A DNA stretch of 64,000 nt, from positions 1,240,001 to 1,304,000 of the forward strand of contig NC_023033.1 in assembly GCF_000505665.1 (NCBI RefSeq), read 5' to 3'. This document shows positions 1 through 64,000 of this stretch, piece after piece. Origin of the DNA: Thermosynechococcus sp. NK55a. GTDB lineage: Bacteria > Cyanobacteriota > Cyanobacteriia > Thermosynechococcales > Thermosynechococcaceae. Both the position numbers and the translations under genes were made by a program. The stretch's first letter is position 1; each line of letters opens with the position of its first letter. The notes beneath the pieces were generated by a model. It saw only the letters and a program-made list of their open reading frames with translations. It was not told where the DNA came from and searched no databases.

Positions 1-1040
1 TTCCGGTCTTTGGCCCTGGCCAAGCAGGGGCACAAATTGAAGCCAGTAAAGCCTGGGCAAAGGCGCTCATGGAGGCGGCTCAGATTCCTACGGCCCAGGC
101 AGCAGTGTTTGACAATTATGGGGCGGCCTCCCGTTATGTTCAAGCCAAAGGGGCCCCCATTGTTATTAAGGCCGATGGTTTAGCAGCGGGTAAAGGAGTG
201 ACGGTAGCAGCTACAGAAGCAGAGGCGATCGCGGCCCTCGAGCGAATTTTTGGGGGCGAATTTGGTGTTGCTGGTCAAAAGGTGGTCATTGAATCAGTGC
301 TGGAGGGGCAAGAGGTCTCCGTACTCGCCGTTACAGATGGCAAAACAATTCTGCCGCTGCTGCCTGCCCAAGACCATAAGCGCATTGGCGAAGGGGATAC
401 CGGTCCGAATACCGGGGGAATGGGAGTCTATGCCCCTGTACCTTGGGTAACACCAGAGCTAATGCGACGGATTCAAAGGACAATTCTCGAACCGGCCCTT
501 GGGGCTTTACAGGATCGCGGCATCCACTACTGTGGGGTGCTCTATGCGGGTCTGATGGTGACGCCCGCAGGGGATCCCTACGTGGTGGAGTTTAACTGTC
601 GCTTTGGTGATCCCGAAACCCAAGTGGTGCTGCCCCTTTTGGAAACCCCCTTGATTGATGTGATCCTAGCCTGTGTTGAGGGACGCTTAGCCAGTTTGGG
701 AACCTTGCAATGGCGCAATGAAGTGGCGCTATGCGTTGTCATGGCAGCAGGAGGTTATCCGGGCAGTTACCGCAAGGGGGATGTGATTCAGGGGATTCCA
801 GAAGCAATGGCCCAGGGAGTTCTGGTCTTCCATGCGGGTACCCGTTGGCAGGAGGGGCAGTGGTACACCAATGGTGGGCGGGTTCTCAACATCACTGCTT
901 TGGCCCCTGACTTTGCCACGGCGCAAGCCAAGGCCTACGGGGCGGTCAATGTTATTGAATTTGCCGACTGCTACTATCGTCGTGACATTGGCTACCGTAT
1001 TCTAGAATCATCGGCCCACAGAGGTGAATACCGTCCATGA
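1..1040 (+). CDS. purD: Phosphoribosylamine-glycine ligase (GAR synthetase), 5' end outside window
   Basis: Catalyses ATP-dependent joining of phosphoribosylamine and glycine in de novo purine synthesis, in the cytoplasm. The frame is open from the window edge (PVFGPGQAGAQIEASKAWAK precedes the first internal Met at base 69), so the true start lies upstream and only the N-terminal domain is missing. ATP-grasp features are visible: VIKADGLAAGKGV, the acidic EFNCRFGDPETQ metal-binding segment, and the C-terminal VVMAAGGYPGSY domain. The stop overlaps the ATG of the next gene (ATGA), suggesting translational coupling. The family assignment is secure. Confidence 0.96.
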   Translation, partial: PVFGPGQAGAQIEASKAWAKALMEAAQIPTAQAAVFDNYGAASRYVQAKGAPIVIKADGLAAGKGVTVAATEAEAIAALERIFGGEFGVAGQKVVIESVLEGQEVSVLAVTDGKTILPLLPAQDHKRIGEGDTGPNTGGMGVYAPVPWVTPELMRRIQRTILEPALGALQDRGIHYCGVLYAGLMVTPAGDPYVVEFNCRFGDPETQVVLPLLETPLIDVILACVEGRLASLGTLQWRNEVALCVVMAAGGYPGSYRKGDVIQGIPEAMAQGVLVFHAGTRWQEGQWYTNGGRVLNITALAPDFATAQAKAYGAVNVIEFADCYYRRDIGYRILESSAHRGEYRP

Positions 1041-1330
1041 CCCTTCTCACTTCCAAAACTGACCCATTGCGCTGCTTAACCGGCGCGTTAATTGCTGGTA
1101 CCCTTGGGATTCTCCTCTATCGGCTCACAGGGGCGATCGCCTACCTCCTTGCTACCCATGCCGTCAGTCCTCACAATCAACTGGTTTATAGCTTGGCAGT
1201 TGCCGTGCGCACCCTCGTGGTCGGTTTGTGTACCCTGGCAACGGGTGTCTTTAGCATTATTGCGCTGGGGCTAGTGGCCCTGACGCTGCAACTCCTTTGG
1301 GAACGCTGGATACAACGGGAGCAAGCTTAA
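1037..1330 (+). CDS. Small two-helix membrane protein, DUF3082-like
   Basis: A 97-residue protein with two hydrophobic stretches (about residues 13-40 and 50-88) and a charged C-terminus (WERWIQREQA), so probably an integral membrane protein. It resembles the short cyanobacterial DUF3082 family, whose function is unknown; this assignment is from memory of the pattern. The ATG overlaps the purD stop by 4 nt, so it is probably co-translated with purD. Its stop overlaps the stop of the convergent ABC ATPase gene. Confidence 0.7.
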   Translation: MTLLTSKTDPLRCLTGALIAGTLGILLYRLTGAIAYLLATHAVSPHNQLVYSLAVAVRTLVVGLCTLATGVFSIIALGLVALTLQLLWERWIQREQA

Positions 1331-2028
1331 CTGTTGCTGATTTTGCCATCCTCAATTTTGGTGATGCGATCAGCAATAGCTGTAATACGGGGATCATGGG
1401 TAACAATCAATACCGTGCAGTCGTTTTGCTTGGCCAGCTTGTCGAGAATCTTGATCACCTGTTGGCCATTTTGGGAATCAAGGGAGGCTGTGGGTTCATC
1501 GGCAAAAATGATCTTTGGCTCACCGGCCAAGGCACGGGCAATGGCAACCCGTTGTTTTTGTCCTCCGGAGAGGTTGGCGGGCACAAAGTCGCAGCGATCG
1601 CCCAAGCCAACTGCCTCGAGAAGCGCTGCTGCCTGTTCCTTCGCTTTTTTGCCTTTAATGCCCTTAAGATTGAGGGCAATTTCAACATTTTCCAGTGCGG
1701 TCAAGGCAGGGAAAAGATTAAAACTCTGAAAGATAAAGCCAATATTTTGCAGGCGGAATTTTGCCAGTGCGACCTTGGACAGTTGGGTTATCTCTTGGCC
1801 TAAGACAACCACTTGACCACTGGTGGGGGCAAGAATGCCGGCCAAAATCGAGAGCAGAGTGGTTTTCCCCGACCCCGAAGGTCCCATCAGCAGATGGATA
1901 TGACCGGCTTCGATTTGTAGATTGATTCCCTGCAGAACAGGGGTCTCCTGATGACCAGAACGATAAACCTTGGTTAGATTGGTGGTGGCGATCGCCAGCC
2001 TAGTCGTGATCACAGCGGCAAGTCTCAT
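1327..2028 (-). CDS. ABC transporter ATP-binding protein (DevA/LolD/MacB-like)
   Basis: A 233-residue ATPase subunit of the family that drives MacB/LolD/DevA-type export or lipoprotein release. Walker A (GPSGSGKTT), the Q-loop region, signature LSGGQKQR, Walker B (IIFADEPTASLD) and the H-loop (VTHD) are all intact. No membrane or fusion subunit sits beside it, so its permease must be encoded elsewhere. It lies 19 nt downstream of the ArsA-like gene on the same strand and could be co-transcribed. DevA is the closest cyanobacterial name I can offer; the substrate is unknown. Confidence 0.88.
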   Translation of the reverse strand: MRLAAVITTRLAIATTNLTKVYRSGHQETPVLQGINLQIEAGHIHLLMGPSGSGKTTLLSILAGILAPTSGQVVVLGQEITQLSKVALAKFRLQNIGFIFQSFNLFPALTALENVEIALNLKGIKGKKAKEQAAALLEAVGLGDRCDFVPANLSGGQKQRVAIARALAGEPKIIFADEPTASLDSQNGQQVIKILDKLAKQNDCTVLIVTHDPRITAIADRITKIEDGKISNS

Positions 2029-2047
2029 CAGTCATTGATTGGGCGAA

Positions 2048-3235
2048 TTAGCCACTGGTGGCACTAGCAAAGCGGATTTTCAGGTAGTCCGCCTCCATTT
2101 TCGCGCCCACCGGTTGCAGCGCTGCCAATCCTTGGGGGAGCACCATATTACGACGATGGTTGCCAATGCGAATATTCAACTCATCCGCCGTCTTGTTCAG
2201 TTCAATTTTTTCCTTGGGGACCCCCGGTAGATACAGTTCAAGACTGTACTGGCCATCGCTGGGCACCACCCGAATTGTTTGCTCGTGGTAATAAACCTGA
2301 GCTGGATCCTCATCGCCATAGAGGGTCTCCTTCAGGCGATGCAGTGCTGCTAAACCACAGAGTTCCTCAGCAAACAAGGGGACTTCCTTGACGGGCAGGG
2401 GGCGAAAATTGTCGTGAATCTCTTGGCGATACCGTTGCTGGGTTTCTTTCCAGCGGGTAAAGAAGGGATCATGCACGGTCTCCGGCAAAATGCGGTTGGC
2501 CACCACTAAATCCGTGGCCACATTGTAGAGGCTGAGATAGGCATGGGCACGAAGGGATTCCTTGATCACCATCTTTTCTGGATTGGTTACCAAGCGCACG
2601 GAGGTTTGCGTGTTGTCGGTGAGAACTTTTTCAAGGGCTTCAATCTGCTCATAAAATTCATAGGGTGCATCCATGACCTCTTGATCGGGCAAAGAGAACC
2701 CTACCAAGGGCTTGAAAATTGGCTCCACAATGGGTCGCAAGGCCACGGACATCCGCTGTAAGGGTTTGTAGAAGCGGCGCATATACCAGCCGCTCACCTC
2801 GGGCAGGCTCAACAGCCGCAGTGCCGTGCCTGTGGGGGCAGAGTCAATAATGAGGACATCGTATTGACCTTCGTCGTAGTGGCGCTTCATACGCACAAGG
2901 GCAAAAATTTCATCCATCCCCGGCAAGATGGCCAATTCCTCCGCCTGAACTCCTTCTAACCCCCGCGCCTGCAAGACTTGGGTAATGTAGCGCTTGACGG
3001 CTCCCCAGTTGTCCTCCAGTTCCATGAGGGCATCTAGTTCGGCACCCCAGAGATTTTCGGCAACGGGCACTGGCACATGCCCCAGTTCCATGTCAAAACT
3101 ATCGGCAAGGGAGTGGGCGGGATCGGTACTCAGCACCAAGGTTTTGTAGCCCAACTCGGCACAGCGTAGCCCCGTTGCTGCCGCCACTGAGGTTTTACCA
3201 ACGCCACCTTTGCCAGTCATTAAAATTACGCGCAT
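2048..3235 (-). CDS. ArsA/Get3-family ATPase with C-terminal HSP20-like domain
   Basis: A 395-residue soluble ATPase. The N-terminus has the deviant P-loop GKGGVGKTS and the [12 protein letters not shown] switch typical of ArsA/Get3. The family DTAP motif appears as DSAPTG, near residues 130-136. From about residue 325 the sequence ([21 protein letters not shown]) looks like the HSP20-like domain found at the C-terminus of cyanobacterial and plastid ArsA homologues. In this family the role is targeting of tail-anchored proteins or anion transport; which applies here is not shown. It is followed at 19 nt by the ABC ATPase and is divergent from psbA1. Confidence 0.9.
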
Positions 3236-3495
3236 GGGAAGGCTCTGCCCTAAACACAGTTGCTTAAAATATCTTAACTCTTGAGCTTATCCTTGGGGGG
3301 CGATCGCTCGCCATCAATGGAAATAAAATCATTAAGGAAAATAAATAAATACAACTACCTATTTAGTTTTATTAACAATCATTTAGAACCCTCCCCGATC
3401 TCCCGGGGCGAATATTAACTTAATGCTTAAGCCCTTGCAGTTTATGACTGTTTTCAAGGGTTTGTAAATCAAATATATTTGGACTTATCACGACT

Positions 3496-4578
3496 ATGAC
3501 CACAACTCTCCAACGTCGCGAAAGCGCGAATTTGTGGGAGCGGTTTTGTAACTGGGTGACCAGCACCGATAACCGCCTCTATGTGGGCTGGTTTGGTGTG
3601 ATCATGATCCCCACCCTATTGGCCGCAACCATCTGCTTTGTAATTGCCTTCATCGCTGCTCCCCCTGTAGACATCGATGGCATCCGTGAGCCTGTTTCTG
3701 GTTCTTTGCTCTATGGCAACAACATCATCACCGGTGCCGTTGTCCCCTCTAGCAACGCCATTGGCTTGCACTTCTACCCCATTTGGGAAGCTGCCTCCCT
3801 CGATGAGTGGCTCTACAACGGTGGCCCTTACCAACTCATCATCTTCCACTTCCTGCTAGGTGCCTCCTGCTACATGGGTCGCCAGTGGGAACTCAGCTAC
3901 CGCCTTGGGATGCGGCCTTGGATCTGCGTGGCCTACTCTGCCCCCCTGGCCTCTGCCTTTGCGGTCTTCTTGATCTACCCCATTGGTCAAGGCAGCTTCT
4001 CTGACGGGATGCCCCTCGGTATCTCCGGTACCTTCAACTTTATGATCGTGTTCCAAGCGGAACACAACATCCTCATGCACCCCTTCCACCAACTGGGTGT
4101 GGCCGGTGTCTTTGGTGGTGCTCTGTTCTCCGCCATGCACGGTTCTCTGGTGACCTCCAGTTTGATCCGTGAAACAACCGAAACCGAATCCACCAACTAC
4201 GGTTACAAATTTGGTCAAGAGGAAGAAACCTACAACATCGTGGCTGCCCACGGTTACTTTGGCCGGCTGATCTTCCAATACGCCAGCTTCAACAACAGCC
4301 GTGCACTGCACTTCTTCCTGGCGGCTTGGCCGGTGGTGGGTGTGTGGTTCACGGCGCTGGGTATCAGCACCATGGCCTTCAACCTCAACGGTTTCAACTT
4401 CAACCACTCGGTCATTGATGCCAAGGGCAACGTGATCAACACCTGGGCGGACATTATCAACCGTGCCAACTTGGGGATGGAAGTGATGCACGAGCGCAAT
4501 GCTCACAACTTCCCCCTCGACTTGGCCAGCGCTGAGTCTGCTCCTGTGGCGATGATTGCTCCGAGCCTTAACGGCTAA
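3496..4578 (+). CDS. psbA1: Photosystem II reaction-centre protein D1, D1:1 type
   Basis: A 360-residue D1 protein, the thylakoid PSII core subunit carrying TyrZ and most Mn-cluster ligands. Y161, D170, E189, H190 and the C-terminal extension [16 protein letters not shown] after Ala344 are present, so it needs CtpA processing. Diagnostic residues are G80, Q130, C144, F158, P173, A270 and T286. Q130 with C144 and P173 is the D1:1 (PsbA1) combination of T. elongatus. It is tandem with psbA2 311 bp downstream and followed by its own terminator. The 260 bp upstream is non-coding; I could not place a convincing promoter there. Confidence 0.98.
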
Positions 4579-4607
4579 GCAACGCTATCTGCTGAACTTT
4601 TACACAG

Positions 4608-4636
4608 CCGCTCCTAAACCGAGGGGCGGTTTTTTA
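4608..4636 (+). terminator. Rho-independent terminator after psbA1
   Basis: The stem CCGCTCC / GGGGCGG (7 bp, one G-T pair) with an 8-nt loop is followed directly by T6, 30 nt after the psbA1 stop. It isolates psbA1 transcription from psbA2. Confidence 0.85.
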
Positions 4637-4790
4637 TTGCGTTACAGCCCACAGGGATTAACGGGCTCAATATTGCAAAAGCTTAAGGCTAAGGGACTCG
4701 GGTACCTCCCCAGCTCCAATGTAAAAGATTGATAAAAATTAATGGATAAACAAAGTTTCTTTGATCCTATAAAACTTGACCTCAAACCCC

Positions 4791-4818
4791 TTGCCGCTCA
4801 AACATATAACTATATAAT
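4791..4818 (+). promoter_or_regulatory. Candidate sigma70-type promoter of psbA2
   Basis: TTGCCG (4791-4796) and a consensus TATAAT (4813-4818) are separated by 16 nt. Transcription would begin near 4825, giving a leader of about 65 nt before the psbA2 ATG. Combined with the psbA1 terminator, this indicates psbA2 is an independent transcription unit. This is seen by motif match only. Confidence 0.55.
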
Positions 4819-4889
4819 CAATAAATAGAGTATGCAGCGTTTATTGCTGCTGCTCCGGTCCTGTTGTTATTTATGGATTCATAACGACT

Positions 4890-5972
4890 ATGACTACAGT
4901 TCTGCAACGTCGTCAGACAGCGAATCTGTGGGAGCGTTTTTGTGATTGGATCACCAGCACAGAGAACCGCCTTTATATTGGCTGGTTTGGGGTGATCATG
5001 ATCCCGACGCTTCTTGCCGCAACGATTTGCTTTGTCATTGCCTTTATTGCGGCGCCCCCTGTGGATATTGATGGCATCCGTGAGCCGGTTTCTGGCTCCT
5101 TGCTCTATGGCAACAACATCATTACCGCGTCAATAGTGCCCTCCTCTAATGCCATTGGGTTACACCTCTACCCAATCTGGGATGCCGCTTCCCTTGATGA
5201 GTGGCTCTACAATGGTGGGCCTTACCAACTGATTGTTTTCCACTTCCTCATCGGCATTTTCTGCTACATGGGTCGGGAGTGGGAACTCAGCTACCGCCTC
5301 GGGATGCGGCCTTGGATTCCTGTGGCCTTCTCTGCCCCTGTGGCAGCGGCAACGGCGGTGCTGTTGATCTACCCCATTGGTCAAGGCAGCTTTTCCGATG
5401 GACTGATGCTGGGGATTTCCGGTACGTTCAACTTCATGATTGTGTTCCAAGCTGAACACAATATCCTCATGCACCCCTTCCACCAACTGGGTGTGGCAGG
5501 TGTCTTTGGTGGTGCCTTGTTTGCCGCTATGCACGGTTCTCTGGTGACCTCCAGCTTGATCCGTGAAACCACGGAAACCGAATCCACCAACTATGGCTAC
5601 AAATTTGGTCAAGAGGAAGAAACCTACAACATTGTGGCCGCTCACGGTTACTTTGGTCGGCTGATCTTCCAATACGCCAGCTTCAACAACAGCCGCTCCC
5701 TGCACTTCTTCCTCGCGGCTTGGCCAGTGGTGGGTATCTGGTTTGCTGCCCTGGGTATTAGCACGATGGCCTTTAATCTCAATGGTTTCAACTTCAACCA
5801 CTCCGTTGTGGATGCGCAAGGCAACGTGATCAACACCTGGGCAGACATCATCAACCGCGCCAACATTGGTATTGAGGTGATGCATGAACGCAATGCCCAC
5901 AACTTCCCCCTCGACTTGGCTAGCGGTGAATCGGCTCCTGTGGCGATGATTGCCCCGAGCATTGCAGCCTAA
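4890..5972 (+). CDS. psbA2: Photosystem II protein D1, D1:2 / D1' (low-oxygen) type
   Basis: A 360-residue D1 isoform with all catalytic ligands kept (Y161, D170, E189, H190, C-terminal Ala344 site). It differs from psbA1 by A80, E130, P144, L158, M173, S270 and A286. A80/L158/A286 are the residues reported for D1' proteins induced under low oxygen, and P144/M173 are the known T. elongatus PsbA2 changes near TyrZ. Family knowledge therefore predicts microaerobic expression. It has its own promoter candidate and terminator. Confidence 0.97.
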
Positions 5973-6014
5973 AAAGGTCACTCCTAAGCCTCTCTAGTGA
6001 TAAGTCCAAATCTG

Positions 6015-6039
6015 GCTCCCTACAGGGGGAGCTTTTTTT
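6015..6039 (+). terminator. Rho-independent terminator after psbA2
   Basis: The stem GCTCCC / GGGAGC with a short loop is followed by T7, about 40 nt after the psbA2 stop. It separates psbA2 from the convergent bciB gene. Confidence 0.85.
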
Positions 6040-6046
6040 ATGGCAA

Positions 6047-7237
6047 TTACGGGGCGGGGAGTTGATACTGATCCACAATTTTTTGGGCAAAGGCGGGCAC
6101 ATGAGCGGCAAGTTTTTGGGGATAGTTGCGCCGCACATAGAGATAGTTTCGGGTGAAGTGGGAATCAATGGAAAAGCGGGCATATTCAAGCCCTTTGGGG
6201 CCAATACGCTCAATCACTAAGCCCACCAGTTTGGCCGCCCACAGGGGCAGGGTAACGCCTTTATCGTAGGCAGGAATGCTTTGTTGCACCGCAGCGTGGC
6301 GATCGCCGGCACTCGTGACGGGCTGGATTTCCAATTGATCCTGCACAAGGTCCAGCATTTCTTGGCCAAGCTCATTGCGCACCACCAGCCACTGCCAACC
6401 TAAGGGGGCCCCCATATATCCCACCACCAAATCGGCAAGGCCATTGACGTAGTCAAAGCAACTCATGCAGGAGGGGGCAAAGACATCCTTGAGTTGATTG
6501 GTTTTGAGGCCAAAGAAGGGCACGGTTTCTGTGGAGCCGTCGCTGTGCTTGAAATGTACGCGAAAGTCCTGCATGAACTCGTAGTAAATCACCGTGTCGG
6601 GCGATCGGCTGGTGGTTTCCAGGAATTTTTGCAGACCCGCACGGGTGACGTTATCCACGCAGGGGGTTCCCAGCACATAGAGCTTCTCTAGGCCCAGTTT
6701 GTCTTGAACGGCTCGCAGGGCCTGAATTTGACAGCCAACCCCAATCACCAAGAGCCGTTTGAGGCCAGCTTGTTCCACCTGCTCTAGCACCGAAAGATTG
6801 GGAGATAGGGTGGGCTTGTTTACCCGCGCCGCCAAAATCTCCTCACGGGTGCGGGCAATCACGGGCTTGGGGGTAAAGCGATCGCTCTCGCTATTTTGAA
6901 CACAGACAACGCCCTCAACCCGTCCCGATTCCAACAGGGTAATGGCAATAGTGCTGACAATGCCCGTCCACTGGGCTCCCGGAATCGGCTCTGTTTTGCG
7001 AGCCGCCATCATCTCCCGGTGAACGCCAAAGTAGCACTCATCCCAGTTGTCAAGATCACGGGCACGGCCATGACTTTGCTGCTCAAGGGTCTCAAACTGT
7101 TGATTGAGGAAGGCACAGGCCTCTTTGACATAGTGGATATAGTAGGTGTCGCAGAGGCCACACTCACTGCATAGGGTCTTGGCGGGGCGGGGACTACCGG
7201 GCTTAAGGGCACGGGCTTTGCGATGGGCAGCAGTCAT
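6047..7237 (-). CDS. bciB: 3,8-divinyl (proto)chlorophyllide a 8-vinyl reductase, ferredoxin type
   Basis: An FrhB-like iron-sulfur flavoprotein of about 396 residues, matching the length of Synechocystis Slr1923 (BciB). It reduces the 8-vinyl group of divinyl chlorophyllide using reduced ferredoxin, a late step of chlorophyll a synthesis. The N-terminal CSECGLC plus a nearby Cys (KEACAF) and the later CMSCFDY are the expected cluster ligands. I choose the ATG at 7237; a GTG two codons upstream also fits. It starts 6 nt after the stop of the repaired transketolase-like gene, so the two are probably co-transcribed. HCAR-like reductases share the fold, so exact substrate is inference. Confidence 0.88.
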   Translation of the reverse strand: MTAAHRKARALKPGSPRPAKTLCSECGLCDTYYIHYVKEACAFLNQQFETLEQQSHGRARDLDNWDECYFGVHREMMAARKTEPIPGAQWTGIVSTIAITLLESGRVEGVVCVQNSESDRFTPKPVIARTREEILAARVNKPTLSPNLSVLEQVEQAGLKRLLVIGVGCQIQALRAVQDKLGLEKLYVLGTPCVDNVTRAGLQKFLETTSRSPDTVIYYEFMQDFRVHFKHSDGSTETVPFFGLKTNQLKDVFAPSCMSCFDYVNGLADLVVGYMGAPLGWQWLVVRNELGQEMLDLVQDQLEIQPVTSAGDRHAAVQQSIPAYDKGVTLPLWAAKLVGLVIERIGPKGLEYARFSIDSHFTRNYLYVRRNYPQKLAAHVPAFAQKIVDQYQLPAP

Positions 7238-7243
7238 GGGCAC

Positions 7244-9441
7244 TTACTTCAGCAGTGAACGGGCGCGATCGCAAATGGCTTCGGGGGTGAGGCCATTGTA
7301 GGCCATCAGTTCGGCAGGGCTAGCTGTTGTTTCGCCGCGCTGCCAAGCCAGTAGATCGCGAGGACAAGTGGCACGCAGCAAAATGGGTTCTAAAAGGGCA
7401 GAGGCCCCCCCGTTACCCCCAAGAGGGCATCGCCGTCAAACAGACGCTGGAAGGTGGCCTCATCGGCAAAGCCGCCATCGGGTTCCGCGCAGGTTTGCCA
7501 AGCAACATCCCCAGGGCGGTAGAGGCGGCGGGGGTTAATTACCGAAACCAGCCGCACTCGATAGCCTAAATCCTCCAATTGGGGTAGGGCATGATACACG
7601 GGTTGCAAAATCATATCCCCCAGCACCGCTAGGACTAAGGTTCGTCCCCCTTGAGTGGATTCATAGAGGGTGAGTGCCCCCTCATCAAGGGCCTGTTCCG
7701 TTTGTGCAAAGGTGGTGCGCACCGGCAGTGGCGTTTTACTCGCAAAGATAGCAATTCCCTTGTTTTGGGTGTTCAGTGCCCAGCGGTAACACACTTGAAT
7801 GCTGTTGGCATCTGGCGGGAAAAGGACAAAGATATTGCCATTGCGCAACAAAGCGGCATAGTAGGCTTCAATTTCCGGGCGTTGATGCGTCCAACCATTC
7901 CGTCCCTGCTCAAGGGCGCCGGCGGTAAAGAGAGTAACCGTCGAAGGGGTGGGACGGCGCAGTTCTGCCATCGCTTGGGTGACCGTTTGCCAGATGGGGA
8001 GACCATTAATGGCAAAGGATTCGTAGGAGCACCAAAGACTACGGCTGCCCATCAAACATAATCCTGCAGCTAGGCCCGCGCAGGCATCCTCGCTCAGGGG
8101 TTCGTATACTTGGCCATTGGGCAGTTGGTTGTAGAGGGGATCCGTCGTTGGGTGAATGATCTTCAGGGCTTGGTTGATGTTGCCAATCCCAGAGGCCTCA
8201 TTGCCATCGGCATTGGTAACAAGGTAGCGGCGATCGCGCTGCCCCACTTCTGCCACCATGCGCCCCATGGCGGTTGTGGCCACTTTGCTTTCCCCCAAGG
8301 CATAGGCCTCAAGGGCAATCTCCCCAAGGGGAGGTAAGTCTAAGACCTGCTCTGTAACCACCACCTCCGCCGCTGGCCCGCCGGCTGCTGCCACACAGTT
8401 TTGACGCACCAGTTCCCAGGCGGCAGGAGAAAGGGCACGGGCTTTGAGGGCATTGACAATATCGGGGTTGTCGAGGGTGTGCTGGGCATAAAGGTTATGG
8501 GATTTTGCCCCCTTGGCATGAACACCTGCCCCCTTCAGTTGTTTGAGGATAAAGACGGTCAGCTTGCCAGCGAGAGCCGATCGCGCTGCCTCTTGCATTC
8601 CCTTCAGGACCGCCTGCACAAAGGCCAAGCGCTGCCCAAAGGAAAACTGAGTGCTATCGACGTAGTCCCCCGCTTGACCGCTGTCGTCAAAGTCTTTGGC
8701 ATCCACCAGCACCACCTCTTGGAAACCGTTGCCGTGCCAGTAGGCCATCATTTCTGGATTGGTTTTCAGAGAAACCATGCTGTGGTGTTCTTGGCTAAAG
8801 CCATTCCAAACCAGGACAGGTAGGAAATTGGTGACCTCTGGGAAAGCGGTGTGGAAGTGCGCCATGCTGCTCATGACGTAGGGCTCCCCTAGGCCGCCAT
8901 CCCCTAAGGTGAAGGGAAAGAGGGTCTGGCGGTGTAACCAAGCAGCGGCCATAGCAAAGTGCTGCCCCTGTCCCAGGGGGCCGGCCGGCGCCAGAATCCC
9001 CGGAATATAGCCTGAGAGGTGGCCAAGCAGACCATGTTTTTCGCGGAAGCGATCGCGCAGGTCCTGAACCGTATAAATGCCCATTTTCTCTAGGGAGCGA
9101 TCCAAGAACAGGGCGGCATAAAAGCCTGGCGCATGGTGCCCCACTTCCGTGATGATATTTTTGTGCCCCAACATCACGAGGGCAGCATAGGCTTCTGCTT
9201 GACTGGCAAAGCCGCCAGGATGACCAGAGGCCTTACTGCCGGTCATCTGTAAGATCAGATAGCGGAGGGCATCGGCATAGAGGAGCGTTTGATAGGCGGC
9301 TTCCGGAGCCTCCAGATCCCTAAGGGCTGGCTGTTGGGTACTCAGGAGTGGCCTTTGACCATAGCGATCCCAGTCTGGCCAATCATTGCCAAAATACTGA
9401 ATTCCTTCACAGAAACTGGGGACTGAAGTTACCGCTGTCAT
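7244..9441 (-). CDS. Transketolase/phosphoketolase-like ThDP-dependent protein, apparent frameshift near the 3' end
   Basis: Homologous in layout to transketolase: TGSKASGHPGG near the N-terminus, the ThDP-binding GDGG segment, and a pyrimidine-binding half in the middle. It diverges strongly from the true transketolase at 33.8 kb and lacks the N-terminal region of XFP phosphoketolases; cyanobacteria such as Synechocystis carry a similar extra protein of unclear activity. The zero frame ends at 7390, but after a C7 run (7406-7412, plus strand) a second frame continues plausibly (ASALLEPILLRATCPRDLLA) to a stop at 7244. One extra base in the run gives a single protein of about 732 residues. 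The ATG at 9441 is preferred over the upstream GTG at 9468. Confidence 0.75.
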
Positions 9442-9597
9442 AGACCCTGACCCAACTCTTGAGTGCACGCTTAGTCTCCTATCTTACAGGGGTGGGGAGT
9501 TCCCCTGAGGGCAGTTGATCAGGGAATATCCCCGAAATAACGGTGTTGGAGTGGATTGCAGGCATAGATTGATTTTTCTTGGGGAAAGGGATTAACA

Positions 9598-10923
9598 ATG
9601 GCGTTGGTGATAGCAGGCGATCGCAGCGGCGTGGGAAAAACCACGGTTGCCCTAGCATTAAATGCGGCTCTGAGCGCCCGGGGGCAGCGGGTACAAACCT
9701 TTAAGGTGGGCCCTGACTACATTGATCCCCTGTTTCACACGGCTATCAGTGGCCGGCCTTGCCGTAACCTCGATGTGATCTTGACCAGTCCTGAGTATGT
9801 CTGCGCCTGCGTCGGCTATCACAGTCAGGGGATGGATGCAGTGCTCATTGAGGGGGTCATGGGGCTATTTGATGGCCGGGGAGGGAGCCATGAGGGCAGT
9901 ACGGCACAGATTGCCCAACTTTTGCAGGCACCTCTGCTCCTGGTCTTAGATGTCCAAAAACAGGCAGCCTCGGTGGCGGCGGTGGTCTATGGCTTTTGCC
10001 ACTATGATCCATCGCTCCAGATTGCTGGTGTGGTCTTGAATCGGGTGGCCAGCGATCGCCACCGGCAACTGTTAGAAGCCGCCCTTGCCCCCCTGGGGGT
10101 GCCTATTGTTGGCGTTCTCTATCGCGATCAGGCCTTGGCACTTCCCAGTCGGCACCTGGGCTTAGTGCCACCCCAGGAATCCCGCGAGTTTCAAGCCTTG
10201 GGCGATCGCCTTGCCCATTTGGGAAACACCTGTTTTGACTGGGAGCGGCTGACACCACTGCTTGCCCCTGCCCCCACCTCCTCAGACCCTCCTTTTAGTG
10301 TTTCCCCCCTGACTCAAGTCACCATTGGCATTGCCCAAGATGCAGCCTTCCACTTTTACTATGCTGACACCTTTGATTTGTGCCACGCTTTGGGGGCAAC
10401 GTTAACCCCAGTCTCACCCCTACGGGATACCCACTTGCCCCCAGATCTCAATGGGTTGATCTTGGGGGGTGGCTTTCCGGAGGTGTTTGCCCCAGAGTTA
10501 GCAGCGAATCACTCGTTCCTTGGGTCGCTGCGGCAGGCCATTCAAAGGGGCATAGCCATCTATGCGGAGTGTGGTGGCCTCATGTATCTCAGCCAAGGTA
10601 TTCAAACCTTCGAGGGACACTACTACCCCTTGGTGGGATACTGGCCGCCGGTTGCCCACATGGGTAAAAAACTCACCCTTGGCTATCGCCAAGCCACGGC
10701 TTTACAAACAACGGTGTGTGTGCAGGCAGGAGAGAAGGTTCAAGGCCATGAATTTCACTATTCCTGTTTGAGTGTGCCGCCCCCAAGGCCTCTGTGGCAA
10801 TTGGCGGGTGAACCAGAGGGCTGGGGCAACTCCCGAATCCACGCCAGTTATCTGCATCTCCATTGGGGCGGCCATCCCCAGTGGGCAATGCGCTTTCTCC
10901 AGCAGGCAGCAAAGGTTGGATAA
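9598..10923 (+). CDS. cbiA: Cobyrinate a,c-diamide synthase
   Basis: A 441-residue enzyme that amidates the a and c side chains of cobyrinate using glutamine and ATP, in the B12 corrin pathway. The N-terminal dethiobiotin-synthetase-like ATPase domain shows GDRSGVGKTT and VGPDYIDP. The C-terminal type 3 glutamine amidotransferase domain shows LGGGFPE and the nucleophile in YAECGGLMYL, with the late HASYLHLHW motif. A Shine-Dalgarno-like GGGGAAAGGG precedes the ATG. It is divergent from the transketolase-like gene. Confidence 0.94.
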   Translation: MALVIAGDRSGVGKTTVALALNAALSARGQRVQTFKVGPDYIDPLFHTAISGRPCRNLDVILTSPEYVCACVGYHSQGMDAVLIEGVMGLFDGRGGSHEGSTAQIAQLLQAPLLLVLDVQKQAASVAAVVYGFCHYDPSLQIAGVVLNRVASDRHRQLLEAALAPLGVPIVGVLYRDQALALPSRHLGLVPPQESREFQALGDRLAHLGNTCFDWERLTPLLAPAPTSSDPPFSVSPLTQVTIGIAQDAAFHFYYADTFDLCHALGATLTPVSPLRDTHLPPDLNGLILGGGFPEVFAPELAANHSFLGSLRQAIQRGIAIYAECGGLMYLSQGIQTFEGHYYPLVGYWPPVAHMGKKLTLGYRQATALQTTVCVQAGEKVQGHEFHYSCLSVPPPRPLWQLAGEPEGWGNSRIHASYLHLHWGGHPQWAMRFLQQAAKVG

Positions 10924-10983
10924 TGCGACCCACGGCAACGTAATTTTTGAAGGTGTTTTTTAGGGTGTTGTTGGGGAAGGTCA

Positions 10984-12138
10984 ATGCCAAAGCAATACCG
11001 CTATGGGCTCTACCTTTGCCTTGGGCTGCTAGTGATGCTCAGGGTAACTCTGGCGGCTTGGGCAACGGCACCCTCCCAGAATCTGGAGTATTGGCAGCAG
11101 GTGATCCAACAACACCAGCAGCACCAGCAGGCAGTAGGTCAGCAGCGTCAACAACTAGAACGCCTTGAGGCAGCGGCCAGCGATCGCCTGGAGGGTTTAG
11201 AAACCAATGTGGATGCAACCACCCAACAGTTGGCGGCGGCCAGCGATCGCCTGCAAGCGGCAGAAACCCTGCTCAAGGAGCTCAAGGAGCAGCAACAGGT
11301 TCTGAGTCGCCGCTACAAGGCCAGTGTTGCTGTGATTGGCGATCGCCTACGGCGGCTGCAACGCTACCGTGAGATTCCCCAGTGGGCCATGCTCTTTGAA
11401 GCAGAGACCCTCAATGACTGGCTGGAGCAGCAGGGGCGCCTGCGTCAGGTGTATGAGCGCGATCGCCAGCACTTGGCTGCCTTGGTTCGCGATCGCCAGC
11501 GACTTCAGCAGCAGCAGCGGCAAATTCAAGTACAACAGCGATTTATTCAAGCCCTGCGCCAGCAACTCCAACAGCAGCAGGCCATCTATGAACGGGAAGC
11601 CGAAAGTCAACGCCAACTCATTGCTCGTCTGCGGAGCGATCGCCAGGCCCTTGCCGCCATTGAAGCCCAACTGGCCCGTGACAGCGTCGCCATTCAGCAA
11701 CTCATTAGTCAGCGCCTCGGCTATGTCCCCAGGGGCATTCCACCCCTGCCCCGCAGTGGCCGTCTTGCTTACCCCATTCAAGCACCGCTGACCAGTCCCT
11801 TTGGTTGGCGGATTCATCCCATCTTGGGCAGGCAGCGGTTCCATGCTGGTGTGGACTTTGGGGCTGATTTTGGCACCCCCATCTTTGCTGCTGAAGCGGG
11901 CACCGTGATCTTTGCCGGTTGGTCAGGGGGCTACGGGCAAACCGTGATCTTAGACCATGGCGGCGGGATGACGACGCTCTATGCCCATGCCCAGCGGCTC
12001 CTCGTACGGGAAGGCCAATTTGTGCAACAGGGGCAGCCCATTGCTGAGGTTGGCTCCACGGGACTGTCAACAGGCCCCCACCTCCACTTTGAAGTGCGCT
12101 TGAACGGCGAACCGAGCGATCCTTTGGCCTATCTCTAG
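10984..12138 (+). CDS. M23-family peptidoglycan peptidase with coiled coil (EnvC/NlpD-like)
   Basis: A 384-residue exported protein. An N-terminal signal or anchor segment (residues 6-27) is followed by a long Gln- and Arg-rich coiled coil (about 35-245). The C-terminal LytM/M23 domain (about 265-384) shows HAGVDFGADFGTP, LYAHAQRL and HLHFEV, so the zinc ligands and catalytic His look intact, unlike degenerate EnvC. The likely role is cell-wall hydrolysis or amidase activation at division, on the periplasmic side. The stop overlaps that of the convergent glycosidase gene by 4 nt. Confidence 0.9.
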   Translation: MPKQYRYGLYLCLGLLVMLRVTLAAWATAPSQNLEYWQQVIQQHQQHQQAVGQQRQQLERLEAAASDRLEGLETNVDATTQQLAAASDRLQAAETLLKELKEQQQVLSRRYKASVAVIGDRLRRLQRYREIPQWAMLFEAETLNDWLEQQGRLRQVYERDRQHLAALVRDRQRLQQQQRQIQVQQRFIQALRQQLQQQQAIYEREAESQRQLIARLRSDRQALAAIEAQLARDSVAIQQLISQRLGYVPRGIPPLPRSGRLAYPIQAPLTSPFGWRIHPILGRQRFHAGVDFGADFGTPIFAAEAGTVIFAGWSGGYGQTVILDHGGGMTTLYAHAQRLLVREGQFVQQGQPIAEVGSTGLSTGPHLHFEVRLNGEPSDPLAYL

Positions 12139-13865
12139 GGGATTGGCTGCCAAAAGACCCCAAGGGCATTGTTGACCCGCGTCGTTGTCACCGCATGGCG
12201 ATCCACCAACACCCCCCCTAGATAAAGGGCCGTTGAGCTGCCGCCATCCAGATTCACCGCATTGATCAAGCCCAACTGATGGACAATTTGTGCCCATTCT
12301 GCGAGGGTGGGCCCCATACCACCTATACGGTTGTGGGTGGTGACCCAGACAATGCTGCCATCACTGCGATTTCCCATGGCACTGCGGGGTGCCGCCTGGG
12401 CATCCAAACCCGCCCCAAATTGCTCCAGTGCCGCATTCAAGACCACTCGCCCCTGATTCACCAGTAAGGGACCCGCACCGACGATATTGGGAATGCTATT
12501 AAAGGCAGCGGGCATAGCAGTGGTTTCCAGTTGCACCGCAGCCCCCGGTGGGAAGTTTGCCAACAAGGCGGAATTCAAGTTACGCGCCACCAGTAGGAAG
12601 CCCTCTGAGGGAATCGGAACTGTTTGATGGTTACTGATGGGTTGCTGCTCCACCACCTGTTCATTGCGCACCGTAATCACCACTTCACTGCCCGTTTTCC
12701 CTTGGTAGCTCGCGCCCCAACTGGGGGTATAGAGGGCAAGACCGGCTTGGACATACCCAGAATTGAACGTGACAATGGGCACTGTGCCCGTCGGCGTCCT
12801 CACCCGCTGCTGCACACTGAGGCGACCCACAACAATCTGGCCGCGATCGTCCCAGCCAATGGCACCGCGATTGAGAATCGGGCCAGAGAGCCAGTGACCC
12901 TCACTGCGAATTGCCCCCAAGGGAGCTTGGCGATCGCGATTAAAGAACCCGCCATTAATTGCTGCGGCTGCCTGCCAGCGTTGGGCCAGTTCGGGCAGCG
13001 TTGCTAAGCCCACCAAAGTTGTGGGGGTTATTCCAAGGGGACGCAGACGCAGCCCCGGCTGTCGGGGATTGATGATGAGCAGATCCACAGGGAACTGACG
13101 AGTGCCCAGAATGACCGTTTGCTGTTGCCAGCGCAGTCCCGGTGCCCATTGAATTGTGCGGGGGGGTGGCGCATCAGTGCGAAAATCAATCACCAGCCGC
13201 GGTGGATTGAGCAGCATTGAGGCCACTGGGCGAACTGTGCCGGGAATTTGGGTCTCCAATACTGTGCGATCCGGGGTAGCCGTAACTTTGACATTGGGGA
13301 GCGTGGCCAATTCTCCTGTGGCTTCAATCGTGAGACTGAGATCCCGAGGCGTCAAAGCGGTGCGGCTAAAGGTGAGGCGATTGATCTGCCAAGGGGTGGG
13401 GCGGTCCAATTCAAAGACCCAGCGATCGCCCCAAGGTTGTCGTCCCTGCCGCCAACTGAGAATTCGGGCGGGGGGTGTGCTGATCTGGAGCGTATTGCCT
13501 TGGGGTTGCACCCGCCACTGATGTTGCTCAATCCAGGGCGTAATGTCTAGGTAGCGATACATGCCATTGGCGCTAAAGCGCACAGCCAAAGGACTAAATT
13601 GGTGCTGAAACCATGCCACTGGCTGCTGAAAGGGATCTGTGGTACTGCCAAGAAGAACACCAAAGCGCTGGGCCAGACCCCCATCACTAATGCCGGTGCG
13701 CAGTTGATTTTGGGCATCGCGCCACTGCTGCCAAGCCACCGGGTAGTCGCGGCCATTTAAGTTCAGGCGATCGCCCTGAATCTCTTGGGCAAAGACAATG
13801 TTGGCGCTCGCCATCGCCACCGTCAGTGCATTCCCAAAAACTAAATAAGCTGACCGTGCAAGCAC
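12135..13865 (-). CDS. Phosphodiester glycosidase family protein (NAGPA-like)
   Basis: A 576-residue protein with a probable signal peptide (residues 1-26, ending FAQ). The C-terminal half has the NAGPA/DUF2233 pattern: INGGFFN, SAMGNRSDGSIVWVTTHN and VNLDGGSSTALYLGG. The N-terminal half (about 60-260) is rich in beta strands with no motif I recognise. It begins with GTG; an ATG 17 codons later would cut the signal segment, so GTG is preferred. Family members cleave sugar phosphodiester bonds; the substrate is unknown. It is probably periplasmic. Confidence 0.85.
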   Translation of the reverse strand: MLARSAYLVFGNALTVAMASANIVFAQEIQGDRLNLNGRDYPVAWQQWRDAQNQLRTGISDGGLAQRFGVLLGSTTDPFQQPVAWFQHQFSPLAVRFSANGMYRYLDITPWIEQHQWRVQPQGNTLQISTPPARILSWRQGRQPWGDRWVFELDRPTPWQINRLTFSRTALTPRDLSLTIEATGELATLPNVKVTATPDRTVLETQIPGTVRPVASMLLNPPRLVIDFRTDAPPPRTIQWAPGLRWQQQTVILGTRQFPVDLLIINPRQPGLRLRPLGITPTTLVGLATLPELAQRWQAAAAINGGFFNRDRQAPLGAIRSEGHWLSGPILNRGAIGWDDRGQIVVGRLSVQQRVRTPTGTVPIVTFNSGYVQAGLALYTPSWGASYQGKTGSEVVITVRNEQVVEQQPISNHQTVPIPSEGFLLVARNLNSALLANFPPGAAVQLETTAMPAAFNSIPNIVGAGPLLVNQGRVVLNAALEQFGAGLDAQAAPRSAMGNRSDGSIVWVTTHNRIGGMGPTLAEWAQIVHQLGLINAVNLDGGSSTALYLGGVLVDRHAVTTTRVNNALGVFWQPIP

Positions 13866-13965
13866 ACTTGAACCAATCCATCCATACTGAGACTACGCCA
13901 GTATAGTTGACGCCGCCGCCTTAAAGATGGCTCCAATGGTCAGACTGGGTTTTGGGGAAACGGGA

Positions 13966-16755
13966 CTATCCCTGATCTGAGGATGAGGAGACCTGCTCTG
14001 GGGGCGGTGCCACTTGGGGCTGGAATTGGAACAGGGAGTACACGACATTGCGGCGAATCATCACCATCATGTCCAAGAACAGTTCATAGCCCTCCCGTTT
14101 ATACTCCACTAAGGGATCCTCTTGACCATAGCCCCGTAGGCCGACGGACTCCCGCAGGGCATCCATCTGTTGCAGGTGCTCCCGCCACAGCAGGTCAATT
14201 TGCTGCAGAATAAAGAACCGTTCTGCCTGCCGCATCAAGCCCGGTTGAATGGCCTCAATTTGCGCTTCCTTTTGCTCATAGGCAGTGCGCACTTGCTCAT
14301 GCAAAAAGGCCTGCATCTCCGGTACGCTTAGGTGCGCCAGATGCTCAGGGCGCAGGTCCGCAAGTAAATGAACAAATTCCTGCACCTTGGCTACTAAACC
14401 TTCCAAATCCCATTCCTCCGGCGGTAGATCGGGATTGACATAGGCAGCAATAATGTCATCCATGGTTTTTTCGGCATACTCTAGCACCCGATCCTTGAGG
14501 TCTTCCCCTTCGAGGACTCGCCGCCGCTCAGCATAGATGGCGCGCCGCTGGTTATTCATCACCTCGTCGTATTCAAAAACTTGCTTGCGGATGTCGTAGT
14601 AGTAGGTTTCCACCTTGCGCTGGGCATTTTCCAGACTGCGAGTCAGCAGCGGCGACTCAATTGGCATATCTTCATCAATGCGCATGGCGTTCATAATACT
14701 GGCAATGCGATCGCCCCCAAAAATTCGCAGCAGGTTATCCTCCAAGCTTAGGAAAAAGCGCGTTGATCCGGGGTCGCCTTGACGTCCGGCCCGTCCCCGC
14801 AACTGATTATCAATCCGCCGCGACTCATGGCGTTCTGTACCAATCACATGCAAGCCACCGAGGGCCACCACCTCTTCGTGTTCTTGCTTGGTAACCACCT
14901 CATATTCTTCGCGGATGCGGTTAAAGGCATCCCGCAGGGCTTGAATCACAGGGTCTTGGGTCGGTGCTTTCTCCGAGGCGATCGCCAGCATGTCCTCTGC
15001 CTGCAACTCCGGCAGACTGCGCTCACCATAGGTCTTGACTGCTACCTCCACCGCCTGGCGCAGCAGCTTTTCTGCATCCTTGCTAATTTCGCAGGGGAAA
15101 AGTCCTGGTGAGGCCTTCCAATTTTTCTGCGGCCCTTGACTGAATCCTTGACCACCGCCGCGATCCATTTTTAGTCCCAACAGCATCATCGGGTCATCAC
15201 TGGGGGGCATGACAATGCGGGGCATCAAATACTCCCGCACCTTAAGGCGAGCCATGTAGTCGGCATTGCCACCCAGAATAATGTCTGTTCCTCGGCCTGC
15301 CATGTTGGTTGAGATCGTCACTGCTCCCTTGCGGCCGGCTTGGGCAATGATCTCCGCCTCCCGCTCCACATTTTCGGGCTTGGCATTCAAAAGGTTGTGG
15401 GGAATTTCCAACTCCCGCAGCAGTTGGGACAATAGCTCTGACTTTTCAACACTGGTGGTTCCCACGAGCACTGGCCGACCCGTAGCGTGCACCTCAGCAC
15501 ATTCAGAGGCCACTGCCAGCCACTTAGCCCGCTCGGTTTTATAGACCACATCGGGAAAGTCCCGCCGCTGACTGGGGCGATTGGTGGGCACCACCGTCAC
15601 TTCTAGCTTGTAAATTTTCTCGAATTCCGCCTCTTCGGTTTTGGCTGTCCCCGTCATCCCCGCCAACTTGGGATAAAGCAGAAAGAGATTTTGGTAAGTA
15701 ATTGTGGCCAGGGTTTGGGACTCATTTTGAATTTCCAGGCCTTCTTTGGCTTCGATCGCCTGATGCAAGCCATCACTCCAGCGGCGACCCACCATGACCC
15801 GTCCAGTGAATTCATCCACAATCACCACTTCACCATTGCGGACAATGTAGTTCACATCCCGCTGGAAGAGTTCCTTAGCCTTGATGGCATTAAAGATGTA
15901 GTGCGCCCAGGGGTCTTGGGGGTCATAGAGATCGCTCACCCCCAACAACTTCTCCGCCTCAATAAACCCCTCATCAGTCATCAGCACATTGCGAGCTTTT
16001 TCATCCACCTCATAGTGTTCGTCTTTTTTCAGGAGCCGAGCGACCTCAGCGGCCTTGAAGTACTTCTCGGTCGGACGCTCCACTTGACCCGAAATAATTA
16101 GGGGGGTGCGGGCTTCGTCAATAAGTACCGAATCCACCTCGTCAATAATGCAGTAGTTGAAGGGGCGCTGCACCACCTCAGCCATGGACGTGGCCATATT
16201 GTCCCGCAGGTAGTCAAAGCCAATTTCACTGTTGGTGGCATAGGTAATATCGCAGGCATAGCTTTTCTGTCGCTCTTGGGGTGCCATTTGCTGCTGAATT
16301 AGCCCGACCGTCAGACCCAAAAAGCGATGCACCTGCCCCATCCATTCCGCATCCCGCCGTGCCAGATAGTCGTTGACCGTAACAATATGTACCCCCTTAC
16401 CCGTGAGGGCGTTCAAGTAGGCTGGGAGCGTGGCCACGAGGGTTTTGCCTTCGCCGGTTTTCATTTCGGCAATCTGGCCATCGTGGAGAATCATGCCACC
16501 GATGAGCTGGACATCAAAATGGCGCATCCCCAGTACCCGTCGTGAGGCTTCGCGTACCACAGCAAAGGCCTCTGGCAGCAAATCATCTAGGGTCTCGCCA
16601 TTGTCGAGTCGCTGCCGAAACTCAGCCGTTTTCGCCTGTAGCTCACTATCACTCAGGGGCTGAATTTGCTCCTCCAGCAGGTTGATCTCGACCACAAGGG
16701 GTTGATACTTCTTAACCTTGCGCTGATTGGGGTCGCCAAATAGGGCTTTCAGCAT
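13966..16755 (-). CDS. secA: Preprotein translocase ATPase SecA
   Basis: A 929-residue motor that pushes preproteins through SecYEG in plasma and thylakoid membranes. Walker A ([13 protein letters not shown]), the DEVDS box, the [10 protein letters not shown] switch, [10 protein letters not shown] and the [18 protein letters not shown] motif are intact. The C-terminus (QVSSSSDQG) has no CxC zinc-binding tail, as expected where SecB is absent. Length matches cyanobacterial SecA. It stands alone. Confidence 0.98.
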
Positions 16756-16833
16756 GCGACGGGCACCATGGATACAAAGCTGTATACTTTACATCCTATA
16801 GCAACTGCCTGTTCCTCGCTGTCAAGACGTAGC

Positions 16834-17121
16834 CTAGACGTATTGACTGATGTCCTCTTGGCAGACATCGCTGAGGTAGGTCAGGGCGCGAAACCGCAGC
16901 ATCATCACCTCCTCATAGAAGGGATTGAGTTTACATAGGGGGGGAATGGTAATGACTGGCCGACCAAAGAGGGAGAGGGTGCGGGCAAAGGGACATTGGG
17001 CAGGAATCCAGCGACAAATGCGGTGGGCGATCGCCGGCGTGGTAATTGGATAAGTCATTAGCCATTGGCGGATTTTGGTCATCAAAGAAGCGGGCGGGCG
17101 TTGGGTAAGGAGTTGATTCAT
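16834..17121 (-). CDS. Mo-dependent nitrogenase C-terminal family small protein
   Basis: About 95 residues from the ATG at 17121, chosen because GAGGA sits 7 nt upstream; an ATG 8 codons earlier lacks this. The pattern RICRWIPAQCPFARTLSLFG followed by IPPLCKLNPFYEEVMMLRFRAL matches the cyanobacterial family named for the C-terminus of Mo nitrogenase. It is found widely in non-fixing cyanobacteria, so the name does not imply nitrogen fixation. Function is unknown. Two conserved Cys residues are visible. Confidence 0.8.
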   Translation of the reverse strand: MNQLLTQRPPASLMTKIRQWLMTYPITTPAIAHRICRWIPAQCPFARTLSLFGRPVITIPPLCKLNPFYEEVMMLRFRALTYLSDVCQEDISQYV

Positions 17122-17407
17122 GGGACTATCCTCACAATTGCGCATACCCTCACGGTAAAAGATAATCTATGTAAATAGCAACATGCTTTTAATATAAAAA
17201 ATCTTTATCAATAATAAGCATTGCTAAACTTGCAGCAGGTTCAGGCGAGGAATGGCCCTCCTTCCGCTCAGCAGAGTGCTAAACTGTTCATCAACTCAAA
17301 CTCCGATGAAGTTTTGTCTAGAAATCTTTCAATTGCTTGTATAAACTCATTTGCTATTTTTGCCCATTCATCTTGGTCTTGCTTAAATTTCCTAAGGAAG
17401 ATACTCA

Positions 17408-18415
17408 ATGAGTCCACTGGTTGCTAACTATTACCTGACCTACCGCTGTAATGCCCGCTGCCATTTCTGTGATATTTGGGCGCTGGAACCGGGCAAAGAA
17501 GCTGATTTTAGCGCTATCCAAACCAATCTCCGCGACTTGAAGCGCTTGGGCGTGAAATATGTGGACTTTACGGGGGGCGAACCGCTGCTGCGTGCCGATG
17601 CCCCAGCCATCTACCGCGAGGCCAAGCGTCTTGGCTTCATTACCAGCATGACAACAAATACCATTCTCTATCCCCGTCGTGCCAAGGAAATTCAGGGGGT
17701 GGTAGATTTCTTGAATTTTTCCCTCGATGGGCCGGATGCTGCCACCCATGATCAGTCGCGGGGCGTGAAAATTTTTGACACGCTGGTGGAATCGGTCAAG
17801 ATTGCCCTCGAGCTGGGTGAATATCCCGTGCTGAACCACACCGTGACAGCCCAGAACTATGAGCGAATTGGGGAAGTCGCTGAATTTGCCCAAAGTTTAG
17901 GGGTACGGGTTTGGCTCAACCCTGCCTTTACTGCCCACGAACACTACAACGACAAAAAGAACCCCACTCCCGAAATTGCCAACAGCATTGAACAAACAGC
18001 GAAGAAGTATAACAATGTTGGTTACAATAAGGCAGCGCTAGCCCTCATTCGCGCCGGGGGAAACAGGACTCACAATCCCCGTTGTAAGGCGGTGGATGCC
18101 GTGATTGCCATTTCCCCCAATGATGAGTTGCTGCTACCGTGTTACCACTTTGCGCAGAAGGGAGTCCCCATCAATGGTCGCCTGTACGAACTGTACAAGT
18201 CCTCCGAGGTGGTAGAGGAGTATCGCCGCTCCCAAGGCCGACTTCCCGTCTGCGAAGGCTGCACAGTGTGGTGTTATCTCATTCCCAGCTTCTTTAAGGG
18301 ACTGGATAAGTACTGGTTTCTCAATCAGGTGACCTATGCCGGAGAATTCCTGGCCCGAAAACAGTTTCTACAACGAAGCCGACCCCCTCGACGAACTCCT
18401 GTCGGAGTGGGTTGA
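17408..18415 (+). CDS. Radical SAM protein with SPASM-like C-terminus
   Basis: A 335-residue enzyme. CNARCHFC near residue 14 is the CxxxCxxC ligand set for the 4Fe-4S cluster that cleaves SAM, followed by DFTGGEPLLR. Later Cys residues (NPRCKAV, LLPCYHF, PVCEGCTVWC) could bind a second cluster as in SPASM proteins. An AAGGAAG ribosome-binding site lies just before the ATG. Its last 80 nt overlap the start of the glycosyltransferase gene in another frame. The reaction is not identifiable; the neighbour suggests lipid or glycan modification, which is inference. Confidence 0.87.
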   Translation: MSPLVANYYLTYRCNARCHFCDIWALEPGKEADFSAIQTNLRDLKRLGVKYVDFTGGEPLLRADAPAIYREAKRLGFITSMTTNTILYPRRAKEIQGVVDFLNFSLDGPDAATHDQSRGVKIFDTLVESVKIALELGEYPVLNHTVTAQNYERIGEVAEFAQSLGVRVWLNPAFTAHEHYNDKKNPTPEIANSIEQTAKKYNNVGYNKAALALIRAGGNRTHNPRCKAVDAVIAISPNDELLLPCYHFAQKGVPINGRLYELYKSSEVVEEYRRSQGRLPVCEGCTVWCYLIPSFFKGLDKYWFLNQVTYAGEFLARKQFLQRSRPPRRTPVGVG

Positions 18416-19700
18416 TGACCCAGAGAGTCCTCCATTACAACCGCGTTCTGAGGGTCGCCGTCGCAAGGCTTTCCTAGCGCTGTCTCTGATTTGGGGCAGC
18501 ACGATCGCCATTCACCTGATTGTTGGTGGTATCTGGCTCATCTATGTCCTAACCCTCTTGATGAGTTTCCAAACCCTGCGCTACTGGCGCGCCAAACCCC
18601 AAAGTCTGCCAGCGTCAGAGACAGCAGAAAGTGTGCCGCCGATGGTGTCCTTGGTGGTGGCTGCCAAAAATGAAGAGGCGGTGATTGGTCGCCTGGTGAA
18701 AAACCTCTGCCGCTTGGATTATCCCCACTACGAAGTGTGGATCATTGATGACAACAGTAGCGATCGCACCCCCGATATTTTGAGCGAACTACAAAAGCAG
18801 TATCCTCATCTCAAGGTGCTGCGGCGGCTGCCAGGGGCAGGGGGTGGCAAATCCGGGGCTCTCAATCAAGTCCTACCCCTGACACGGGGAGAAATTATTG
18901 GCGTCTTTGACGCCGATGCCACGGTACCCCCAGATCTGCTGCAGGAGGTGGTCAACCGCTTTCAGGTGGCCAGTGTCGGCGCCGTCCAAGTGCGCAAGGC
19001 GATCAGTAATGCCGACATCAATTGGCTGGCCCAAGGTCAAGCGGTCGAGATGATTCTCGATGCCTACTATCAACAGCAGCGAGTTGCCTGTGGCGGCATG
19101 GGAGAACTGCGGGGCAATGGCCAATTTGTGCGGCGGCAAGCCCTAGAGCGCTGTGGGGGCTGGAATGAGGAAACCATTACTGACGATCTCGATCTCAGTC
19201 TGAAGCTGCATCTCCACGGCTGGCAGATTGACGTGCTGATGAATCCAGCGGTACAGGAAGAGGGCGTGACCACACTGCTGGCACTGTGGCACCAACGCAA
19301 TCGCTGGAGCGAGGGCGGCTACCAAAGCTATCTCGACTACTGGCAGCCCTTGCTGCGCAATCGCCTTGGCTGGCAAAAAAGCTGGGATGTGTTCTGCTGG
19401 TTTTTGATCAAATATGCTATTCCTACGGCGACCATTCCCGATCTGCTGATGGCTCTGCTGCGCCACCGCACGCCGGTGCTGGTGCCCTTGACAACCCTAA
19501 GCTTGACGATTTCGATGGTGGGAATGCTACGGGGCATTCCTCAGGCTCAATCCATGGGGGTGTGGCAACTGTTTTGGCAGAGCCTACGGGGAACCCTATA
19601 CATGTTCCATTGGTTGCCAGTAGTGAGTACGACCACCTTGCGTATGGCCCTACGGGCAAAACGTCTGCGGTGGGTGAAAACGGTGCACCATGGCCCCTAA
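18336..19700 (+). CDS. GT2 family membrane glycosyltransferase, candidate monoglucosyldiacylglycerol synthase
   Basis: A 454-residue GT2 enzyme with hydrophobic helices at about 48-80 and in the C-terminal 110 residues, and a cytosolic catalytic domain. Motifs are IDDNSSDRTP, the DXD-like VFDADATVPPD, ITDDLDLSLKL and QRNRW, the processive-type Q/RXXRW. Cyanobacterial MGlcDG synthase (Synechocystis Sll1377) has this architecture, so a galactolipid-precursor role is a reasonable guess, not proven. The ATG at 18336 lies inside the radical SAM gene; the next Met in frame is well downstream of conserved-looking sequence. Confidence 0.85.
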   Translation: MPENSWPENSFYNEADPLDELLSEWVDDPESPPLQPRSEGRRRKAFLALSLIWGSTIAIHLIVGGIWLIYVLTLLMSFQTLRYWRAKPQSLPASETAESVPPMVSLVVAAKNEEAVIGRLVKNLCRLDYPHYEVWIIDDNSSDRTPDILSELQKQYPHLKVLRRLPGAGGGKSGALNQVLPLTRGEIIGVFDADATVPPDLLQEVVNRFQVASVGAVQVRKAISNADINWLAQGQAVEMILDAYYQQQRVACGGMGELRGNGQFVRRQALERCGGWNEETITDDLDLSLKLHLHGWQIDVLMNPAVQEEGVTTLLALWHQRNRWSEGGYQSYLDYWQPLLRNRLGWQKSWDVFCWFLIKYAIPTATIPDLLMALLRHRTPVLVPLTTLSLTISMVGMLRGIPQAQSMGVWQLFWQSLRGTLYMFHWLPVVSTTTLRMALRAKRLRWVKTVHHGP

Positions 19701-19778
19701 GGGAAAAACCTGCTGCCTGAGGATCTCAGGAGCAACCACTTTAAGCTAGGCTAGGGGCAGATTTTCACGGGTTCTGCC

Positions 19779-20831
19779 ATGTCTCGGAATAGTAACTTGC
19801 TCCCGTTGCTCTTCTCCCTTGTCTTCACCTGTGGCCTGCTGGGGGTGGGGTCAGTGCTGGTTCTGCGGCTCCTAGGCAATCAAAATCCCCTAGAACAAGT
19901 CACTGGCCGGTTGTCCACTTCGCCGGCAGCAAAAACGCCAGAGAGGTTGGGCGCTAATTTCAGTGATGTCAGTAATGTTCCGAGCGGGACGTTTCAGTAC
20001 GGCGGCAGTACCACGTGGGCGCCGATTCGCCGCGATGTCGATCCTTTAATTCAAGTGGCTTGGCCAAATTTTCGTCTGCGCTACACGGATCCAGCAACCG
20101 GTACACCGGGATCGGGGAGTGGTATTCGCATGTTACTGAACAATCAAATTGCCTTTGCCCAGTCCTCACGCCCTTTGAATGAAAAGGAGCGGCAGCAGGC
20201 GCAGAGTCAGGGTATCAAACTCGTTGAATTGCCGGTGGCGATCGATGGCCTTGCGATCGCCGTCAATCCAACCCTCAAGATTCCCGGCTTAACAGTCCAG
20301 CAGGTGGTTGATATTTACACCGGTAAACTCAGGAACTGGAGTCAAGTGGGGGGGCCGAATCTGACCATTACCCCCTTTTCACGACGCTTGGAAGATGGTG
20401 GTACCGTGGAATTTTTTGTCCAAGAGGTCTTAGGGGGGCAGCAACTTAGCACTAATGTCGTTATGGTACGAGATACCACGGATGCACTGCGGCGCTTGGG
20501 GACGACCGTGGGCGGAATTTACTACGCATCGGCACCGGAAATTGTTGGTCAGTGCAGTGTGCGACCCTTGCCCTTGGGGCGTCAGCCGAATCAGTACGTT
20601 CCTCCTTACCAAGAACCCTACGTTGATTCTTCCCAATGTCCACAGCGGCGCAATACGCTAAACTATCAAGGATTTCAGGACGGCACCTATCCGATTACCC
20701 GTCGCCTGTTTGTCATTACTAAGGATGACAATAGCCTAGATGCCCAAGCCGGTCGTGCCTATGCGGCTCTGCTGTTGACCGACGAAGGACAGGCAATCAT
20801 TGAAAAAGCCGGGTATGTCCGCCTGCGTTAG
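19779..20831 (+). CDS. PstS-like periplasmic phosphate-binding-type protein
   Basis: 350 residues with an N-terminal signal anchor (about 8-32) followed by a type 2 periplasmic-binding fold. YGGSTTWAPIRR and a SGSGIRMLL segment resemble phosphate-binding loops, and QVVDIYTGKLRNWSQVGG is typical of PstS-like proteins. It is not next to pst permease genes, so it may be a solitary phosphate or anion sensor. The GTG of the next gene follows within 10 nt, suggesting an operon. Confidence 0.83.
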   Translation: MSRNSNLLPLLFSLVFTCGLLGVGSVLVLRLLGNQNPLEQVTGRLSTSPAAKTPERLGANFSDVSNVPSGTFQYGGSTTWAPIRRDVDPLIQVAWPNFRLRYTDPATGTPGSGSGIRMLLNNQIAFAQSSRPLNEKERQQAQSQGIKLVELPVAIDGLAIAVNPTLKIPGLTVQQVVDIYTGKLRNWSQVGGPNLTITPFSRRLEDGGTVEFFVQEVLGGQQLSTNVVMVRDTTDALRRLGTTVGGIYYASAPEIVGQCSVRPLPLGRQPNQYVPPYQEPYVDSSQCPQRRNTLNYQGFQDGTYPITRRLFVITKDDNSLDAQAGRAYAALLLTDEGQAIIEKAGYVRLR

Positions 20832-20840
20832 GGGAGGGCT

Positions 20841-22349
20841 GTGTTGGATAAGCCCCTGAACCGAACCTATGAGCGGGTAATGGCGGCGATCGCCAGCCTC
20901 AACCTGGCGTTGGTGCTTTTTGATCTCACCTATATTCCGCTGCGGGACTTTTGGCTGTTGGGAAAAGTCCGCATTCCCCTAATTCAGCGGGTCATTTATC
21001 TACCCCAGCCGTTGCCGATTACCCGCCTCTATGACCCCATCAAAGGCATTCAACCCCACCGAGTAACGCAGCAGTACATCAACACCGTCAACCAACTACG
21101 GCACACCATTACCACTGAAGGCGTGGATGCCCCAGGAACACAAGCGCTGTTGACGCAGTTGCGACAGCAGAGCAAAACCATGGTGGACACCAATCCCTTT
21201 GCTCTGGCCAATAAGACCGGCACCCTTGAGCAGATTAAGAATCGCATGCGGCAGCGGGTCTTTGGCAATCGGGATGCATCCTCCAAAGAGTCCTTTGAGC
21301 GCTTTTGGAGTTCGGAGTACATCAATGCACAGGACTGGCGGAGCAACCTGAATTGGTTTGAGAAGCACATCATTCCCCTAATAGCGACCAACTATTGGCG
21401 CGCCTATGGCGAGGATGGGGATTTTCTGAATCGGTTTGGCGTTCTGGATCTTCCCTTTAATCTCCTCTTCTTTGTTGAGTTCTTGGGTCGCACGTTTTGG
21501 CTGAGTCGGCAGTGTCGCGGTTGTCGCTGGCGAGATGCCATGCTGTGGCGCTGGTACGATGGGCTACTCTTTTTTCCCTTTTGGTGGTTGGCACCGACGT
21601 GGGCATGGCTGCGGGTGATTCCCGTCATGATTCGCCTCGATCAAGCGGGTCTGATCTGCCTTGATACCCTGGAGCGGCAGCTATCTCAGGGCTTGGTGGG
21701 GGCGATCGCCACCGACATTTCAGAGGTCGTTGTCCTGCAAGTGCTGACACAACTGCAAAAGGCCATCCGCCGCGGTCAGTTTAGCCAGTGGCTTCCCCGT
21801 GCCTCTGACTTACAGGTCAATAGCGTCAATAGCGTCAATAGCAGGGCGAATGACATTGATGAGTTGGGGGAACTGGCGGCCTTGGTGGTTCAAGTGATCC
21901 TCTGCCGTGTCGTGCCCCAACTGCGGCCAGAAGTGGAAGCATTAGTGGCCTACAGCGTGGATCAGGTCCTACGGCAAGCACCCCCCTATCGGCGATTGCT
22001 GGAGAGTCCAACCCTAGCGGCCTTACCCCTGCAGTGGCGCCAATCCCTTGCCAAGGAGATTAGCGATCGCCTCTTTCTGCTGTTGGAGCAAGCAAGCAAA
22101 AACCAAGACAATCCACCCCGCGAAGGCGCCTTGCTGGTGAGTCAACTAGCGCAAAAATTTGGCCAAACCCTGAGTGCTGAACTCCAAGAGGAACAGGTGG
22201 GCAAGGTGATCCAAGACCTCCTGGTGCTATGGCTAGAGGAACTGAAAATTAACTTTGTGCGCCAGACCCACCTTGAAGGCATTGAAACAGTTCTAGAGGA
22301 AACTCGCACCCTTCAGGAACGTTTGGCGCAGAACATACTCGAACCCTAG
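20841..22349 (+). CDS. Conserved cyanobacterial membrane protein of unknown function
   Basis: 502 residues beginning with GTG, with GGGGAGGG just upstream. Hydrophobic helices lie near residues 15-40 and 205-270, with a Trp-rich patch (WRWYDGLLFFPFWWLAPTWAW); the rest is soluble and helical. The tract VNSVNSVNS near residue 330 comes from a 9-bp tandem triplication. I recognise no catalytic motif. It follows the PstS-like gene at 9 nt, so a shared transcript is likely. Confidence 0.75.
   Translation: MLDKPLNRTYERVMAAIASLNLALVLFDLTYIPLRDFWLLGKVRIPLIQRVIYLPQPLPITRLYDPIKGIQPHRVTQQYINTVNQLRHTITTEGVDAPGTQALLTQLRQQSKTMVDTNPFALANKTGTLEQIKNRMRQRVFGNRDASSKESFERFWSSEYINAQDWRSNLNWFEKHIIPLIATNYWRAYGEDGDFLNRFGVLDLPFNLLFFVEFLGRTFWLSRQCRGCRWRDAMLWRWYDGLLFFPFWWLAPTWAWLRVIPVMIRLDQAGLICLDTLERQLSQGLVGAIATDISEVVVLQVLTQLQKAIRRGQFSQWLPRASDLQVNSVNSVNSRANDIDELGELAALVVQVILCRVVPQLRPEVEALVAYSVDQVLRQAPPYRRLLESPTLAALPLQWRQSLAKEISDRLFLLLEQASKNQDNPPREGALLVSQLAQKFGQTLSAELQEEQVGKVIQDLLVLWLEELKINFVRQTHLEGIETVLEETRTLQERLAQNILEP
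21816..21842 (+). repeat. 9-bp tandem repeat, three copies, in coding sequence
   Basis: The unit GTCAATAGC occurs three times perfectly and encodes VNS three times. Being a multiple of 3 it does not threaten the frame. Confidence 0.9.
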
Positions 22350-22350
22350 G

Positions 22351-23181
22351 CTATTCAAGGGGTTGCAGCAGCCACAGGGCAGTGTAGGTCGTGTCCTTGG
22401 GAGTGGGCTGAATGAGCAGAAAGTGCAAGCCTTGGCTTTTTTGCAGGCGATCGCGAAACACCTCTCCCGCTTGCGCAATTTCCGAATCCTGAAACGTTAA
22501 AAACACCCAGCGATCGCGCAATCCACTGTGCAGGAGAATGCCACAGGGCTGCCCCGGTACAAACTCTAGGCGATAGGGCACCTGCTCTTGGAACCAGCGA
22601 GCCAGCTTCAAGGATTTGCGACCCCCATAGAGCATAATTCCCGGAATCAGGGTGTCTGCCGCCAAGCCTAGGGACTCCGGCAGCATCTCCATTTCCAAGG
22701 CCAGAATCCGTAAAGGGTACCGCATCAGTTGCTGCAAATCGGGGGGCGTAATCGCTGCAAACTGCCAAGATTCTCCCCAAATATCATCCGGCAAGGGCAG
22801 GGGCGGGAGCTGCTCAATGGCCAAGGGATCGTAGGCTTCACCCGTGTAGGTTTTCAGGCTTGGGTATTCCTGAGCGCGTTGGCACAGGTAGCGCTTCAGA
22901 GCAGAAGTGCGGCGGGTGGGCTCTAGGGGGATGTTGAGTTGTCGGCAAGCTCCTTCCACTAGCCCTAAACTTTCGGGGCGAAAGACCTTTACTCGCTCAG
23001 GCAAGGGCTGACCGCAACGGTTGAATTCTGTGGCAACCCAGGTACTACTCACCAGTGGTTCGGGACAAAAAGCCGTGTAGTAAAAATGTTCTTCAGGATC
23101 ACAAATCACAAGTTCCCACAGATCAGCACCACTGGGGGTACGCAAAGGCCGACGGTAAAGGTCAACTTGCCAACGGGACAT
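22351..23181 (-). CDS. Tab2/Atab2-family RNA-binding protein
   Basis: 276 residues matching the Tab2/Atab2 (DUF1092) family from start (WQVDLYRRPLRTPSG, WELVICDP) to end. In algae and plants these proteins bind psaB RNA and promote translation of photosystem I subunits; a similar role in cyanobacteria is inferred. It is convergent with the 502-residue membrane protein, the stops being 1 nt apart. Confidence 0.88.
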   Translation of the reverse strand: MSRWQVDLYRRPLRTPSGADLWELVICDPEEHFYYTAFCPEPLVSSTWVATEFNRCGQPLPERVKVFRPESLGLVEGACRQLNIPLEPTRRTSALKRYLCQRAQEYPSLKTYTGEAYDPLAIEQLPPLPLPDDIWGESWQFAAITPPDLQQLMRYPLRILALEMEMLPESLGLAADTLIPGIMLYGGRKSLKLARWFQEQVPYRLEFVPGQPCGILLHSGLRDRWVFLTFQDSEIAQAGEVFRDRLQKSQGLHFLLIQPTPKDTTYTALWLLQPLE

Positions 23182-23298
23182 CGACGGAATAGATGAACAA
23201 AAGAGGTGATCGCCTTTTTCAAACTGAATACGGGCTATATTTATTTTCCTTGCTTTTTCTTGGATTTGTTAGAGCTATTCCAATAAAGAATGAAAAAT

Positions 23299-23600
23299 TA
23301 TCTCGGACAATCCTTGCCAATCACCTCATCCATAGAACCGCTGCATCCCGCATAGATCTGCTGTCGCTTTTCCTCACGGCGTTCTTGGCAACGCATCTGC
23401 TTTTTCAGGTGATGCCCAGCCGGCCGAGGGCGGAACTCATCGTGGAAATTTGTACCCCAAATTGCTGGGCACCGTCGACTAAAGGGTCCTCGGGACGCGC
23501 AGCAGCATCTGGCTCTAAGGCCTGCCAATCCAGTTTCCATTGACACAGGTCTGGCTCGCGATCGCGCCCCCGCCGTTTCCCTGATGCAAACTCAGAGCTT
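23299..23600 (-). pseudogene. Degenerate IS630-type transposase fragment
   Basis: On the minus strand one frame reads EPDAAARPEDPLVDGAQQFG, then VQISTMSSALGRLGIT, then a stop. A neighbouring frame continues KKQMRCQERREEKRQQIY. Joined across one frameshift this resembles the N-terminal helix-turn-helix and linker of IS630-family transposases (usual pattern: HFGVS.. ALKRLGIT.KK ..Y.ER.EE.R). No DDE catalytic part or clean terminal repeats are visible. It is an old, truncated remnant; boundaries are approximate. Confidence 0.5.
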
Positions 23601-23824
23601 AGATCAGCCTAAGGATAAACTGCTAAAAACAATGGTCATGGCTTTGATGGGCACTTTCTTTAAGACATTGAAAGCAATTGATTGCCTTTAGGGTCAAAAC
23701 GCCCCTTGATTTACCGTATTTCGCCGCCCCAATTCTGATGATTGCCATCAGCCCATAGTTGATGCACCGCCTCAGTTCCGAAGCCCATACCTAGGGACGT
23801 CAGGTTTGCAATAAAGTTCTCTTT

Positions 23825-25963
23825 CTAGGGGGTGTGACTCTGCGCTAATAGGGCAACCACCTCCTCAGTCGTCAGGGGTCGGGAGAAATAATAGCCTTGG
23901 ACATAGTCACAGCCGAGTTCCCGCAGTCGCGTCACTTGATAGGGATGCTCTACCCCTTCAGCCACCACTTCCAATGCCAATCCCTTGGCAAGGCTAACAA
24001 TGGCATCAATCATGAGGGGTCTTTGGTCGGTTTCAGGGATGAGCTTCACAAAGCTGCGATCAATCTTGAGGATGTCGATGGGCAGATGGGTCAAATAGGA
24101 GAGAGAGGAATAGCCAGTGCCAAAGTCATCAAGACTCAGCTTGATTCCCTGTGCCTTCAGTTTGCATAATGTCTCTCGCACCTGATCGGGCTGATCAATC
24201 CCCACACTTTCAGTTATTTCCAGGTGCAGGCAATGGGGAGGAATCTGGGTCTGTTCCAAAGCAGCCAACACTTGCTCGGCTAGAGCAGGGTACATCAGTT
24301 GCCGATTGGATAAATTCACGTTCACGGATAACTGACACTGGGGAAATTGCTCGTGCCAGTACTGGAGATCACGGCAGGCGCGCCAGATCACCCAGTCCCC
24401 AATGGACAGAATCAATCCCGTTTCCTCCGCAAGGGAAATGAAACGATCGGGCAGGAGTAAGCCCTGAGTAGGATGCTGCCAGCGAATCAGGGCTTCAAAG
24501 CCGTAGAGAGAATTGTCCCTAAGGCGGTAAATGGGCTGATAAAAGAGGGTAAATTCGTCCCGCTCAACGGCTTGGCGCAACCCGATTTCTAGGGAGAGGC
24601 GATCGCGCGCCATCAAATGCATGTCTTCACTAAAAACTTGATAGCGATTCCCCCCCGCCAGCTTGGCACGATACATGGCAATATCGGCATTGCGCAAATA
24701 GTTTTCTGCCTTCTCAATGTGGGCCGATCGCGTGGCCACGCCAATACTAACCCTGAGCGCGATCGGCTGATCATTCACGACAAAGGGTTTATTCAATTCA
24801 CTGTGAATGCGATCGCAAACCCCCAAAGCGTCATTGTTGTCACTAATGTCATCCAGCAAAATCACAAACTCATCGCCCCCAATACGAGCCACCGTGTCAT
24901 CGGCGCGGACAATGCGGGTGAGACGATTGGCCAATTCAATCAAAATTAAGTCGCCACAACTGTGGCCAAGGCTGTCGTTAATGACCTTAAAGCGATCAAT
25001 ATCAATAAACAAAATTACAAACTTGTAATCGGAACGACGACGAGCATGGCGAGTCGCCTGTTCAATGCGGTCAAGGAGGAGCGTGCGATTGGCTAACCCC
25101 GTCAGCGAATCATGGAGGGCATCATAGAGCAACTGGGCCTCTGCAAGGCGATGTTCCGTCAAATCGGTCAAAGAACCCGCCATCCGTCTGGCATTGCCAT
25201 AGGCATCCCGCAGCACCAGCCCCCGTGCCAAAGCCCAACGATAGGCCCCGTTGCGATGTTGAATGCGAAACTCTTGGTGGAAATGGGGGATTTGGCCGCG
25301 GATATGGAGCATTAAATTTAACTTCACCCGCTCCACATCTTGGGGGTGAATGCGCTTGAACCAATCATCAATGTGATTGCCAATTTCGTCATCCTGATAG
25401 CCGAGAATATTTTTCCAACGCGAGGAATAAAACGTCTCATTGGTGGTCAAATTCCAGTCCCAAATACCATCATTGATGCTACGGGTCAGCAGCGTATAGC
25501 GATCGCTGGTTTCCAGGAGCGCCGCCTGAGTTAACTTCACATCGGTAACGTTGTAGCCACAGATTAAACCTGCCCCGTTGGGAAAGCGCACAAAAGCCCA
25601 AATCATCTCTAAAACTTGACCATCGGCGCCATGGACAGGTACCTCCTGCCAACCATTGGGGGGATGAATCATCCAATAACGCATCTGCCGCTGGGTTTCT
25701 GGATCGGGAAAGCACTGACTCAAAAAATCCCCTGAGATCAAGTCCCCTGTATCCCAGCCCAACTGGGTCATCACCTCTTGGTTAAGGGAATGAATCTGCC
25801 CCTCATTGTCATAGAAGAGAATGAGCAGGGGTAAACGGGCACAAACATCCCGCAGTAAGTCATAGGGATCAGTACCTAGCGGAAAATCAAATCCATGGCC
25901 CGTTTGACCATTCACCATTGGCCACCTGAACTGAAAAAATAAAGATGAGTCATCCTGCTCCAT
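23825..25963 (-). CDS. PAS-PAS-GGDEF-EAL cyclic-di-GMP signalling protein
   Basis: 712 residues. Two PAS domains (about 30-150 and 155-285; the second with a PAC-like FRIQHRNGAYRWALARG) precede a GGDEF domain whose active motif GGDEF is intact, then an EAL domain with EALIRW, the NVNLSNRQL segment, DDFGTGYSS and DIDILKID-like LPIDILKIDRSFV. Both diguanylate cyclase and phosphodiesterase activities are therefore possible. There is no membrane segment, so it is cytosolic; the PAS ligand is unknown. No partner gene is adjacent. Confidence 0.95.
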   Translation of the reverse strand: MEQDDSSLFFQFRWPMVNGQTGHGFDFPLGTDPYDLLRDVCARLPLLILFYDNEGQIHSLNQEVMTQLGWDTGDLISGDFLSQCFPDPETQRQMRYWMIHPPNGWQEVPVHGADGQVLEMIWAFVRFPNGAGLICGYNVTDVKLTQAALLETSDRYTLLTRSINDGIWDWNLTTNETFYSSRWKNILGYQDDEIGNHIDDWFKRIHPQDVERVKLNLMLHIRGQIPHFHQEFRIQHRNGAYRWALARGLVLRDAYGNARRMAGSLTDLTEHRLAEAQLLYDALHDSLTGLANRTLLLDRIEQATRHARRRSDYKFVILFIDIDRFKVINDSLGHSCGDLILIELANRLTRIVRADDTVARIGGDEFVILLDDISDNNDALGVCDRIHSELNKPFVVNDQPIALRVSIGVATRSAHIEKAENYLRNADIAMYRAKLAGGNRYQVFSEDMHLMARDRLSLEIGLRQAVERDEFTLFYQPIYRLRDNSLYGFEALIRWQHPTQGLLLPDRFISLAEETGLILSIGDWVIWRACRDLQYWHEQFPQCQLSVNVNLSNRQLMYPALAEQVLAALEQTQIPPHCLHLEITESVGIDQPDQVRETLCKLKAQGIKLSLDDFGTGYSSLSYLTHLPIDILKIDRSFVKLIPETDQRPLMIDAIVSLAKGLALEVVAEGVEHPYQVTRLRELGCDYVQGYYFSRPLTTEEVVALLAQSHTP

Positions 25964-26092
25964 GGAAATATCCTAGCTTAAGTGCTCAACAAACCAAAAA
26001 CTGGCTCTCCTAGGCCGTAAGACTCCTAGGTCTCTTTGAAGTCTCTTTGAAAATCTTGATGCGCAGGCACAAAAATTTCTATCCTCTGCTGG

Positions 26093-26419
26093 CTAGCCGC
26101 TCATAGATACTAATCCCACGTGGGGTAGCGTGTATTTTAATCCCAAAATCCAAAAAATTTGCTGGCTAATTGCCTCATACTGTTCAGTAGAAAGTAGCTC
26201 TTTTTTCTGGTGCAAAACAATCAGTCTAGCCAACTGTTCCATGACTGTAGCCAATTGCTCCGCATCGGGATAAAGACTCTCAAGTACAGCATAGAGATCG
26301 GCTTCGGGATTAGCCACTAGCCCTGCTCCTTCATAGATGACAGGCTTAAGAAATGGCTGATACTGCCGCAACAACCGCCGCAGGTGGTAGATCATTGAGA
26401 TCGACAGTGGGGAAGTCAT
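26093..26419 (-). CDS. Small hypothetical protein
   Basis: 108 residues, helical and soluble (MTSPLSISMIYHLRRLLRQY at the start). I do not recognise the family. The codon content looks like ordinary coding sequence, in contrast to the AT-rich DNA beside it on the left side of its promoter. It lies 129 nt downstream of the start of the GGDEF-EAL gene on the same strand (that is, upstream in transcription). A later Met (residue 9) could be the real start. Confidence 0.55.
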   Translation of the reverse strand: MTSPLSISMIYHLRRLLRQYQPFLKPVIYEGAGLVANPEADLYAVLESLYPDAEQLATVMEQLARLIVLHQKKELLSTEQYEAISQQIFWILGLKYTLPHVGLVSMSG

Positions 26420-27204
26420 AAGCTAGAACCTTACATCTTATCAGGCACAGCGAAATTGCCTATTACTCTCGTTGTGCTAGTAAAAATTAGACCATGAAAA
26501 AAAGGTCACCGTTGTTATTGAGAATACAAACTGCCCAAGTCACTTCAACTTTTTGCATCCTAAGATTGCCCTCAGGAGAGTAATTTTCTCAATGAATTAA
26601 CTTTGATAGTTTGCCAATACTCATGTCCTAGGCAACCTCCCTCATTTTTGCCAAGGGAGTTTAGTATTGAAGGAGTACTGATTCTTCTTTTTTACGGGAT
26701 TTAAGTTTTAATTAATTTTTGTCTCGGTATTTTAATGCATATTGATTTAGTCATCTTTTTAATCTCGAAATCATTCATTAAGTGATCAATTTTGAGACAT
26801 TGAACCGCATCTTGAAATTGACGATTATTCATTGATTTTCCCCAAAAAACTTGATTTTTGACACTCCATCCAAGGAACCACATCAGGCTAGAAAAGCATT
26901 TTCGCTTTAGAGACTGTCTGTAAATCATCCTAAAACTTGGACCACTGATTCTTCAAGGATTCGTAATCCCTTTTTTGCTTTTTAATAACTGATGGGTTGA
27001 ATAATTAAGAACTATTTAATTTTCTTAATATTTCTTAGTAATTCCTGCCCCACCAAAACGACTTCGCCACAGGGAGACTTTGGCGCAGCAAATCCTCAGC
27101 AGCAAAGGATGCTGAGATGTTGATTTTTTTGATTTTCAATGAAAAATAAAGTTTTTAGCCTTTATGCTGTATCTATCGCAAGTGATTTTGTTTTTTAAGG
27201 AATC
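26420..27204 (+). other. AT-rich intergenic region without a convincing gene
   Basis: About 785 bp of low-GC DNA without HIP1 sites. The only frame of note is a 75-codon minus-strand ORF (26701-26928) with Lys/Ile-rich, unconvincing composition and no ribosome-binding site I trust. Near the right end are two successive hairpins followed by a T-run (27060-27131), annotated separately. It may be a decayed insertion or a regulatory region; the sequence does not decide. Confidence 0.5.
27095..27131 (+). terminator. Hairpin plus T7, possible end of an unannotated small RNA
   Basis: CTCAGCA (27095-27101) pairs with TGCTGAG (27110-27116), and T7 follows at 27125-27131. A weaker upstream hairpin pairs CGCCA with TGGCG (27065-27085). 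No coding gene on the plus strand ends here, so the element may terminate a short non-coding transcript. Confidence 0.4.
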
Positions 27205-27336
27205 CTAGTGTACAAAAAAGCCGACGATCAGCAGCGGCATAAAGAGACTCAGGGCAACAATGAGCAGTAAATTTTCGGGTTCGACGTTAATGATCGTGGG
27301 TTGATTGCGTTTCTTTTGGGGGTTTGGATTGGTCAT
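27205..27336 (-). CDS. 43-residue single-helix membrane protein
   Basis: The frame reads MTNPNPQKKRNQPTIINVEP and then a hydrophobic helix LLLIVALSLFMPLLIVGFFV ending in H. A basic N-terminal tail plus one C-terminal transmembrane helix is the design of small photosynthetic-complex or NDH-1 subunits, but I cannot match it to a named one. It is below the size cut-off of most ORF lists. It is divergent from nrdR with 119 bp between starts. The composition and helix make chance unlikely. Confidence 0.65.
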   Translation of the reverse strand: MTNPNPQKKRNQPTIINVEPENLLLIVALSLFMPLLIVGFFVH

Positions 27337-27455
27337 GGCAGGATACCCAAGGAATACCCCTAGCCTAGCAAACGCTGTCGCAGTCCTAGCAAAGGTTAAT
27401 GAGTGAAAAGAATCGGCTATGATACTCTACAGGTGCCTGAATCCGTGGGATCCCT

Positions 27456-27944
27456 ATGCAGTGTCCCTATTGCCACCATACAGATAGTCGTGTTCTAGAG
27501 TCTCGATCGGCAGAAGGGGGGCAAAGTATTCGGCGACGGCGGGAGTGCCTAGCCTGTGGTCGTCGTTTCACCACCTATGAGCGGATTGAGTTTGTGCCCA
27601 TTACGGTCATTAAGCGCAACGGCGATCGCGAGTCCTTTGATCGCTCGAAATTGCTGCGGGGCATTATGACCGCCTGTGGTAAAACCAACATTCCCCAACA
27701 AAAAATTGAAGCCCTTGTGGATGATATTGAGGCGGATTTGCAGTTGCGATCGCGCCGCGAAGTTACCAGCACCGAATTGGGGGAAGCAGCCCTACAACGA
27801 TTGCGCCACCTGAGTGAAGTGGCCTATGTCCGCTTTGCTTCGGTCTATCGCCAGTTCCAGGGCATTAGTGATTTTGTTGCTGAACTTGCCCATCTCCAAG
27901 AGACTTCTGACTCGCCAGAGCTGCTGACAGCCTCCCAGCCTTAG
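27456..27944 (+). CDS. nrdR: Transcriptional repressor NrdR
   Basis: 162 residues. An N-terminal zinc ribbon (CPYC near residue 3 and CLACGRRF near residue 32) is followed by an ATP-cone domain ([20 protein letters not shown]). NrdR senses ATP/dATP and represses ribonucleotide reductase genes by binding NrdR boxes. Length and motif order are canonical. The stop overlaps the convergent FemAB-like gene by 4 nt. Confidence 0.97.
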
Positions 27945-29137
27945 TGCTGCTTCATCGGTAAATCGGCATTAATTGTATCAATGAGCCTTTGCTCTTCGTC
28001 ATTGATCTGGTCAATGTAGTGGTCAAATATTTCCGCTAAACGTGGCTCATAGAAACGGTGCAGGCTGTAGTTGGGAGTTGCTGGAAAGCCGCGCCGCTTT
28101 TTATGGCGTCCACCGGCGCCGGGATCAAAGCGCTGAATTCCTTGGGCGATCGCCCACTCAATGGGTTCGTAGTAGCAGGCACTAAAGTGCAGGCAATCAA
28201 TTTCACGGGTACAGCCCCAATAGCGACCGTAGAGATGGGTTCCCTTGGTAATGCAAAAGGACATGGCAATGGGACGCTGACTGCCGTTGTTGGGATAGGC
28301 GGCAAAAAGAACCACTCGATGGCGATAGCGATCGCTCAGGCCTTCAAAAAACTGCCGCGTCAGATACTTGCTGCCCCACCAGCCAAATTTGTCGCAAGTA
28401 TCGGCATAGAAATCGTACATCTGTTGCAACAGGCTACGGCTGACCTCATGCCCCTGATGAACCCGAAACGTGAGATCTGCTTGAGCCACGGCCTTGCGTT
28501 CTCGCTTGATGTTGCGGCGTTGATTGGCATTGAAGTCCGCTAGGTAGTCGTCGAAGGTCTGATAGTTGCGATTTTGCCAGATGTAACTGTGGTGGAGCCA
28601 AGCCCGATAGCCGTAGGCCTCGGCAGCGGGTTGCCATTGGGGATCGACATAGAGAAAGTGGCAACTGGAAAAGCGGTGGCGCTGACAAAGGCGATCAATT
28701 TCATGGAGCATCACCTTGGTCATCATGGCCACATCCACCCCCTCTACCATGAGAAAGCGATAGCCCACCGCCGGTGTAAAGGGCGCCATCCCCAGCAGCT
28801 TTGGATAATAGCGAATCCCCAACCGCGCGGCTAAATCTGCCCACTGGTGATCAAAGACAAATTCCCCTTGACTGTGACCTTTGATATACAGAGGCGCTGC
28901 GGCCACCAGTTCCCGCTGACCCTGGCGATCGCGCCAAACTAGCAAATGCTGGGGGAGCCAACCTGTTTGGGGCGTTGCACTGCCGGAGGCTTCAATTTGA
29001 TGCAGCCATTCCCATTCCAAAAAGGGGGTTTCTAGGGGCAACGCCAGGGCATCCCACTGGTCTTGGGGAACGCTGGCGATCGCATTCACCCACTGAATGG
29101 TTAGCTCTGGTGCCAGTGCCGCTGCAAACTCTACCAT
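27941..29137 (-). CDS. FemAB-like/GNAT-fold acyltransferase (COG3146 family)
   Basis: 398 residues. The C-terminal region ([71 protein letters not shown]) matches the family annotated as peptidogalycan biosynthesis / FemAB-related N-acyltransferases. The substrate is not known; transfer of an acyl or aminoacyl group is the family expectation. No signal peptide is present. It is co-directional with the pentapeptide gene 44 nt upstream. Confidence 0.85.
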
Positions 29138-29181
29138 GTTTCTCAGGGAAACTGCTTCTGTGTTGTACTATAGCAAGCCCC

Positions 29182-30174
29182 CTAGAGAAAGATACTGCCA
29201 TCGGGCATCAGTGCCTGCTCCAAGCAAGCCTCCAGCAACAGAGCACTACTGAGATCAGCACGCATTAGGTTGGCTTGGCGCAAATTGGCACCCTTGAGAT
29301 TCGTGCGGGCGAGGTAGGCATCAATCAGACGAGCTTCCTGCAAATCGGCCCCCGTCAAATCCGTACGCCGCAAATCCGCTTTGTTCAAAACCGCTGCCTG
29401 CAAATTCACCCCTTGAGCTTGGGCATCATCGAGCCGCGCCTCTGAGAGAATTGCCTGACTCAAATCCGCTTGATTGAGAATTGCTCCCCGCAAATCCGCT
29501 TGGACGAGCCGTGACTGCCGCAAATTGCTCCCCACCAAATTTGCCTTGTAGAGAATGGCACGGGTGAGAATCGCCCCTTGAAGATTGGTATTTTCCAAGT
29601 TTGCTTGGACAAGGTTGGCAGCATTAAGGTTGGCTTCCTTGAGATTGGCCCCCTTGAGGTTCACCCGCGATAGATCTGTCCCTGCCAAATTTGTTCCTTG
29701 GAGATCCACCTGGTGCAGATCCGCCCCCACCAGACTTGCCCCCTCCTGATAGTTCTCTTTGCGAAAGTTGGCACTGCGCAAACAGGAACCCGCCAAAACC
29801 GTATGGCTTAAACTGACCTGTCGCAAATCACTACTCAGGAAGTTACAGTCGCGAAAAGCCGCTAACGTGAGATCTGCTCCTTGGAAATTGGCGCGATCGA
29901 AGATGCAACCATGACATTGAGCATCGCGAAAATGACTGTCATTAAAAATCGCTTGGGTAAAGTTGCATCCCTCCAACCGTGCACCCGTGAACAGGGCATC
30001 GCTAAAGTCGGCACGGCCAAAATGACAAAACCGAAAATATACCCCCTGTAAACTTGCACCGCGCAGATCAATGCCGATGAAATCGGCGTTCACAAGACTA
30101 ATGCCCGCCAAATTCACACTTTGAAAGTTGGTTTGGCCCTCGGCATAGCGAGCGAGAAACTCTTCGGCTTGCAT
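29182..30174 (-). CDS. Pentapeptide-repeat protein
   Basis: 330 residues made almost wholly of A(D/N)LXX-type repeats from about residue 20 to the end, predicted to fold as a right-handed quadrilateral beta-helix. There is no signal peptide, so it is likely cytosolic. Such proteins are very abundant in cyanobacteria and mostly of unknown role. No toxin or kinase domain is fused. One atypical patch around residues 75-125 is Cys- and Phe-rich. Confidence 0.93.
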   Translation of the reverse strand: MQAEEFLARYAEGQTNFQSVNLAGISLVNADFIGIDLRGASLQGVYFRFCHFGRADFSDALFTGARLEGCNFTQAIFNDSHFRDAQCHGCIFDRANFQGADLTLAAFRDCNFLSSDLRQVSLSHTVLAGSCLRSANFRKENYQEGASLVGADLHQVDLQGTNLAGTDLSRVNLKGANLKEANLNAANLVQANLENTNLQGAILTRAILYKANLVGSNLRQSRLVQADLRGAILNQADLSQAILSEARLDDAQAQGVNLQAAVLNKADLRRTDLTGADLQEARLIDAYLARTNLKGANLRQANLMRADLSSALLLEACLEQALMPDGSIFL

Positions 30175-30224
30175 CGTCAGTCTATAGTAGGGAGCACCAC
30201 TTCGTTTCTAAAAAATGCCGATCG

Positions 30225-30479
30225 CTAACATTGCCGCCAGCCGCCATGCTGAAGGCCGTAGTGTTCCAGAATCTCCTCATATCGTGCTTGAGTACTGGGG
30301 TCAAGCGTGGGGGGCACAGCCACGGCAATGCCCTCAATTTGACTCAATTCGTAGTCAAAGTGGGAACAGGTTTGGGGCAACAGCCGCACAGAAACCCCAT
30401 CGAGTAACTGCAAGTGGGCAGCCAGCTCACGATAGACGGCCAGCGGCATTCGGGAATTGTAGTACACACGTTCACTCAT
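30225..30479 (-). CDS. Small conserved hypothetical protein downstream of pedR
   Basis: 84 residues starting at MSERVYYNSRMPLAVYRELA; the ORF extends 10 codons further but that part is Pro-rich and overlaps pedR. The ATG overlaps the pedR stop (ATGAGTGA, 8 nt overlap), a strong sign of translational coupling. The family is unknown to me. Given the coupling, a partner role with PedR is possible but unproven. Confidence 0.68.
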   Translation of the reverse strand: MSERVYYNSRMPLAVYRELAAHLQLLDGVSVRLLPQTCSHFDYELSQIEGIAVAVPPTLDPSTQARYEEILEHYGLQHGGWRQC

Positions 30480-30753
30480 GGGGCTGGGTAGGGGGGGTGG
30501 GCAGAGCACAACAATTCACATCATTCAAGCACACTTTACCCCACGCTAACGCCCAGCGCACAAGTGCCACCCGATTCTCTGATTTTGTTTTCGTGAGAAT
30601 ATTACTGATGTGGTTATCTACCGTGCGCTTGCTGATGTCTAGTTTGGCAGCAATATCTTGGTTGGTTAGCCCTGCGGCCACAAGCTCCAGCACCTGTAGC
30701 TCACGCTCCGACAGCAGTGAATATTCCAACCGATCGTCTGGCGGTATAGACAT
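30472..30753 (-). CDS. pedR: Small LuxR-type redox-responsive regulator PedR
   Basis: 93 residues consisting of little more than a LuxR helix-turn-helix (LSERELQVLELVAAGLTNQD, LDISKRTVDNHISNI). The C-terminal tail carries Cys75, Cys81 and Cys82. This matches Synechocystis PedR (Ssl0564), a 90-residue regulator whose activity depends on thioredoxin reduction of a conserved Cys and thus on photosynthetic electron flow. The ATG at 30753 is chosen because the longer ORF runs antisense into the decarboxylase gene. Divergent from that gene with 50 bp between starts. Confidence 0.8.
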   Translation of the reverse strand: MSIPPDDRLEYSLLSERELQVLELVAAGLTNQDIAAKLDISKRTVDNHISNILTKTKSENRVALVRWALAWGKVCLNDVNCCALPTPPTQPHE

Positions 30754-30803
30754 CCCTAAATCCGTATAATTACTTAGAAGCCTAGTATTAATTGTAATTG
30801 TAG

Positions 30804-32201
30804 TTGACGACTTCTCTCCTTGCTGCTCTTTTAGCCCAAAACCACACAATTCCCTTGCACACACCCGGTCATCAACGGGGTCGAGGCATGGAGCCGCTGT
30901 TGCGTGCCCTTTGGGGAAGGGCCTTAGCCCAAGACTTGAGTGAGTTGCCCGGCCTTGATAATTTGGCTCAACCCACAGGGGTGCTGGCAGAGGCACAGGC
31001 GGCAGTGGCGGCGACAGTGGGGAGCGATCGCGCGTGGTTTCTCGTAAATGGTGCAACCGGTGGCCTTTTGGCCGCCCTTTTGGCAACAGTTGGCCCTGGC
31101 GATCGCGTTCTCGTGGGTCGCAATGTCCACCGCTCAGTGATTGCGGGACTGGTGTTAGCGGGGGCAAAGCCTGTTTATTTGGGAGTTGGGGTTGATCCGC
31201 AGTGGGGGCTGCCATTACCAGTCACTCGTGATGTGGTTGCCGCTGGCTTGGCCGCCTATCCCGATACGAAGGCCGTGGTGCTTGTCAGTCCCACCTATGA
31301 AGGCCTCTGCTCGCCCTTGCTAGAGATTGCCGAGTCTGTCCATAATCACGGTGTGCCGCTCATTGTCGATGAAGCCCACGGCAGCCATTTTGCCTATCAT
31401 CCAGCCTTTCCCGTTACCGCTTTGGCCGCAGGCGCGGATGTGGTGGTGCAGTCGTGGCACAAAACCCTCGGAACGTTAACCCAAACGGCAGTGCTGCACC
31501 TGAAGGGAGAGCGGGTGTCTGCTGAACGCTTGAGCGAGGCCCTAAACCTTGTGCAAACCACCAGTCCTAGCTATTGGTTGCTGGCAGCCCTTGAGCGAGC
31601 AGGCGCTCAAATGACTCAGCAGGGAGAGCAAATCTACGGGCGACTTCTCCAGTGGATCCAGACCTCTGAATGGCCTCTGCCGCGATGGCAGCCCACGGGT
31701 ATCCCTCAGGATCCGCTGCGATTGACCCTAGGGACTTGGCCGATAGGTCTGACGGGGTTTGCCCTCGATGAGCTTCTGCAACCGCAGATCATTGCTGAAT
31801 TTCCCAGTGGGCGATCGCTGACCTTTTGCCTTGGCCTTGGTACGACGCCAACAATGCTAGAAACCTTGACCGATCGCCTGAAAAGTGTTTACACCCAATA
31901 CCGCCACAATGCCCCTCTGCCACCCCTGGCCATCCCATCAATCCCCAACTTCAAAGAACCGGTACTCTCACCACGGGAGGCCTACTTTTGTCCACAGAGA
32001 GCGGTTCCCCTGAGGGCGGCCCTCAATGAGATTAGTGCCGAAACAATCGCCCCCTACCCACCCGGGATTCCCACTGTCATCGCTGGCGAACGATTCACTG
32101 AATCAGTGATTGCAACGTTGCAAACCCTCCAAGAAGTCGGGGCAGAGATTGTGGGGGCCACCGATCCGACGCTGCACACCCTAAGAGTTTGTAAGGTCTA
32201 G
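30804..32201 (+). CDS. Orn/Lys/Arg decarboxylase family PLP enzyme
   Basis: 465 residues, fold type I. LHTPGHQRGRG near the N-terminus, VDEAHGSH (Asp189 for the pyridine nitrogen) and QSWHKTLG (Lys220 as Schiff-base lysine) identify the large decarboxylase family. Cyanobacterial members of this short form are annotated as lysine or arginine decarboxylase; the substrate cannot be read from sequence. It starts with TTG: an in-frame stop lies immediately upstream (30801) and the next candidates cut the conserved start. Polyamine or cadaverine synthesis is the likely pathway. Confidence 0.87.
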   Translation: MTTSLLAALLAQNHTIPLHTPGHQRGRGMEPLLRALWGRALAQDLSELPGLDNLAQPTGVLAEAQAAVAATVGSDRAWFLVNGATGGLLAALLATVGPGDRVLVGRNVHRSVIAGLVLAGAKPVYLGVGVDPQWGLPLPVTRDVVAAGLAAYPDTKAVVLVSPTYEGLCSPLLEIAESVHNHGVPLIVDEAHGSHFAYHPAFPVTALAAGADVVVQSWHKTLGTLTQTAVLHLKGERVSAERLSEALNLVQTTSPSYWLLAALERAGAQMTQQGEQIYGRLLQWIQTSEWPLPRWQPTGIPQDPLRLTLGTWPIGLTGFALDELLQPQIIAEFPSGRSLTFCLGLGTTPTMLETLTDRLKSVYTQYRHNAPLPPLAIPSIPNFKEPVLSPREAYFCPQRAVPLRAALNEISAETIAPYPPGIPTVIAGERFTESVIATLQTLQEVGAEIVGATDPTLHTLRVCKV

Positions 32202-32815
32202 TTCTCCCAGTCCTCCTCTTCCAGCAAATGGGTCACCAAATGCTGCTCCAAGAGGGGTTGCAGGTGTTGAAAGTCTTGGGGCGAAAGCAGTTCAGGCTCT
32301 TGACCAGGGACCAGGCGAGCCACATAAAGGGTGGGACTCAGGGGCGTATAAACACTGTATTCCCGTGTCCCATAAAAGAAGCTACTACCGAGGGGTTGAT
32401 ACTCCTCGATGCCATCATCGGCTTCCACCTCAACCATGAGAATTTCATCTTCGTCTAGGTCTGGCAGTTCGCCTTCTACGGTGAGGGTGAGTGCGGTGCG
32501 CTTGAGGGTGAGGTTTTGTTCTTCAAGGATGGCACAGGCTGTATCAAAGACCTCATCAATTTCCTCCTCCTCTAGGGGCACCAAGGTTTCTTCCTCGTCG
32601 TTTTCAGCCACGACCGCAAAAATTTCTACGGGGTAGTCCACCGGGCGCAGCAGTGCATAGGTTTCCCCTTGCACATTCAGACGAAACTCAATGTAGCAGT
32701 CAAGGAAGCGACCCTCATCGTCGTAGAGGCGAAGCTGCTCCATTTCCTCTGCGAAGTCTTCCTCTTCCCAAGGCTGCTCATTACTGTTTTGCTGGTTTTG
32801 ATAGTTTGAGCCCAT
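32198..32815 (-). CDS. DUF3727 (DUF1292-like) acidic protein
   Basis: 205 residues, very acidic (runs such as EEEEID, DLDEDEI), cytosolic. RLYDDEGRFLDCYIEFRLNV and YALLRPVDYPVEIF match the cyanobacterial and plastid DUF3727 family with its DUF1292-like N-terminal part. Function is unknown. The stop overlaps that of the convergent decarboxylase gene by 4 nt. Confidence 0.85.
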   Translation of the reverse strand: MGSNYQNQQNSNEQPWEEEDFAEEMEQLRLYDDEGRFLDCYIEFRLNVQGETYALLRPVDYPVEIFAVVAENDEEETLVPLEEEEIDEVFDTACAILEEQNLTLKRTALTLTVEGELPDLDEDEILMVEVEADDGIEEYQPLGSSFFYGTREYSVYTPLSPTLYVARLVPGQEPELLSPQDFQHLQPLLEQHLVTHLLEEEDWEN

Positions 32816-32923
32816 GCTGCTTCGGTAAAAAGATTCCTATGGCATTGGAGCATACCACGCAGCGGGTCGTCGTGGGTCATTCCCGGTGGCAACCTTAGCT
32901 ACTTCTTCTCCAAGAAATTAAAA

Positions 32924-33334
32924 TCAAGGGGAATCCAAAGCTGCAAATAGCGCTGCAACCACCTGTGCTGCCTTCCGATCAAGCTTGTGCCAGTCCACTT
33001 CCCCGGCAGGATCAAAAAGACTGAGGTCAGCTTGCACCTCCCCCACCTGAAAGTCATGGATACCGCTGTAGTCGAGTTCTGGGGTGTACTGCTGAAAACA
33101 AATTTGGTAGCAAAGCTCCCACAGATTCACCCGCTGCTGGCGATCGCCCTGACGTAAATGCAGCCAATAGAGAATTTGGGGTTCAGCCTCACCACAGGGA
33201 ATCTCGACGGTTTCATAGGTGCCCTGCCAAGGAGAAGTTTCTAGCGATCGCCGCAGCTGATCAAGGAGTCGAATCAGAGCCGGTTGCATCAGTTGAGCCG
33301 CCGCATACCAAGGGTGGTCAGTAGGTAGGGACAT
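32924..33334 (-). CDS. Conserved cyanobacterial hypothetical protein
   Basis: 136 residues starting at MSLPTDHPWY. This ATG lies 4 nt after the stop of the upstream zinc-finger gene, pointing to coupled translation; two further upstream ATGs lie inside that gene in another frame. Soluble, no motif recognised. The pairing with the upstream protein is the only functional hint. Confidence 0.7.
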   Translation of the reverse strand: MSLPTDHPWYAAAQLMQPALIRLLDQLRRSLETSPWQGTYETVEIPCGEAEPQILYWLHLRQGDRQQRVNLWELCYQICFQQYTPELDYSGIHDFQVGEVQADLSLFDPAGEVDWHKLDRKAAQVVAALFAALDSP

Positions 33335-33338
33335 CGCA

Positions 33339-33740
33339 TCACGCGAGGGGTTTTTTGACATTGTAGGCCTCATGGGAGAGGACACTGCGGGGTTCAATGC
33401 GATCGCCGGTGTCGTAGCAGACGAGGCGATAGTGATAATTCAGGGGAATGCTAATCACCTGGCGATCGTGATTGAGACGCTTCCCCTTAAATTGACGGTA
33501 GTCAGCTCCTGCAAGGAGTTGGGCAATCACTTGGCGCGCTTTAAGGACAATCTCCTTGGGCAATCCCCTTAGATCCACCACATCGCTGGCAAAGGAGGCC
33601 TGCCATTCCTGTCGCGCTAGGCGGGCCTTTTCCCGTTGGGCTGCCTCTAGAGCTTTAGCTTGGGCTAACTGGGCGCAGCGATGACACACTTGACCATACC
33701 CGTAATGGCCGCAGGGAAATCGTTTCCGACGACGTGGCAT
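33339..33740 (-). CDS. Zinc-binding small protein with RelE/ParE-like C-terminus
   Basis: 133 residues. The N-terminus is basic and carries CGHYGYGQVCHRC, a probable zinc site (Cys-His-Cys-Cys), then a Lys/Ala-rich helix. The C-terminal half (LLAGADYRQFKGKRLN, ISIPLNYHYRLVCYDTGDRI) resembles the RelE/ParE toxin fold in outline. Cyanobacterial homologues are annotated as zinc-binding DUF7682-type proteins, from memory. An RNA-related role is plausible but not shown. Confidence 0.68.
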   Translation of the reverse strand: MPRRRKRFPCGHYGYGQVCHRCAQLAQAKALEAAQREKARLARQEWQASFASDVVDLRGLPKEIVLKARQVIAQLLAGADYRQFKGKRLNHDRQVISIPLNYHYRLVCYDTGDRIEPRSVLSHEAYNVKKPLA

Positions 33741-33836
33741 AGGGTCTTTACCAAAGGAGAAAATAGGGCAGAGAGGTATAACCCTCCACCCTGGGCATCT
33801 ATTGATATTTTCCGTCTAAAGGCGTACCACTGGCAC

Positions 33837-35831
33837 TTAGCTGAGAAGGGCATTGGCTTTGGCCACCACATTGTCCACAGTGAAGCCAAATTTCTCCATG
33901 AGGACGTTACCAGGAGCCGAGGCACCAAAGCGCTCGATTGATACCGTTGCATCGGCATAGCGGCACCAACCAAAACTAGAAGCCGCCTCCACAGCAAGGC
34001 GTTTTACCCCCGCCGGCAGCACACTGGCTTTGTACTCAGGGGATTGCTCCTCAAAGAGTTCCCAAGAGGGCATGGACACCACCCGCACCTTTTTGCCATT
34101 GGCGGTCAGGGTTTCAGCGGCCTTGACACAGAGGGAGACCTCTGAACCTGTTCCAATCAGGATCAAGTCGGGGGTACCTTCACAATCCACAAGGGTATAG
34201 GCACCTTTGGCGACATTCGCCGCAGAGCTACCGGCCAAGTTGGGCACATTTTGGCGGGTCAGGGCCAGTAGGGTGGGCTGTTTGCGCCGTTGGACGGCCA
34301 CTTGGTAAGCCCCCGAGGTTTCATTGCCATCGGCCGGCCGGATCACCAGTAGGTTGGGAATGGCACGCAGGGAGGCCAAGGTTTCCACAGGTTGGTGAGT
34401 AGGCCCATCTTCCCCAAGGGCAATGGAGTCGTGGGTCATCACATAGATGACACCCGCTTGGGAGAGCGCGGAGAGGCGCAGGGCAGGCCGCAGGTAATCA
34501 GCAAAGACTAAGAAGGTAGCGCAGTAGGGAATCAAGCCGGAATTGTGGAGAGCAATGCCGTTGCAAATAGCGGCCATGCCGTGTTCACGGACGCCAAAGC
34601 GAATGTTGCGATTGTGGTACTGACCTTTTTGGAAGTCACCGGAACACTTCAGTTCAGTGAGGTTGGAGTGGGTCAGGTCCGCAGAACCGCCAATGAGTTC
34701 TGGCAGGTTAGGGGCAATCGCGTTCAGGCAAATTTCCGAATGCTTGCGGGTAGCCACGGCCTTATCCGCAGGCGTGTAACTGGGGAGATTGGCATCCCAG
34801 TTGGCGGGCAATTCACCCCGTAGCAGCCGTTCAAATTCGGCGGCCTCCTCAGGATATTTCTGGCGGTAGGTGGCCAGGGTTTGGTTCCACTCTGCTTCAT
34901 AGCTGGCACCGCGCTCAATGGCTTTGCGGAAGTGGCTCAGAACTTCCTCGGGGACGACAAAGGGTTCATAGTTCCAGCCAAGGTTTTCACGGGTAAGCTT
35001 GACCTCCTCAGGGCCGAGAGCAGCACCGTGCACACCGGCAGTGTTGGCTTTGTTGGGGGAACCGTAGCCAATGGTGGTGGTGACTTTAATGAGTGAGGGT
35101 TTATCGGTTACGGCCTTAGCAGCTTCAATGGCCTTGGCAATGCCGGCAAGATCTGTATTGCCATCGGCAACGTGCTGCACGTGCCAACCGTAGGCTTCAA
35201 AACGCTTGCAAACATCCTCTGTAAAGGCAATGTCGGTGGAGCCGTCAATAGAAATGTGGTTATCGTCGTAGAGGGCAATGAGTTTACCCAAGCCCCAGTG
35301 ACCAGCAAGGGAGCAGGCTTCTCCGGAGACCCCCTCCATATTGCAGCCATCCCCAAGGATGACGTAGGTGTAGTGATCTACCAGTTTGATGTCGGGCTTG
35401 TTGAAGCGGGCGGCCAGATGGGCTTCAGCCACCGCTAAGCCAACGGCGTTACAAATCCCTTGACCGAGGGGACCTGTGGTCACCTCCACACCGGGGGTTT
35501 CAAAGTTTTCGGGGTGACCGGGCGTGCGCGACCCCCACTGGCGGAACTGTTTAATATCCTCAATGGTAACGCTGTCATAGCCTGTGAGGTAGAGCAGGGC
35601 ATACTGCAACATACAGCCATGACCCGCCGACAGGACAAAGCGATCGCGATTGAACCACTGCGGATTTTTGGGGTTAAACCGCATGAACTGGTTCCAGAGC
35701 ACATAGGCCATGGGAGCCGCCCCCATGGGCAGGCCGGGGTGCCCAGAGTTGGCCTTTTGTACCGCATCGATCGCCAGGAAACGGATCGCATTAATACAGA
35801 GTTCATCAAGGGATTGAGTAACCGCAGGCAT
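33837..35831 (-). CDS. tktA: Transketolase
   Basis: 664 residues, full length for a canonical transketolase. [32 protein letters not shown], the ThDP motif GDGCNMEG and [14 protein letters not shown] are all present. It moves two-carbon units in the Calvin-Benson and pentose-phosphate cycles. It lies 42 nt downstream of fabF on the same strand, continuing the acpP-fabF group. The paralogue at 7.2-9.4 kb is much more divergent. Confidence 0.97.
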
Positions 35832-35873
35832 TGCTTTCTCTCTCTAATCTCTAATTAGGTTTGCAGCAGACAG

Positions 35874-37136
35874 TTAAAGGTCGGGAGTAAACTTGCGGAA
35901 GGCCAACGTGACGTTGTGCCCACCAAAGCCAAAGGAGTTGGACAAAGCCACCGTCACCGGACAGGCCCGGCTCTGATGGGGAACATAGTCCAGATCGCAG
36001 GCGGGATCCGGTTGCTCCAAGTTAATTGTAGGGGGGATGCGATCGTGGGCTATGGCCATTACCGTGGCGATCGCCTCGATACCCCCTGACCCCCCCAGCA
36101 GGTGCCCTGTCATGGATTTTGTCGAACTCACGGCAACGCGACGCGCATTTTCTTCGCCAAGGGCACGTTTAATGGCGGCGGTTTCCGTACTGTCGTTGGC
36201 GGGGGTACTGGTACCGTGGGCGTTGATATAGCTCACCTGATCCGGGGCAATCTCCGCATCCTTGAGGCAAGCTTCAATGGCACGGGCAGCCCCTTCTCCC
36301 CCCGGTGAGGGAGCAGTCATGTGGTAGGCATCACAGGTCAAGCCGTAGCCCACCATTTCCGCATAGATGCGTGCTCCCCGGGCAAGGGCAAATTCCAATT
36401 CTTCCAGGATCAAGATGCCGGCCCCTTCCCCAAGGACAAAGCCATCGCGGTGGAGGTCAAAGGGGCGGCTGGCATGGTGGGGATCATCATTGCGGGTAGA
36501 AAGGGCGCGAGCTGCCGCAAAACCTGCCACCGATAGGGGCGTAATCGCCGCCTCTGTACCCCCACAGATCATCGCCTTGGCGTAACCGTGTTGCACCATG
36601 CGGAAGGCATCGCCAATGGCATTGGAACCTGCTGCACAGGCGGTTACCGAACAGGAATTGGGGCCCTTGGCACCGGTGTGAATGGCGGTGAGTCCTGCGG
36701 CCATATTGGCAATCATCATCGGGATCATAAACGGACTACAGCGATCGGGCCCCCTCGTGAGATAGACCTCCTGCTGATCCTCCATTACCTTTAGACCACC
36801 CACACCCGTACCAATAATGATGCCAATGTCAGTGGCATTGCCCTCGTCAATTGTCAATTGGGCATCCGCAAGGGCTTGCTTACTGGCAGCCACGGCAAAT
36901 TGAGCAAAGCGATCCATGCGCTTGGCATCTTTGCGATCCATGTAGAGGGTGGGATCAAAGCCACGCACCTCAGCCGCAATGCGGCAGTCATGACGACTGG
37001 CATCAAAAGCCGTGATGTAATCAATGCCGTTGCGACCGGCCATTAACCCTTCCCAATACTCCGCAAGGGTGTTGCCGAGGGGGGTAATTGCCCCCATCCC
37101 CGTGACAACGACCCGTTTTTGATGCGCCTTTGCCAT
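35874..37136 (-). CDS. fabF: Beta-ketoacyl-ACP synthase II
   Basis: 420 residues, condensing enzyme of type II fatty-acid synthesis. The nucleophile is in VTACAAGSNAIGDA, with His residues in NAHGTSTPANDSTE and GHLLGGSGG. The TGMGAITPLGNTLAEYW start is canonical for FabF. Only 4 nt separate it from the acpP stop, so the acyl carrier protein and its synthase are co-expressed. Confidence 0.97.
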   Translation of the reverse strand: MAKAHQKRVVVTGMGAITPLGNTLAEYWEGLMAGRNGIDYITAFDASRHDCRIAAEVRGFDPTLYMDRKDAKRMDRFAQFAVAASKQALADAQLTIDEGNATDIGIIIGTGVGGLKVMEDQQEVYLTRGPDRCSPFMIPMMIANMAAGLTAIHTGAKGPNSCSVTACAAGSNAIGDAFRMVQHGYAKAMICGGTEAAITPLSVAGFAAARALSTRNDDPHHASRPFDLHRDGFVLGEGAGILILEELEFALARGARIYAEMVGYGLTCDAYHMTAPSPGGEGAARAIEACLKDAEIAPDQVSYINAHGTSTPANDSTETAAIKRALGEENARRVAVSSTKSMTGHLLGGSGGIEAIATVMAIAHDRIPPTINLEQPDPACDLDYVPHQSRACPVTVALSNSFGFGGHNVTLAFRKFTPDL

Positions 37137-37140
37137 GGAT

Positions 37141-37386
37141 CTATGCAGCTACCTTATTGTTGATAAAGTCAAGGACATCTTGGACGGTTTTGAGTTTTTC
37201 TGCCTCTTCATCGGGAATTTCCACACCAAACTCTTCCTCAAGGGCCATGATCAACTCCACGGAGTCAAGGGAGTCAGCGTTGAGGTCTTCGGCAAAACTG
37301 GCTTCGGGTACAACTTTTTCTGCATCAACACTGAGTTGATCGGCAACAATGGCTTTTACTTTTTCAAGAATTTCAGATTGATTCAT
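37141..37386 (-). CDS. acpP: Acyl carrier protein
   Basis: 81 residues from [10 protein letters not shown]. The phosphopantetheine site is the Ser in [10 protein letters not shown]. The longer ORF start at 37452 is rejected because its extra 22 residues do not fit the family. A TATAAT-like hexamer on the minus strand (37490-37495) could be the -10 element of the acpP-fabF-tktA transcript; I see no good -35. Confidence 0.96.
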
Positions 37387-37606
37387 AGATGCCTTAACTG
37401 GATGGACAACGACTGAGAACAGTAATTCATGCGGGCGATCGCCATTCCTCAAATCTAGGATGTTTCGTGCCCAGAATCAACGCGCCCTAATTATAGGACA
37501 GATTGGGGATCCCCTAAGTACTCCTGCAACTGTGATAAGCTACAGTTTGAATACTTGAGACCAACAACGCCACATCCACCGTTGCCCTCTCTTCACCGAG
37601 TTGCCG

Positions 37607-39870
37607 ATGCATTTTACGATTGCCAGTCTACTTGCCAACTTTAGCGAAGATAAATTTGTTGCCCCCAAGGTTCTCGAAAAAAACTCGGCTGTGACGATCC
37701 TGAGAGCCAGCGAGAACTGGAAATTGCCCTTGATGCCCTAGAACGCATTGGCCTGCTCATCAAAGAACGGGGCAAGTATCGCCGTGCCAGTGATGATGGA
37801 TTGATTGAAGGGCGGCTGCGCTGCTCGAGCAAGGGCTTTTGCTTTGCCATTCAAGATACCGAGGGTGCGGAAGATATTTTTGTACGCGAGCATCAACTCA
37901 GTACTGCTTGGAATGGCGATCGCGTGCTGGTGCGGGTCACCCGTGAAGGCCGCCGCAAGAAATCTCCAGAGGGGGAAGTGAAACTCATCCTTGAGCGAGG
38001 AAATCCCTCGGTGATTGCTCGGGTTAAACAGACAGAAGATGGGTTTCGTGGGACGCCCCTCGACGATCGCCTGCTCTTTGAAATTGCCCTTGAGCCAAAT
38101 GACCTTGTGCCCGATCTATCGACGGTGGTGGATCAGCTGGTGCATGTAAACATTCGCCGCTATCCTTTGGGGGGCTACCTGCCCACGGGGGAAATTGCCC
38201 AGATCCTAGGGAGCGATGCCCAATCGGCACCTGTCCTTGACTTGGTTTGCTGCAAACACAACCTTGTCCGCCAATTTAATCCAGCCCTGCGCACAGCAGC
38301 CGCCACCTTGAATGCCCAGTTGGAGACCTTGGACCTCAGCGATCGCCAAGACTTGCGGGAGCTGGTCACCATTACCTTAGTCGCCCCCGGCCAAGAGCCC
38401 CAAGTGGCCTTTTCCCTCGATGCTCTTGGGCAAGATCTCTGGAAGTTGGGGATTCACATTAGCGATGTGGGGGGATTACTTCCCCAGGATGAACTGCTGG
38501 ATCGCACGGCTCGCCGTCAGGGCATGAGCCTGGCAACGCCTGAACTCAGTTTGCCCCTATTGCCGCAGGAATTGGAGAGGCTGCGCTTACTGCCGGGGGG
38601 CGATCGCGCTGCCATTTCGCTGCTGATTGAAATCAACACCGCCGGCGAAGTTCAGTCCTACAGGATTTACCGCAGTTGTATCCGCATTGATGCCTGTGTC
38701 ACCAGTGAACAAGTGGCGGCTACCCTTGCCCTAGGAGACAGTTCTGGGGATTGGTTGCGCGCTTTAATTCACCTCGCCAATGCCGTGAGCGAGCGGCGAC
38801 AGGCACGGGGGAGTATTGAAGTGACCCCAGCGGCGGCCCTGAGCCTTGCCTATGCCGATGAGGGCCTTGCCCCCGCCATTTTCCTACCAAAGGTGACCCC
38901 TTGGACCAGCTTGGTTATTCTTGCCAATGAACTCCTTGGCCGTCATTTGGCGAAGTTGGGGGTACCGGCCCTCTATCGCACGCAACCTGTACCCGAACTT
39001 TATGCGGTGCAGGATTTTCTCAAGCTGTGCCAAAATTTGAACTTGCCCTTGAGCCTAGACAATCCCTCCCAGGTCACGTCCCGCGACTATCAGCGGTTTA
39101 TGGCGCAATTGGCCCCTTCGGATCTGGCAGCTGTGTTGCAGGAACTCTTGCTCGATAAACTCAAACCCGCCAGTGATTCCCCTATGGCGCTGAATCACTT
39201 TAGTTTGGCCACTGGAGAGGGCTATGCCCATTTCTGCTCGCCGTTGCAACGCTACACCGATATTGTCAATCAGCGCATTTTACACATTCTCCTGACACAA
39301 GGGCGCGATCGCCGCGGGCCACGGGCAAAAGAGCGCGTCAATCTTGGCGAGTCCAGTTGCTTGGAGCAGGTGAATTGGACAGTTTTCACCACCGACATTC
39401 AGCGGGAAGTAGACACGCTCGTTAACGAATTAGCCCCCCACCTCCAAGAGCGGGAGCGGCAAACCTACATGGCTTGGAAGGATTTAGTAGGGCTGCAACG
39501 GGTGCGCCAAGTCCAAGCCTGTATCGGCGAAGTGCGTCCTGGCATTATTACGGGCGTGCAGTCCTATGGCTTCTTTGTGGAACTGCTTGATTTTAATGTG
39601 GAGGGCCTAGTCCACGTCAGTTCCCTCAAGGATGACTGGTATGAATACCGCGCCTATGCCCAAACTTTGACGGGTCGGCGTAATCGCCTGCGTTACCGCT
39701 TGGGCGATCGCGTTGAAGTGCTGATTAAAAATGTGGATTCCTACCGCCAGCAGGTGGACTTAACAGTCATTAGTGGCGGCTCCCAAGCAACCGAAGAAGA
39801 TCTCAACGACAGCAGTGACGGCGGGGAAACCCTCACCCCTCCTGAGGATGACGCCACTGAGAATCTGTAA
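37607..39870 (+). CDS. rnr: RNB-family exoribonuclease (RNase R/VacB-like), apparent frameshift near the 5' end
   Basis: A 3'-5' exoribonuclease. The long frame from 37801 (TTG) has OB/cold-shock-like segments, the RNB domain (IHISDVGGLLPQDELLD, FCSPLQRYTDIVNQRI) and a C-terminal S1 domain (GIITGVQSYGFFVELLDFNVEGLVH). The real N-terminus lies upstream: ATG at 37607 begins MHFTIASLLANFSEDKFVAP, a winged-helix start, but hits TAG at 37739. One more A in the A7 run at 37677-37683 joins both parts into about 754 residues. The zero frame at the run reads A AAA AAC, a classic -1 slippery heptamer. Error, mutation and recoding remain open. Confidence 0.82.
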
Positions 39871-39906
39871 ACCAAGAGTTGATGTTTTGCAGGGAGTAGG
39901 CGGCGC

Positions 39907-40902
39907 TTGAACATCGTTTATTTTGGCACACCGGAGTTTGCCCTTGCGCCCCTCCAACGGCTGTTGGCAACAGAGACCTATCAGGTGCTGGGGGTGGTCA
40001 CCCAGCCCGATCGGCGGCGGGGACGGGGCAACCAATTATCCCCTTCTCCTGTTAAGGCCTTAGCCCTTCGCCACAGGTTACCCATTTGGCAGCCCCCAAG
40101 TCTGCGTCGAGATCCACAGCTGCCTGAAGTCCTGCGATCGCTGGCTGCTGATGTCTTTGTGGTTGTTGCCTACGGTCAAATCTTGCCCCAGTCCATTCTT
40201 GAAATTCCCCGTTACGGCTGCATCAATATCCACGGCTCCCTGCTGCCGAAGTATCGCGGTGCAGCTCCAATTCAGTGGGCACTCTACCACGGCGAACAGG
40301 AAACCGGCGTAACGACGATGCTCATGGATGCCGGTCTGGACACAGGCCCAATGCTCCTGAAGCGAAAAGTCGGCATTCATTTAGAGGATAACGCTGCTAC
40401 CCTCAGCGCCAAGCTCAGCGAGATAGGTGCTGACCTACTACTAGACACCTTGCAGCAACTGCCACAGCTTCAAGCCGAACCCCAAAATGACGCTGAGGCT
40501 ACCTACGCGCCGCTCATTCAAAAAAGGGACTATGCGATTGATTGGGAGCGATCGGCCCTAGCCCTCCACAACCAGGTGCGCGCCTTCTATCCCTATGCCT
40601 ATACGCAGTGGCAAGGGACACCCTTGAAAATTTTGCAAACGTGGCCATTGATTCCCGAAGTGGCGGCCAAATTACCCGAACCCCTACAGTCTTGTGTCCG
40701 TGAGCCTGAGGCCTCTGCCGCCCCCGGTACGGTGCTAGCTCTCGTCAAGGGCTGGGGGCCAGTAGTACAGACGGGCAAGGGTGGCCTACTCCTGAGTCAA
40801 GTGCAGTTGAGTGGTCGCAAAGCGCAATCGGGGTGGGATTTTGTCAATGGGGTTCGCCTGGCGATCGCCACTCAATTCGGTATTCTGTCCTCAGCTCTGT
40901 AA
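39907..40902 (+). CDS. fmt: Methionyl-tRNA formyltransferase
   Basis: 331 residues that formylate initiator Met-tRNA. IVYFGTPEFALAPL at the start, HGSLLPKYRGAAPIQWAL (folate-binding and catalytic Asn/His/Asp region) and the C-terminal OB-like half are typical. It uses TTG; GGAG lies about 13 nt upstream and no better start is nearby. It is 36 nt downstream of the RNase gene. Confidence 0.95.
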   Translation: MNIVYFGTPEFALAPLQRLLATETYQVLGVVTQPDRRRGRGNQLSPSPVKALALRHRLPIWQPPSLRRDPQLPEVLRSLAADVFVVVAYGQILPQSILEIPRYGCINIHGSLLPKYRGAAPIQWALYHGEQETGVTTMLMDAGLDTGPMLLKRKVGIHLEDNAATLSAKLSEIGADLLLDTLQQLPQLQAEPQNDAEATYAPLIQKRDYAIDWERSALALHNQVRAFYPYAYTQWQGTPLKILQTWPLIPEVAAKLPEPLQSCVREPEASAAPGTVLALVKGWGPVVQTGKGGLLLSQVQLSGRKAQSGWDFVNGVRLAIATQFGILSSAL

Positions 40903-40972
40903 CTAAGTTTTAAGCACGGCGGGCCTAACGTAACTAAATGTTAAGATTTTGCCGTTTTGACAGCATTTCGCC

Positions 40973-41002
40973 TTGACACCCCTCGGATTGGCTCACTACA
41001 CT
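40973..41002 (+). promoter_or_regulatory. Candidate promoter upstream of the RHH protein-ycf46 pair
   Basis: TTGACA (40973-40978) and TACACT (40997-41002) are 18 nt apart, ending about 30 nt before the ATG at 41035. A second TTGACA occurs at 40957-40962. Motif match only. Confidence 0.45.
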
Positions 41003-41034
41003 GACACACATACCTAGGTACGTCTCTAACCCCT

Positions 41035-41358
41035 ATGGAAGATAAGCAAAAGGTTACGTTGTATCTCTCCCCCGATGTGCACCGCCAGCTAAAGATTGCC
41101 GCTGTAGTCGAGCAGGAAACAATGTCCACCCTTGCTGAGCGTGCGATTGAATTTCTGCTGGCTCACCCAGAGGTACTGGCGGAATATGCCGAGCAAAAAC
41201 ATGGCAATGTGCATCGGGTTTATCACTGCCCAGAGTGTGCCAGTGCCCTTGTCCTGCGGGGGGATGAGCTAACGGCCTTGGTCAATCAGCCCACTGTGAT
41301 TGATGACAACAGCCTCAGTGTTCCTGCGCTCTCCGTCGAGTTGGTGTCTGCCCGCTAG
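41035..41358 (+). CDS. Ribbon-helix-helix domain protein
   Basis: 107 residues. KVTLYLSPDVHRQLKIAAVV followed by a helix ending FLLAHPEVL is a CopG-type RHH DNA-binding pattern. The second half has a single CPEC pair, which could bind metal as a dimer. It is likely a small regulator; the target is unknown. It precedes ycf46 by about 50 nt with no terminator between, so co-transcription is likely. Confidence 0.75.
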   Translation: MEDKQKVTLYLSPDVHRQLKIAAVVEQETMSTLAERAIEFLLAHPEVLAEYAEQKHGNVHRVYHCPECASALVLRGDELTALVNQPTVIDDNSLSVPALSVELVSAR

Positions 41359-41407
41359 GCCAGTGGCGGGGGTGTTGGGTCAGCCTTGAAAGAAGGAGGT
41401 GATTGCT

Positions 41408-42937
41408 GTGCAAGAAGAGTTGAGTATCCTAATCCAAGCGCAATATCCGTTGATCTACCTCCTGACCTCTGAAGAAGAGCGGGCTGAACAGGCGATCGCC
41501 ACCATTGCCCAAAGTCAAGTCGGGCCTCAAGGGCGGTCTCCCCGCAAGCTCTACATCTGGACAGTGACCCACGGCATGGTTGAGTATGGCCATCCCCGCA
41601 ACAATAGTCACCACAATACCGTCTCACCGGAAGCCGCCATTCAATGGGTTGTTCACCAACGGGAACCGGGCATCTACGTCTTCAAGGATTTGCACCCCTT
41701 CATTGATTCGCCCCCTGTCACTCGTTCTTTACGGGACGCGATCGCTAGCTTCAAGAGCAGCCACAAAACCATTATCCTCATGTCCCCTGAAGCGGCGCAG
41801 CGAATTCCCGTTGAACTAGAAAAAGAAATCGTTGTTGTTGACTATCCCCTACCCAGTATTAACGAACTAGATGAAGTTCTCAGGCAACAGTTAGATCCCC
41901 GCGATCGCCGCCTCACCCCGGAAGCACGGGAAAAGCTCGTCAAAGCCACCCTGGGTCTGACGCGGGATGAAGCCGAAAAAGTCTTTCGCAAAGCCAAAGT
42001 CACCGCTGGGCGGCTCACCGAAGCGGAGGTGGACATCATCCTCTCCGAGAAAAAGCAACTCATCCGCCGCAACGGCATCCTCGAATACATGGAAGTGGAT
42101 GAAACCATTGATTCTGTGGGGGGCCTAGAGGAACTGAAAGTATGGTTACGTCAGCGCGCCAACGCCTTCAGTGAAAAGGCTCGTGAATACGGCTTACCGC
42201 AACCGAAAGGGATGTTGATTTTGGGTGTCCCCGGCTGTGGGAAGTCCCTCATTGCCAAAACCACCTCCCGCCTTTGGGGCTTGCCCCTGCTGCGCCTTGA
42301 TATGGGTCGGGTCTACGACGGTTCAATGGTGGGGCGATCGGAAGCAAATTTGCGCAATGCGCTGAAAACCGCTGAATCCATTTCCCCTGCCATTCTCTTT
42401 ATTGACGAAATGGACAAGGCCTTTGCTGGCGGGGCAGGCTCCTCAGACTCCGATGGCGGTACCTCTAGCCGCATCTTTGGCTCCTTCCTAACTTGGATGC
42501 AGGAGAAAAAGTCTCCCGTCTTTGTCCTGGCAACAGCCAACCGAGTTGAACGGCTCCCCGGTGAATTCTTGCGCAAAGGCCGCTTTGATGAAATTTTCTT
42601 TGTTGATTTGCCCAATGCCGAGGAGCGCAAGGAAATTTTTCGCATTCACCTCACTAAGCGCCGCCGTGAGATTGATCGCTTTGACCTAGAGCAACTGGCC
42701 AATATCTGTGATGGCTTTTCTGGTGCCGAGATTGAACAGGCGATCATTGCTGCCATGTACGAAGCCTTTGCCCAAGGGCGGGAGTTTACCCAGTTAGACA
42801 TTATTGCCGCTAGCCGTGCCACTCAACCCCTTTCCAAGACGATGCAAGAGCAGGTCACGGCACTTCGAGATTGGGCCCGCCAACGGGCGCGCCCGGCGGC
42901 AGCTTCAGTGGCTGAATACCAGCGACTGGAGTTCTGA
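41408..42937 (+). CDS. ycf46: AAA ATPase Ycf46
   Basis: 509 residues. Walker A is GVPGCGKSLIAK, Walker B ILFIDEMDKAF, and the second region of homology is VLATANRVERLPGEFLRKGRFDEIFF with Arg fingers. The GTG at 41408 is chosen because AAGGAGG lies 8 nt upstream; the GTG at 41399 sits inside that site. Ycf46 is conserved in cyanobacteria and red-algal plastids and is linked to inorganic-carbon or photosynthesis regulation in Synechocystis; its mechanism is unclear. Confidence 0.93.
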   Translation: MQEELSILIQAQYPLIYLLTSEEERAEQAIATIAQSQVGPQGRSPRKLYIWTVTHGMVEYGHPRNNSHHNTVSPEAAIQWVVHQREPGIYVFKDLHPFIDSPPVTRSLRDAIASFKSSHKTIILMSPEAAQRIPVELEKEIVVVDYPLPSINELDEVLRQQLDPRDRRLTPEAREKLVKATLGLTRDEAEKVFRKAKVTAGRLTEAEVDIILSEKKQLIRRNGILEYMEVDETIDSVGGLEELKVWLRQRANAFSEKAREYGLPQPKGMLILGVPGCGKSLIAKTTSRLWGLPLLRLDMGRVYDGSMVGRSEANLRNALKTAESISPAILFIDEMDKAFAGGAGSSDSDGGTSSRIFGSFLTWMQEKKSPVFVLATANRVERLPGEFLRKGRFDEIFFVDLPNAEERKEIFRIHLTKRRREIDRFDLEQLANICDGFSGAEIEQAIIAAMYEAFAQGREFTQLDIIAASRATQPLSKTMQEQVTALRDWARQRARPAAASVAEYQRLEF

Positions 42938-43057
42938 CAAGCTTCCTTCTATCTGTTTTGTGCAGATGGGAGAAAGACCCGACCACAGGGGTTTGGTTCG
43001 CCATAAATTGTGGTTCATTCAGTCCAATGTTTCTGTCTCAATCTGGAGGAAATTCAC

Positions 43058-43411
43058 ATGTCTCACTTCAGCACCCTGCGTACGAAAGTTACCGATGCTG
43101 AAATCTTGAAAGCATCCCTGCGGGATCTGGGCATTACGGTGAAAACCAATGCCGATGTGCGTGGCTACAACGGCCAACGCGTTCGTGCCGACATCGTTGC
43201 CGTCCTCGACGGTGAGTACGATCTGGGCTGGTCTCGCAATGCTGATGGCACCTTTGATCTCATTGCTGACCTCTGGGGTGTGGCCAAAAAACACAACCAA
43301 ACCGAGCTAATCAACTCGATCAACCAAAAATATGCCATCAACAAAACCTTGGCTGAGGTGAAGCGCCCTGGCCTTCAGAATGCCAACGTCAAGCTTGTGG
43401 TGCATAGCTAA
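43058..43411 (+). CDS. ycf35: Ycf35/DUF1257 protein
   Basis: 117 residues starting at MSHFSTLRTK, with GGAGGAAA-type Shine-Dalgarno (CTGGAGGAAATTCAC) just upstream. DADVRGYNGQ-like ADVRGYNGQRVRADIVAVLDG and YDLGWSRNADG match the plastid ORF ycf35 family (DUF1257). Function is unknown. It has its own terminator 54 nt downstream and is probably monocistronic or the end of the ycf46 transcript. Confidence 0.9.
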   Translation: MSHFSTLRTKVTDAEILKASLRDLGITVKTNADVRGYNGQRVRADIVAVLDGEYDLGWSRNADGTFDLIADLWGVAKKHNQTELINSINQKYAINKTLAEVKRPGLQNANVKLVVHS

Positions 43412-43464
43412 TCCTGTTGCCAATTGCTTTGTACTGTCTAGCGCGCGTTCCCAAGTAATCCGCT

Positions 43465-43495
43465 GGCTGACTCCCGAGGGGTCGGCCTCTTTTTT
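43465..43495 (+). terminator. Rho-independent terminator after ycf35
   Basis: A 10-bp stem GGCTGACTCC / GGGGTCGGCC with a CGA loop is followed by TC and T6. It is the strongest terminator in the window. Confidence 0.88.
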
Positions 43496-43552
43496 ATCTC
43501 AGGATTAAGAATATGGTATTTTGGCCATGAAGGTAAGGATTGTTTGTAGTTA

Positions 43553-44482
43553 TTGAGTTCTGGTCAACCTATTCAAGAACGCTTTTCTCCAGAGGCTAGG
43601 CTCGTGATTGCCACCGGGGATGTCTGTGAGGTGGTTCGTCAGGTGCCGGATGAGGCCATGACGCTCATCTTTACGTCGCCGCCCTACAACCTCGGCAAGG
43701 CCTACGAAACGCCGGTGGCGATCGAGGACTATCTCCAAAGCCAAAGCAGAGTGATGGCTGAGCTATATCGGGTGCTCCGGCCAGAGGGAAGTCTGTGCTG
43801 GCAAGTGGGGAATTTTGTTCAAAGGGGAGAGGTGTATCCCTTGGATATTTTGTTTTATCCCCTCTTCAAGCGATTGGGTTTGAAGCTGCGCAATCGCATC
43901 ATTTGGAAATTTGGCCATGGTCTCCATGCCACAAAGCGCTTTTCTGGCCGCTATGAAACGATCCTCTGGTTCACAAAGTCAGATGACTACATCTTTAATT
44001 TGGATGCGGTGCGCATTCCAGCCAAATATCCAGGGAAACGCCACTTCAAGGGTCCTAAGAAGGGCAAACCCTCGGGCAATCCCTTGGGTAAAAATCCATC
44101 GGATATCTGGGAAATCGTTCTTCAGGATTGGCAAGAACTGGTGTGGGATATTCCCAATGTCAAGTCCAATCATCCCGAAAAAACGCTCCATCCCTGCCAA
44201 TTTCCCATTGAGTTGGTGGAGCGGTGCGTTCTTGCCCTCAGCCATGAGGGGGATTGGGTCTTTGACCCCTATATGGGGGTGGGATCATCGCTCTTGGCTG
44301 CCCTAATGCATAATCGGCGGGCAATGGGCTGTGAGCAGGAACCCGTTTATGTCAACATTGCTCGCCAACGGATTCAGGCCTATGAAAATGGCACCCTGCC
44401 TTACCGTCCCCTTGGCAGACCGGTGTACACCCCCACAGGACAGGAGAAAATAGTGCAAATTCCTGAGGAGTGGCAACAGTAA
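43553..44482 (+). CDS. Solitary beta-class DNA methyltransferase (N4-cytosine or N6-adenine)
   Basis: 309 residues. Motif IV TSPPYN (41-46) precedes motif I DPYMGVGS (238-245), the beta-class order, with the variable target region between. SPPY favours N4-cytosine methylation. No restriction gene is beside it, so it is an orphan. Synechocystis M.Ssp6803II (Sll0729), a GGCC N4-cytosine enzyme, is a possible counterpart, which I infer from type only. It starts with TTG; no good alternative start is visible. Composition is that of the host genome. Confidence 0.85.
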   Translation: MSSGQPIQERFSPEARLVIATGDVCEVVRQVPDEAMTLIFTSPPYNLGKAYETPVAIEDYLQSQSRVMAELYRVLRPEGSLCWQVGNFVQRGEVYPLDILFYPLFKRLGLKLRNRIIWKFGHGLHATKRFSGRYETILWFTKSDDYIFNLDAVRIPAKYPGKRHFKGPKKGKPSGNPLGKNPSDIWEIVLQDWQELVWDIPNVKSNHPEKTLHPCQFPIELVERCVLALSHEGDWVFDPYMGVGSSLLAALMHNRRAMGCEQEPVYVNIARQRIQAYENGTLPYRPLGRPVYTPTGQEKIVQIPEEWQQ

Positions 44483-44919
44483 GTTGGCGATCGCTCGATG
44501 AACGGGTACGCATTCCATCCAAGTGGGTGACCTTGATTGGCGAGAAGTGGCTGACGGACACCGGTGAAACCCTAGAATACTGGCGGGTAGAAAAGGCGGA
44601 CTCTGTAATTGTCTTGCCGCTGCAAGGAGATTATTTCATCTGCCTGCCGCCAACCTTTCGGGTGGGCGTTCAGCGAGCTACGGTGGATTTTCCCGGTGGG
44701 CAAGTGCTCCCCAATCCCCCCCAGGGCAATGGTGCCGCAAATTTTGACCCAGGAATTGGGGATTACGTCCGATGGGCTTCAAGCAATCACCCCCATCCGT
44801 TAGGGAGTCCGGGCATCTCAGCGCTTCTTGGGCAGTTGGAGTGCTTGCAATGTCCTGCCGTTCTCTTGAAATGGCTGTATCAGTGCCAACTAGCCTCGGC
44901 GATCGCTCGCTTCAGATGA
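44470..44919 (+). pseudogene. Decayed NUDIX hydrolase
   Basis: The first frame reads like the N-terminal half of a NUDIX protein (EYWRVEKADSVIVLPLQGDY, then RATVDFPGGQVLPNPP). After a C7 run (44716-44722) the continuation lies in another frame (MVPQILTQELGITSDGLQAI). A further shift is needed beyond about 44775, where the third frame gives PLGSPGISALLGQLE. At least two frame breaks occur across the NUDIX box, so it is unlikely to make an active enzyme. It overlaps the end of the methyltransferase gene and the end of the convergent radical SAM gene; the 3' boundary is uncertain. Confidence 0.6.
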
Positions 44920-46493
44920 TTTTGCAGGGTTTTAGTGGGCAGGCCACTCTGGAGATGCTGCCACGGTAAGATAGTCTCCTCTGGCCAATTGGCAGTAACA
45001 TAGGCTTCAAAATCAGGCAACTGTCCCTGCAGTTCCTTAAAAGCACGGCGATAACTGCCTAAGGAGGTGCCATAGTGGCGCACCTGCTCTAAAAGGGGAG
45101 CAAGCCGGCGATCGCCCCGCGAAATCAAGGCTTGAATCAACGAGTCATGATAGGATTCAGGGCGAAACTCAATCCCCAATTTGGCCAATTCTTTTTTCAA
45201 AAACTTGAGGCGTTTTTCGGCCACGGGTTGTACACCCCACCACTGAAAGGGGGTATGGGCTTTGGGAACAAAGGTACTACAGCCAAGGGTGAGCCGCAGT
45301 CGCGGGGCTGTTTTTTTCAATTGGCAAAAGAGCTCTACTGTGGCTGCGACATCGGCATCGGTTTCTGTGGGCAGCCCCACCATGCCATAAAACTTCAGCC
45401 CCTTGAGGCCACCGGCTTGGGCATGGCTGGCAGCAGCCAGAATCTCCGCCGTCTCAAGCTTTTTGTTGATCACTTGGCGCAGGCGCTCAGACCCCGTTTC
45501 GATGGCGATCGTCAGGGATTGACTGCCCCGTTGACTCAACAGGTGGGCCAGGGATTCGGTCACCGTATTGGTGCGCACCGAAGCTAAACTTACCCGCACA
45601 TGATCAAATTGTGGCTGACCCAGATGCTCAATCAAGGCAGGAAATTCGGGATGTTGGGTAATCGAGGCGCCCAAAAGCCCTAGGCGATCAGTAACGGCTA
45701 GCCCCCGCTCAATGGCAGGAATCAGTGTGTCTAGGCTCGGTGTGCGAAAGGGCAAGGTCAAATAACTGGCCAAGCAAAAGCGACACAGCTCGGGGCAACT
45801 GCGCACCACCTCCACCATATAGATATTTTCCCAAGCGGCGAGGGGGGTGACCACCGTGGAAGCGGCAAGGGTATTACCGCGATGGACTTGTTTAGTGACT
45901 GTCGCCGGTACACTGGCCTTGATGGGTTCAATCCTTTGAATGGGACCGGTGGGATGGCTGTAGCTGACGTGGTACAGGCTAGGAACATAAATACCGGGCA
46001 CTTGGGCCAGGGCTTCCAACTGTTGCGATCGCGCAGCGGTGCGCACCTGCGCCATTGCGGTCAGAAAGGGATCTAGGAGAGGTTCGGCGTCCCCCAACAA
46101 AATCACATCGAAAAAATCGGCAAAGGGTTCGGGATTTGCCGTCAGCACTGGGCCACCGCCAAAGACCAAGGGGTGGCGATCCTGGCGATGGCGCTGCCAA
46201 ATGGGAATGCCCAACTGCTCCAAGAGCAGCAGTAAATTGCCGTAGTCTAACTCCCACGAGAAGGAAAAACCCACCAACTCTGGATCGCGAGGCAGTGGCT
46301 CCTGCACATCGGTAAAGAGGCGACTCACCGCCACATCGGCACGGCTGGCCAGTTGTGCCCACACCAGTTGATAGCCCAAGCTAGTAATGCCAACGCTGTA
46401 GGTATTGGGAAAGCCATAGATAACCCGCAGCGCCTCTGGCAGGGGGCGCGATCGCTCAAAGAGGAGGGTTTCAGCAGCCAAGGGGGAGTTCAC
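44880..46493 (-). CDS. B12-binding-domain radical SAM protein
   Basis: 537 residues. An N-terminal cobalamin-binding-like region (YSVGITSLGYQLVWAQL, VFGGGPVLTANPEP) precedes a radical SAM core with CPELCRFC near residue 235 and the ETGSERLRQVINK segment. It belongs to the family whose members are annotated TIGR03960-like or MiaB/HemN-distant; the reaction is unknown. The start is 1 nt from the topA stop, so the two are translated together. Confidence 0.87.
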   Translation of the reverse strand: MNSPLAAETLLFERSRPLPEALRVIYGFPNTYSVGITSLGYQLVWAQLASRADVAVSRLFTDVQEPLPRDPELVGFSFSWELDYGNLLLLLEQLGIPIWQRHRQDRHPLVFGGGPVLTANPEPFADFFDVILLGDAEPLLDPFLTAMAQVRTAARSQQLEALAQVPGIYVPSLYHVSYSHPTGPIQRIEPIKASVPATVTKQVHRGNTLAASTVVTPLAAWENIYMVEVVRSCPELCRFCLASYLTLPFRTPSLDTLIPAIERGLAVTDRLGLLGASITQHPEFPALIEHLGQPQFDHVRVSLASVRTNTVTESLAHLLSQRGSQSLTIAIETGSERLRQVINKKLETAEILAAASHAQAGGLKGLKFYGMVGLPTETDADVAATVELFCQLKKTAPRLRLTLGCSTFVPKAHTPFQWWGVQPVAEKRLKFLKKELAKLGIEFRPESYHDSLIQALISRGDRRLAPLLEQVRHYGTSLGSYRRAFKELQGQLPDFEAYVTANWPEETILPWQHLQSGLPTKTLQNHLKRAIAEASWH

Positions 46494-49157
46494 CTAGGTT
46501 TCCGTTGACTTACGGCGGCTAGTTTTTGCGGTCTGGGCAACCGTCTTTTTACTGGTTCTTTTGGTTGTTGATTTGGGTTTGGGGGCAGTAGTTGTTGCGC
46601 TGCGGCGGGTTTTCTTTGGTGCTTTTTCCGCCAACAGGAGCAGGGCTTGCTCAAGGGTCATTGTCTCTGGTGTCACCCCCTCCGGCAGGGAGGCATTCAC
46701 CTTACCGTGGTTGACATAGGGGCCATAGGGGCCGTCCAAGATCTGTACCGGTTCCCCATCCTCCGGGTGAGTCCCCAACACCGCGAGCACCTGTTTTTTG
46801 GCCCGAGCGCGACTCGATTTGGGTGTTGCCAGCAGCTCTAGGGCACGCTCTAGGGTAATCGTGTACACATCATCTTCCCCCTTGAGGGAACGATAGTCTT
46901 TTTCACCCTCGGGATCGTGGACAATGTAGGGGCCAAAGCGACCTTGATTGGCTTGAATGAGTTTACCGGTTTCAGGATGAACCCCCAATGTCCGCGGCAG
47001 CGACAACAGGGTAATTGCCAAGTCTAGGGTGACTTCATCGGGACTGACGCCCTTGGGTAGGGAAGCTCGTTTGGGTTTTGGATTGGCCTCTGTGGCTTCT
47101 CCCAACTGCACATAGGGACCAAAGCGCCCCGTCAGCAGAAAGATCGGTTCGCCGGTTTCAGGATGCAGGCCCAGCTTGTCGGGACCCTCTAGTTTTTGGC
47201 GAATTAATTGCTCCACCTGTTCACGGGTGAGGCTACCCGGGGTGGCGTCTTGGGGCAAGGAGGCCTTAATGGGTTCACTACCATTGCCATTTTGATAGAC
47301 CACAAAAGGACCAAAGCGACCCACCACCACTTCAGCATTCAGTTCTGGCAGGGCGATCGCCCGCGCTTCAGTCGCCTCAATCGTCCGCTCCCGCTCTTTA
47401 ACCTGCTGCTCAAGGCCATTTTCACCCAGATAGAAGGATTCAAGGTAGGGCTGCCACTCCACCTCCCCTGTGGAAATATCATCCAGGGTTTGCTCCATCC
47501 GCGCCGTGAAGTTAATATCCACCAAGTCGGGGAAGTATTTCTCTAGCAGCGCCGTCACCGCAAAGGCCGTAAAGGTGGGTTCCAGGGCATTGCCTCGCCG
47601 AATGGCATACTCGCGGTCTTGGATGGTACTGAGGATCGTGGCATAGGTGCTGGGACGACCAATGCCTGCTTGCTCGAGGGCTTTGACCAAGCTTGCTTCC
47701 GTGTAGCGCGGCGGCGGCTGGGTCTCGTGACCCACACTTTCCAGGGCGTGACAGCGGAGAATCTCTCCGACTTGCAGGGGGGGCAGGATCACCTCTTGGC
47801 TTTCGAGGGCGGCCTCGGGATCATCGGAACCTTCCACATAGGCCCGGAAAAATCCTGGAAAATCAATGCGTTTACCGTGGGCACGGAAGAGGGCATCCCC
47901 AGCCGTAATCGAGACCGTTAGCAGAGTGATATGGGCATCAGCCATCTGGGAGGCCACCGTGCGCTTCCAGATCAGTTCGTAGAGTTCCAGTTCCCGATCT
48001 TGAAGGCCGGTTTCTTGGGGAGTGCGAAACTGGCTACCTGCAGGGCGAATCGCTTCGTGGGCTTCTTGGGCCCCCTTGGTTTTGGTGGTGTATTGACGTG
48101 GCTGGGGCGACAAAAAGGCTTTGCCATACATGGCTTCCACACAACTGCGGGCGGCGGCGATCGCCTGATCCGACAGATGCACCGAGTCCGTACGCATATA
48201 GGTGATGTAGCCCTCTTCGTAGAGCTTTTGGGCAATGCGCATCGTATCCCGCGCCGAGAGGTGCAGTTTGCGGTTAGCCTCCTGTTGCAGGGTTGAGGTG
48301 GTAAAGGGGGGAGCCGGTTTGCGGGTTTGTTGGCGCTCCTCTTGTTCGGTAACCGTCCAGGTTTCCGTTAGCAGGCGATCGCGCAGAGCGTTGGCAGCCG
48401 CCTCATCCAAGAGCAAGACAGCATCAGGGTTACGTAGCTGTCCTGTAGTGGGATCAAAATCATGGCCCGTGGCCAAGCGTTGACCGCCAACACTCACCAA
48501 ACGCGCTGGAAAAAGGGCTCCCCTTTGATCTAAGGTGGCCTTGAGATCCCAAAATTGCCCCTTACGGAAGGCCAACCGTTCTCGCTCCCGTTGAACCAAT
48601 AGGCGCACTGCAACTGACTGCACCCGCCCCGCTGACAGATGGGGGGCAATTTTCCGCCACAGCAGGGGCGACAGGGTATAGCCCACCAAGCGATCGAGGA
48701 TACGCCGCGTTTCTTGAGCACGCACCAGTTGTTGATTGACATCGCGGCAATTGCGTAGTGCTTCTTGGATTGCTTCCTCGGTAATTTCATGGAAGACCAT
48801 CCGCCGCACCGGCACCTTTGGCTCCAACAGTTGCAGCAGGTGCCAACTAATGCTTTCTCCTTCGCGGTCTTCATCGGTCGCGAGCAGGAGTTCATCAGCG
48901 GTTTTGAGGGCAGTTTTTAATTCTTTGACAACTTTTTGTTTCTCTTTAGGAACAATGTAGAGGGGTTCAAAGCCAGCAGCGACATTCACCCCTAGGGTTG
49001 CCCACTCTTCCCCCCTGAATTCGGGGGGCACATCAGCAGCACTGCGGGGCAGATCACGGACATGACCCATTGAGGCTTCAACGCGATAGTCCGGCGGCAG
49101 AAATTTGCGAATGGTACGGGCTTTTGTTGGGGATTCAACGATGACAAGGGTGGACAT
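46494..49157 (-). CDS. topA: DNA topoisomerase I (type IA)
   Basis: 887 residues that relax negative supercoils. The Toprim domain shows [16 protein letters not shown] and [12 protein letters not shown]; the catalytic Tyr lies in [13 protein letters not shown]. Four C-terminal repeats ([36 protein letters not shown]) replace the Cys4 zinc fingers of the E. coli enzyme. A Lys/Thr/Arg-rich tail of about 45 residues resembles histone H1 tails and probably binds DNA. Typical for cyanobacteria. Confidence 0.97.
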
Positions 49158-49380
49158 AGCAGATGCTGCGGGATGGGTTTTTCGGCACTCTCAAGTTTAG
49201 CGACAAGTTGAGCAATCCATCATAGAATGGTGTTCTCCCACCGTATCATGGGAACCTAGGAGAAGCACTTCCTTTATTGATAACCCTAGCCTAACCAATG
49301 GGCGATGGGGAGAGTCTGTTTAGTCAGCATAACGGTTTTTAGGCAGCAGCGATGACTTAGGGGGGGCCGCTCCAGACATT

Positions 49381-50700
<1,320 letters not shown>

Positions 50701-50877
50701 TTAATCGAGATTGGGACATGGAAGCAAGCACCTAGCCTAAGGCCACTGACTTTTGCCAATGGCTCTCCAGGGGCAATGCTCAACAAAACAAAAACAAAAC
50801 AAAATAGCCAAAAAATAGCGCCCGCCATCTAGGCGCTCAGGTGTACGGCGCGCTGCGAAAGCGCCAATACATCCACG

Positions 50878-50919
50878 CGAAGAGCAGCGAAGCAACGTCG
50901 GCTGCAACCCTTGTTAGCC
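50878..50919 (-). other. Half attC-like sequence at the res stop codon
   Basis: On the minus strand the res stop codon sits in GGCTAACAAGGGTTGCAGCC followed by GACGTTGCTTCGC. This resembles the R''-L'' half of an integron attC site (YTAAC box, then TTGCAGCCGACG and a CTTCG centre). I cannot find the matching L'-R' half on the other side, so it is at best a degraded site. Confidence 0.25.
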
Positions 50920-53751
50920 TCCTGTTCTCGCCTCCTGGCCTTGCAGGAGCACGTCCCGAATCTTGCCAGGGTGTTGTGCCACGTCCCAACGCCAAACTCC
51001 AAACCCGCCGTGTGTGTTCACCGCTTGCACCCATTCGTCCAGGTAATCACGTTTGGCTTTATCCTGCTCCGTATCCTGGCCCTTGGTTTCCAGAATCAGA
51101 TGGTCCCCATTTGTGAGCCGCACGAGAAAATCGGGCCGGTACTTCCGCACCACGCCGCGATAGACGTAGAGCACCTCGAAGCCCAGGTGGTCGTTCTTGA
51201 CCCAGGCGGCCACCAGGTCGCTTTCGTCGAGCACAAAGGCATCGGACGCCTCCCAAGTGCTGTCGTACACGCAGACGTTGATGTGCGACTTCCTGGTGCG
51301 CGCGCAGGGCTTGCCCGTGTACCAGGTACGCATCTCGCCGGTGGAGCGGATGGGATGATCGCGGTCGAAGACCGGCGTCAACCGCTCGGTGTTCTTCTGC
51401 CGCACCGCCGCGACGACATGCTGCACGACCCGCGACATGTTCAGCGTGATGATCAGCCGACGCCGTAATTCGTCCTGGTAGAAGAGCGGCGGCGAGATGA
51501 CGATGCGGTCGGAGCGAATGAACTGCTCGACGATCCGCACCAACTGGGCCAGCAGCACGTCGCGGCTACCTTTCCAGGCGACCTGCATCTGATCAAAGAC
51601 ACTGCGTGCTGTCTCGAAGATGATGCGCTGGGTGCGGAATTCTCCGGCCAGGCGCTCCAGTTCGATGCGGTCAATCTTTGTCACATCCGGCTTGCCTTCG
51701 AGCACCGGCGCCAGTTCGGCGACCTGGGCGGTCTGCGCCGCGTCCAGTTCCAGCGGAGGCAGATGCGACCAATCCACAGAAAGGATGGGCTGAAGCACGT
51801 GTTCGATGCGCACGATATTCGGCCAGCGGATTTCATAAGCAGCTTTGGCCGGATCCACCTGAACGAGCGTCTTGGGAAGGGACGGCGGGGGCGGACCGCT
51901 TTCGGTGCTTTCGTGCGGCAGGAAGGTGAAGGGCACGCCGAAGATGTTGACGTACTCGGGCTCGAACAGTCCCGTTTGCGCATTCACTTCGTAAGACGTG
52001 CGCCGCAAGCCGCGGCCCACCACCTGCTCGCACAGAAGCTGTGAGGTGAATGCTCGAAGCCCCATGATGTGCGTGACCGTCTTGGCGTCCCAACCTTCGG
52101 AGAGCATGCCGACGGAGATGACGTTTTGAATCTTCTCGCCCGGCTGCCCCGCCTTGCCCACTGTGTCCACGGTCTGCCGCAGGAGTTCGGCCTGCTCTGC
52201 CTTGGTTAGCTTGTGTTCGACCGGAACGTCCTTCTCTTCCGCATTATTGGTCTCTTCCGACACTTCCACCGGCGCGGCGGGTTCCTCCTGGGCCTCCGCC
52301 TCATCCAGCACCTTCGAGTCGATGTGTAGGATGCGGTCGGGATCGCACAGTTCGTCGATGTGGATGCGCCGCGAATCGAAGGCGTGCTTGACCCGGGCAG
52401 CGGTCTCGGTGCGATTGCAGACGGTGATCATCACTGGTGGGGTTGCTAGGCCGGCTTTCCGCCAGGCTTTCCATGTCTCACGCCAGTCGTAGCCCAGCAG
52501 GTAGTAGGCGTTCAGGACCAGGTCGGGCAATGGTTCGTGTGGCTCAGCCTTGCGGTTGAGATCATCCTTCACATCCGGGTCGTTGTAGATGTGATAAAGG
52601 CGCGACTTGTAGGTCTTGGCGTCCGGAACCGCATCGTCGCGCACCACCACGCGCGGGGTCTTGACCAGCCCCGATTCGATGGCATCGTTCAAGCCAAAGT
52701 CGCTGACGATCCAGCCGAACAGCGCCTCCTCGCTGCTTTTCTTGCCCGAGGGCGTGAAGGGTGTGGCCGAAAAGTCGTAGCATTTCAGAATGCCACGGGA
52801 ACGGTGGAGGCGGTCCAGCCCGCCAATCCAGACGGTAGCTTCTTCGGCGCTGTCCTTGAGGTCACGTTGGCGCAGGTACTTGCCTTCTGCTTCCGAGTTC
52901 ACTCGCCAAGCGTGGTGGGCCTCGTCGTTGATGACCAGGATGTTCCGCGCATTCGCCATCTCGCCCAGCACCTCGCGGGTGTACGCCTCGTCGCTCTTCG
53001 CGCCGCGCTTGTCCACGCTCTTGCGTTTTTTCAGTTGCTCTTCGCTCTCCCAGGCCAGGGCGTGCCAGTTGCGCACGAGCACCTTCCCCTGCCGCAGCTT
53101 GTCGAGCAGGGCGGAAGGGACGATGTCGAAGGCTTCGTAGTAGTTGCCCTCGGCGGCGGGGAGAAGCACCTCGAGCCGCTTTTTGACCGTCAGTCCGGGG
53201 GCGATGACCAGGACGTTTTTCGAGAAACGGGCGTCCTGCGGGTTGGCGACCTTGTTGAGAATCTGCCAGGCGATGACCATCGCCATCACGACGGTCTTGC
53301 CCGTGCCGGTTGCCATCTTGCAACACTGGCGAACAAAGTCGCCGCCGTCGCCAGGAATCTCGATCCCCACGCGCTCGGCGGCGGGCGCTTCAGTGAGCCA
53401 GATGAGCGTTTCCACCGCCTCCAACTGGCAGAAGAAAAAGCGGCGTGTGTCGAACTCCTCCGGATCGCGCCAGTGTTCGAGCAGCCGCTTGGTGATGCTG
53501 GTCACGCCCGGGTAGCCCGCCTCGCGCCAGGCCTTGACGCGGGGGCGGATCTGATTGACCAGAGGGATTTCCACGAAGATCCCGGGATCGTCGAAAGACT
53601 TGGCTCCCGGCGTTGCCATGACGTAGCCGGCTGGACGACGCCCTTCGACCAAATCGAAGGTGCGCGTTTCCCGGTCGTAGCGCCAATATCGACTCGGCTC
53701 CTCGTAGGGCGAGTTGACGATCAGGCGGTCGATGGTGGTCTTGCTTGTCAT
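50914..53751 (-). CDS. Type III-like restriction helicase-nuclease (Res)
   Basis: 945 residues. A SF2 helicase core shows Walker A MATGTGKT (146-153), NDEAHH (275-280) and SATPF (328-332), later QVVGRGLRR (motif VI). A PD-(D/E)XK nuclease near the C-terminus shows YRPDFLVRL and ILETKGQD. This matches the BPTD_3080-type restriction endonucleases that pair with an N6/N4 methyltransferase. It is last in the five-gene operon, 8 nt after the PIN gene. High GC and no HIP1 sites mark it as foreign. It appears intact. Confidence 0.9.
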   Translation of the reverse strand: MTSKTTIDRLIVNSPYEEPSRYWRYDRETRTFDLVEGRRPAGYVMATPGAKSFDDPGIFVEIPLVNQIRPRVKAWREAGYPGVTSITKRLLEHWRDPEEFDTRRFFFCQLEAVETLIWLTEAPAAERVGIEIPGDGGDFVRQCCKMATGTGKTVVMAMVIAWQILNKVANPQDARFSKNVLVIAPGLTVKKRLEVLLPAAEGNYYEAFDIVPSALLDKLRQGKVLVRNWHALAWESEEQLKKRKSVDKRGAKSDEAYTREVLGEMANARNILVINDEAHHAWRVNSEAEGKYLRQRDLKDSAEEATVWIGGLDRLHRSRGILKCYDFSATPFTPSGKKSSEEALFGWIVSDFGLNDAIESGLVKTPRVVVRDDAVPDAKTYKSRLYHIYNDPDVKDDLNRKAEPHEPLPDLVLNAYYLLGYDWRETWKAWRKAGLATPPVMITVCNRTETAARVKHAFDSRRIHIDELCDPDRILHIDSKVLDEAEAQEEPAAPVEVSEETNNAEEKDVPVEHKLTKAEQAELLRQTVDTVGKAGQPGEKIQNVISVGMLSEGWDAKTVTHIMGLRAFTSQLLCEQVVGRGLRRTSYEVNAQTGLFEPEYVNIFGVPFTFLPHESTESGPPPPSLPKTLVQVDPAKAAYEIRWPNIVRIEHVLQPILSVDWSHLPPLELDAAQTAQVAELAPVLEGKPDVTKIDRIELERLAGEFRTQRIIFETARSVFDQMQVAWKGSRDVLLAQLVRIVEQFIRSDRIVISPPLFYQDELRRRLIITLNMSRVVQHVVAAVRQKNTERLTPVFDRDHPIRSTGEMRTWYTGKPCARTRKSHINVCVYDSTWEASDAFVLDESDLVAAWVKNDHLGFEVLYVYRGVVRKYRPDFLVRLTNGDHLILETKGQDTEQDKAKRDYLDEWVQAVNTHGGFGVWRWDVAQHPGKIRDVLLQGQEARTGG

Positions 53752-53759
53752 GGGCTTAG

Positions 53760-54164
53760 CTATACGTGAAGGGATACAACATTCATACCCTTAATCTTGC
53801 AGATTGGCTTTGATGGCTTTTCCATTGTTACGAACTCGTCCACTTTTGCCGCCAACGCTGCCCCCGCATGAAGCGCGTCCATCGGTGCCACATCGTAGGT
53901 GGAAGCAAGCTCTATCGCCTTCTCTGTCACATCGGGATCACAAGGCACATTTTCCGCTGCATTCTCGAGCACAGCATTCATAAACTCAACTTCTTCGGCC
54001 CGTTTATGAAATCTCGGCTTAGGCAGTACTTCCAGTCGGAGAAAATCGCTGACTACCAACTCGCGGTTAGGATCGTCCAACACTTCCAAGGCACGGCGGG
54101 AGATATTCTCTTCGCCTTGAAACGCGGCAATCAAGACATTCGCATCAATGTACGTCCGCTTCAT
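53760..54164 (-). CDS. PIN-domain protein (putative toxin ribonuclease)
   Basis: 134 residues from MKRTYIDANVLIAAF. Acidic residues of the PIN site are visible: Asp in YIDANVL, Glu in FLRLEVLPK, and Asp in APMDALHAG; the fourth would lie in VTMEKPS, where the usual Asp is not obvious. The ORF starts 6 codons earlier, but ATG at 54164 better fits the family. It overlaps the upstream antitoxin-like gene by 20 nt. In family terms it would be a VapC-like RNase. Confidence 0.82.
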   Translation of the reverse strand: MKRTYIDANVLIAAFQGEENISRRALEVLDDPNRELVVSDFLRLEVLPKPRFHKRAEEVEFMNAVLENAAENVPCDPDVTEKAIELASTYDVAPMDALHAGAALAAKVDEFVTMEKPSKPICKIKGMNVVSLHV

Positions 54165-54516
54165 CGTCCTCAGGCTCTCCACGCCTCCGTTTTACCTCTT
54201 CCAGCACCTCATCGGCACTTAACAATTTCATACCTGCCTCAATCGCTCGGATGCGCAGGGACAGGAGTTTCCTGCCTAACGGGGTACGTGGGACAAACAC
54301 TTCGGTTACTTCCGGAAATATGATTTCCGTACTTCGGTAGCTCATGTCTTCTTCAGGGAGAGACAACACAAAGTTGATCCAAGGATCGGCTCTGCGATAC
54401 TTTTCCGTTGGAAGACTATAGTCAGTCCCTTCCTCGAGGTATTTCGGGGAAAGAACTCCGTAGGTTTTCCTGGCAGCCCAGTCGCTGTTCAATCGTTCCG
54501 TCAACGTCGCGCTCAT
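54145..54516 (-). CDS. Antitoxin-like partner of the PIN protein
   Basis: 123 residues. The C-terminal third (TPLGRKLLSLRIRAIEAGMK, LLSADEVLEEVKRRRG) resembles C-termini of antitoxins encoded just upstream of PIN toxins. The N-terminal two thirds (YGVLSPKYLEEGTDYS, FPEVTEVFVPR) is longer than a usual VapB and unfamiliar. It overlaps the upstream TIGR04255 gene by 4 nt (ATGA) and the PIN gene by 20 nt. The antitoxin role is inference from position and tail. Confidence 0.6.
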   Translation of the reverse strand: MSATLTERLNSDWAARKTYGVLSPKYLEEGTDYSLPTEKYRRADPWINFVLSLPEEDMSYRSTEIIFPEVTEVFVPRTPLGRKLLSLRIRAIEAGMKLLSADEVLEEVKRRRGEPEDDEADVH

Positions 54517-55283
54517 GACTGCCCCTCCTCGTACTCAGGTTCAAGCTTGGCTATTGTCTCCGGTGTCAATAGGCCGAAAAACATTTTCTTCGACGACAAA
54601 TGGACATCGTCGAGGTGACTTTCGACATCAGGCCAAGACTCATTTTCTTTCATGGTCCTGATGGAATCTATATCCAACAGAACTCCGAGCAATCTTCCGG
54701 GCTCGCCTGGAATGGACGCCTCCGCCGGCGATACGATCTGGATGATATGAATTATGTCGCCTTCTTTGATCTCTGTGCGGAGTTGGACCGGTCGGGTATC
54801 GATCTTATATCCCCCCATTTTGATTTCGAGATTCAGACAACTGAGACTCGGTGGCTGATTCAACTCAATTAGATCAATGTATTTCAAGGAGAAACGCTCC
54901 AGCCGATCAATCAACCCGGTATCGCGGATAATTGTGATTACTGTCCGTATACCTTTGGAGAACGTCTTCCATCCCGAATATGGTCGGCGACAGCTTAGAG
55001 AGACGACATGTTCCCCTATCTGAACCGCCTGGTTCCCACCCTCCAAACGAATCTTGGGAACGTATCTGAGCTTGGGATCATGTTCTACTATGGGCGCCGG
55101 AATATCCGCAGAGGGAAGGCGGACAATGTTAGGGTACTTATTCGGTAAAGCCTGGAACACAAGTCCAGGAAGCAATTCGGCCACAGATGGTTTTCTACCC
55201 GTAAATCGGATTTCCCACACTGCTTCTAGCAGAGGTTCTTTGCGTAATTTTTTCGGTATCTTGTTCGGTATCTTGTTGGCCAT
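54513..55283 (-). CDS. TIGR04255 family protein
   Basis: 256 residues. EPLLEAVWEIRF near the start, YSGWKTFSKGI and a beta-rich middle (LKYIDLIELNQPPSL) match the sporadically distributed TIGR04255 family. Function is unknown. AGGAG lies 8 nt before the ATG, overlapping the mod stop region. The N-terminus NKIPNKIP arises from a 12-bp tandem duplication. Its GC is visibly lower than that of mod and res. It sits between mod and the antitoxin-like gene. Confidence 0.78.
   Translation of the reverse strand: MANKIPNKIPKKLRKEPLLEAVWEIRFTGRKPSVAELLPGLVFQALPNKYPNIVRLPSADIPAPIVEHDPKLRYVPKIRLEGGNQAVQIGEHVVSLSCRRPYSGWKTFSKGIRTVITIIRDTGLIDRLERFSLKYIDLIELNQPPSLSCLNLEIKMGGYKIDTRPVQLRTEIKEGDIIHIIQIVSPAEASIPGEPGRLLGVLLDIDSIRTMKENESWPDVESHLDDVHLSSKKMFFGLLTPETIAKLEPEYEEGQS
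55252..55275 (-). repeat. 12-bp tandem duplication at the 5' end of the TIGR04255 gene
   Basis: The unit TTCGGTATCTTG (plus strand) occurs twice head to tail and encodes the NKIP repeat. Frame-neutral. Confidence 0.9.
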
Positions 55284-55293
55284 GTTTTATCTC

Positions 55294-58095
55294 CTATGAA
55301 AGTTCCATCACCTTCATACTCTCAATCCCCCGGTCGTCCACGATCTTGACCGCGATGCGCTTGTGTTCGCCCGGCTCGAAGGGCAGCGACACCGTGCCGC
55401 GGTAGGCTTCGATGCGCTCCGCGTCAATCTCGGCCTTGAGGTTGCGCGCCAGCTTCGCCCAGCCCTCGTTCTCGCCTGCCATCGGGAAGAACACCTGGCG
55501 TGGATAGAGACTGCGGCCGTCGTAGTCGGTATCCAGCATCCAGACGGCGATCTTGTCCGCGCCGCCTGATTCGATCTGGCCGGTCTTGGTGTTGTAGTAG
55601 TCGAAACCGTGCACTTCGACGACATACTTCCCGTCTTTCTCCCTGCGCACCTCCACGTCTGGCTGGCCGATGAGCCAGAAGGATTCGTTGCTGGCGCGCT
55701 TCTTCTTGAGGTCCTCGGTGAGCAAGTCGGCGTTCATCTGCACTTTCAAGAACTGCATGCCGGCAAGTTCCGGCTTCATCTCGTCGATGTCCTTGGCCGC
55801 CTCGGGGTCGAACTGGAAGGCGGCGAAGACGATGAGCTTGGGCTTGGGCACCAGTGTCTGCGCCTCCTCGATGGCGTGCGCCACCTGGCGCTGTTCCAGC
55901 GGTGCGTGCTCGGGACCGAAAGAGACCACCACGCGCATCGGGTCGTAGGCGGGCGCCGTCTCGCGGACTCGGTCGGCCCCCTCGTCGCTCGGGCGCGTCT
56001 CGCCATCCGCGTGCAGCCAGCGGCAGCCGGGCAGGGGTTCGAGCCGCGCGAAGCGGATGTATTGCCCCGCCTTGCCGCGAATGCCGGTGCGCAAGAGTTC
56101 ATCGCGCCATTCGGCCTGGCGCAGCGTCTCGCCGGAACGGGCGATGGAGGTGTCGGCGGGTTGCGGTTTGTCTTCGAGAATCTCCTCCGGCGATTTCACC
56201 GCCGGAGCGGGCACCGCCTCCACCGTGAACGGCCCGGTCACGCGCACCTTCTTGCGGTCAACGAAGGGCTGGTCGTAGAGCGTCTCCTGCGGGGCGTGCC
56301 GGGCGATGGCGGCGTCAATGTCTGCTCGCCGTTGGGCGAGCAGAGTTTTGAGTTGTGAGTTTTTAGTGTCCAGTTGGGGATCGCTTTTGGCGGCGTCGCG
56401 GATGTATTGCTCCAGCAGGCCAAACTCTGCCTTTTCCAAATGCCGCTGCACCCGCTCTCTCTCTAAAAACTCGAAACTCGAAACTAAAAACTCCTCCAAC
56501 CTCTTCGCCCAGCGCGCGTGGATGCCATCGATCTCCGGGTTGTTGGCGATGGACTTGAGCGTGACGTGCGGCACGGTCTTGTATTTGAAGCCGCTGCCCA
56601 CGCCCTCTTCGGGATGCGCCAGTTCGTAGTAATCGAAGACGGCGGTCATCAGCCGCTGGCGGGCGAGCGTGAGCGCCACGCGCGAGGTGTCGCAGGTGAT
56701 CCAGCGCCGACCCCACTTCTCGGCCACATAGGCCGTCGTGCCGCTGCCGCAGGTGGGATCGAAGACCAGGTCGCCCGGGTCGGTGGTCATCAGGAGGCAG
56801 CGTTCGATGACCTTCGTGCCTGTCTGGACGACATAAAGCTTTTCGACTGCAAACGTGCTTTGAACAGTATCTTCCCACGTCGCCGTAATGCGAACATGTG
56901 GAAAATCCGTCGCGTAACGTTTGTAAACCAGCGTATTTCCTATTCCAAGAAGCCTCCCGATGCTAGCAAGCCGCTGAAGACCCACTAGACTTGTTGTCCA
57001 GCCGCGCCCTGCCCCGCTCGGCTTGTACGTCTTGCCCTCGAAGTCAAAGTCAAATCTCGAAGTATCGCTACCTGTTTGTGAAGTAGTGTTGCCAGCACCG
57101 AAAATCCTGTGGTCGGCTGCAGGTATTTGACCTTCTTTGATTCGATAGTAACTGCCGTCTGCTCTTTCGGCATAGGGATAAGCCGCAGCATCCTCCGCTG
57201 CGGTTCGAGGTCTGTAAAGGGGCCGAAACTTCACACGCTCTCTATCCTTCGCATACCACAGCACGAAGTCGTATGTGGCTGCAAGCAACTGGCTGGTTTG
57301 GCCCACGGTCTTCTTGAATGCGATGACCGCGCAGAAATTCCCCGCCCCAAACACCTCATCCATCAACTCCCGCACGTGATGCACGTTCTCGTCGCTTATT
57401 TGCACGAAGATGCTGCCGCTCTCGGTGAGGAGTTCCCGCGCCAGCAGCAGCCGGTCGCGTAAGTAAGTGAGGTAGGAGTGGATGCCCAGTTCCCAGGTGT
57501 CGCGAAACGCCCGGATCTGCTCCGGCTCGGCGGTCAGGTCTTCGTCCTTGCCGTCCTTCACGTCGCGCTTGTTGACGAAGGGCTGGAAGTTGGAGCCGTA
57601 CTTGATGCCGTAGGGCGGGTCAATGTAAATCATCTGCACTTTGCCCGCCATGCCCTCCTTTTCCAGCAGCGAGTTCATCACGAGCAGCGAATCGCCGGCG
57701 ATCAGGCGGTTCGACCAGCCGTGGCGGTGCTGGTAGAACTCGATAGCCTCCCGCAGTGGCTCTTTTCTCTCTTCCTCGAACAGTGATAACTGGCCACTAG
57801 CCACTGACCACTGACCACTGTCTTTCCGCACCGCCTCGATGATGGTGCGCGGCTCGATGCGCTCGTGGACGTGCAGCGATACCGTCGGCACTTCGAAGGA
57901 GGTGTGCTCGGCCTTGCCCGCCCAGACCAGTTGCGGGTCCAGGTGCGGGTCGTAGGCGTAGCGCTTTTTCTTCTGCCCGGCGTCCGGGTCGGTCTCTGGC
58001 GTCACGAGTCCAACCAGCGGGTTGTTCAGGCGCTCTTTGTCGCGATGCTCGTAGGATGCGATGGGGCGGCTGGAGGACTGTTTTTTGCGCGGCAT
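55294..58095 (-). CDS. Type III-like DNA methyltransferase (Mod), beta class
   Basis: 933 residues. Motif IV IDPPYGIKYG (158-167) precedes motif I FDPTCGSGTTAYVA (445-458); the long span between them (about 255-430) should hold the target-recognition domain. The C-terminal 450 residues are a family extension without a motif I know. It is first in the operon and supplies the modification activity paired with Res. Three tracts of 7-bp repeats lie inside the frame, at residues about 92-105, 535-544 and 573-584 (QWSVASGQLS, SSFEFLER, NSQLKTLL). The frame is open throughout. Confidence 0.9.
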   Translation of the reverse strand: MPRKKQSSSRPIASYEHRDKERLNNPLVGLVTPETDPDAGQKKKRYAYDPHLDPQLVWAGKAEHTSFEVPTVSLHVHERIEPRTIIEAVRKDSGQWSVASGQLSLFEEERKEPLREAIEFYQHRHGWSNRLIAGDSLLVMNSLLEKEGMAGKVQMIYIDPPYGIKYGSNFQPFVNKRDVKDGKDEDLTAEPEQIRAFRDTWELGIHSYLTYLRDRLLLARELLTESGSIFVQISDENVHHVRELMDEVFGAGNFCAVIAFKKTVGQTSQLLAATYDFVLWYAKDRERVKFRPLYRPRTAAEDAAAYPYAERADGSYYRIKEGQIPAADHRIFGAGNTTSQTGSDTSRFDFDFEGKTYKPSGAGRGWTTSLVGLQRLASIGRLLGIGNTLVYKRYATDFPHVRITATWEDTVQSTFAVEKLYVVQTGTKVIERCLLMTTDPGDLVFDPTCGSGTTAYVAEKWGRRWITCDTSRVALTLARQRLMTAVFDYYELAHPEEGVGSGFKYKTVPHVTLKSIANNPEIDGIHARWAKRLEEFLVSSFEFLERERVQRHLEKAEFGLLEQYIRDAAKSDPQLDTKNSQLKTLLAQRRADIDAAIARHAPQETLYDQPFVDRKKVRVTGPFTVEAVPAPAVKSPEEILEDKPQPADTSIARSGETLRQAEWRDELLRTGIRGKAGQYIRFARLEPLPGCRWLHADGETRPSDEGADRVRETAPAYDPMRVVVSFGPEHAPLEQRQVAHAIEEAQTLVPKPKLIVFAAFQFDPEAAKDIDEMKPELAGMQFLKVQMNADLLTEDLKKKRASNESFWLIGQPDVEVRREKDGKYVVEVHGFDYYNTKTGQIESGGADKIAVWMLDTDYDGRSLYPRQVFFPMAGENEGWAKLARNLKAEIDAERIEAYRGTVSLPFEPGEHKRIAVKIVDDRGIESMKVMELS
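56343..56377 (-). repeat. Heptanucleotide repeat tract in mod (GAGTTTT-like)
   Basis: Five successive degenerate 7-mers on the plus strand: GAGTTTT, GAGTTGT, GAGTTTT, TAGTGTC, CAGTTGG. Loss or gain of one unit would shift the mod frame. Confidence 0.7.
56466..56493 (-). repeat. Heptanucleotide repeat tract in mod (GAAACTC-like)
   Basis: Four successive 7-mers on the plus strand: AAAACTC, GAAACTC, GAAACTA, AAAACTC. Confidence 0.8.
57781..57822 (-). repeat. Heptanucleotide repeat tract in mod (CACTGAC-like)
   Basis: Six successive 7-mers on the plus strand: CAGTGAT, AACTGGC, CACTAGC, CACTGAC, CACTGAC, CACTGTC. It encodes QWSVASGQLS in Mod. Confidence 0.8.
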
Positions 58096-58255
58096 ATCGG
58101 GGAACAGGCCAGTAGTATTTTGAGAAAATTGTACATGGAACTATAAAGGCTGTGCCGCGATTCTACCCCTGTTGTGGCTCTGACCCCCTCCCTCAATTGA
58201 TCCGCTGGCTGACTTTCGGCTAAGGTTTTGGGAAGTCCCTTGTCAGCGTTGCCCT

Positions 58256-59662
58256 ATGTCTTTCAAGCGGTTGGTGCTTGCCGCCCTCAGTGTTGTGGTG
58301 GCTGCCCTGATTACGGTGTCCTTGCTAGGCAGCTATTTGGAGCCTCAAACCCAAGGGCAAATCAACCTGTCTCAAACTAATTTGTCACTGCAAGCCCGCG
58401 AATGGCAGGGGCTAGGGGATGCTGACGTTGGCGATCGCCTCCTCGGCGATCTACAAGGAGCGATCAAAGCCTATGAAAGGGTGCTGCAGACCCCCACACC
58501 GCAAAACCAACCGCTGCGTCTGCAATTAGGACTGCTCTATGCTGAAACTGGGCAGGGCGATCGCGCCCTGAAAACCTGGCGATTCCTGATCCAAGAGGGT
58601 CAAGGGGCAACCCGCAGTACAGCAGAAGTACTCCTCAGCCTGTGGTCAGAGCCACCGCAACTGCTCCCAGAGGCGGAACCATTGATTAAAAATACCCTCC
58701 ACGGCTGGTTTCGCGATCGCGCCCTCGAACGCCTCTACGAACTGCAACAGCGCTCCGATGCCCTGATGGCCCTGGCCAGTGCCGAACAAAACCGCGCCAA
58801 AGCGGCCTTCTATCGCCTTGCCCTCCTTGGCGCGACGCCATTGCTAGGAAGTTTGATTGGGATGGTTCTCTGGATTGTCTGGATCTATCAACACCTGCGC
58901 CGCCGCCACCAAGGAAATCCCCTCCCATCCCTAACCCCCGTCACATGGAGCTGGGAAACCCTCTGGGAAGGCATGGTGATCTGGTTTGCCCTCTTTTTTG
59001 CCATTAGCCTGATGCTGATGCCCTTGGTGCGCACCCTGATCAGTCAGGGGCTGCCGCTGCGTTCCGCTATGGCTCAAACCCTCTATGCATTGGCCAGTTA
59101 CAGCATCATCACGGCGGCAGGCTTGGGCTGGCTCTGGTATTTCCTGCGTCCCTTTGGCAAGCGCCCTTGGCAATGGCTACGCTGGCAGGGAGGGTTAGGG
59201 AGAGCGCTGCGTTGGGGGGTAGGTGGCTATTTTGCCGCGCTTCCCCTAGTGCTGTTGAGTTCACTCGCCAGTCAAGCCCTCCTCAAAAATCAAGGGGGGG
59301 GAAATCCGCTGCTGGAGATTATTTTGCAGAGCCGTGACTATCCAACCTTTGCTCTGCTCTATGTCATGGTGGCACTGATGGCGCCCTTCTTTGAGGAGAT
59401 TCTCTTTCGGGGCTTTTTCTTTCGTTCTGTGCAATCCTATCTCCCCCTAGGCACAGCCATGGGCCTCACTGGGGTGTTGTTTGCGATTGCCCACCTCAAT
59501 TTAGCCGACCTCTTGCCCCTGACGGTTTTGGGAACAGTGCTCAGCTACATCTACTGGCGATCGCAAAACATTGGTGCGGCAATGATTCTCCACAGCATCT
59601 GGAACAGTGGCTCCTTTTTAGGCTTGCTCCTATTGAGCGGGGGGACGGAAGCGGGGTTCTAA
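58256..59662 (+). CDS. CPBP-family intramembrane metalloprotease with N-terminal TPR-like region
   Basis: 468 residues. A signal anchor (5-25) is followed by a helical TPR-like part (about 60-180), then a helix near 190 and a membrane domain to the end. The CPBP (Abi/CAAX-protease-like) motifs are EEILFRGFFFR, FAIAHLNL and the late HSIWNSG. Family members cleave prenylated or membrane proteins; cyanobacterial roles are unknown. HIP1 sites resume in this gene, marking the right side of the island. Confidence 0.88.
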   Translation: MSFKRLVLAALSVVVAALITVSLLGSYLEPQTQGQINLSQTNLSLQAREWQGLGDADVGDRLLGDLQGAIKAYERVLQTPTPQNQPLRLQLGLLYAETGQGDRALKTWRFLIQEGQGATRSTAEVLLSLWSEPPQLLPEAEPLIKNTLHGWFRDRALERLYELQQRSDALMALASAEQNRAKAAFYRLALLGATPLLGSLIGMVLWIVWIYQHLRRRHQGNPLPSLTPVTWSWETLWEGMVIWFALFFAISLMLMPLVRTLISQGLPLRSAMAQTLYALASYSIITAAGLGWLWYFLRPFGKRPWQWLRWQGGLGRALRWGVGGYFAALPLVLLSSLASQALLKNQGGGNPLLEIILQSRDYPTFALLYVMVALMAPFFEEILFRGFFFRSVQSYLPLGTAMGLTGVLFAIAHLNLADLLPLTVLGTVLSYIYWRSQNIGAAMILHSIWNSGSFLGLLLLSGGTEAGF

Positions 59663-60406
59663 CTGCTGCACCAACCACTGGCGGGGCACCAACCGTCCGG
59701 CAAGGGCAAGGAAGCGATTGGCGGGCTGACCGGGAATGACCGTTGCCCCATCGGTTTGCAAGGCAGCAAGGGTTTCGGCAACGACCTGTTCGGGCCTATC
59801 CTGCTGGGCAATGAGAGCAGGGTTGCGGGTCATATCGGCGCGCTCAAAGAAGTTGGTGGCAGTGGGTCCGGGACAGACGGCCAAAACCCGAATACCCCAG
59901 GGTTTGACTTCTGCCCAGAGGGCTTCGCTAAAGTGGCGGACAAAGGCTTTAGTGGCAGCATAGACGGCAAGGTAGGGAAGGGGCTGAAAGGCGGCAATGG
60001 AGCTGACATTAATGATGGTTCCTTGACGGCGGGGGCGCATTTCCTGGAGCACGAGATGGGTGAGTTCCACCAGGGCTGTGATGTTCACTTGGAGCATGGC
60101 CGTCAATTGCTGGCGATCGCGATCGCCAAAGGCTCCATAATCGCCAAAACCAGCATTATTGACCAGCACATCCACGGCCAATCCCAAGGATTGAATCTGT
60201 CCATAGAGGCGGCAGGCAGCACCGGGCTCACTCAGATCTTGGGGAATACACAGCACCGATACCTTTTGGCTCAGGCGCGTCTTGAGGGCCTCTAGGGCGT
60301 CGCGAGAACGCCCCGTCAGGATCAAATGGTGCTGGCGATCGGCAAAGGCTTGGGCAAAGGCCTGCCCCAATCCCCCCGTTGCCCCCGTAATCAGTACCGT
60401 TGTCAT
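59630..60406 (-). CDS. Short-chain dehydrogenase/reductase
   Basis: 258 residues. The cofactor motif TGATGGLG and NNAG, and the catalytic Ser136, Tyr149 and Lys153 (VSSIAAF, YAATK) define a classical SDR using NAD(P)H. The substrate is unknown. Its 3' end overlaps the end of the convergent CPBP gene by 33 nt. It is divergent from the hydrolase gene. Confidence 0.9.
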   Translation of the reverse strand: MTTVLITGATGGLGQAFAQAFADRQHHLILTGRSRDALEALKTRLSQKVSVLCIPQDLSEPGAACRLYGQIQSLGLAVDVLVNNAGFGDYGAFGDRDRQQLTAMLQVNITALVELTHLVLQEMRPRRQGTIINVSSIAAFQPLPYLAVYAATKAFVRHFSEALWAEVKPWGIRVLAVCPGPTATNFFERADMTRNPALIAQQDRPEQVVAETLAALQTDGATVIPGQPANRFLALAGRLVPRQWLVQQLEPRFRPPAQ

Positions 60407-60473
60407 AATTGTTACGAAACGTAAAGATCGCTATCTTAAGAGTAATACACTTTGCAGGAAGGGACTGGGCAAA

Positions 60474-61364
60474 ATGACCTCGACGCTCTCCGCCACAGCA
60501 GCTTTTCCCACCGCAGACTGGACTTGGCGCGGCCATCGCATTCGCTACAGCGTCAATGGCAGTGGTGCCCCAGTGGTCTTGGTTCATGGGTTTGGTGCCT
60601 CCATTGGTCACTGGCGCAAAAATATCCCCGCCCTCACTGCCGCAGGCTACCGTGTCTATGCCCTTGATTTACTGGGCTTTGGTGCATCGGCAAAGCCAGA
60701 TTTAACCTACAGCTTGGATCTGTGGGCAGAGCTACTGGCGGATTTTTGGCAAGCCCATATTGGGGAACCGGTGGTTTGGGTCGGCAACTCCATTGGGGGT
60801 CTGTTGTGTTTAATGATGGCCGCCCGCTATGGCCACACCTGCCGTGGGGTCAGTGTTCTCAACTGTGCCGGCGGACTCAACCACCGTCCCAATGAACTCA
60901 ACTGGGCACAGAGTCTGTTTACAGCAATTTTTCGGGCATTGGTGGCCTCCCCGATCATTGGTCATCTCATTTTCCATCAGATTCGACAGCCAGAGCGCAT
61001 CCGCAAAACCCTGACCCAAGTCTATGCCAATCCCGAAGCCATCACCGATGAATTGGTGGAGCTGTTGCACCGGCCGGCCATGGATACCGGTGCTAAAGAG
61101 GTCTTTGCCCGCGTCATTTCGGCACCCCCTGGCCCCAAAATTGTTGATTTGCTCCCCCACATTCAAGTGCCAATTCTAGTGCTGTGGGGGGAAGTGGATC
61201 CTTGGACCCCCGTGTCGGGGACAAAGCACTTTGAGGCTCACCAAGACCGCTTAGCCATCCGCATTGAGCGGTTGCCCAATACTGGCCACTGCCCCCATGA
61301 CGATCGCCCTGAACTTGTCAACCCAATTTTAATTGGGTGGCTGCAACAGTTGACTCAAGGCTAG
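60474..61364 (+). CDS. Alpha/beta hydrolase
   Basis: 296 residues from the ATG at 60474, preceded by AGGAAGGGA; the longer ORF upstream runs antisense through the SDR gene and is rejected. The oxyanion region VHGFGASIGHW, the nucleophile in VGNSIGG (Ser106), Asp in GEVDPW and His in NTGHCPHDD make the catalytic triad. The substrate is unknown. Confidence 0.9.
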   Translation: MTSTLSATAAFPTADWTWRGHRIRYSVNGSGAPVVLVHGFGASIGHWRKNIPALTAAGYRVYALDLLGFGASAKPDLTYSLDLWAELLADFWQAHIGEPVVWVGNSIGGLLCLMMAARYGHTCRGVSVLNCAGGLNHRPNELNWAQSLFTAIFRALVASPIIGHLIFHQIRQPERIRKTLTQVYANPEAITDELVELLHRPAMDTGAKEVFARVISAPPGPKIVDLLPHIQVPILVLWGEVDPWTPVSGTKHFEAHQDRLAIRIERLPNTGHCPHDDRPELVNPILIGWLQQLTQG

Positions 61365-61369
61365 CTGAG

Positions 61370-62323
61370 TCACCTCAACAGACCCCCAAGGGCATTCAGA
61401 CTGGCTGATAAGGGCGGCAGCAGTAGGCGATCGCCCACCATGGCAGCACACAGCAGCATCATATACAGGATGGAAAACTTAAAGAGACTACGGGCGCGTT
61501 CCCTATCCTCTGGGGCTTGGGTCAACTGCCACGCGCCGTAAATAAACCAACTGCCAAGGGCGATCGCCCCCAGACCATAGCCCCAACTCACCACACCACA
61601 GGGATAAACTAACAGCAAACTGGTGGGCACCAGTGCCAAGGTGTAGAGGAAAATTTGCTGTGCCGTCAGGCGATCGCCCCCCACCACTGGCAACATGGGC
61701 ACCTGCACACGGGCATAGTCCTCTTGAATCAACATCGCCAGCGGCCAAAAATGGGGCGGTGTCCAGATAAAGACAATGGCAAACAGGACCCAGGCCGCCC
61801 AACTCAGTTCTCCCGTCACCGCTGCCCAACCCACCAAGGGGGGAATCGCCCCGGCCGCACCGCCAATCACGATATTTTGCGGCGAAGACCGCTTCAGCCA
61901 GTGGGTATAGACCCCCACATAGACCGCAATTCCGGCCATGGCAAGGCAAGCACTCAGGAGATTGGCAAATACTGCCAAAAGACCAAAGGCCGTGGTTGCC
62001 AGCAGTACCGCCAGAAACACCGCTTCCCAAGGGGCCACCCGCCCTGCCGGCAAAGGCCGATGGCGCGTCCGCTCCATCATTGCATCAATATCACGGTCAT
62101 AGAGACAGTTGATGGTATTGGCTGCCGCCGCCGCACAGGTACCGCTCACAAGGGTGATGAGTAGCAATTGGGGAGCCACCCGACCTTGACCGGCCACCTC
62201 CATTGCTGCTGCAGTGGTAATTAAAAAGAGCAGGATTAACCGCGGTTTTGTGAGCTGGACATAGTCCACCAATTTTGTCGAGAGATCCCCCGTTGAGGAG
62301 GAAAGCCTAGCGAGAAATGTCAT
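61370..62323 (-). CDS. ctaB: Protoheme IX farnesyltransferase (heme O synthase)
   Basis: 317 residues from [13 protein letters not shown], with GAGG 7 nt upstream; the ORF's extra 55 codons overlap ctaA and are rejected. [14 protein letters not shown] and the [21 protein letters not shown] prenyl-diphosphate motif are diagnostic, with about nine helices. It converts heme b to heme o for cytochrome c oxidase. It follows ctaA by 17 nt. Confidence 0.95.
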
Positions 62324-62340
62324 GCAGACCTCAGAGATGT

Positions 62341-63264
62341 TTAAGATTCCCGTTTCAGAAAATAGGGTGGGCGATCGCGCCACGCCAAGGCTGAAATAGC
62401 CACCAACACCCCCAAGAGGGTGGCGCCAATCATTTGATGGGCAACGGTGAGAGCCGGAACCTGTAGCTTTAGTTGGAGAGTGCTCCACCCCAAGGCCACT
62501 TGCAGCGCCACCAACGGCAGGAGCGAGAAACTCAATTGCCGCAACGGAGAAGTTAAGGCGGGGCTGCGCCAGGCCACCATGACAACTGCCAAAACCCCCA
62601 AGGTGGCTGGGACAACCCCCAACAGATGACTATGGAGCACCCCACACAGGCGATCGCCATAGAGGCACTGATGAACCGCCCACTGCGAAGACACCAAGCC
62701 CCCCAACAAACTCTGGCCATAGACCCATAGCAGGGCGATCGGTCCTGTAAGTCGCAACCAACGGGCGCTACCCCTACCGCTAAAGGGAGCCAAGCCAACG
62801 GTGATTGCTACCAAAAGGCAAAAGAAGAGTAGTCCTGTGCCCAAGTGAGCCGTGACAATTTCAAAGCGCAGCAACTCCGTGACCGTTAGCCCCCCCAAAA
62901 TCCCCTGCAAAATCACCAGGCACAGTGCCGCCGCCGCAGCGTAGGGAACCCAAGGAGGCAGGGCCTGCCGCCAAGCCACGCTCAAGCCAACAAAGGCGAT
63001 CGCCAGCAGCCCTAAGCTGGTGGCCAACAGGCGGTGAAACCACTCTAGGAAAATCTGCAAATCCATTTGCGGCACCAGCGTACCAAAGCACAAGGGCCAA
63101 TCGGGACAGGCTAAACCGGCATCCATCACCCGTGTGGCACTGCCCACCGCCATCAAAAAGAGGGTAAAGACCGTCATCAGCAACACGAGGTGAAAAATCC
63201 ACTGGCGACGGACACTCGGATCACTGCCTAGGGTCAAGGGTGAGACATCAAAGGGACCCAGCAC
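62341..63264 (-). CDS. ctaA: Heme A synthase
   Basis: 307 residues with about eight helices. His residues in [18 protein letters not shown] and VAHQMIGA are the heme ligands; CPDWPLCFG is the paired-Cys loop typical of CtaA. It oxidises heme o to heme a. The ctaA-ctaB pair is the usual cyanobacterial order and probably belongs with cox genes beyond the window. Confidence 0.94.
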
Positions 63265-63416
63265 GGATTTTTCCTCGACAGCAACAACTCCTTCATGGTA
63301 AAGAAGCTAAGGGGGGGATCACGGCTGCCGTGAAAATCTATAGCTTTTCTTTAAGTTTTCGCTAGAGTATAAATTTTTCTTGCATTTTGTTGCCTAATTT
63401 CCTAATTTTAGATGGC

Positions 63417-63986
63417 CTAAAAGGACGACTCCCCAGGACTGGGTTGTTGTTGCAAGAAGTGGAGAAAATCCAAGAGTTCTTCATCGCTCAATTGCTGGCG
63501 CGATCGCTTGCCATAGCGTTGCAGTAAACAGGCACGGCCTTGGGCTTCGGTCCATCCCAAGCGCTTCATTTCCACAGTGGTTTGGGCAATTTCATCCGCC
63601 AGATCCACGGGTTCGCGCTTGGTGAGGGGCTTCTCGCTGGCCGGTTTCACGGTTGGTTGGCTGCGGCGAGGATTGGCAGAAGGGGTGGGTTCTAGGAACA
63701 GATCAGTATTGCTGGCCTCTGACCAAGAAGCTGCCTCTAGGGCTGGTGGGACACGGGGAATCAGTTCCGCTGCCGTTTGCACAGGGAGGTGAATACCCAA
63801 GAGTTGCAGAGCACGCTGGCGAGCAGTATCTTCCGCCTGTTCAAGGGTTGGTGCCGCCGCCATCCCTGTAGCGAGAATAGTGTCCCCCACTCGGAGGGTC
63901 GTTTTGACAATAAAGAGGCCGTCATGAATTTGCAATAAATCACTGACAATGCTGCCGGTGGGATAGCGGCGGTGAAATTCGCTCAT
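63417..63986 (-). CDS. Conserved cyanobacterial hypothetical protein
   Basis: 189 residues. The N-terminal 65 residues (GLFIVKTTLRVGDTILATGM, TLEQAEDTARQRALQLLGI) form a compact alpha/beta pattern reminiscent of Rad52-like DNA-binding folds. A Pro/Ser-rich linker (about 75-130) follows, then a C-terminal helical module (ADEIAQTTVEMKRLGWTEAQ). Function is unknown; a nucleic-acid role is a guess. It is upstream of ctaA on the same strand with 152 bp between. Confidence 0.7.
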   Translation of the reverse strand: MSEFHRRYPTGSIVSDLLQIHDGLFIVKTTLRVGDTILATGMAAAPTLEQAEDTARQRALQLLGIHLPVQTAAELIPRVPPALEAASWSEASNTDLFLEPTPSANPRRSQPTVKPASEKPLTKREPVDLADEIAQTTVEMKRLGWTEAQGRACLLQRYGKRSRQQLSDEELLDFLHFLQQQPSPGESSF

Positions 63987-64000
63987 GGGGGTGCCGCAAC

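Follow-up and report, generated by a model that had tools for sequence, protein, structure and literature searches.

The locus described here raises the question of why three further genes lie between the modification gene (mod) and the restriction gene (res) of a restriction-modification (R-M) operon in Thermosynechococcus sp. NK55a. The window, i.e. the whole 64,000-nucleotide stretch that was analysed (NC_023033.1, positions 1,240,001 to 1,304,000), contains five minus-strand open reading frames (ORFs) in the order mod - TIGR04255 - gene 2 - PIN - res. The junction spacings from mod to res are +10, -4, -20 and +8 nt, exactly the values that an earlier note on this DNA had given for five minus-strand genes. 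The features, in window positions, are as follows.

55294-58095, minus strand: mod, type III-like N6/N4 DNA methyltransferase, 933 aa (PF01555, PADLOC MTase_III)
56845-57307, minus strand: part of mod for which the homologous locus L114 has no nucleotide match, probable target recognition domain (L114 alignment)
54513-55283, minus strand: 256-aa member of the TIGR04255 family, encoded at the head of the cassette, candidate sensor or partner (NCBIfam)
54145-54516, minus strand: gene 2, 123 aa, antitoxin-like, putative bridging protein (C-terminal similarity to gene 2 of other cassettes)
53760-54164, minus strand: 134-aa protein with a PIN domain, candidate RNase toxin (PF01850)
50914-53751, minus strand: res, type III-like helicase-endonuclease, 945 aa (NF046055, PF04851)
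50817-50837, minus strand: terminator-like hairpin 3' of res (pattern match only)
50732-58195, no strand: whole insert, 7464 bp (against the empty site in two same-genus genomes)

The PIN ORF starts with ATG at its 54164 end, and a GTG is also present at 54182. By pattern match, the hairpin at 50837-50817, just past res, is the sole minus-strand terminator-like site within 50700-58300, which fits the single transcript that had been proposed for the block. The same scan counted 10 terminator-like sites on both strands against a shuffle mean of 7.7 and found no promoter-like site in this interval.

Type III R-M cleavage involves two inversely oriented sites and one-strand methylation. Mod matches PF01555 (E 8e-32) and PADLOC MTase_III (E 9.4e-175), has DPPY and DPTCGSGTT motifs in its translation and finds its best solved chains among type III Mods (6k0w, EcoP15I 4zcf and Mbo45V 7dsu), placing it in the methyltransferase class of the EcoP1 and EcoP15 Mods. 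Nucleotide matches between mod and L114 run up to 56844 (88.6%) and pick up again at 57308 (89.5%); the stretch in between is probably the target recognition domain. Res scores 1186 bits against NF046055 (BPTD_3080 family, cut-off 800) and also matches ResIII PF04851, with a weak match to PADLOC REase_III (E 2.4e-11) and no solved relatives found by sequence. Walker A, DEAH and PD...ExK motifs can be read in its translation; we take these to belong to an SF2 helicase and a C-terminal nuclease, the combination characteristic of type III enzymes. Mod and Res are open and apparently form an intact type III-like R-M pair, as the earlier note had held. R-M genes of the same family are broken in some relatives, with a TAG in res of L124 and fragments in L127 and L128.

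The R-M operon is a clean insert of ~7.46 kb whose two flanking genes are direct neighbours in two same-genus genomes. In these (L170 and L172) only 3-4 bases lie between the homology ends; the left homology ends at 50731 (L170) or 50730 (L172) and the right homology starts at 58196. The block was said to lack HIP1 and to be of foreign composition. HIP1 (GCGATCGC) has 85 copies in the window and 0 inside the block, and 0/873 overlapping block-length stretches outside it, taken in 50-base steps, are free of HIP1, which bears out its absence. The composition is foreign yet not uniform: GC3 is 0.78 in mod and 0.80 in res and 0.53-0.55 in the three middle genes, with a GC of 0.54 outside the block. 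The foreign character therefore stands, a uniform block does not, and the block is a composite whose trio is unlike mod and res.

The sequence matches support a sensor-like, an antitoxin-like and a PIN protein encoded within the operon between mod and res, as had been claimed. The TIGR04255 protein reaches 136 bits (E 1.9e-39) against a curated NCBIfam cut-off of 30 and matches phrog_5464 in PHROGs (E 1.5e-56), a group with unassigned function. A sequence search of the PDB gave no match for it (best E 0.56), and a SecB-like chaperone identity was set aside on an hhalign probability of only 0.7% against E. coli SecB, a weak test with a single-sequence target that revealed no SecB likeness. With neither of these matches, a role as hub or sensor, or as stabiliser of an antitoxin, is conjecture based on gene order. 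Gene 2 has no family match in Pfam, NCBIfam, PADLOC or PHROGs; its C-terminal ~38 aa are common to gene 2 of the PIN cassettes L198, L204, L190 and L195. A chaperone-dependent hydrophobic stretch in gene 2 is unsupported, as hydrophobic segments are not in excess (12/82 at KD17 of at least 1.6, against 17% in shuffles). The PIN protein matches PF01850 (E 1.3e-12, 48.8 bits, cut-off 23.6), and its acidic residues, which are presumably catalytic, align with those of other cassette PINs. No solved relatives of gene 2 or PIN were found by sequence. VapBC systems are defined by a small upstream gene that overlaps a PIN-domain gene. The present pair resembles them in this overlap and in the kept acidic residues; it differs in that TIGR04255 heads the operon and in that PIN scores 17.9 bits against the VapC equivalog model NF047959, far under the cut-off of 80.

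The three middle genes had been regarded as conserved cargo, and the same five-gene order was sought in homologous pairs. Out of 80 sampled mod-res loci, 70 could be measured (in 10/80 the mod end lay off the locus); cargo was scored as a co-directional ORF of at least 50 aa between mod and res, and a gap of at most 80 bp as empty. Cargo was found in 48/70 pairs and 22/70 were empty, with mod preceding res around the cargo by construction, since only this order was scored. The trio occurs in 1/70 homologous pairs (L009), so a conserved five-gene unit was rejected; it is the place that recurs instead. The TIGR04255 search, not this sample, supplied a third instance, L239. The earlier note had argued that a trio almost never carried by homologous pairs would be a chance insertion. 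It is indeed almost never carried, yet this does not make it a chance insertion, since cargo is repeatedly found in the slot and TIGR04255 cassettes turn up repeatedly in other defence operons; the insertion does not look random. Under a stricter rule, a co-directional ORF starts -45 to +30 nt from the mod stop in 40/70 cases, against 21/66 after res. Upstream of mod, a looser test gave a close gene in 14/49.

The contents of the slot are diverse. A Pfam scan of 30 chosen cargo proteins returned NTP_transf_2 with HepT (MNT-HEPN), HEPN, AAA_15/AAA_21, DUF4276 (just under cut-off), CAP12 TIR, PIN, M78 with DUF4411, DUF1828, DUF4258 with DUF2283, SLFN AlbA_2, OLD TOPRIM, and Uma2 with DUF433; ATPase plus PIN-like cargo is also among the slot contents. 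L021 and L028 contain a 54-aa piece of an ATPase as a cargo remnant. L114 shares this R-M operon and its ppa/CPBP chromosomal site, with DUF4258/DUF2283-like genes in place of the trio, and its mod 3' end matches that of the window at 91% right up to the cargo edge. A slot special to NF046055-type Res was also rejected: a second type III Res model, NF012027, was over cut-off in 4/299 genomes and had any match in 64/299, and among 30 such loci, 2 of them without upstream sequence, 13 or 14 of 28 carry intervening genes between mod-like and res ORFs as judged by eye. We take this cargo to include RhuM-, Fic/Doc-, MNT-HEPN- and PIN-like genes. Comparison of these loci shows cargo swapping and, with it, a swappable slot at the mod-res junction.

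On the res tree (FastTree), cargo changes number 43 when unlabelled rows are treated as one group and 25 without them, and the distribution of the trio over its three hosts takes 3 changes, each of them imposed by starred branches; any recombination inside res would make this reconstruction less sharp. A single acquisition of the trio followed by descent with res is not favoured in view of these forced changes. In the TIGR04255 tree the trio proteins form one starred group with L213, and the three mod-res trios stand apart from one found in a BREX operon with support of 89. One entry into mod-res followed by cargo transfer between R-M lineages is possible on these trees.

TIGR04255 genes head a wider family of cassettes. 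The next gene is co-directional for 88/90 TIGR04255 ORFs and overlaps in 75, by exactly 4 nt in 41. Comparison of the cassettes shows that the third genes are interchangeable: they encode PIN, HEPN, PemK, HicA-like (weak) and DUF7689 proteins or fall into groups without a family. Two such groups have 16 and 11 members, and the “toxin” label is therefore unproven for groups of this kind. Pairwise patterns support a bipartite gene 2, whose N-terminal part would follow TIGR04255 and whose C-terminal part would follow the toxin. In L214 and L216, the TIGR04255 proteins share 85% identity across 257 aa, gene 2 is alike only in the first 82 aa and the third genes do not match each other. Conversely, within the same toxin class and with diverged TIGR04255, partial gene-2 matches are C-terminal in 46/48 and N-terminal in 0/48, the matches not being independent of one another. 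Between different toxin groups, 6/8 gene-2 matches are central to C-terminal with unlike TIGR04255, all of them linking c1 with c7, two unnamed groups that may be distant kin rather than separate. The phage collection gave 4 records for the TIGR04255 protein of the window and 3 weaker ones for that of L145, two plasmid queries each gave 1 record, which was one and the same Phocaeicola plasmid, and four single-protein queries found no relatives in viral_contigs.

Gene order shows TIGR04255 cassettes embedded in several kinds of defence operon: inside mod-res at three loci (the window, L009 and L239), inside BREX in L240 (order PglX-cassette-PglZ-BrxL) and in Hma operons in L243, L327, L328 and L333. 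Most cassettes are not next to R-M, BREX or Hma genes by the probes used. In 60 widened neighbourhoods drawn from the TIGR04255 search lists, such genes were near in 10/60 against 1/20 control regions, a weak difference that is not decisive for a strong enrichment. Ten further loci, widened first and picked for PIN, mod or res matches or for a genome already available, cannot be pooled with the 60; five of them (L239-L243) belong to or adjoin an operon of the R-M, BREX or Hma kind. Two Pseudomonas phages also carry copies, after CI in VW-6S and beside the portal gene in Dobby, where the cassette's other-side neighbour in the circular record is an integrase and not gpA. These places resemble the phage and satellite defence hotspots gpA-gpQ and cI-int described in Rousset 2022 (PMC9122126), the main text of which has 0 occurrences of “TIGR”. 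In the literature searched, i.e. mostly non-subscription papers other than bioRxiv preprints, no use of the name TIGR04255, no paper on BPTD_3080, phrog_5464, phrog_4575 or DUF7689 and, in the text available from it, no description of a mod-res slot was found.

R-M-embedded suicide effectors as such are already known. In PrrC-type systems, the R-M complex keeps the effector inactive until anti-restriction sets it free. PrrC lies within the EcoprrI type Ic R-M locus and is described as a suicide RNase that acts as a second line when restriction is inhibited (PMC3710099, PMC12707154). The present operon is similar in holding a candidate effector gene, with PIN as the putative effector; EcoprrI differs in its type I host operon and in having one ABC-HEPN tRNA nuclease with no TIGR04255 and no separate antitoxin. 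The cargo here is TIGR04255, gene 2 and PIN rather than an ABC-HEPN anticodon nuclease. HEPN, Doc and RhuM genes have been linked to R-M in multi-pronged R-M and toxin neighbourhoods with at least 16 HEPN clades, which the available part of that study does not present as one fixed mod-res slot (Anantharaman 2013, PMC3710099). BREX and DUF499/Hma (BR) core operons carry HEPN-MNT, OLD-ABC with PIN or TOPRIM, and Schlafen back-up effectors, many of these classes being equal to the mod-res cargos here; the hosts are BREX and BR rather than type III-like R-M and TIGR04255 is not named (PMC12839542). TAC systems comprise a toxin, an antitoxin and a third protein on which the antitoxin depends (PMC9519451), and CmdTAC defends against phage (PMC9519451; see also PMC9098466). 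The three-gene logic is similar; the third protein of TAC is SecB-like, whereas here TIGR04255, without SecB likeness in a weak test, heads the operon and the toxins are interchangeable across several families. As regards a separate antitoxin region that depends on the third protein, as in TAC, gene 2 looks bipartite in pairwise comparisons but shows no hydrophobic excess (12/82 against 17% in shuffles).

The reading that we favour, and consider probable though well short of secure, is that the mod-res junction of this type III-like R-M operon acts as a slot for interchangeable suicide-type cargo, here a tripartite toxin-antitoxin (TA)-like TIGR04255 cassette. The use of the same slot by many toxin-like cargos and the presence of cassettes in other antiviral operons suggest a plug-in back-up layer against viruses. 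For the trio we infer toxicity, complex formation, sensing, a trigger, coupling to R-M and a defence role from sequence. Mod and Res would give first-line restriction, while the cassette would stay silent as a complex in which the N-terminal part of gene 2 engages TIGR04255 and its C-terminal part holds the toxin. If the cell is infected, or if the system is lost or inhibited, TIGR04255 or the antitoxin would be disturbed and would free PIN, which would cut RNA and stop growth. The earlier note had suggested two possible roles for the trio, to punish loss of the system or to fire when restriction fails.

An addiction role, with the cassette as a post-segregational killing module that stabilises the R-M operon against loss or displacement and senses no phage, appears unlikely. 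The type II TA-like order with a small gene overlapping the PIN gene, the broken R-M genes in relatives (L124, L127, L128) and the many slot cargos that are TA-like pairs argue for it; other slot cargos, of TIR, OLD/ATPase and Schlafen type, are typical effectors rather than addiction pairs. R-M is itself addictive, which counts against a need for such a module. The phage copies, moreover, sit at places like published superinfection-defence hotspots (PMC9122126). We give somewhat less credence still to mere hitch-hiking, in which the junction tolerates insertions that share a transcript and no function. It would account for the lability of cargo on the res tree (43 or 25 changes), the common empty junctions (22/70), the remnants in L021 and L028, the close genes after res (21/66) and before mod (14/49) and the weak defence-gene surplus around TIGR04255 (10/60 against 1/20), but the scored cargo is co-directional and, where scanned, largely of toxin or abortive-infection families, and the same cassette lineage occurs in BREX (L240) with relatives in Hma operons. 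A timing device, in which the intervening genes hold back or gate Res with respect to Mod when the operon arrives in a new cell and any stable cargo suffices, is very improbable: mod does precede res around the cargo, an order fixed by the scoring, but 22/70 pairs have no spacer and toxins are unnecessary for timing.

Beyond the favoured slot reading, we tentatively propose, with rather less confidence, that TIGR04255 is the hub of undescribed tripartite TA immune modules with a two-faced antitoxin and a freely exchangeable toxin (PIN, HEPN, PemK, HicA-like and several uncharacterised families), which would plug into mod-res, BREX, Hma operons and phages as a self-destruct device, the mod-res junction of type III-like R-M operons being a general socket for such devices. 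If this is true, a family known by name only would become the hub of a large modular immune cassette family, and mod-res junctions would be a place to find new toxins and abortive-infection proteins by simple reading. The exchange of toxins behind one hub would also offer a clean way to probe the wiring between an immune sensor and different killers.

Open reading frame (ORF) calling reproduces exactly the number, strand and spacing that the earlier note had described for five minus-strand genes (mod, TIGR04255, gene 2, PIN and res) within 50860-58110 of the window. The mod gene matches PF01555 and PADLOC MTase_III, the first gene of the middle trio is TIGR04255 (136 bits), the PIN gene matches PF01850 and res matches NF046055 (1186 bits); no family was found for gene 2 in Pfam, NCBIfam or PADLOC. 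Gene calls throughout follow simple ORF rules, and it is nearly certain that the block is an operon with a slot for cargo between mod and res. The HIP1 motif, likewise said to be missing here, is indeed absent (0 sites in the block vs 85 in the window), and 0/873 overlapping windows of block length outside the block lack it. The density of HIP1 marks the host as probably cyanobacterial. GC3 is two-layered, with 0.78-0.80 in mod and res vs 0.53-0.55 in the three middle genes. Short tandem-like tracts of GTCAGTGG-type and CTCAAAACTC-type lie inside mod (57770-57825 and 56340-56500) and are read through in frame.

Genes resembling ppa and CPBP (named by eye) lie ~0.1 kb apart in two same-genus genomes (L170, L172), and 3-4 bases separate the flanking homologies at these empty sites. 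Alignment with them delimits the following insert:

50732-58195, 7464 bp, insert relative to the empty sites of L170 and L172

The ppa-CPBP distance in four further same-genus genomes is ~4.6 kb (L169), 1.5 kb (L171), 0.65 kb (L174) and 1.4 kb (L175), spacing which suggests an insertion hotspot. Genome G179 (locus L114) has the restriction-modification (R-M) operon of the block at the same ppa/CPBP site; its continuous match to the window (89.5% identity) starts in the 5' portion of mod and extends into CPBP. Window mod 56845-57307, probably the target recognition domain, has no match in L114, and in the L114 slot two ORFs, DUF4258-like (82 aa) and DUF2283-like (70 aa), named from Pfam matches of the relative L023, stand in place of the trio. 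A stretch of ~430 bp (L114 6640-7073) interrupts mod, the final part of which lies in another frame; a 120-aa ORF within it (6673-7035) looks by eye like a four-helix bundle of the rRNA intervening sequence type. Res fragments (residues ~514-621) occur elsewhere in the window's genome (L128 9503-9772, C1:2379478-2379771) and in the relative L127 (4430-4738). L127 has the initial 184 aa of mod in front of a type III-like operon of another kind, an arrangement that looks like replacement of the middle by a second R-M system.

A Res scan of GTDB genomes gave 476 relatives, and the best 80 loci were kept; the mod end lies off the locus in 10, and the other 70 were scored. Among these, mod and res abut (gap <=80 bp) in 22/70 pairs, one or more co-directional ORFs of >=50 aa lie between them in 48/70, and the trio is present in 1/70 (L009). 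The 48/70 figure is valid for this branch of the Res family, because the 80 loci are nearest relatives only. A co-directional ORF directly follows mod in 40/70, compared with operon-end controls of 21/66 after res and 14/49 before mod, the last being a looser test than the other two. Cargo was grouped by clustering over loci, with Pfam names taken from representatives only; rarer types also occur in the slot among the best 80 of 476.

Cargo types between mod and res
MNT-HEPN pairs: 14 loci (12 of one HEPN type, 2 of another), several with extra genes
AAA_15-type ATPase with PIN-like partner: 5 loci; the L011 partner itself has no Pfam family
ATPase with DUF4276-like gene: 2 loci
ATPase alone: 2 loci
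CAP12-type TIR: 5 loci, three alongside other cargo
Stand-alone PIN: 6 loci
IrrE-type: 2 loci
Window's phylum, Uma2-type gene: L115 with DUF433 (scanned), L116 and L121 (by eye)
Window's phylum, ATPase with PIN: L118 (scanned), L119 (by eye)
Window's phylum, OLD-like ATPase/TOPRIM: L124

Type III-like operons in general may have such a slot, because a second type III Res group (L250-L279) also has genes between mod and res, in 13 or 14/28 by eye. Those named by eye include RhuM-, Fic/Doc-, MNT-HEPN- and PIN-like genes. The mod genes of L116 (5559-9224), L121 (5183-8800) and L124 (5415-7859) carry an in-frame insert of ~0.9-1 kb near residue 448; that of L124 lies visibly within the motif DPTC|GSGTT and by eye resembles an intein that includes a DUF559-like endonuclease part.

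Closely similar operons can hold unlike cargo, a 54-aa ATPase start in L021 and L028 and a whole ATPase in L030 and L051. On the res tree (FastTree; 88 rows: the window, 79/80 loci after omission of L073 as too short, and 8 others), cargo labels change 43 times with the 19 unlabelled rows as one group and 25 times without them. Given a minimum of 12 and a shuffled mean of 57.3 (as low as 43 in 0/200), cargo is labile, yet not random. Placing the three trio hosts on this tree takes 3 changes, and starred branches force 3. Cargo decay is visible in L021 (1124-1288) and L028 (7853-8017) as the 54-codon start between mod and res; their close relative L030 (6200-8017) has ATPase and PIN-like cargo.

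TIGR04255 also occurs elsewhere, in cassettes with gene 2 and a varied, in part toxin-like third gene. It was found in 33/386 sampled genomes of the window's phylum, in 51/294 and 23/297 in the phyla of the L009 and L018 genomes, in 3/10 genomes picked from res loci and in 0/14 named control genomes. The set has 92 loci, including the window's own copy (L001) and a duplicate of L009 (L179); many loci studied are metagenome bins. The profile recovered the ORF at 90/92 (exceptions L168 and L212). A co-directional gene follows in 88/90, overlapping in 75 and by exactly 4 nt in 41, and one ends <=60 bp upstream in 17/87, some chain calls being spurious ORFs (e.g. L191, L193, L206). Clustering of 74 third genes gave unnamed groups of 16 (TQxCDL-like motif) and 11, PIN (9), HEPN-like (6), DUF7689 (6), HicA-like (4), PemK (2), small unnamed clusters of 3, 3 and 2, and 12 singletons, some spurious. 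Among scanned representatives, PIN, PemK and DUF7689 passed Pfam cut-offs, HEPN was above in L160 and below in L211, and the HicA-like one was below (E 0.03). On the TIGR04255 tree (86 rows, quick IQ-TREE search, labels partly our own reading), the third-gene label changes 26 times (minimum 11, shuffled mean 60.3) if the unlabelled rows form one class, or 21 times if they are dropped; the PIN label changes 6 times, at least 4 of them forced. Inheritance accounts for most cassette partnerships, and several exchanges have also taken place.

Three times, the trio lineage, which forms a starred group on this tree (window, L219/L239, L009, L213), lies between mod and res. In the third such operon (L239 1676-4682), a change of frame near residue 818 breaks mod in two, either genuinely or through faulty assembly. 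In L240 the same lineage is part of a BREX operon, flanked by PglX and PglZ, and the PIN gene and pglZ overlap by 4 nt. More distant cassettes lie within Hma operons, as HmaA-cassette-HmaB (L243, PIN; L333, TQxCDL) or HmaB-cassette-HmaC (L327, PIN; L328, HicA-like). A PemK-type cassette stands just 5' of a block-family mod in L241 (84%, first 211 aa), and in L242 another lies downstream of a less closely related res-mod pair (33% and 39%). TIGR04255, gene 2 and a TQxCDL-type gene occur together in two Pseudomonas phages, in one behind the CI repressor and in the other between integrase and portal (circular record), positions resembling defence hotspots in a published account (PMC9122126). Probes for R-M, BREX, Hma, type I and type IV systems matched 10/60 widened cassette neighbourhoods, leaving out separately chosen loci (picked for PIN, mod or res matches or for a genome in hand), vs 1/20 control regions, which counts against a strong general link to R-M, BREX or Hma.

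Gene 2 appears to be built in two parts. In the clearest exchange (L214 vs L216), TIGR04255 is 85% identical, the third genes have no match, and gene-2 similarity is confined to the first 82 residues. L214 and L197 have the third gene in common (58%), and gene 2 is alike in a 40-residue C-terminal piece. Where the toxin class is the same and TIGR04255 has <45% scaled identity, partial gene-2 matches are C-terminal in 46/48 and N-terminal in 0/48, pairs that are not independent and to whose pattern a fast-evolving N-terminus could contribute. Six further matches, between the unnamed third-gene groups c1 and c7, are also central to C-terminal. The simplest reading is that gene 2 would encode a bridge protein, its N-terminal part facing the TIGR04255 hub and its C-terminal part the toxin.

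Type III Mod and Res carry out restriction, PIN domains are for the most part RNases, and a small gene overlapping a PIN gene is usually an antitoxin. A tripartite toxin-antitoxin nature of the cassette is rather probable. TIGR04255 is the component common to all cassettes and is probably not itself the toxin, given that it is followed by genes of known toxin classes; together with its putative joining to toxins by gene 2, this suggests a sensor or stabiliser. Candidate triggers would be phage, R-M inhibition or operon loss; an anti-phage role has about even chances, and direct coupling to R-M failure seems unlikely. PrrC is a suicide effector embedded in R-M (PMC3710099) and BREX/Hma operons carry back-up effectors (PMC12839542), so that toxins within R-M or BREX operons are an already published concept. 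The literature searched, which excluded bioRxiv preprints altogether and the majority of subscription papers, did not contain the name TIGR04255 or, in the parts of its texts available, a description of the mod-res cargo slot. Tentatively, the cassettes may represent a new class of tripartite, modular systems built around a hub.
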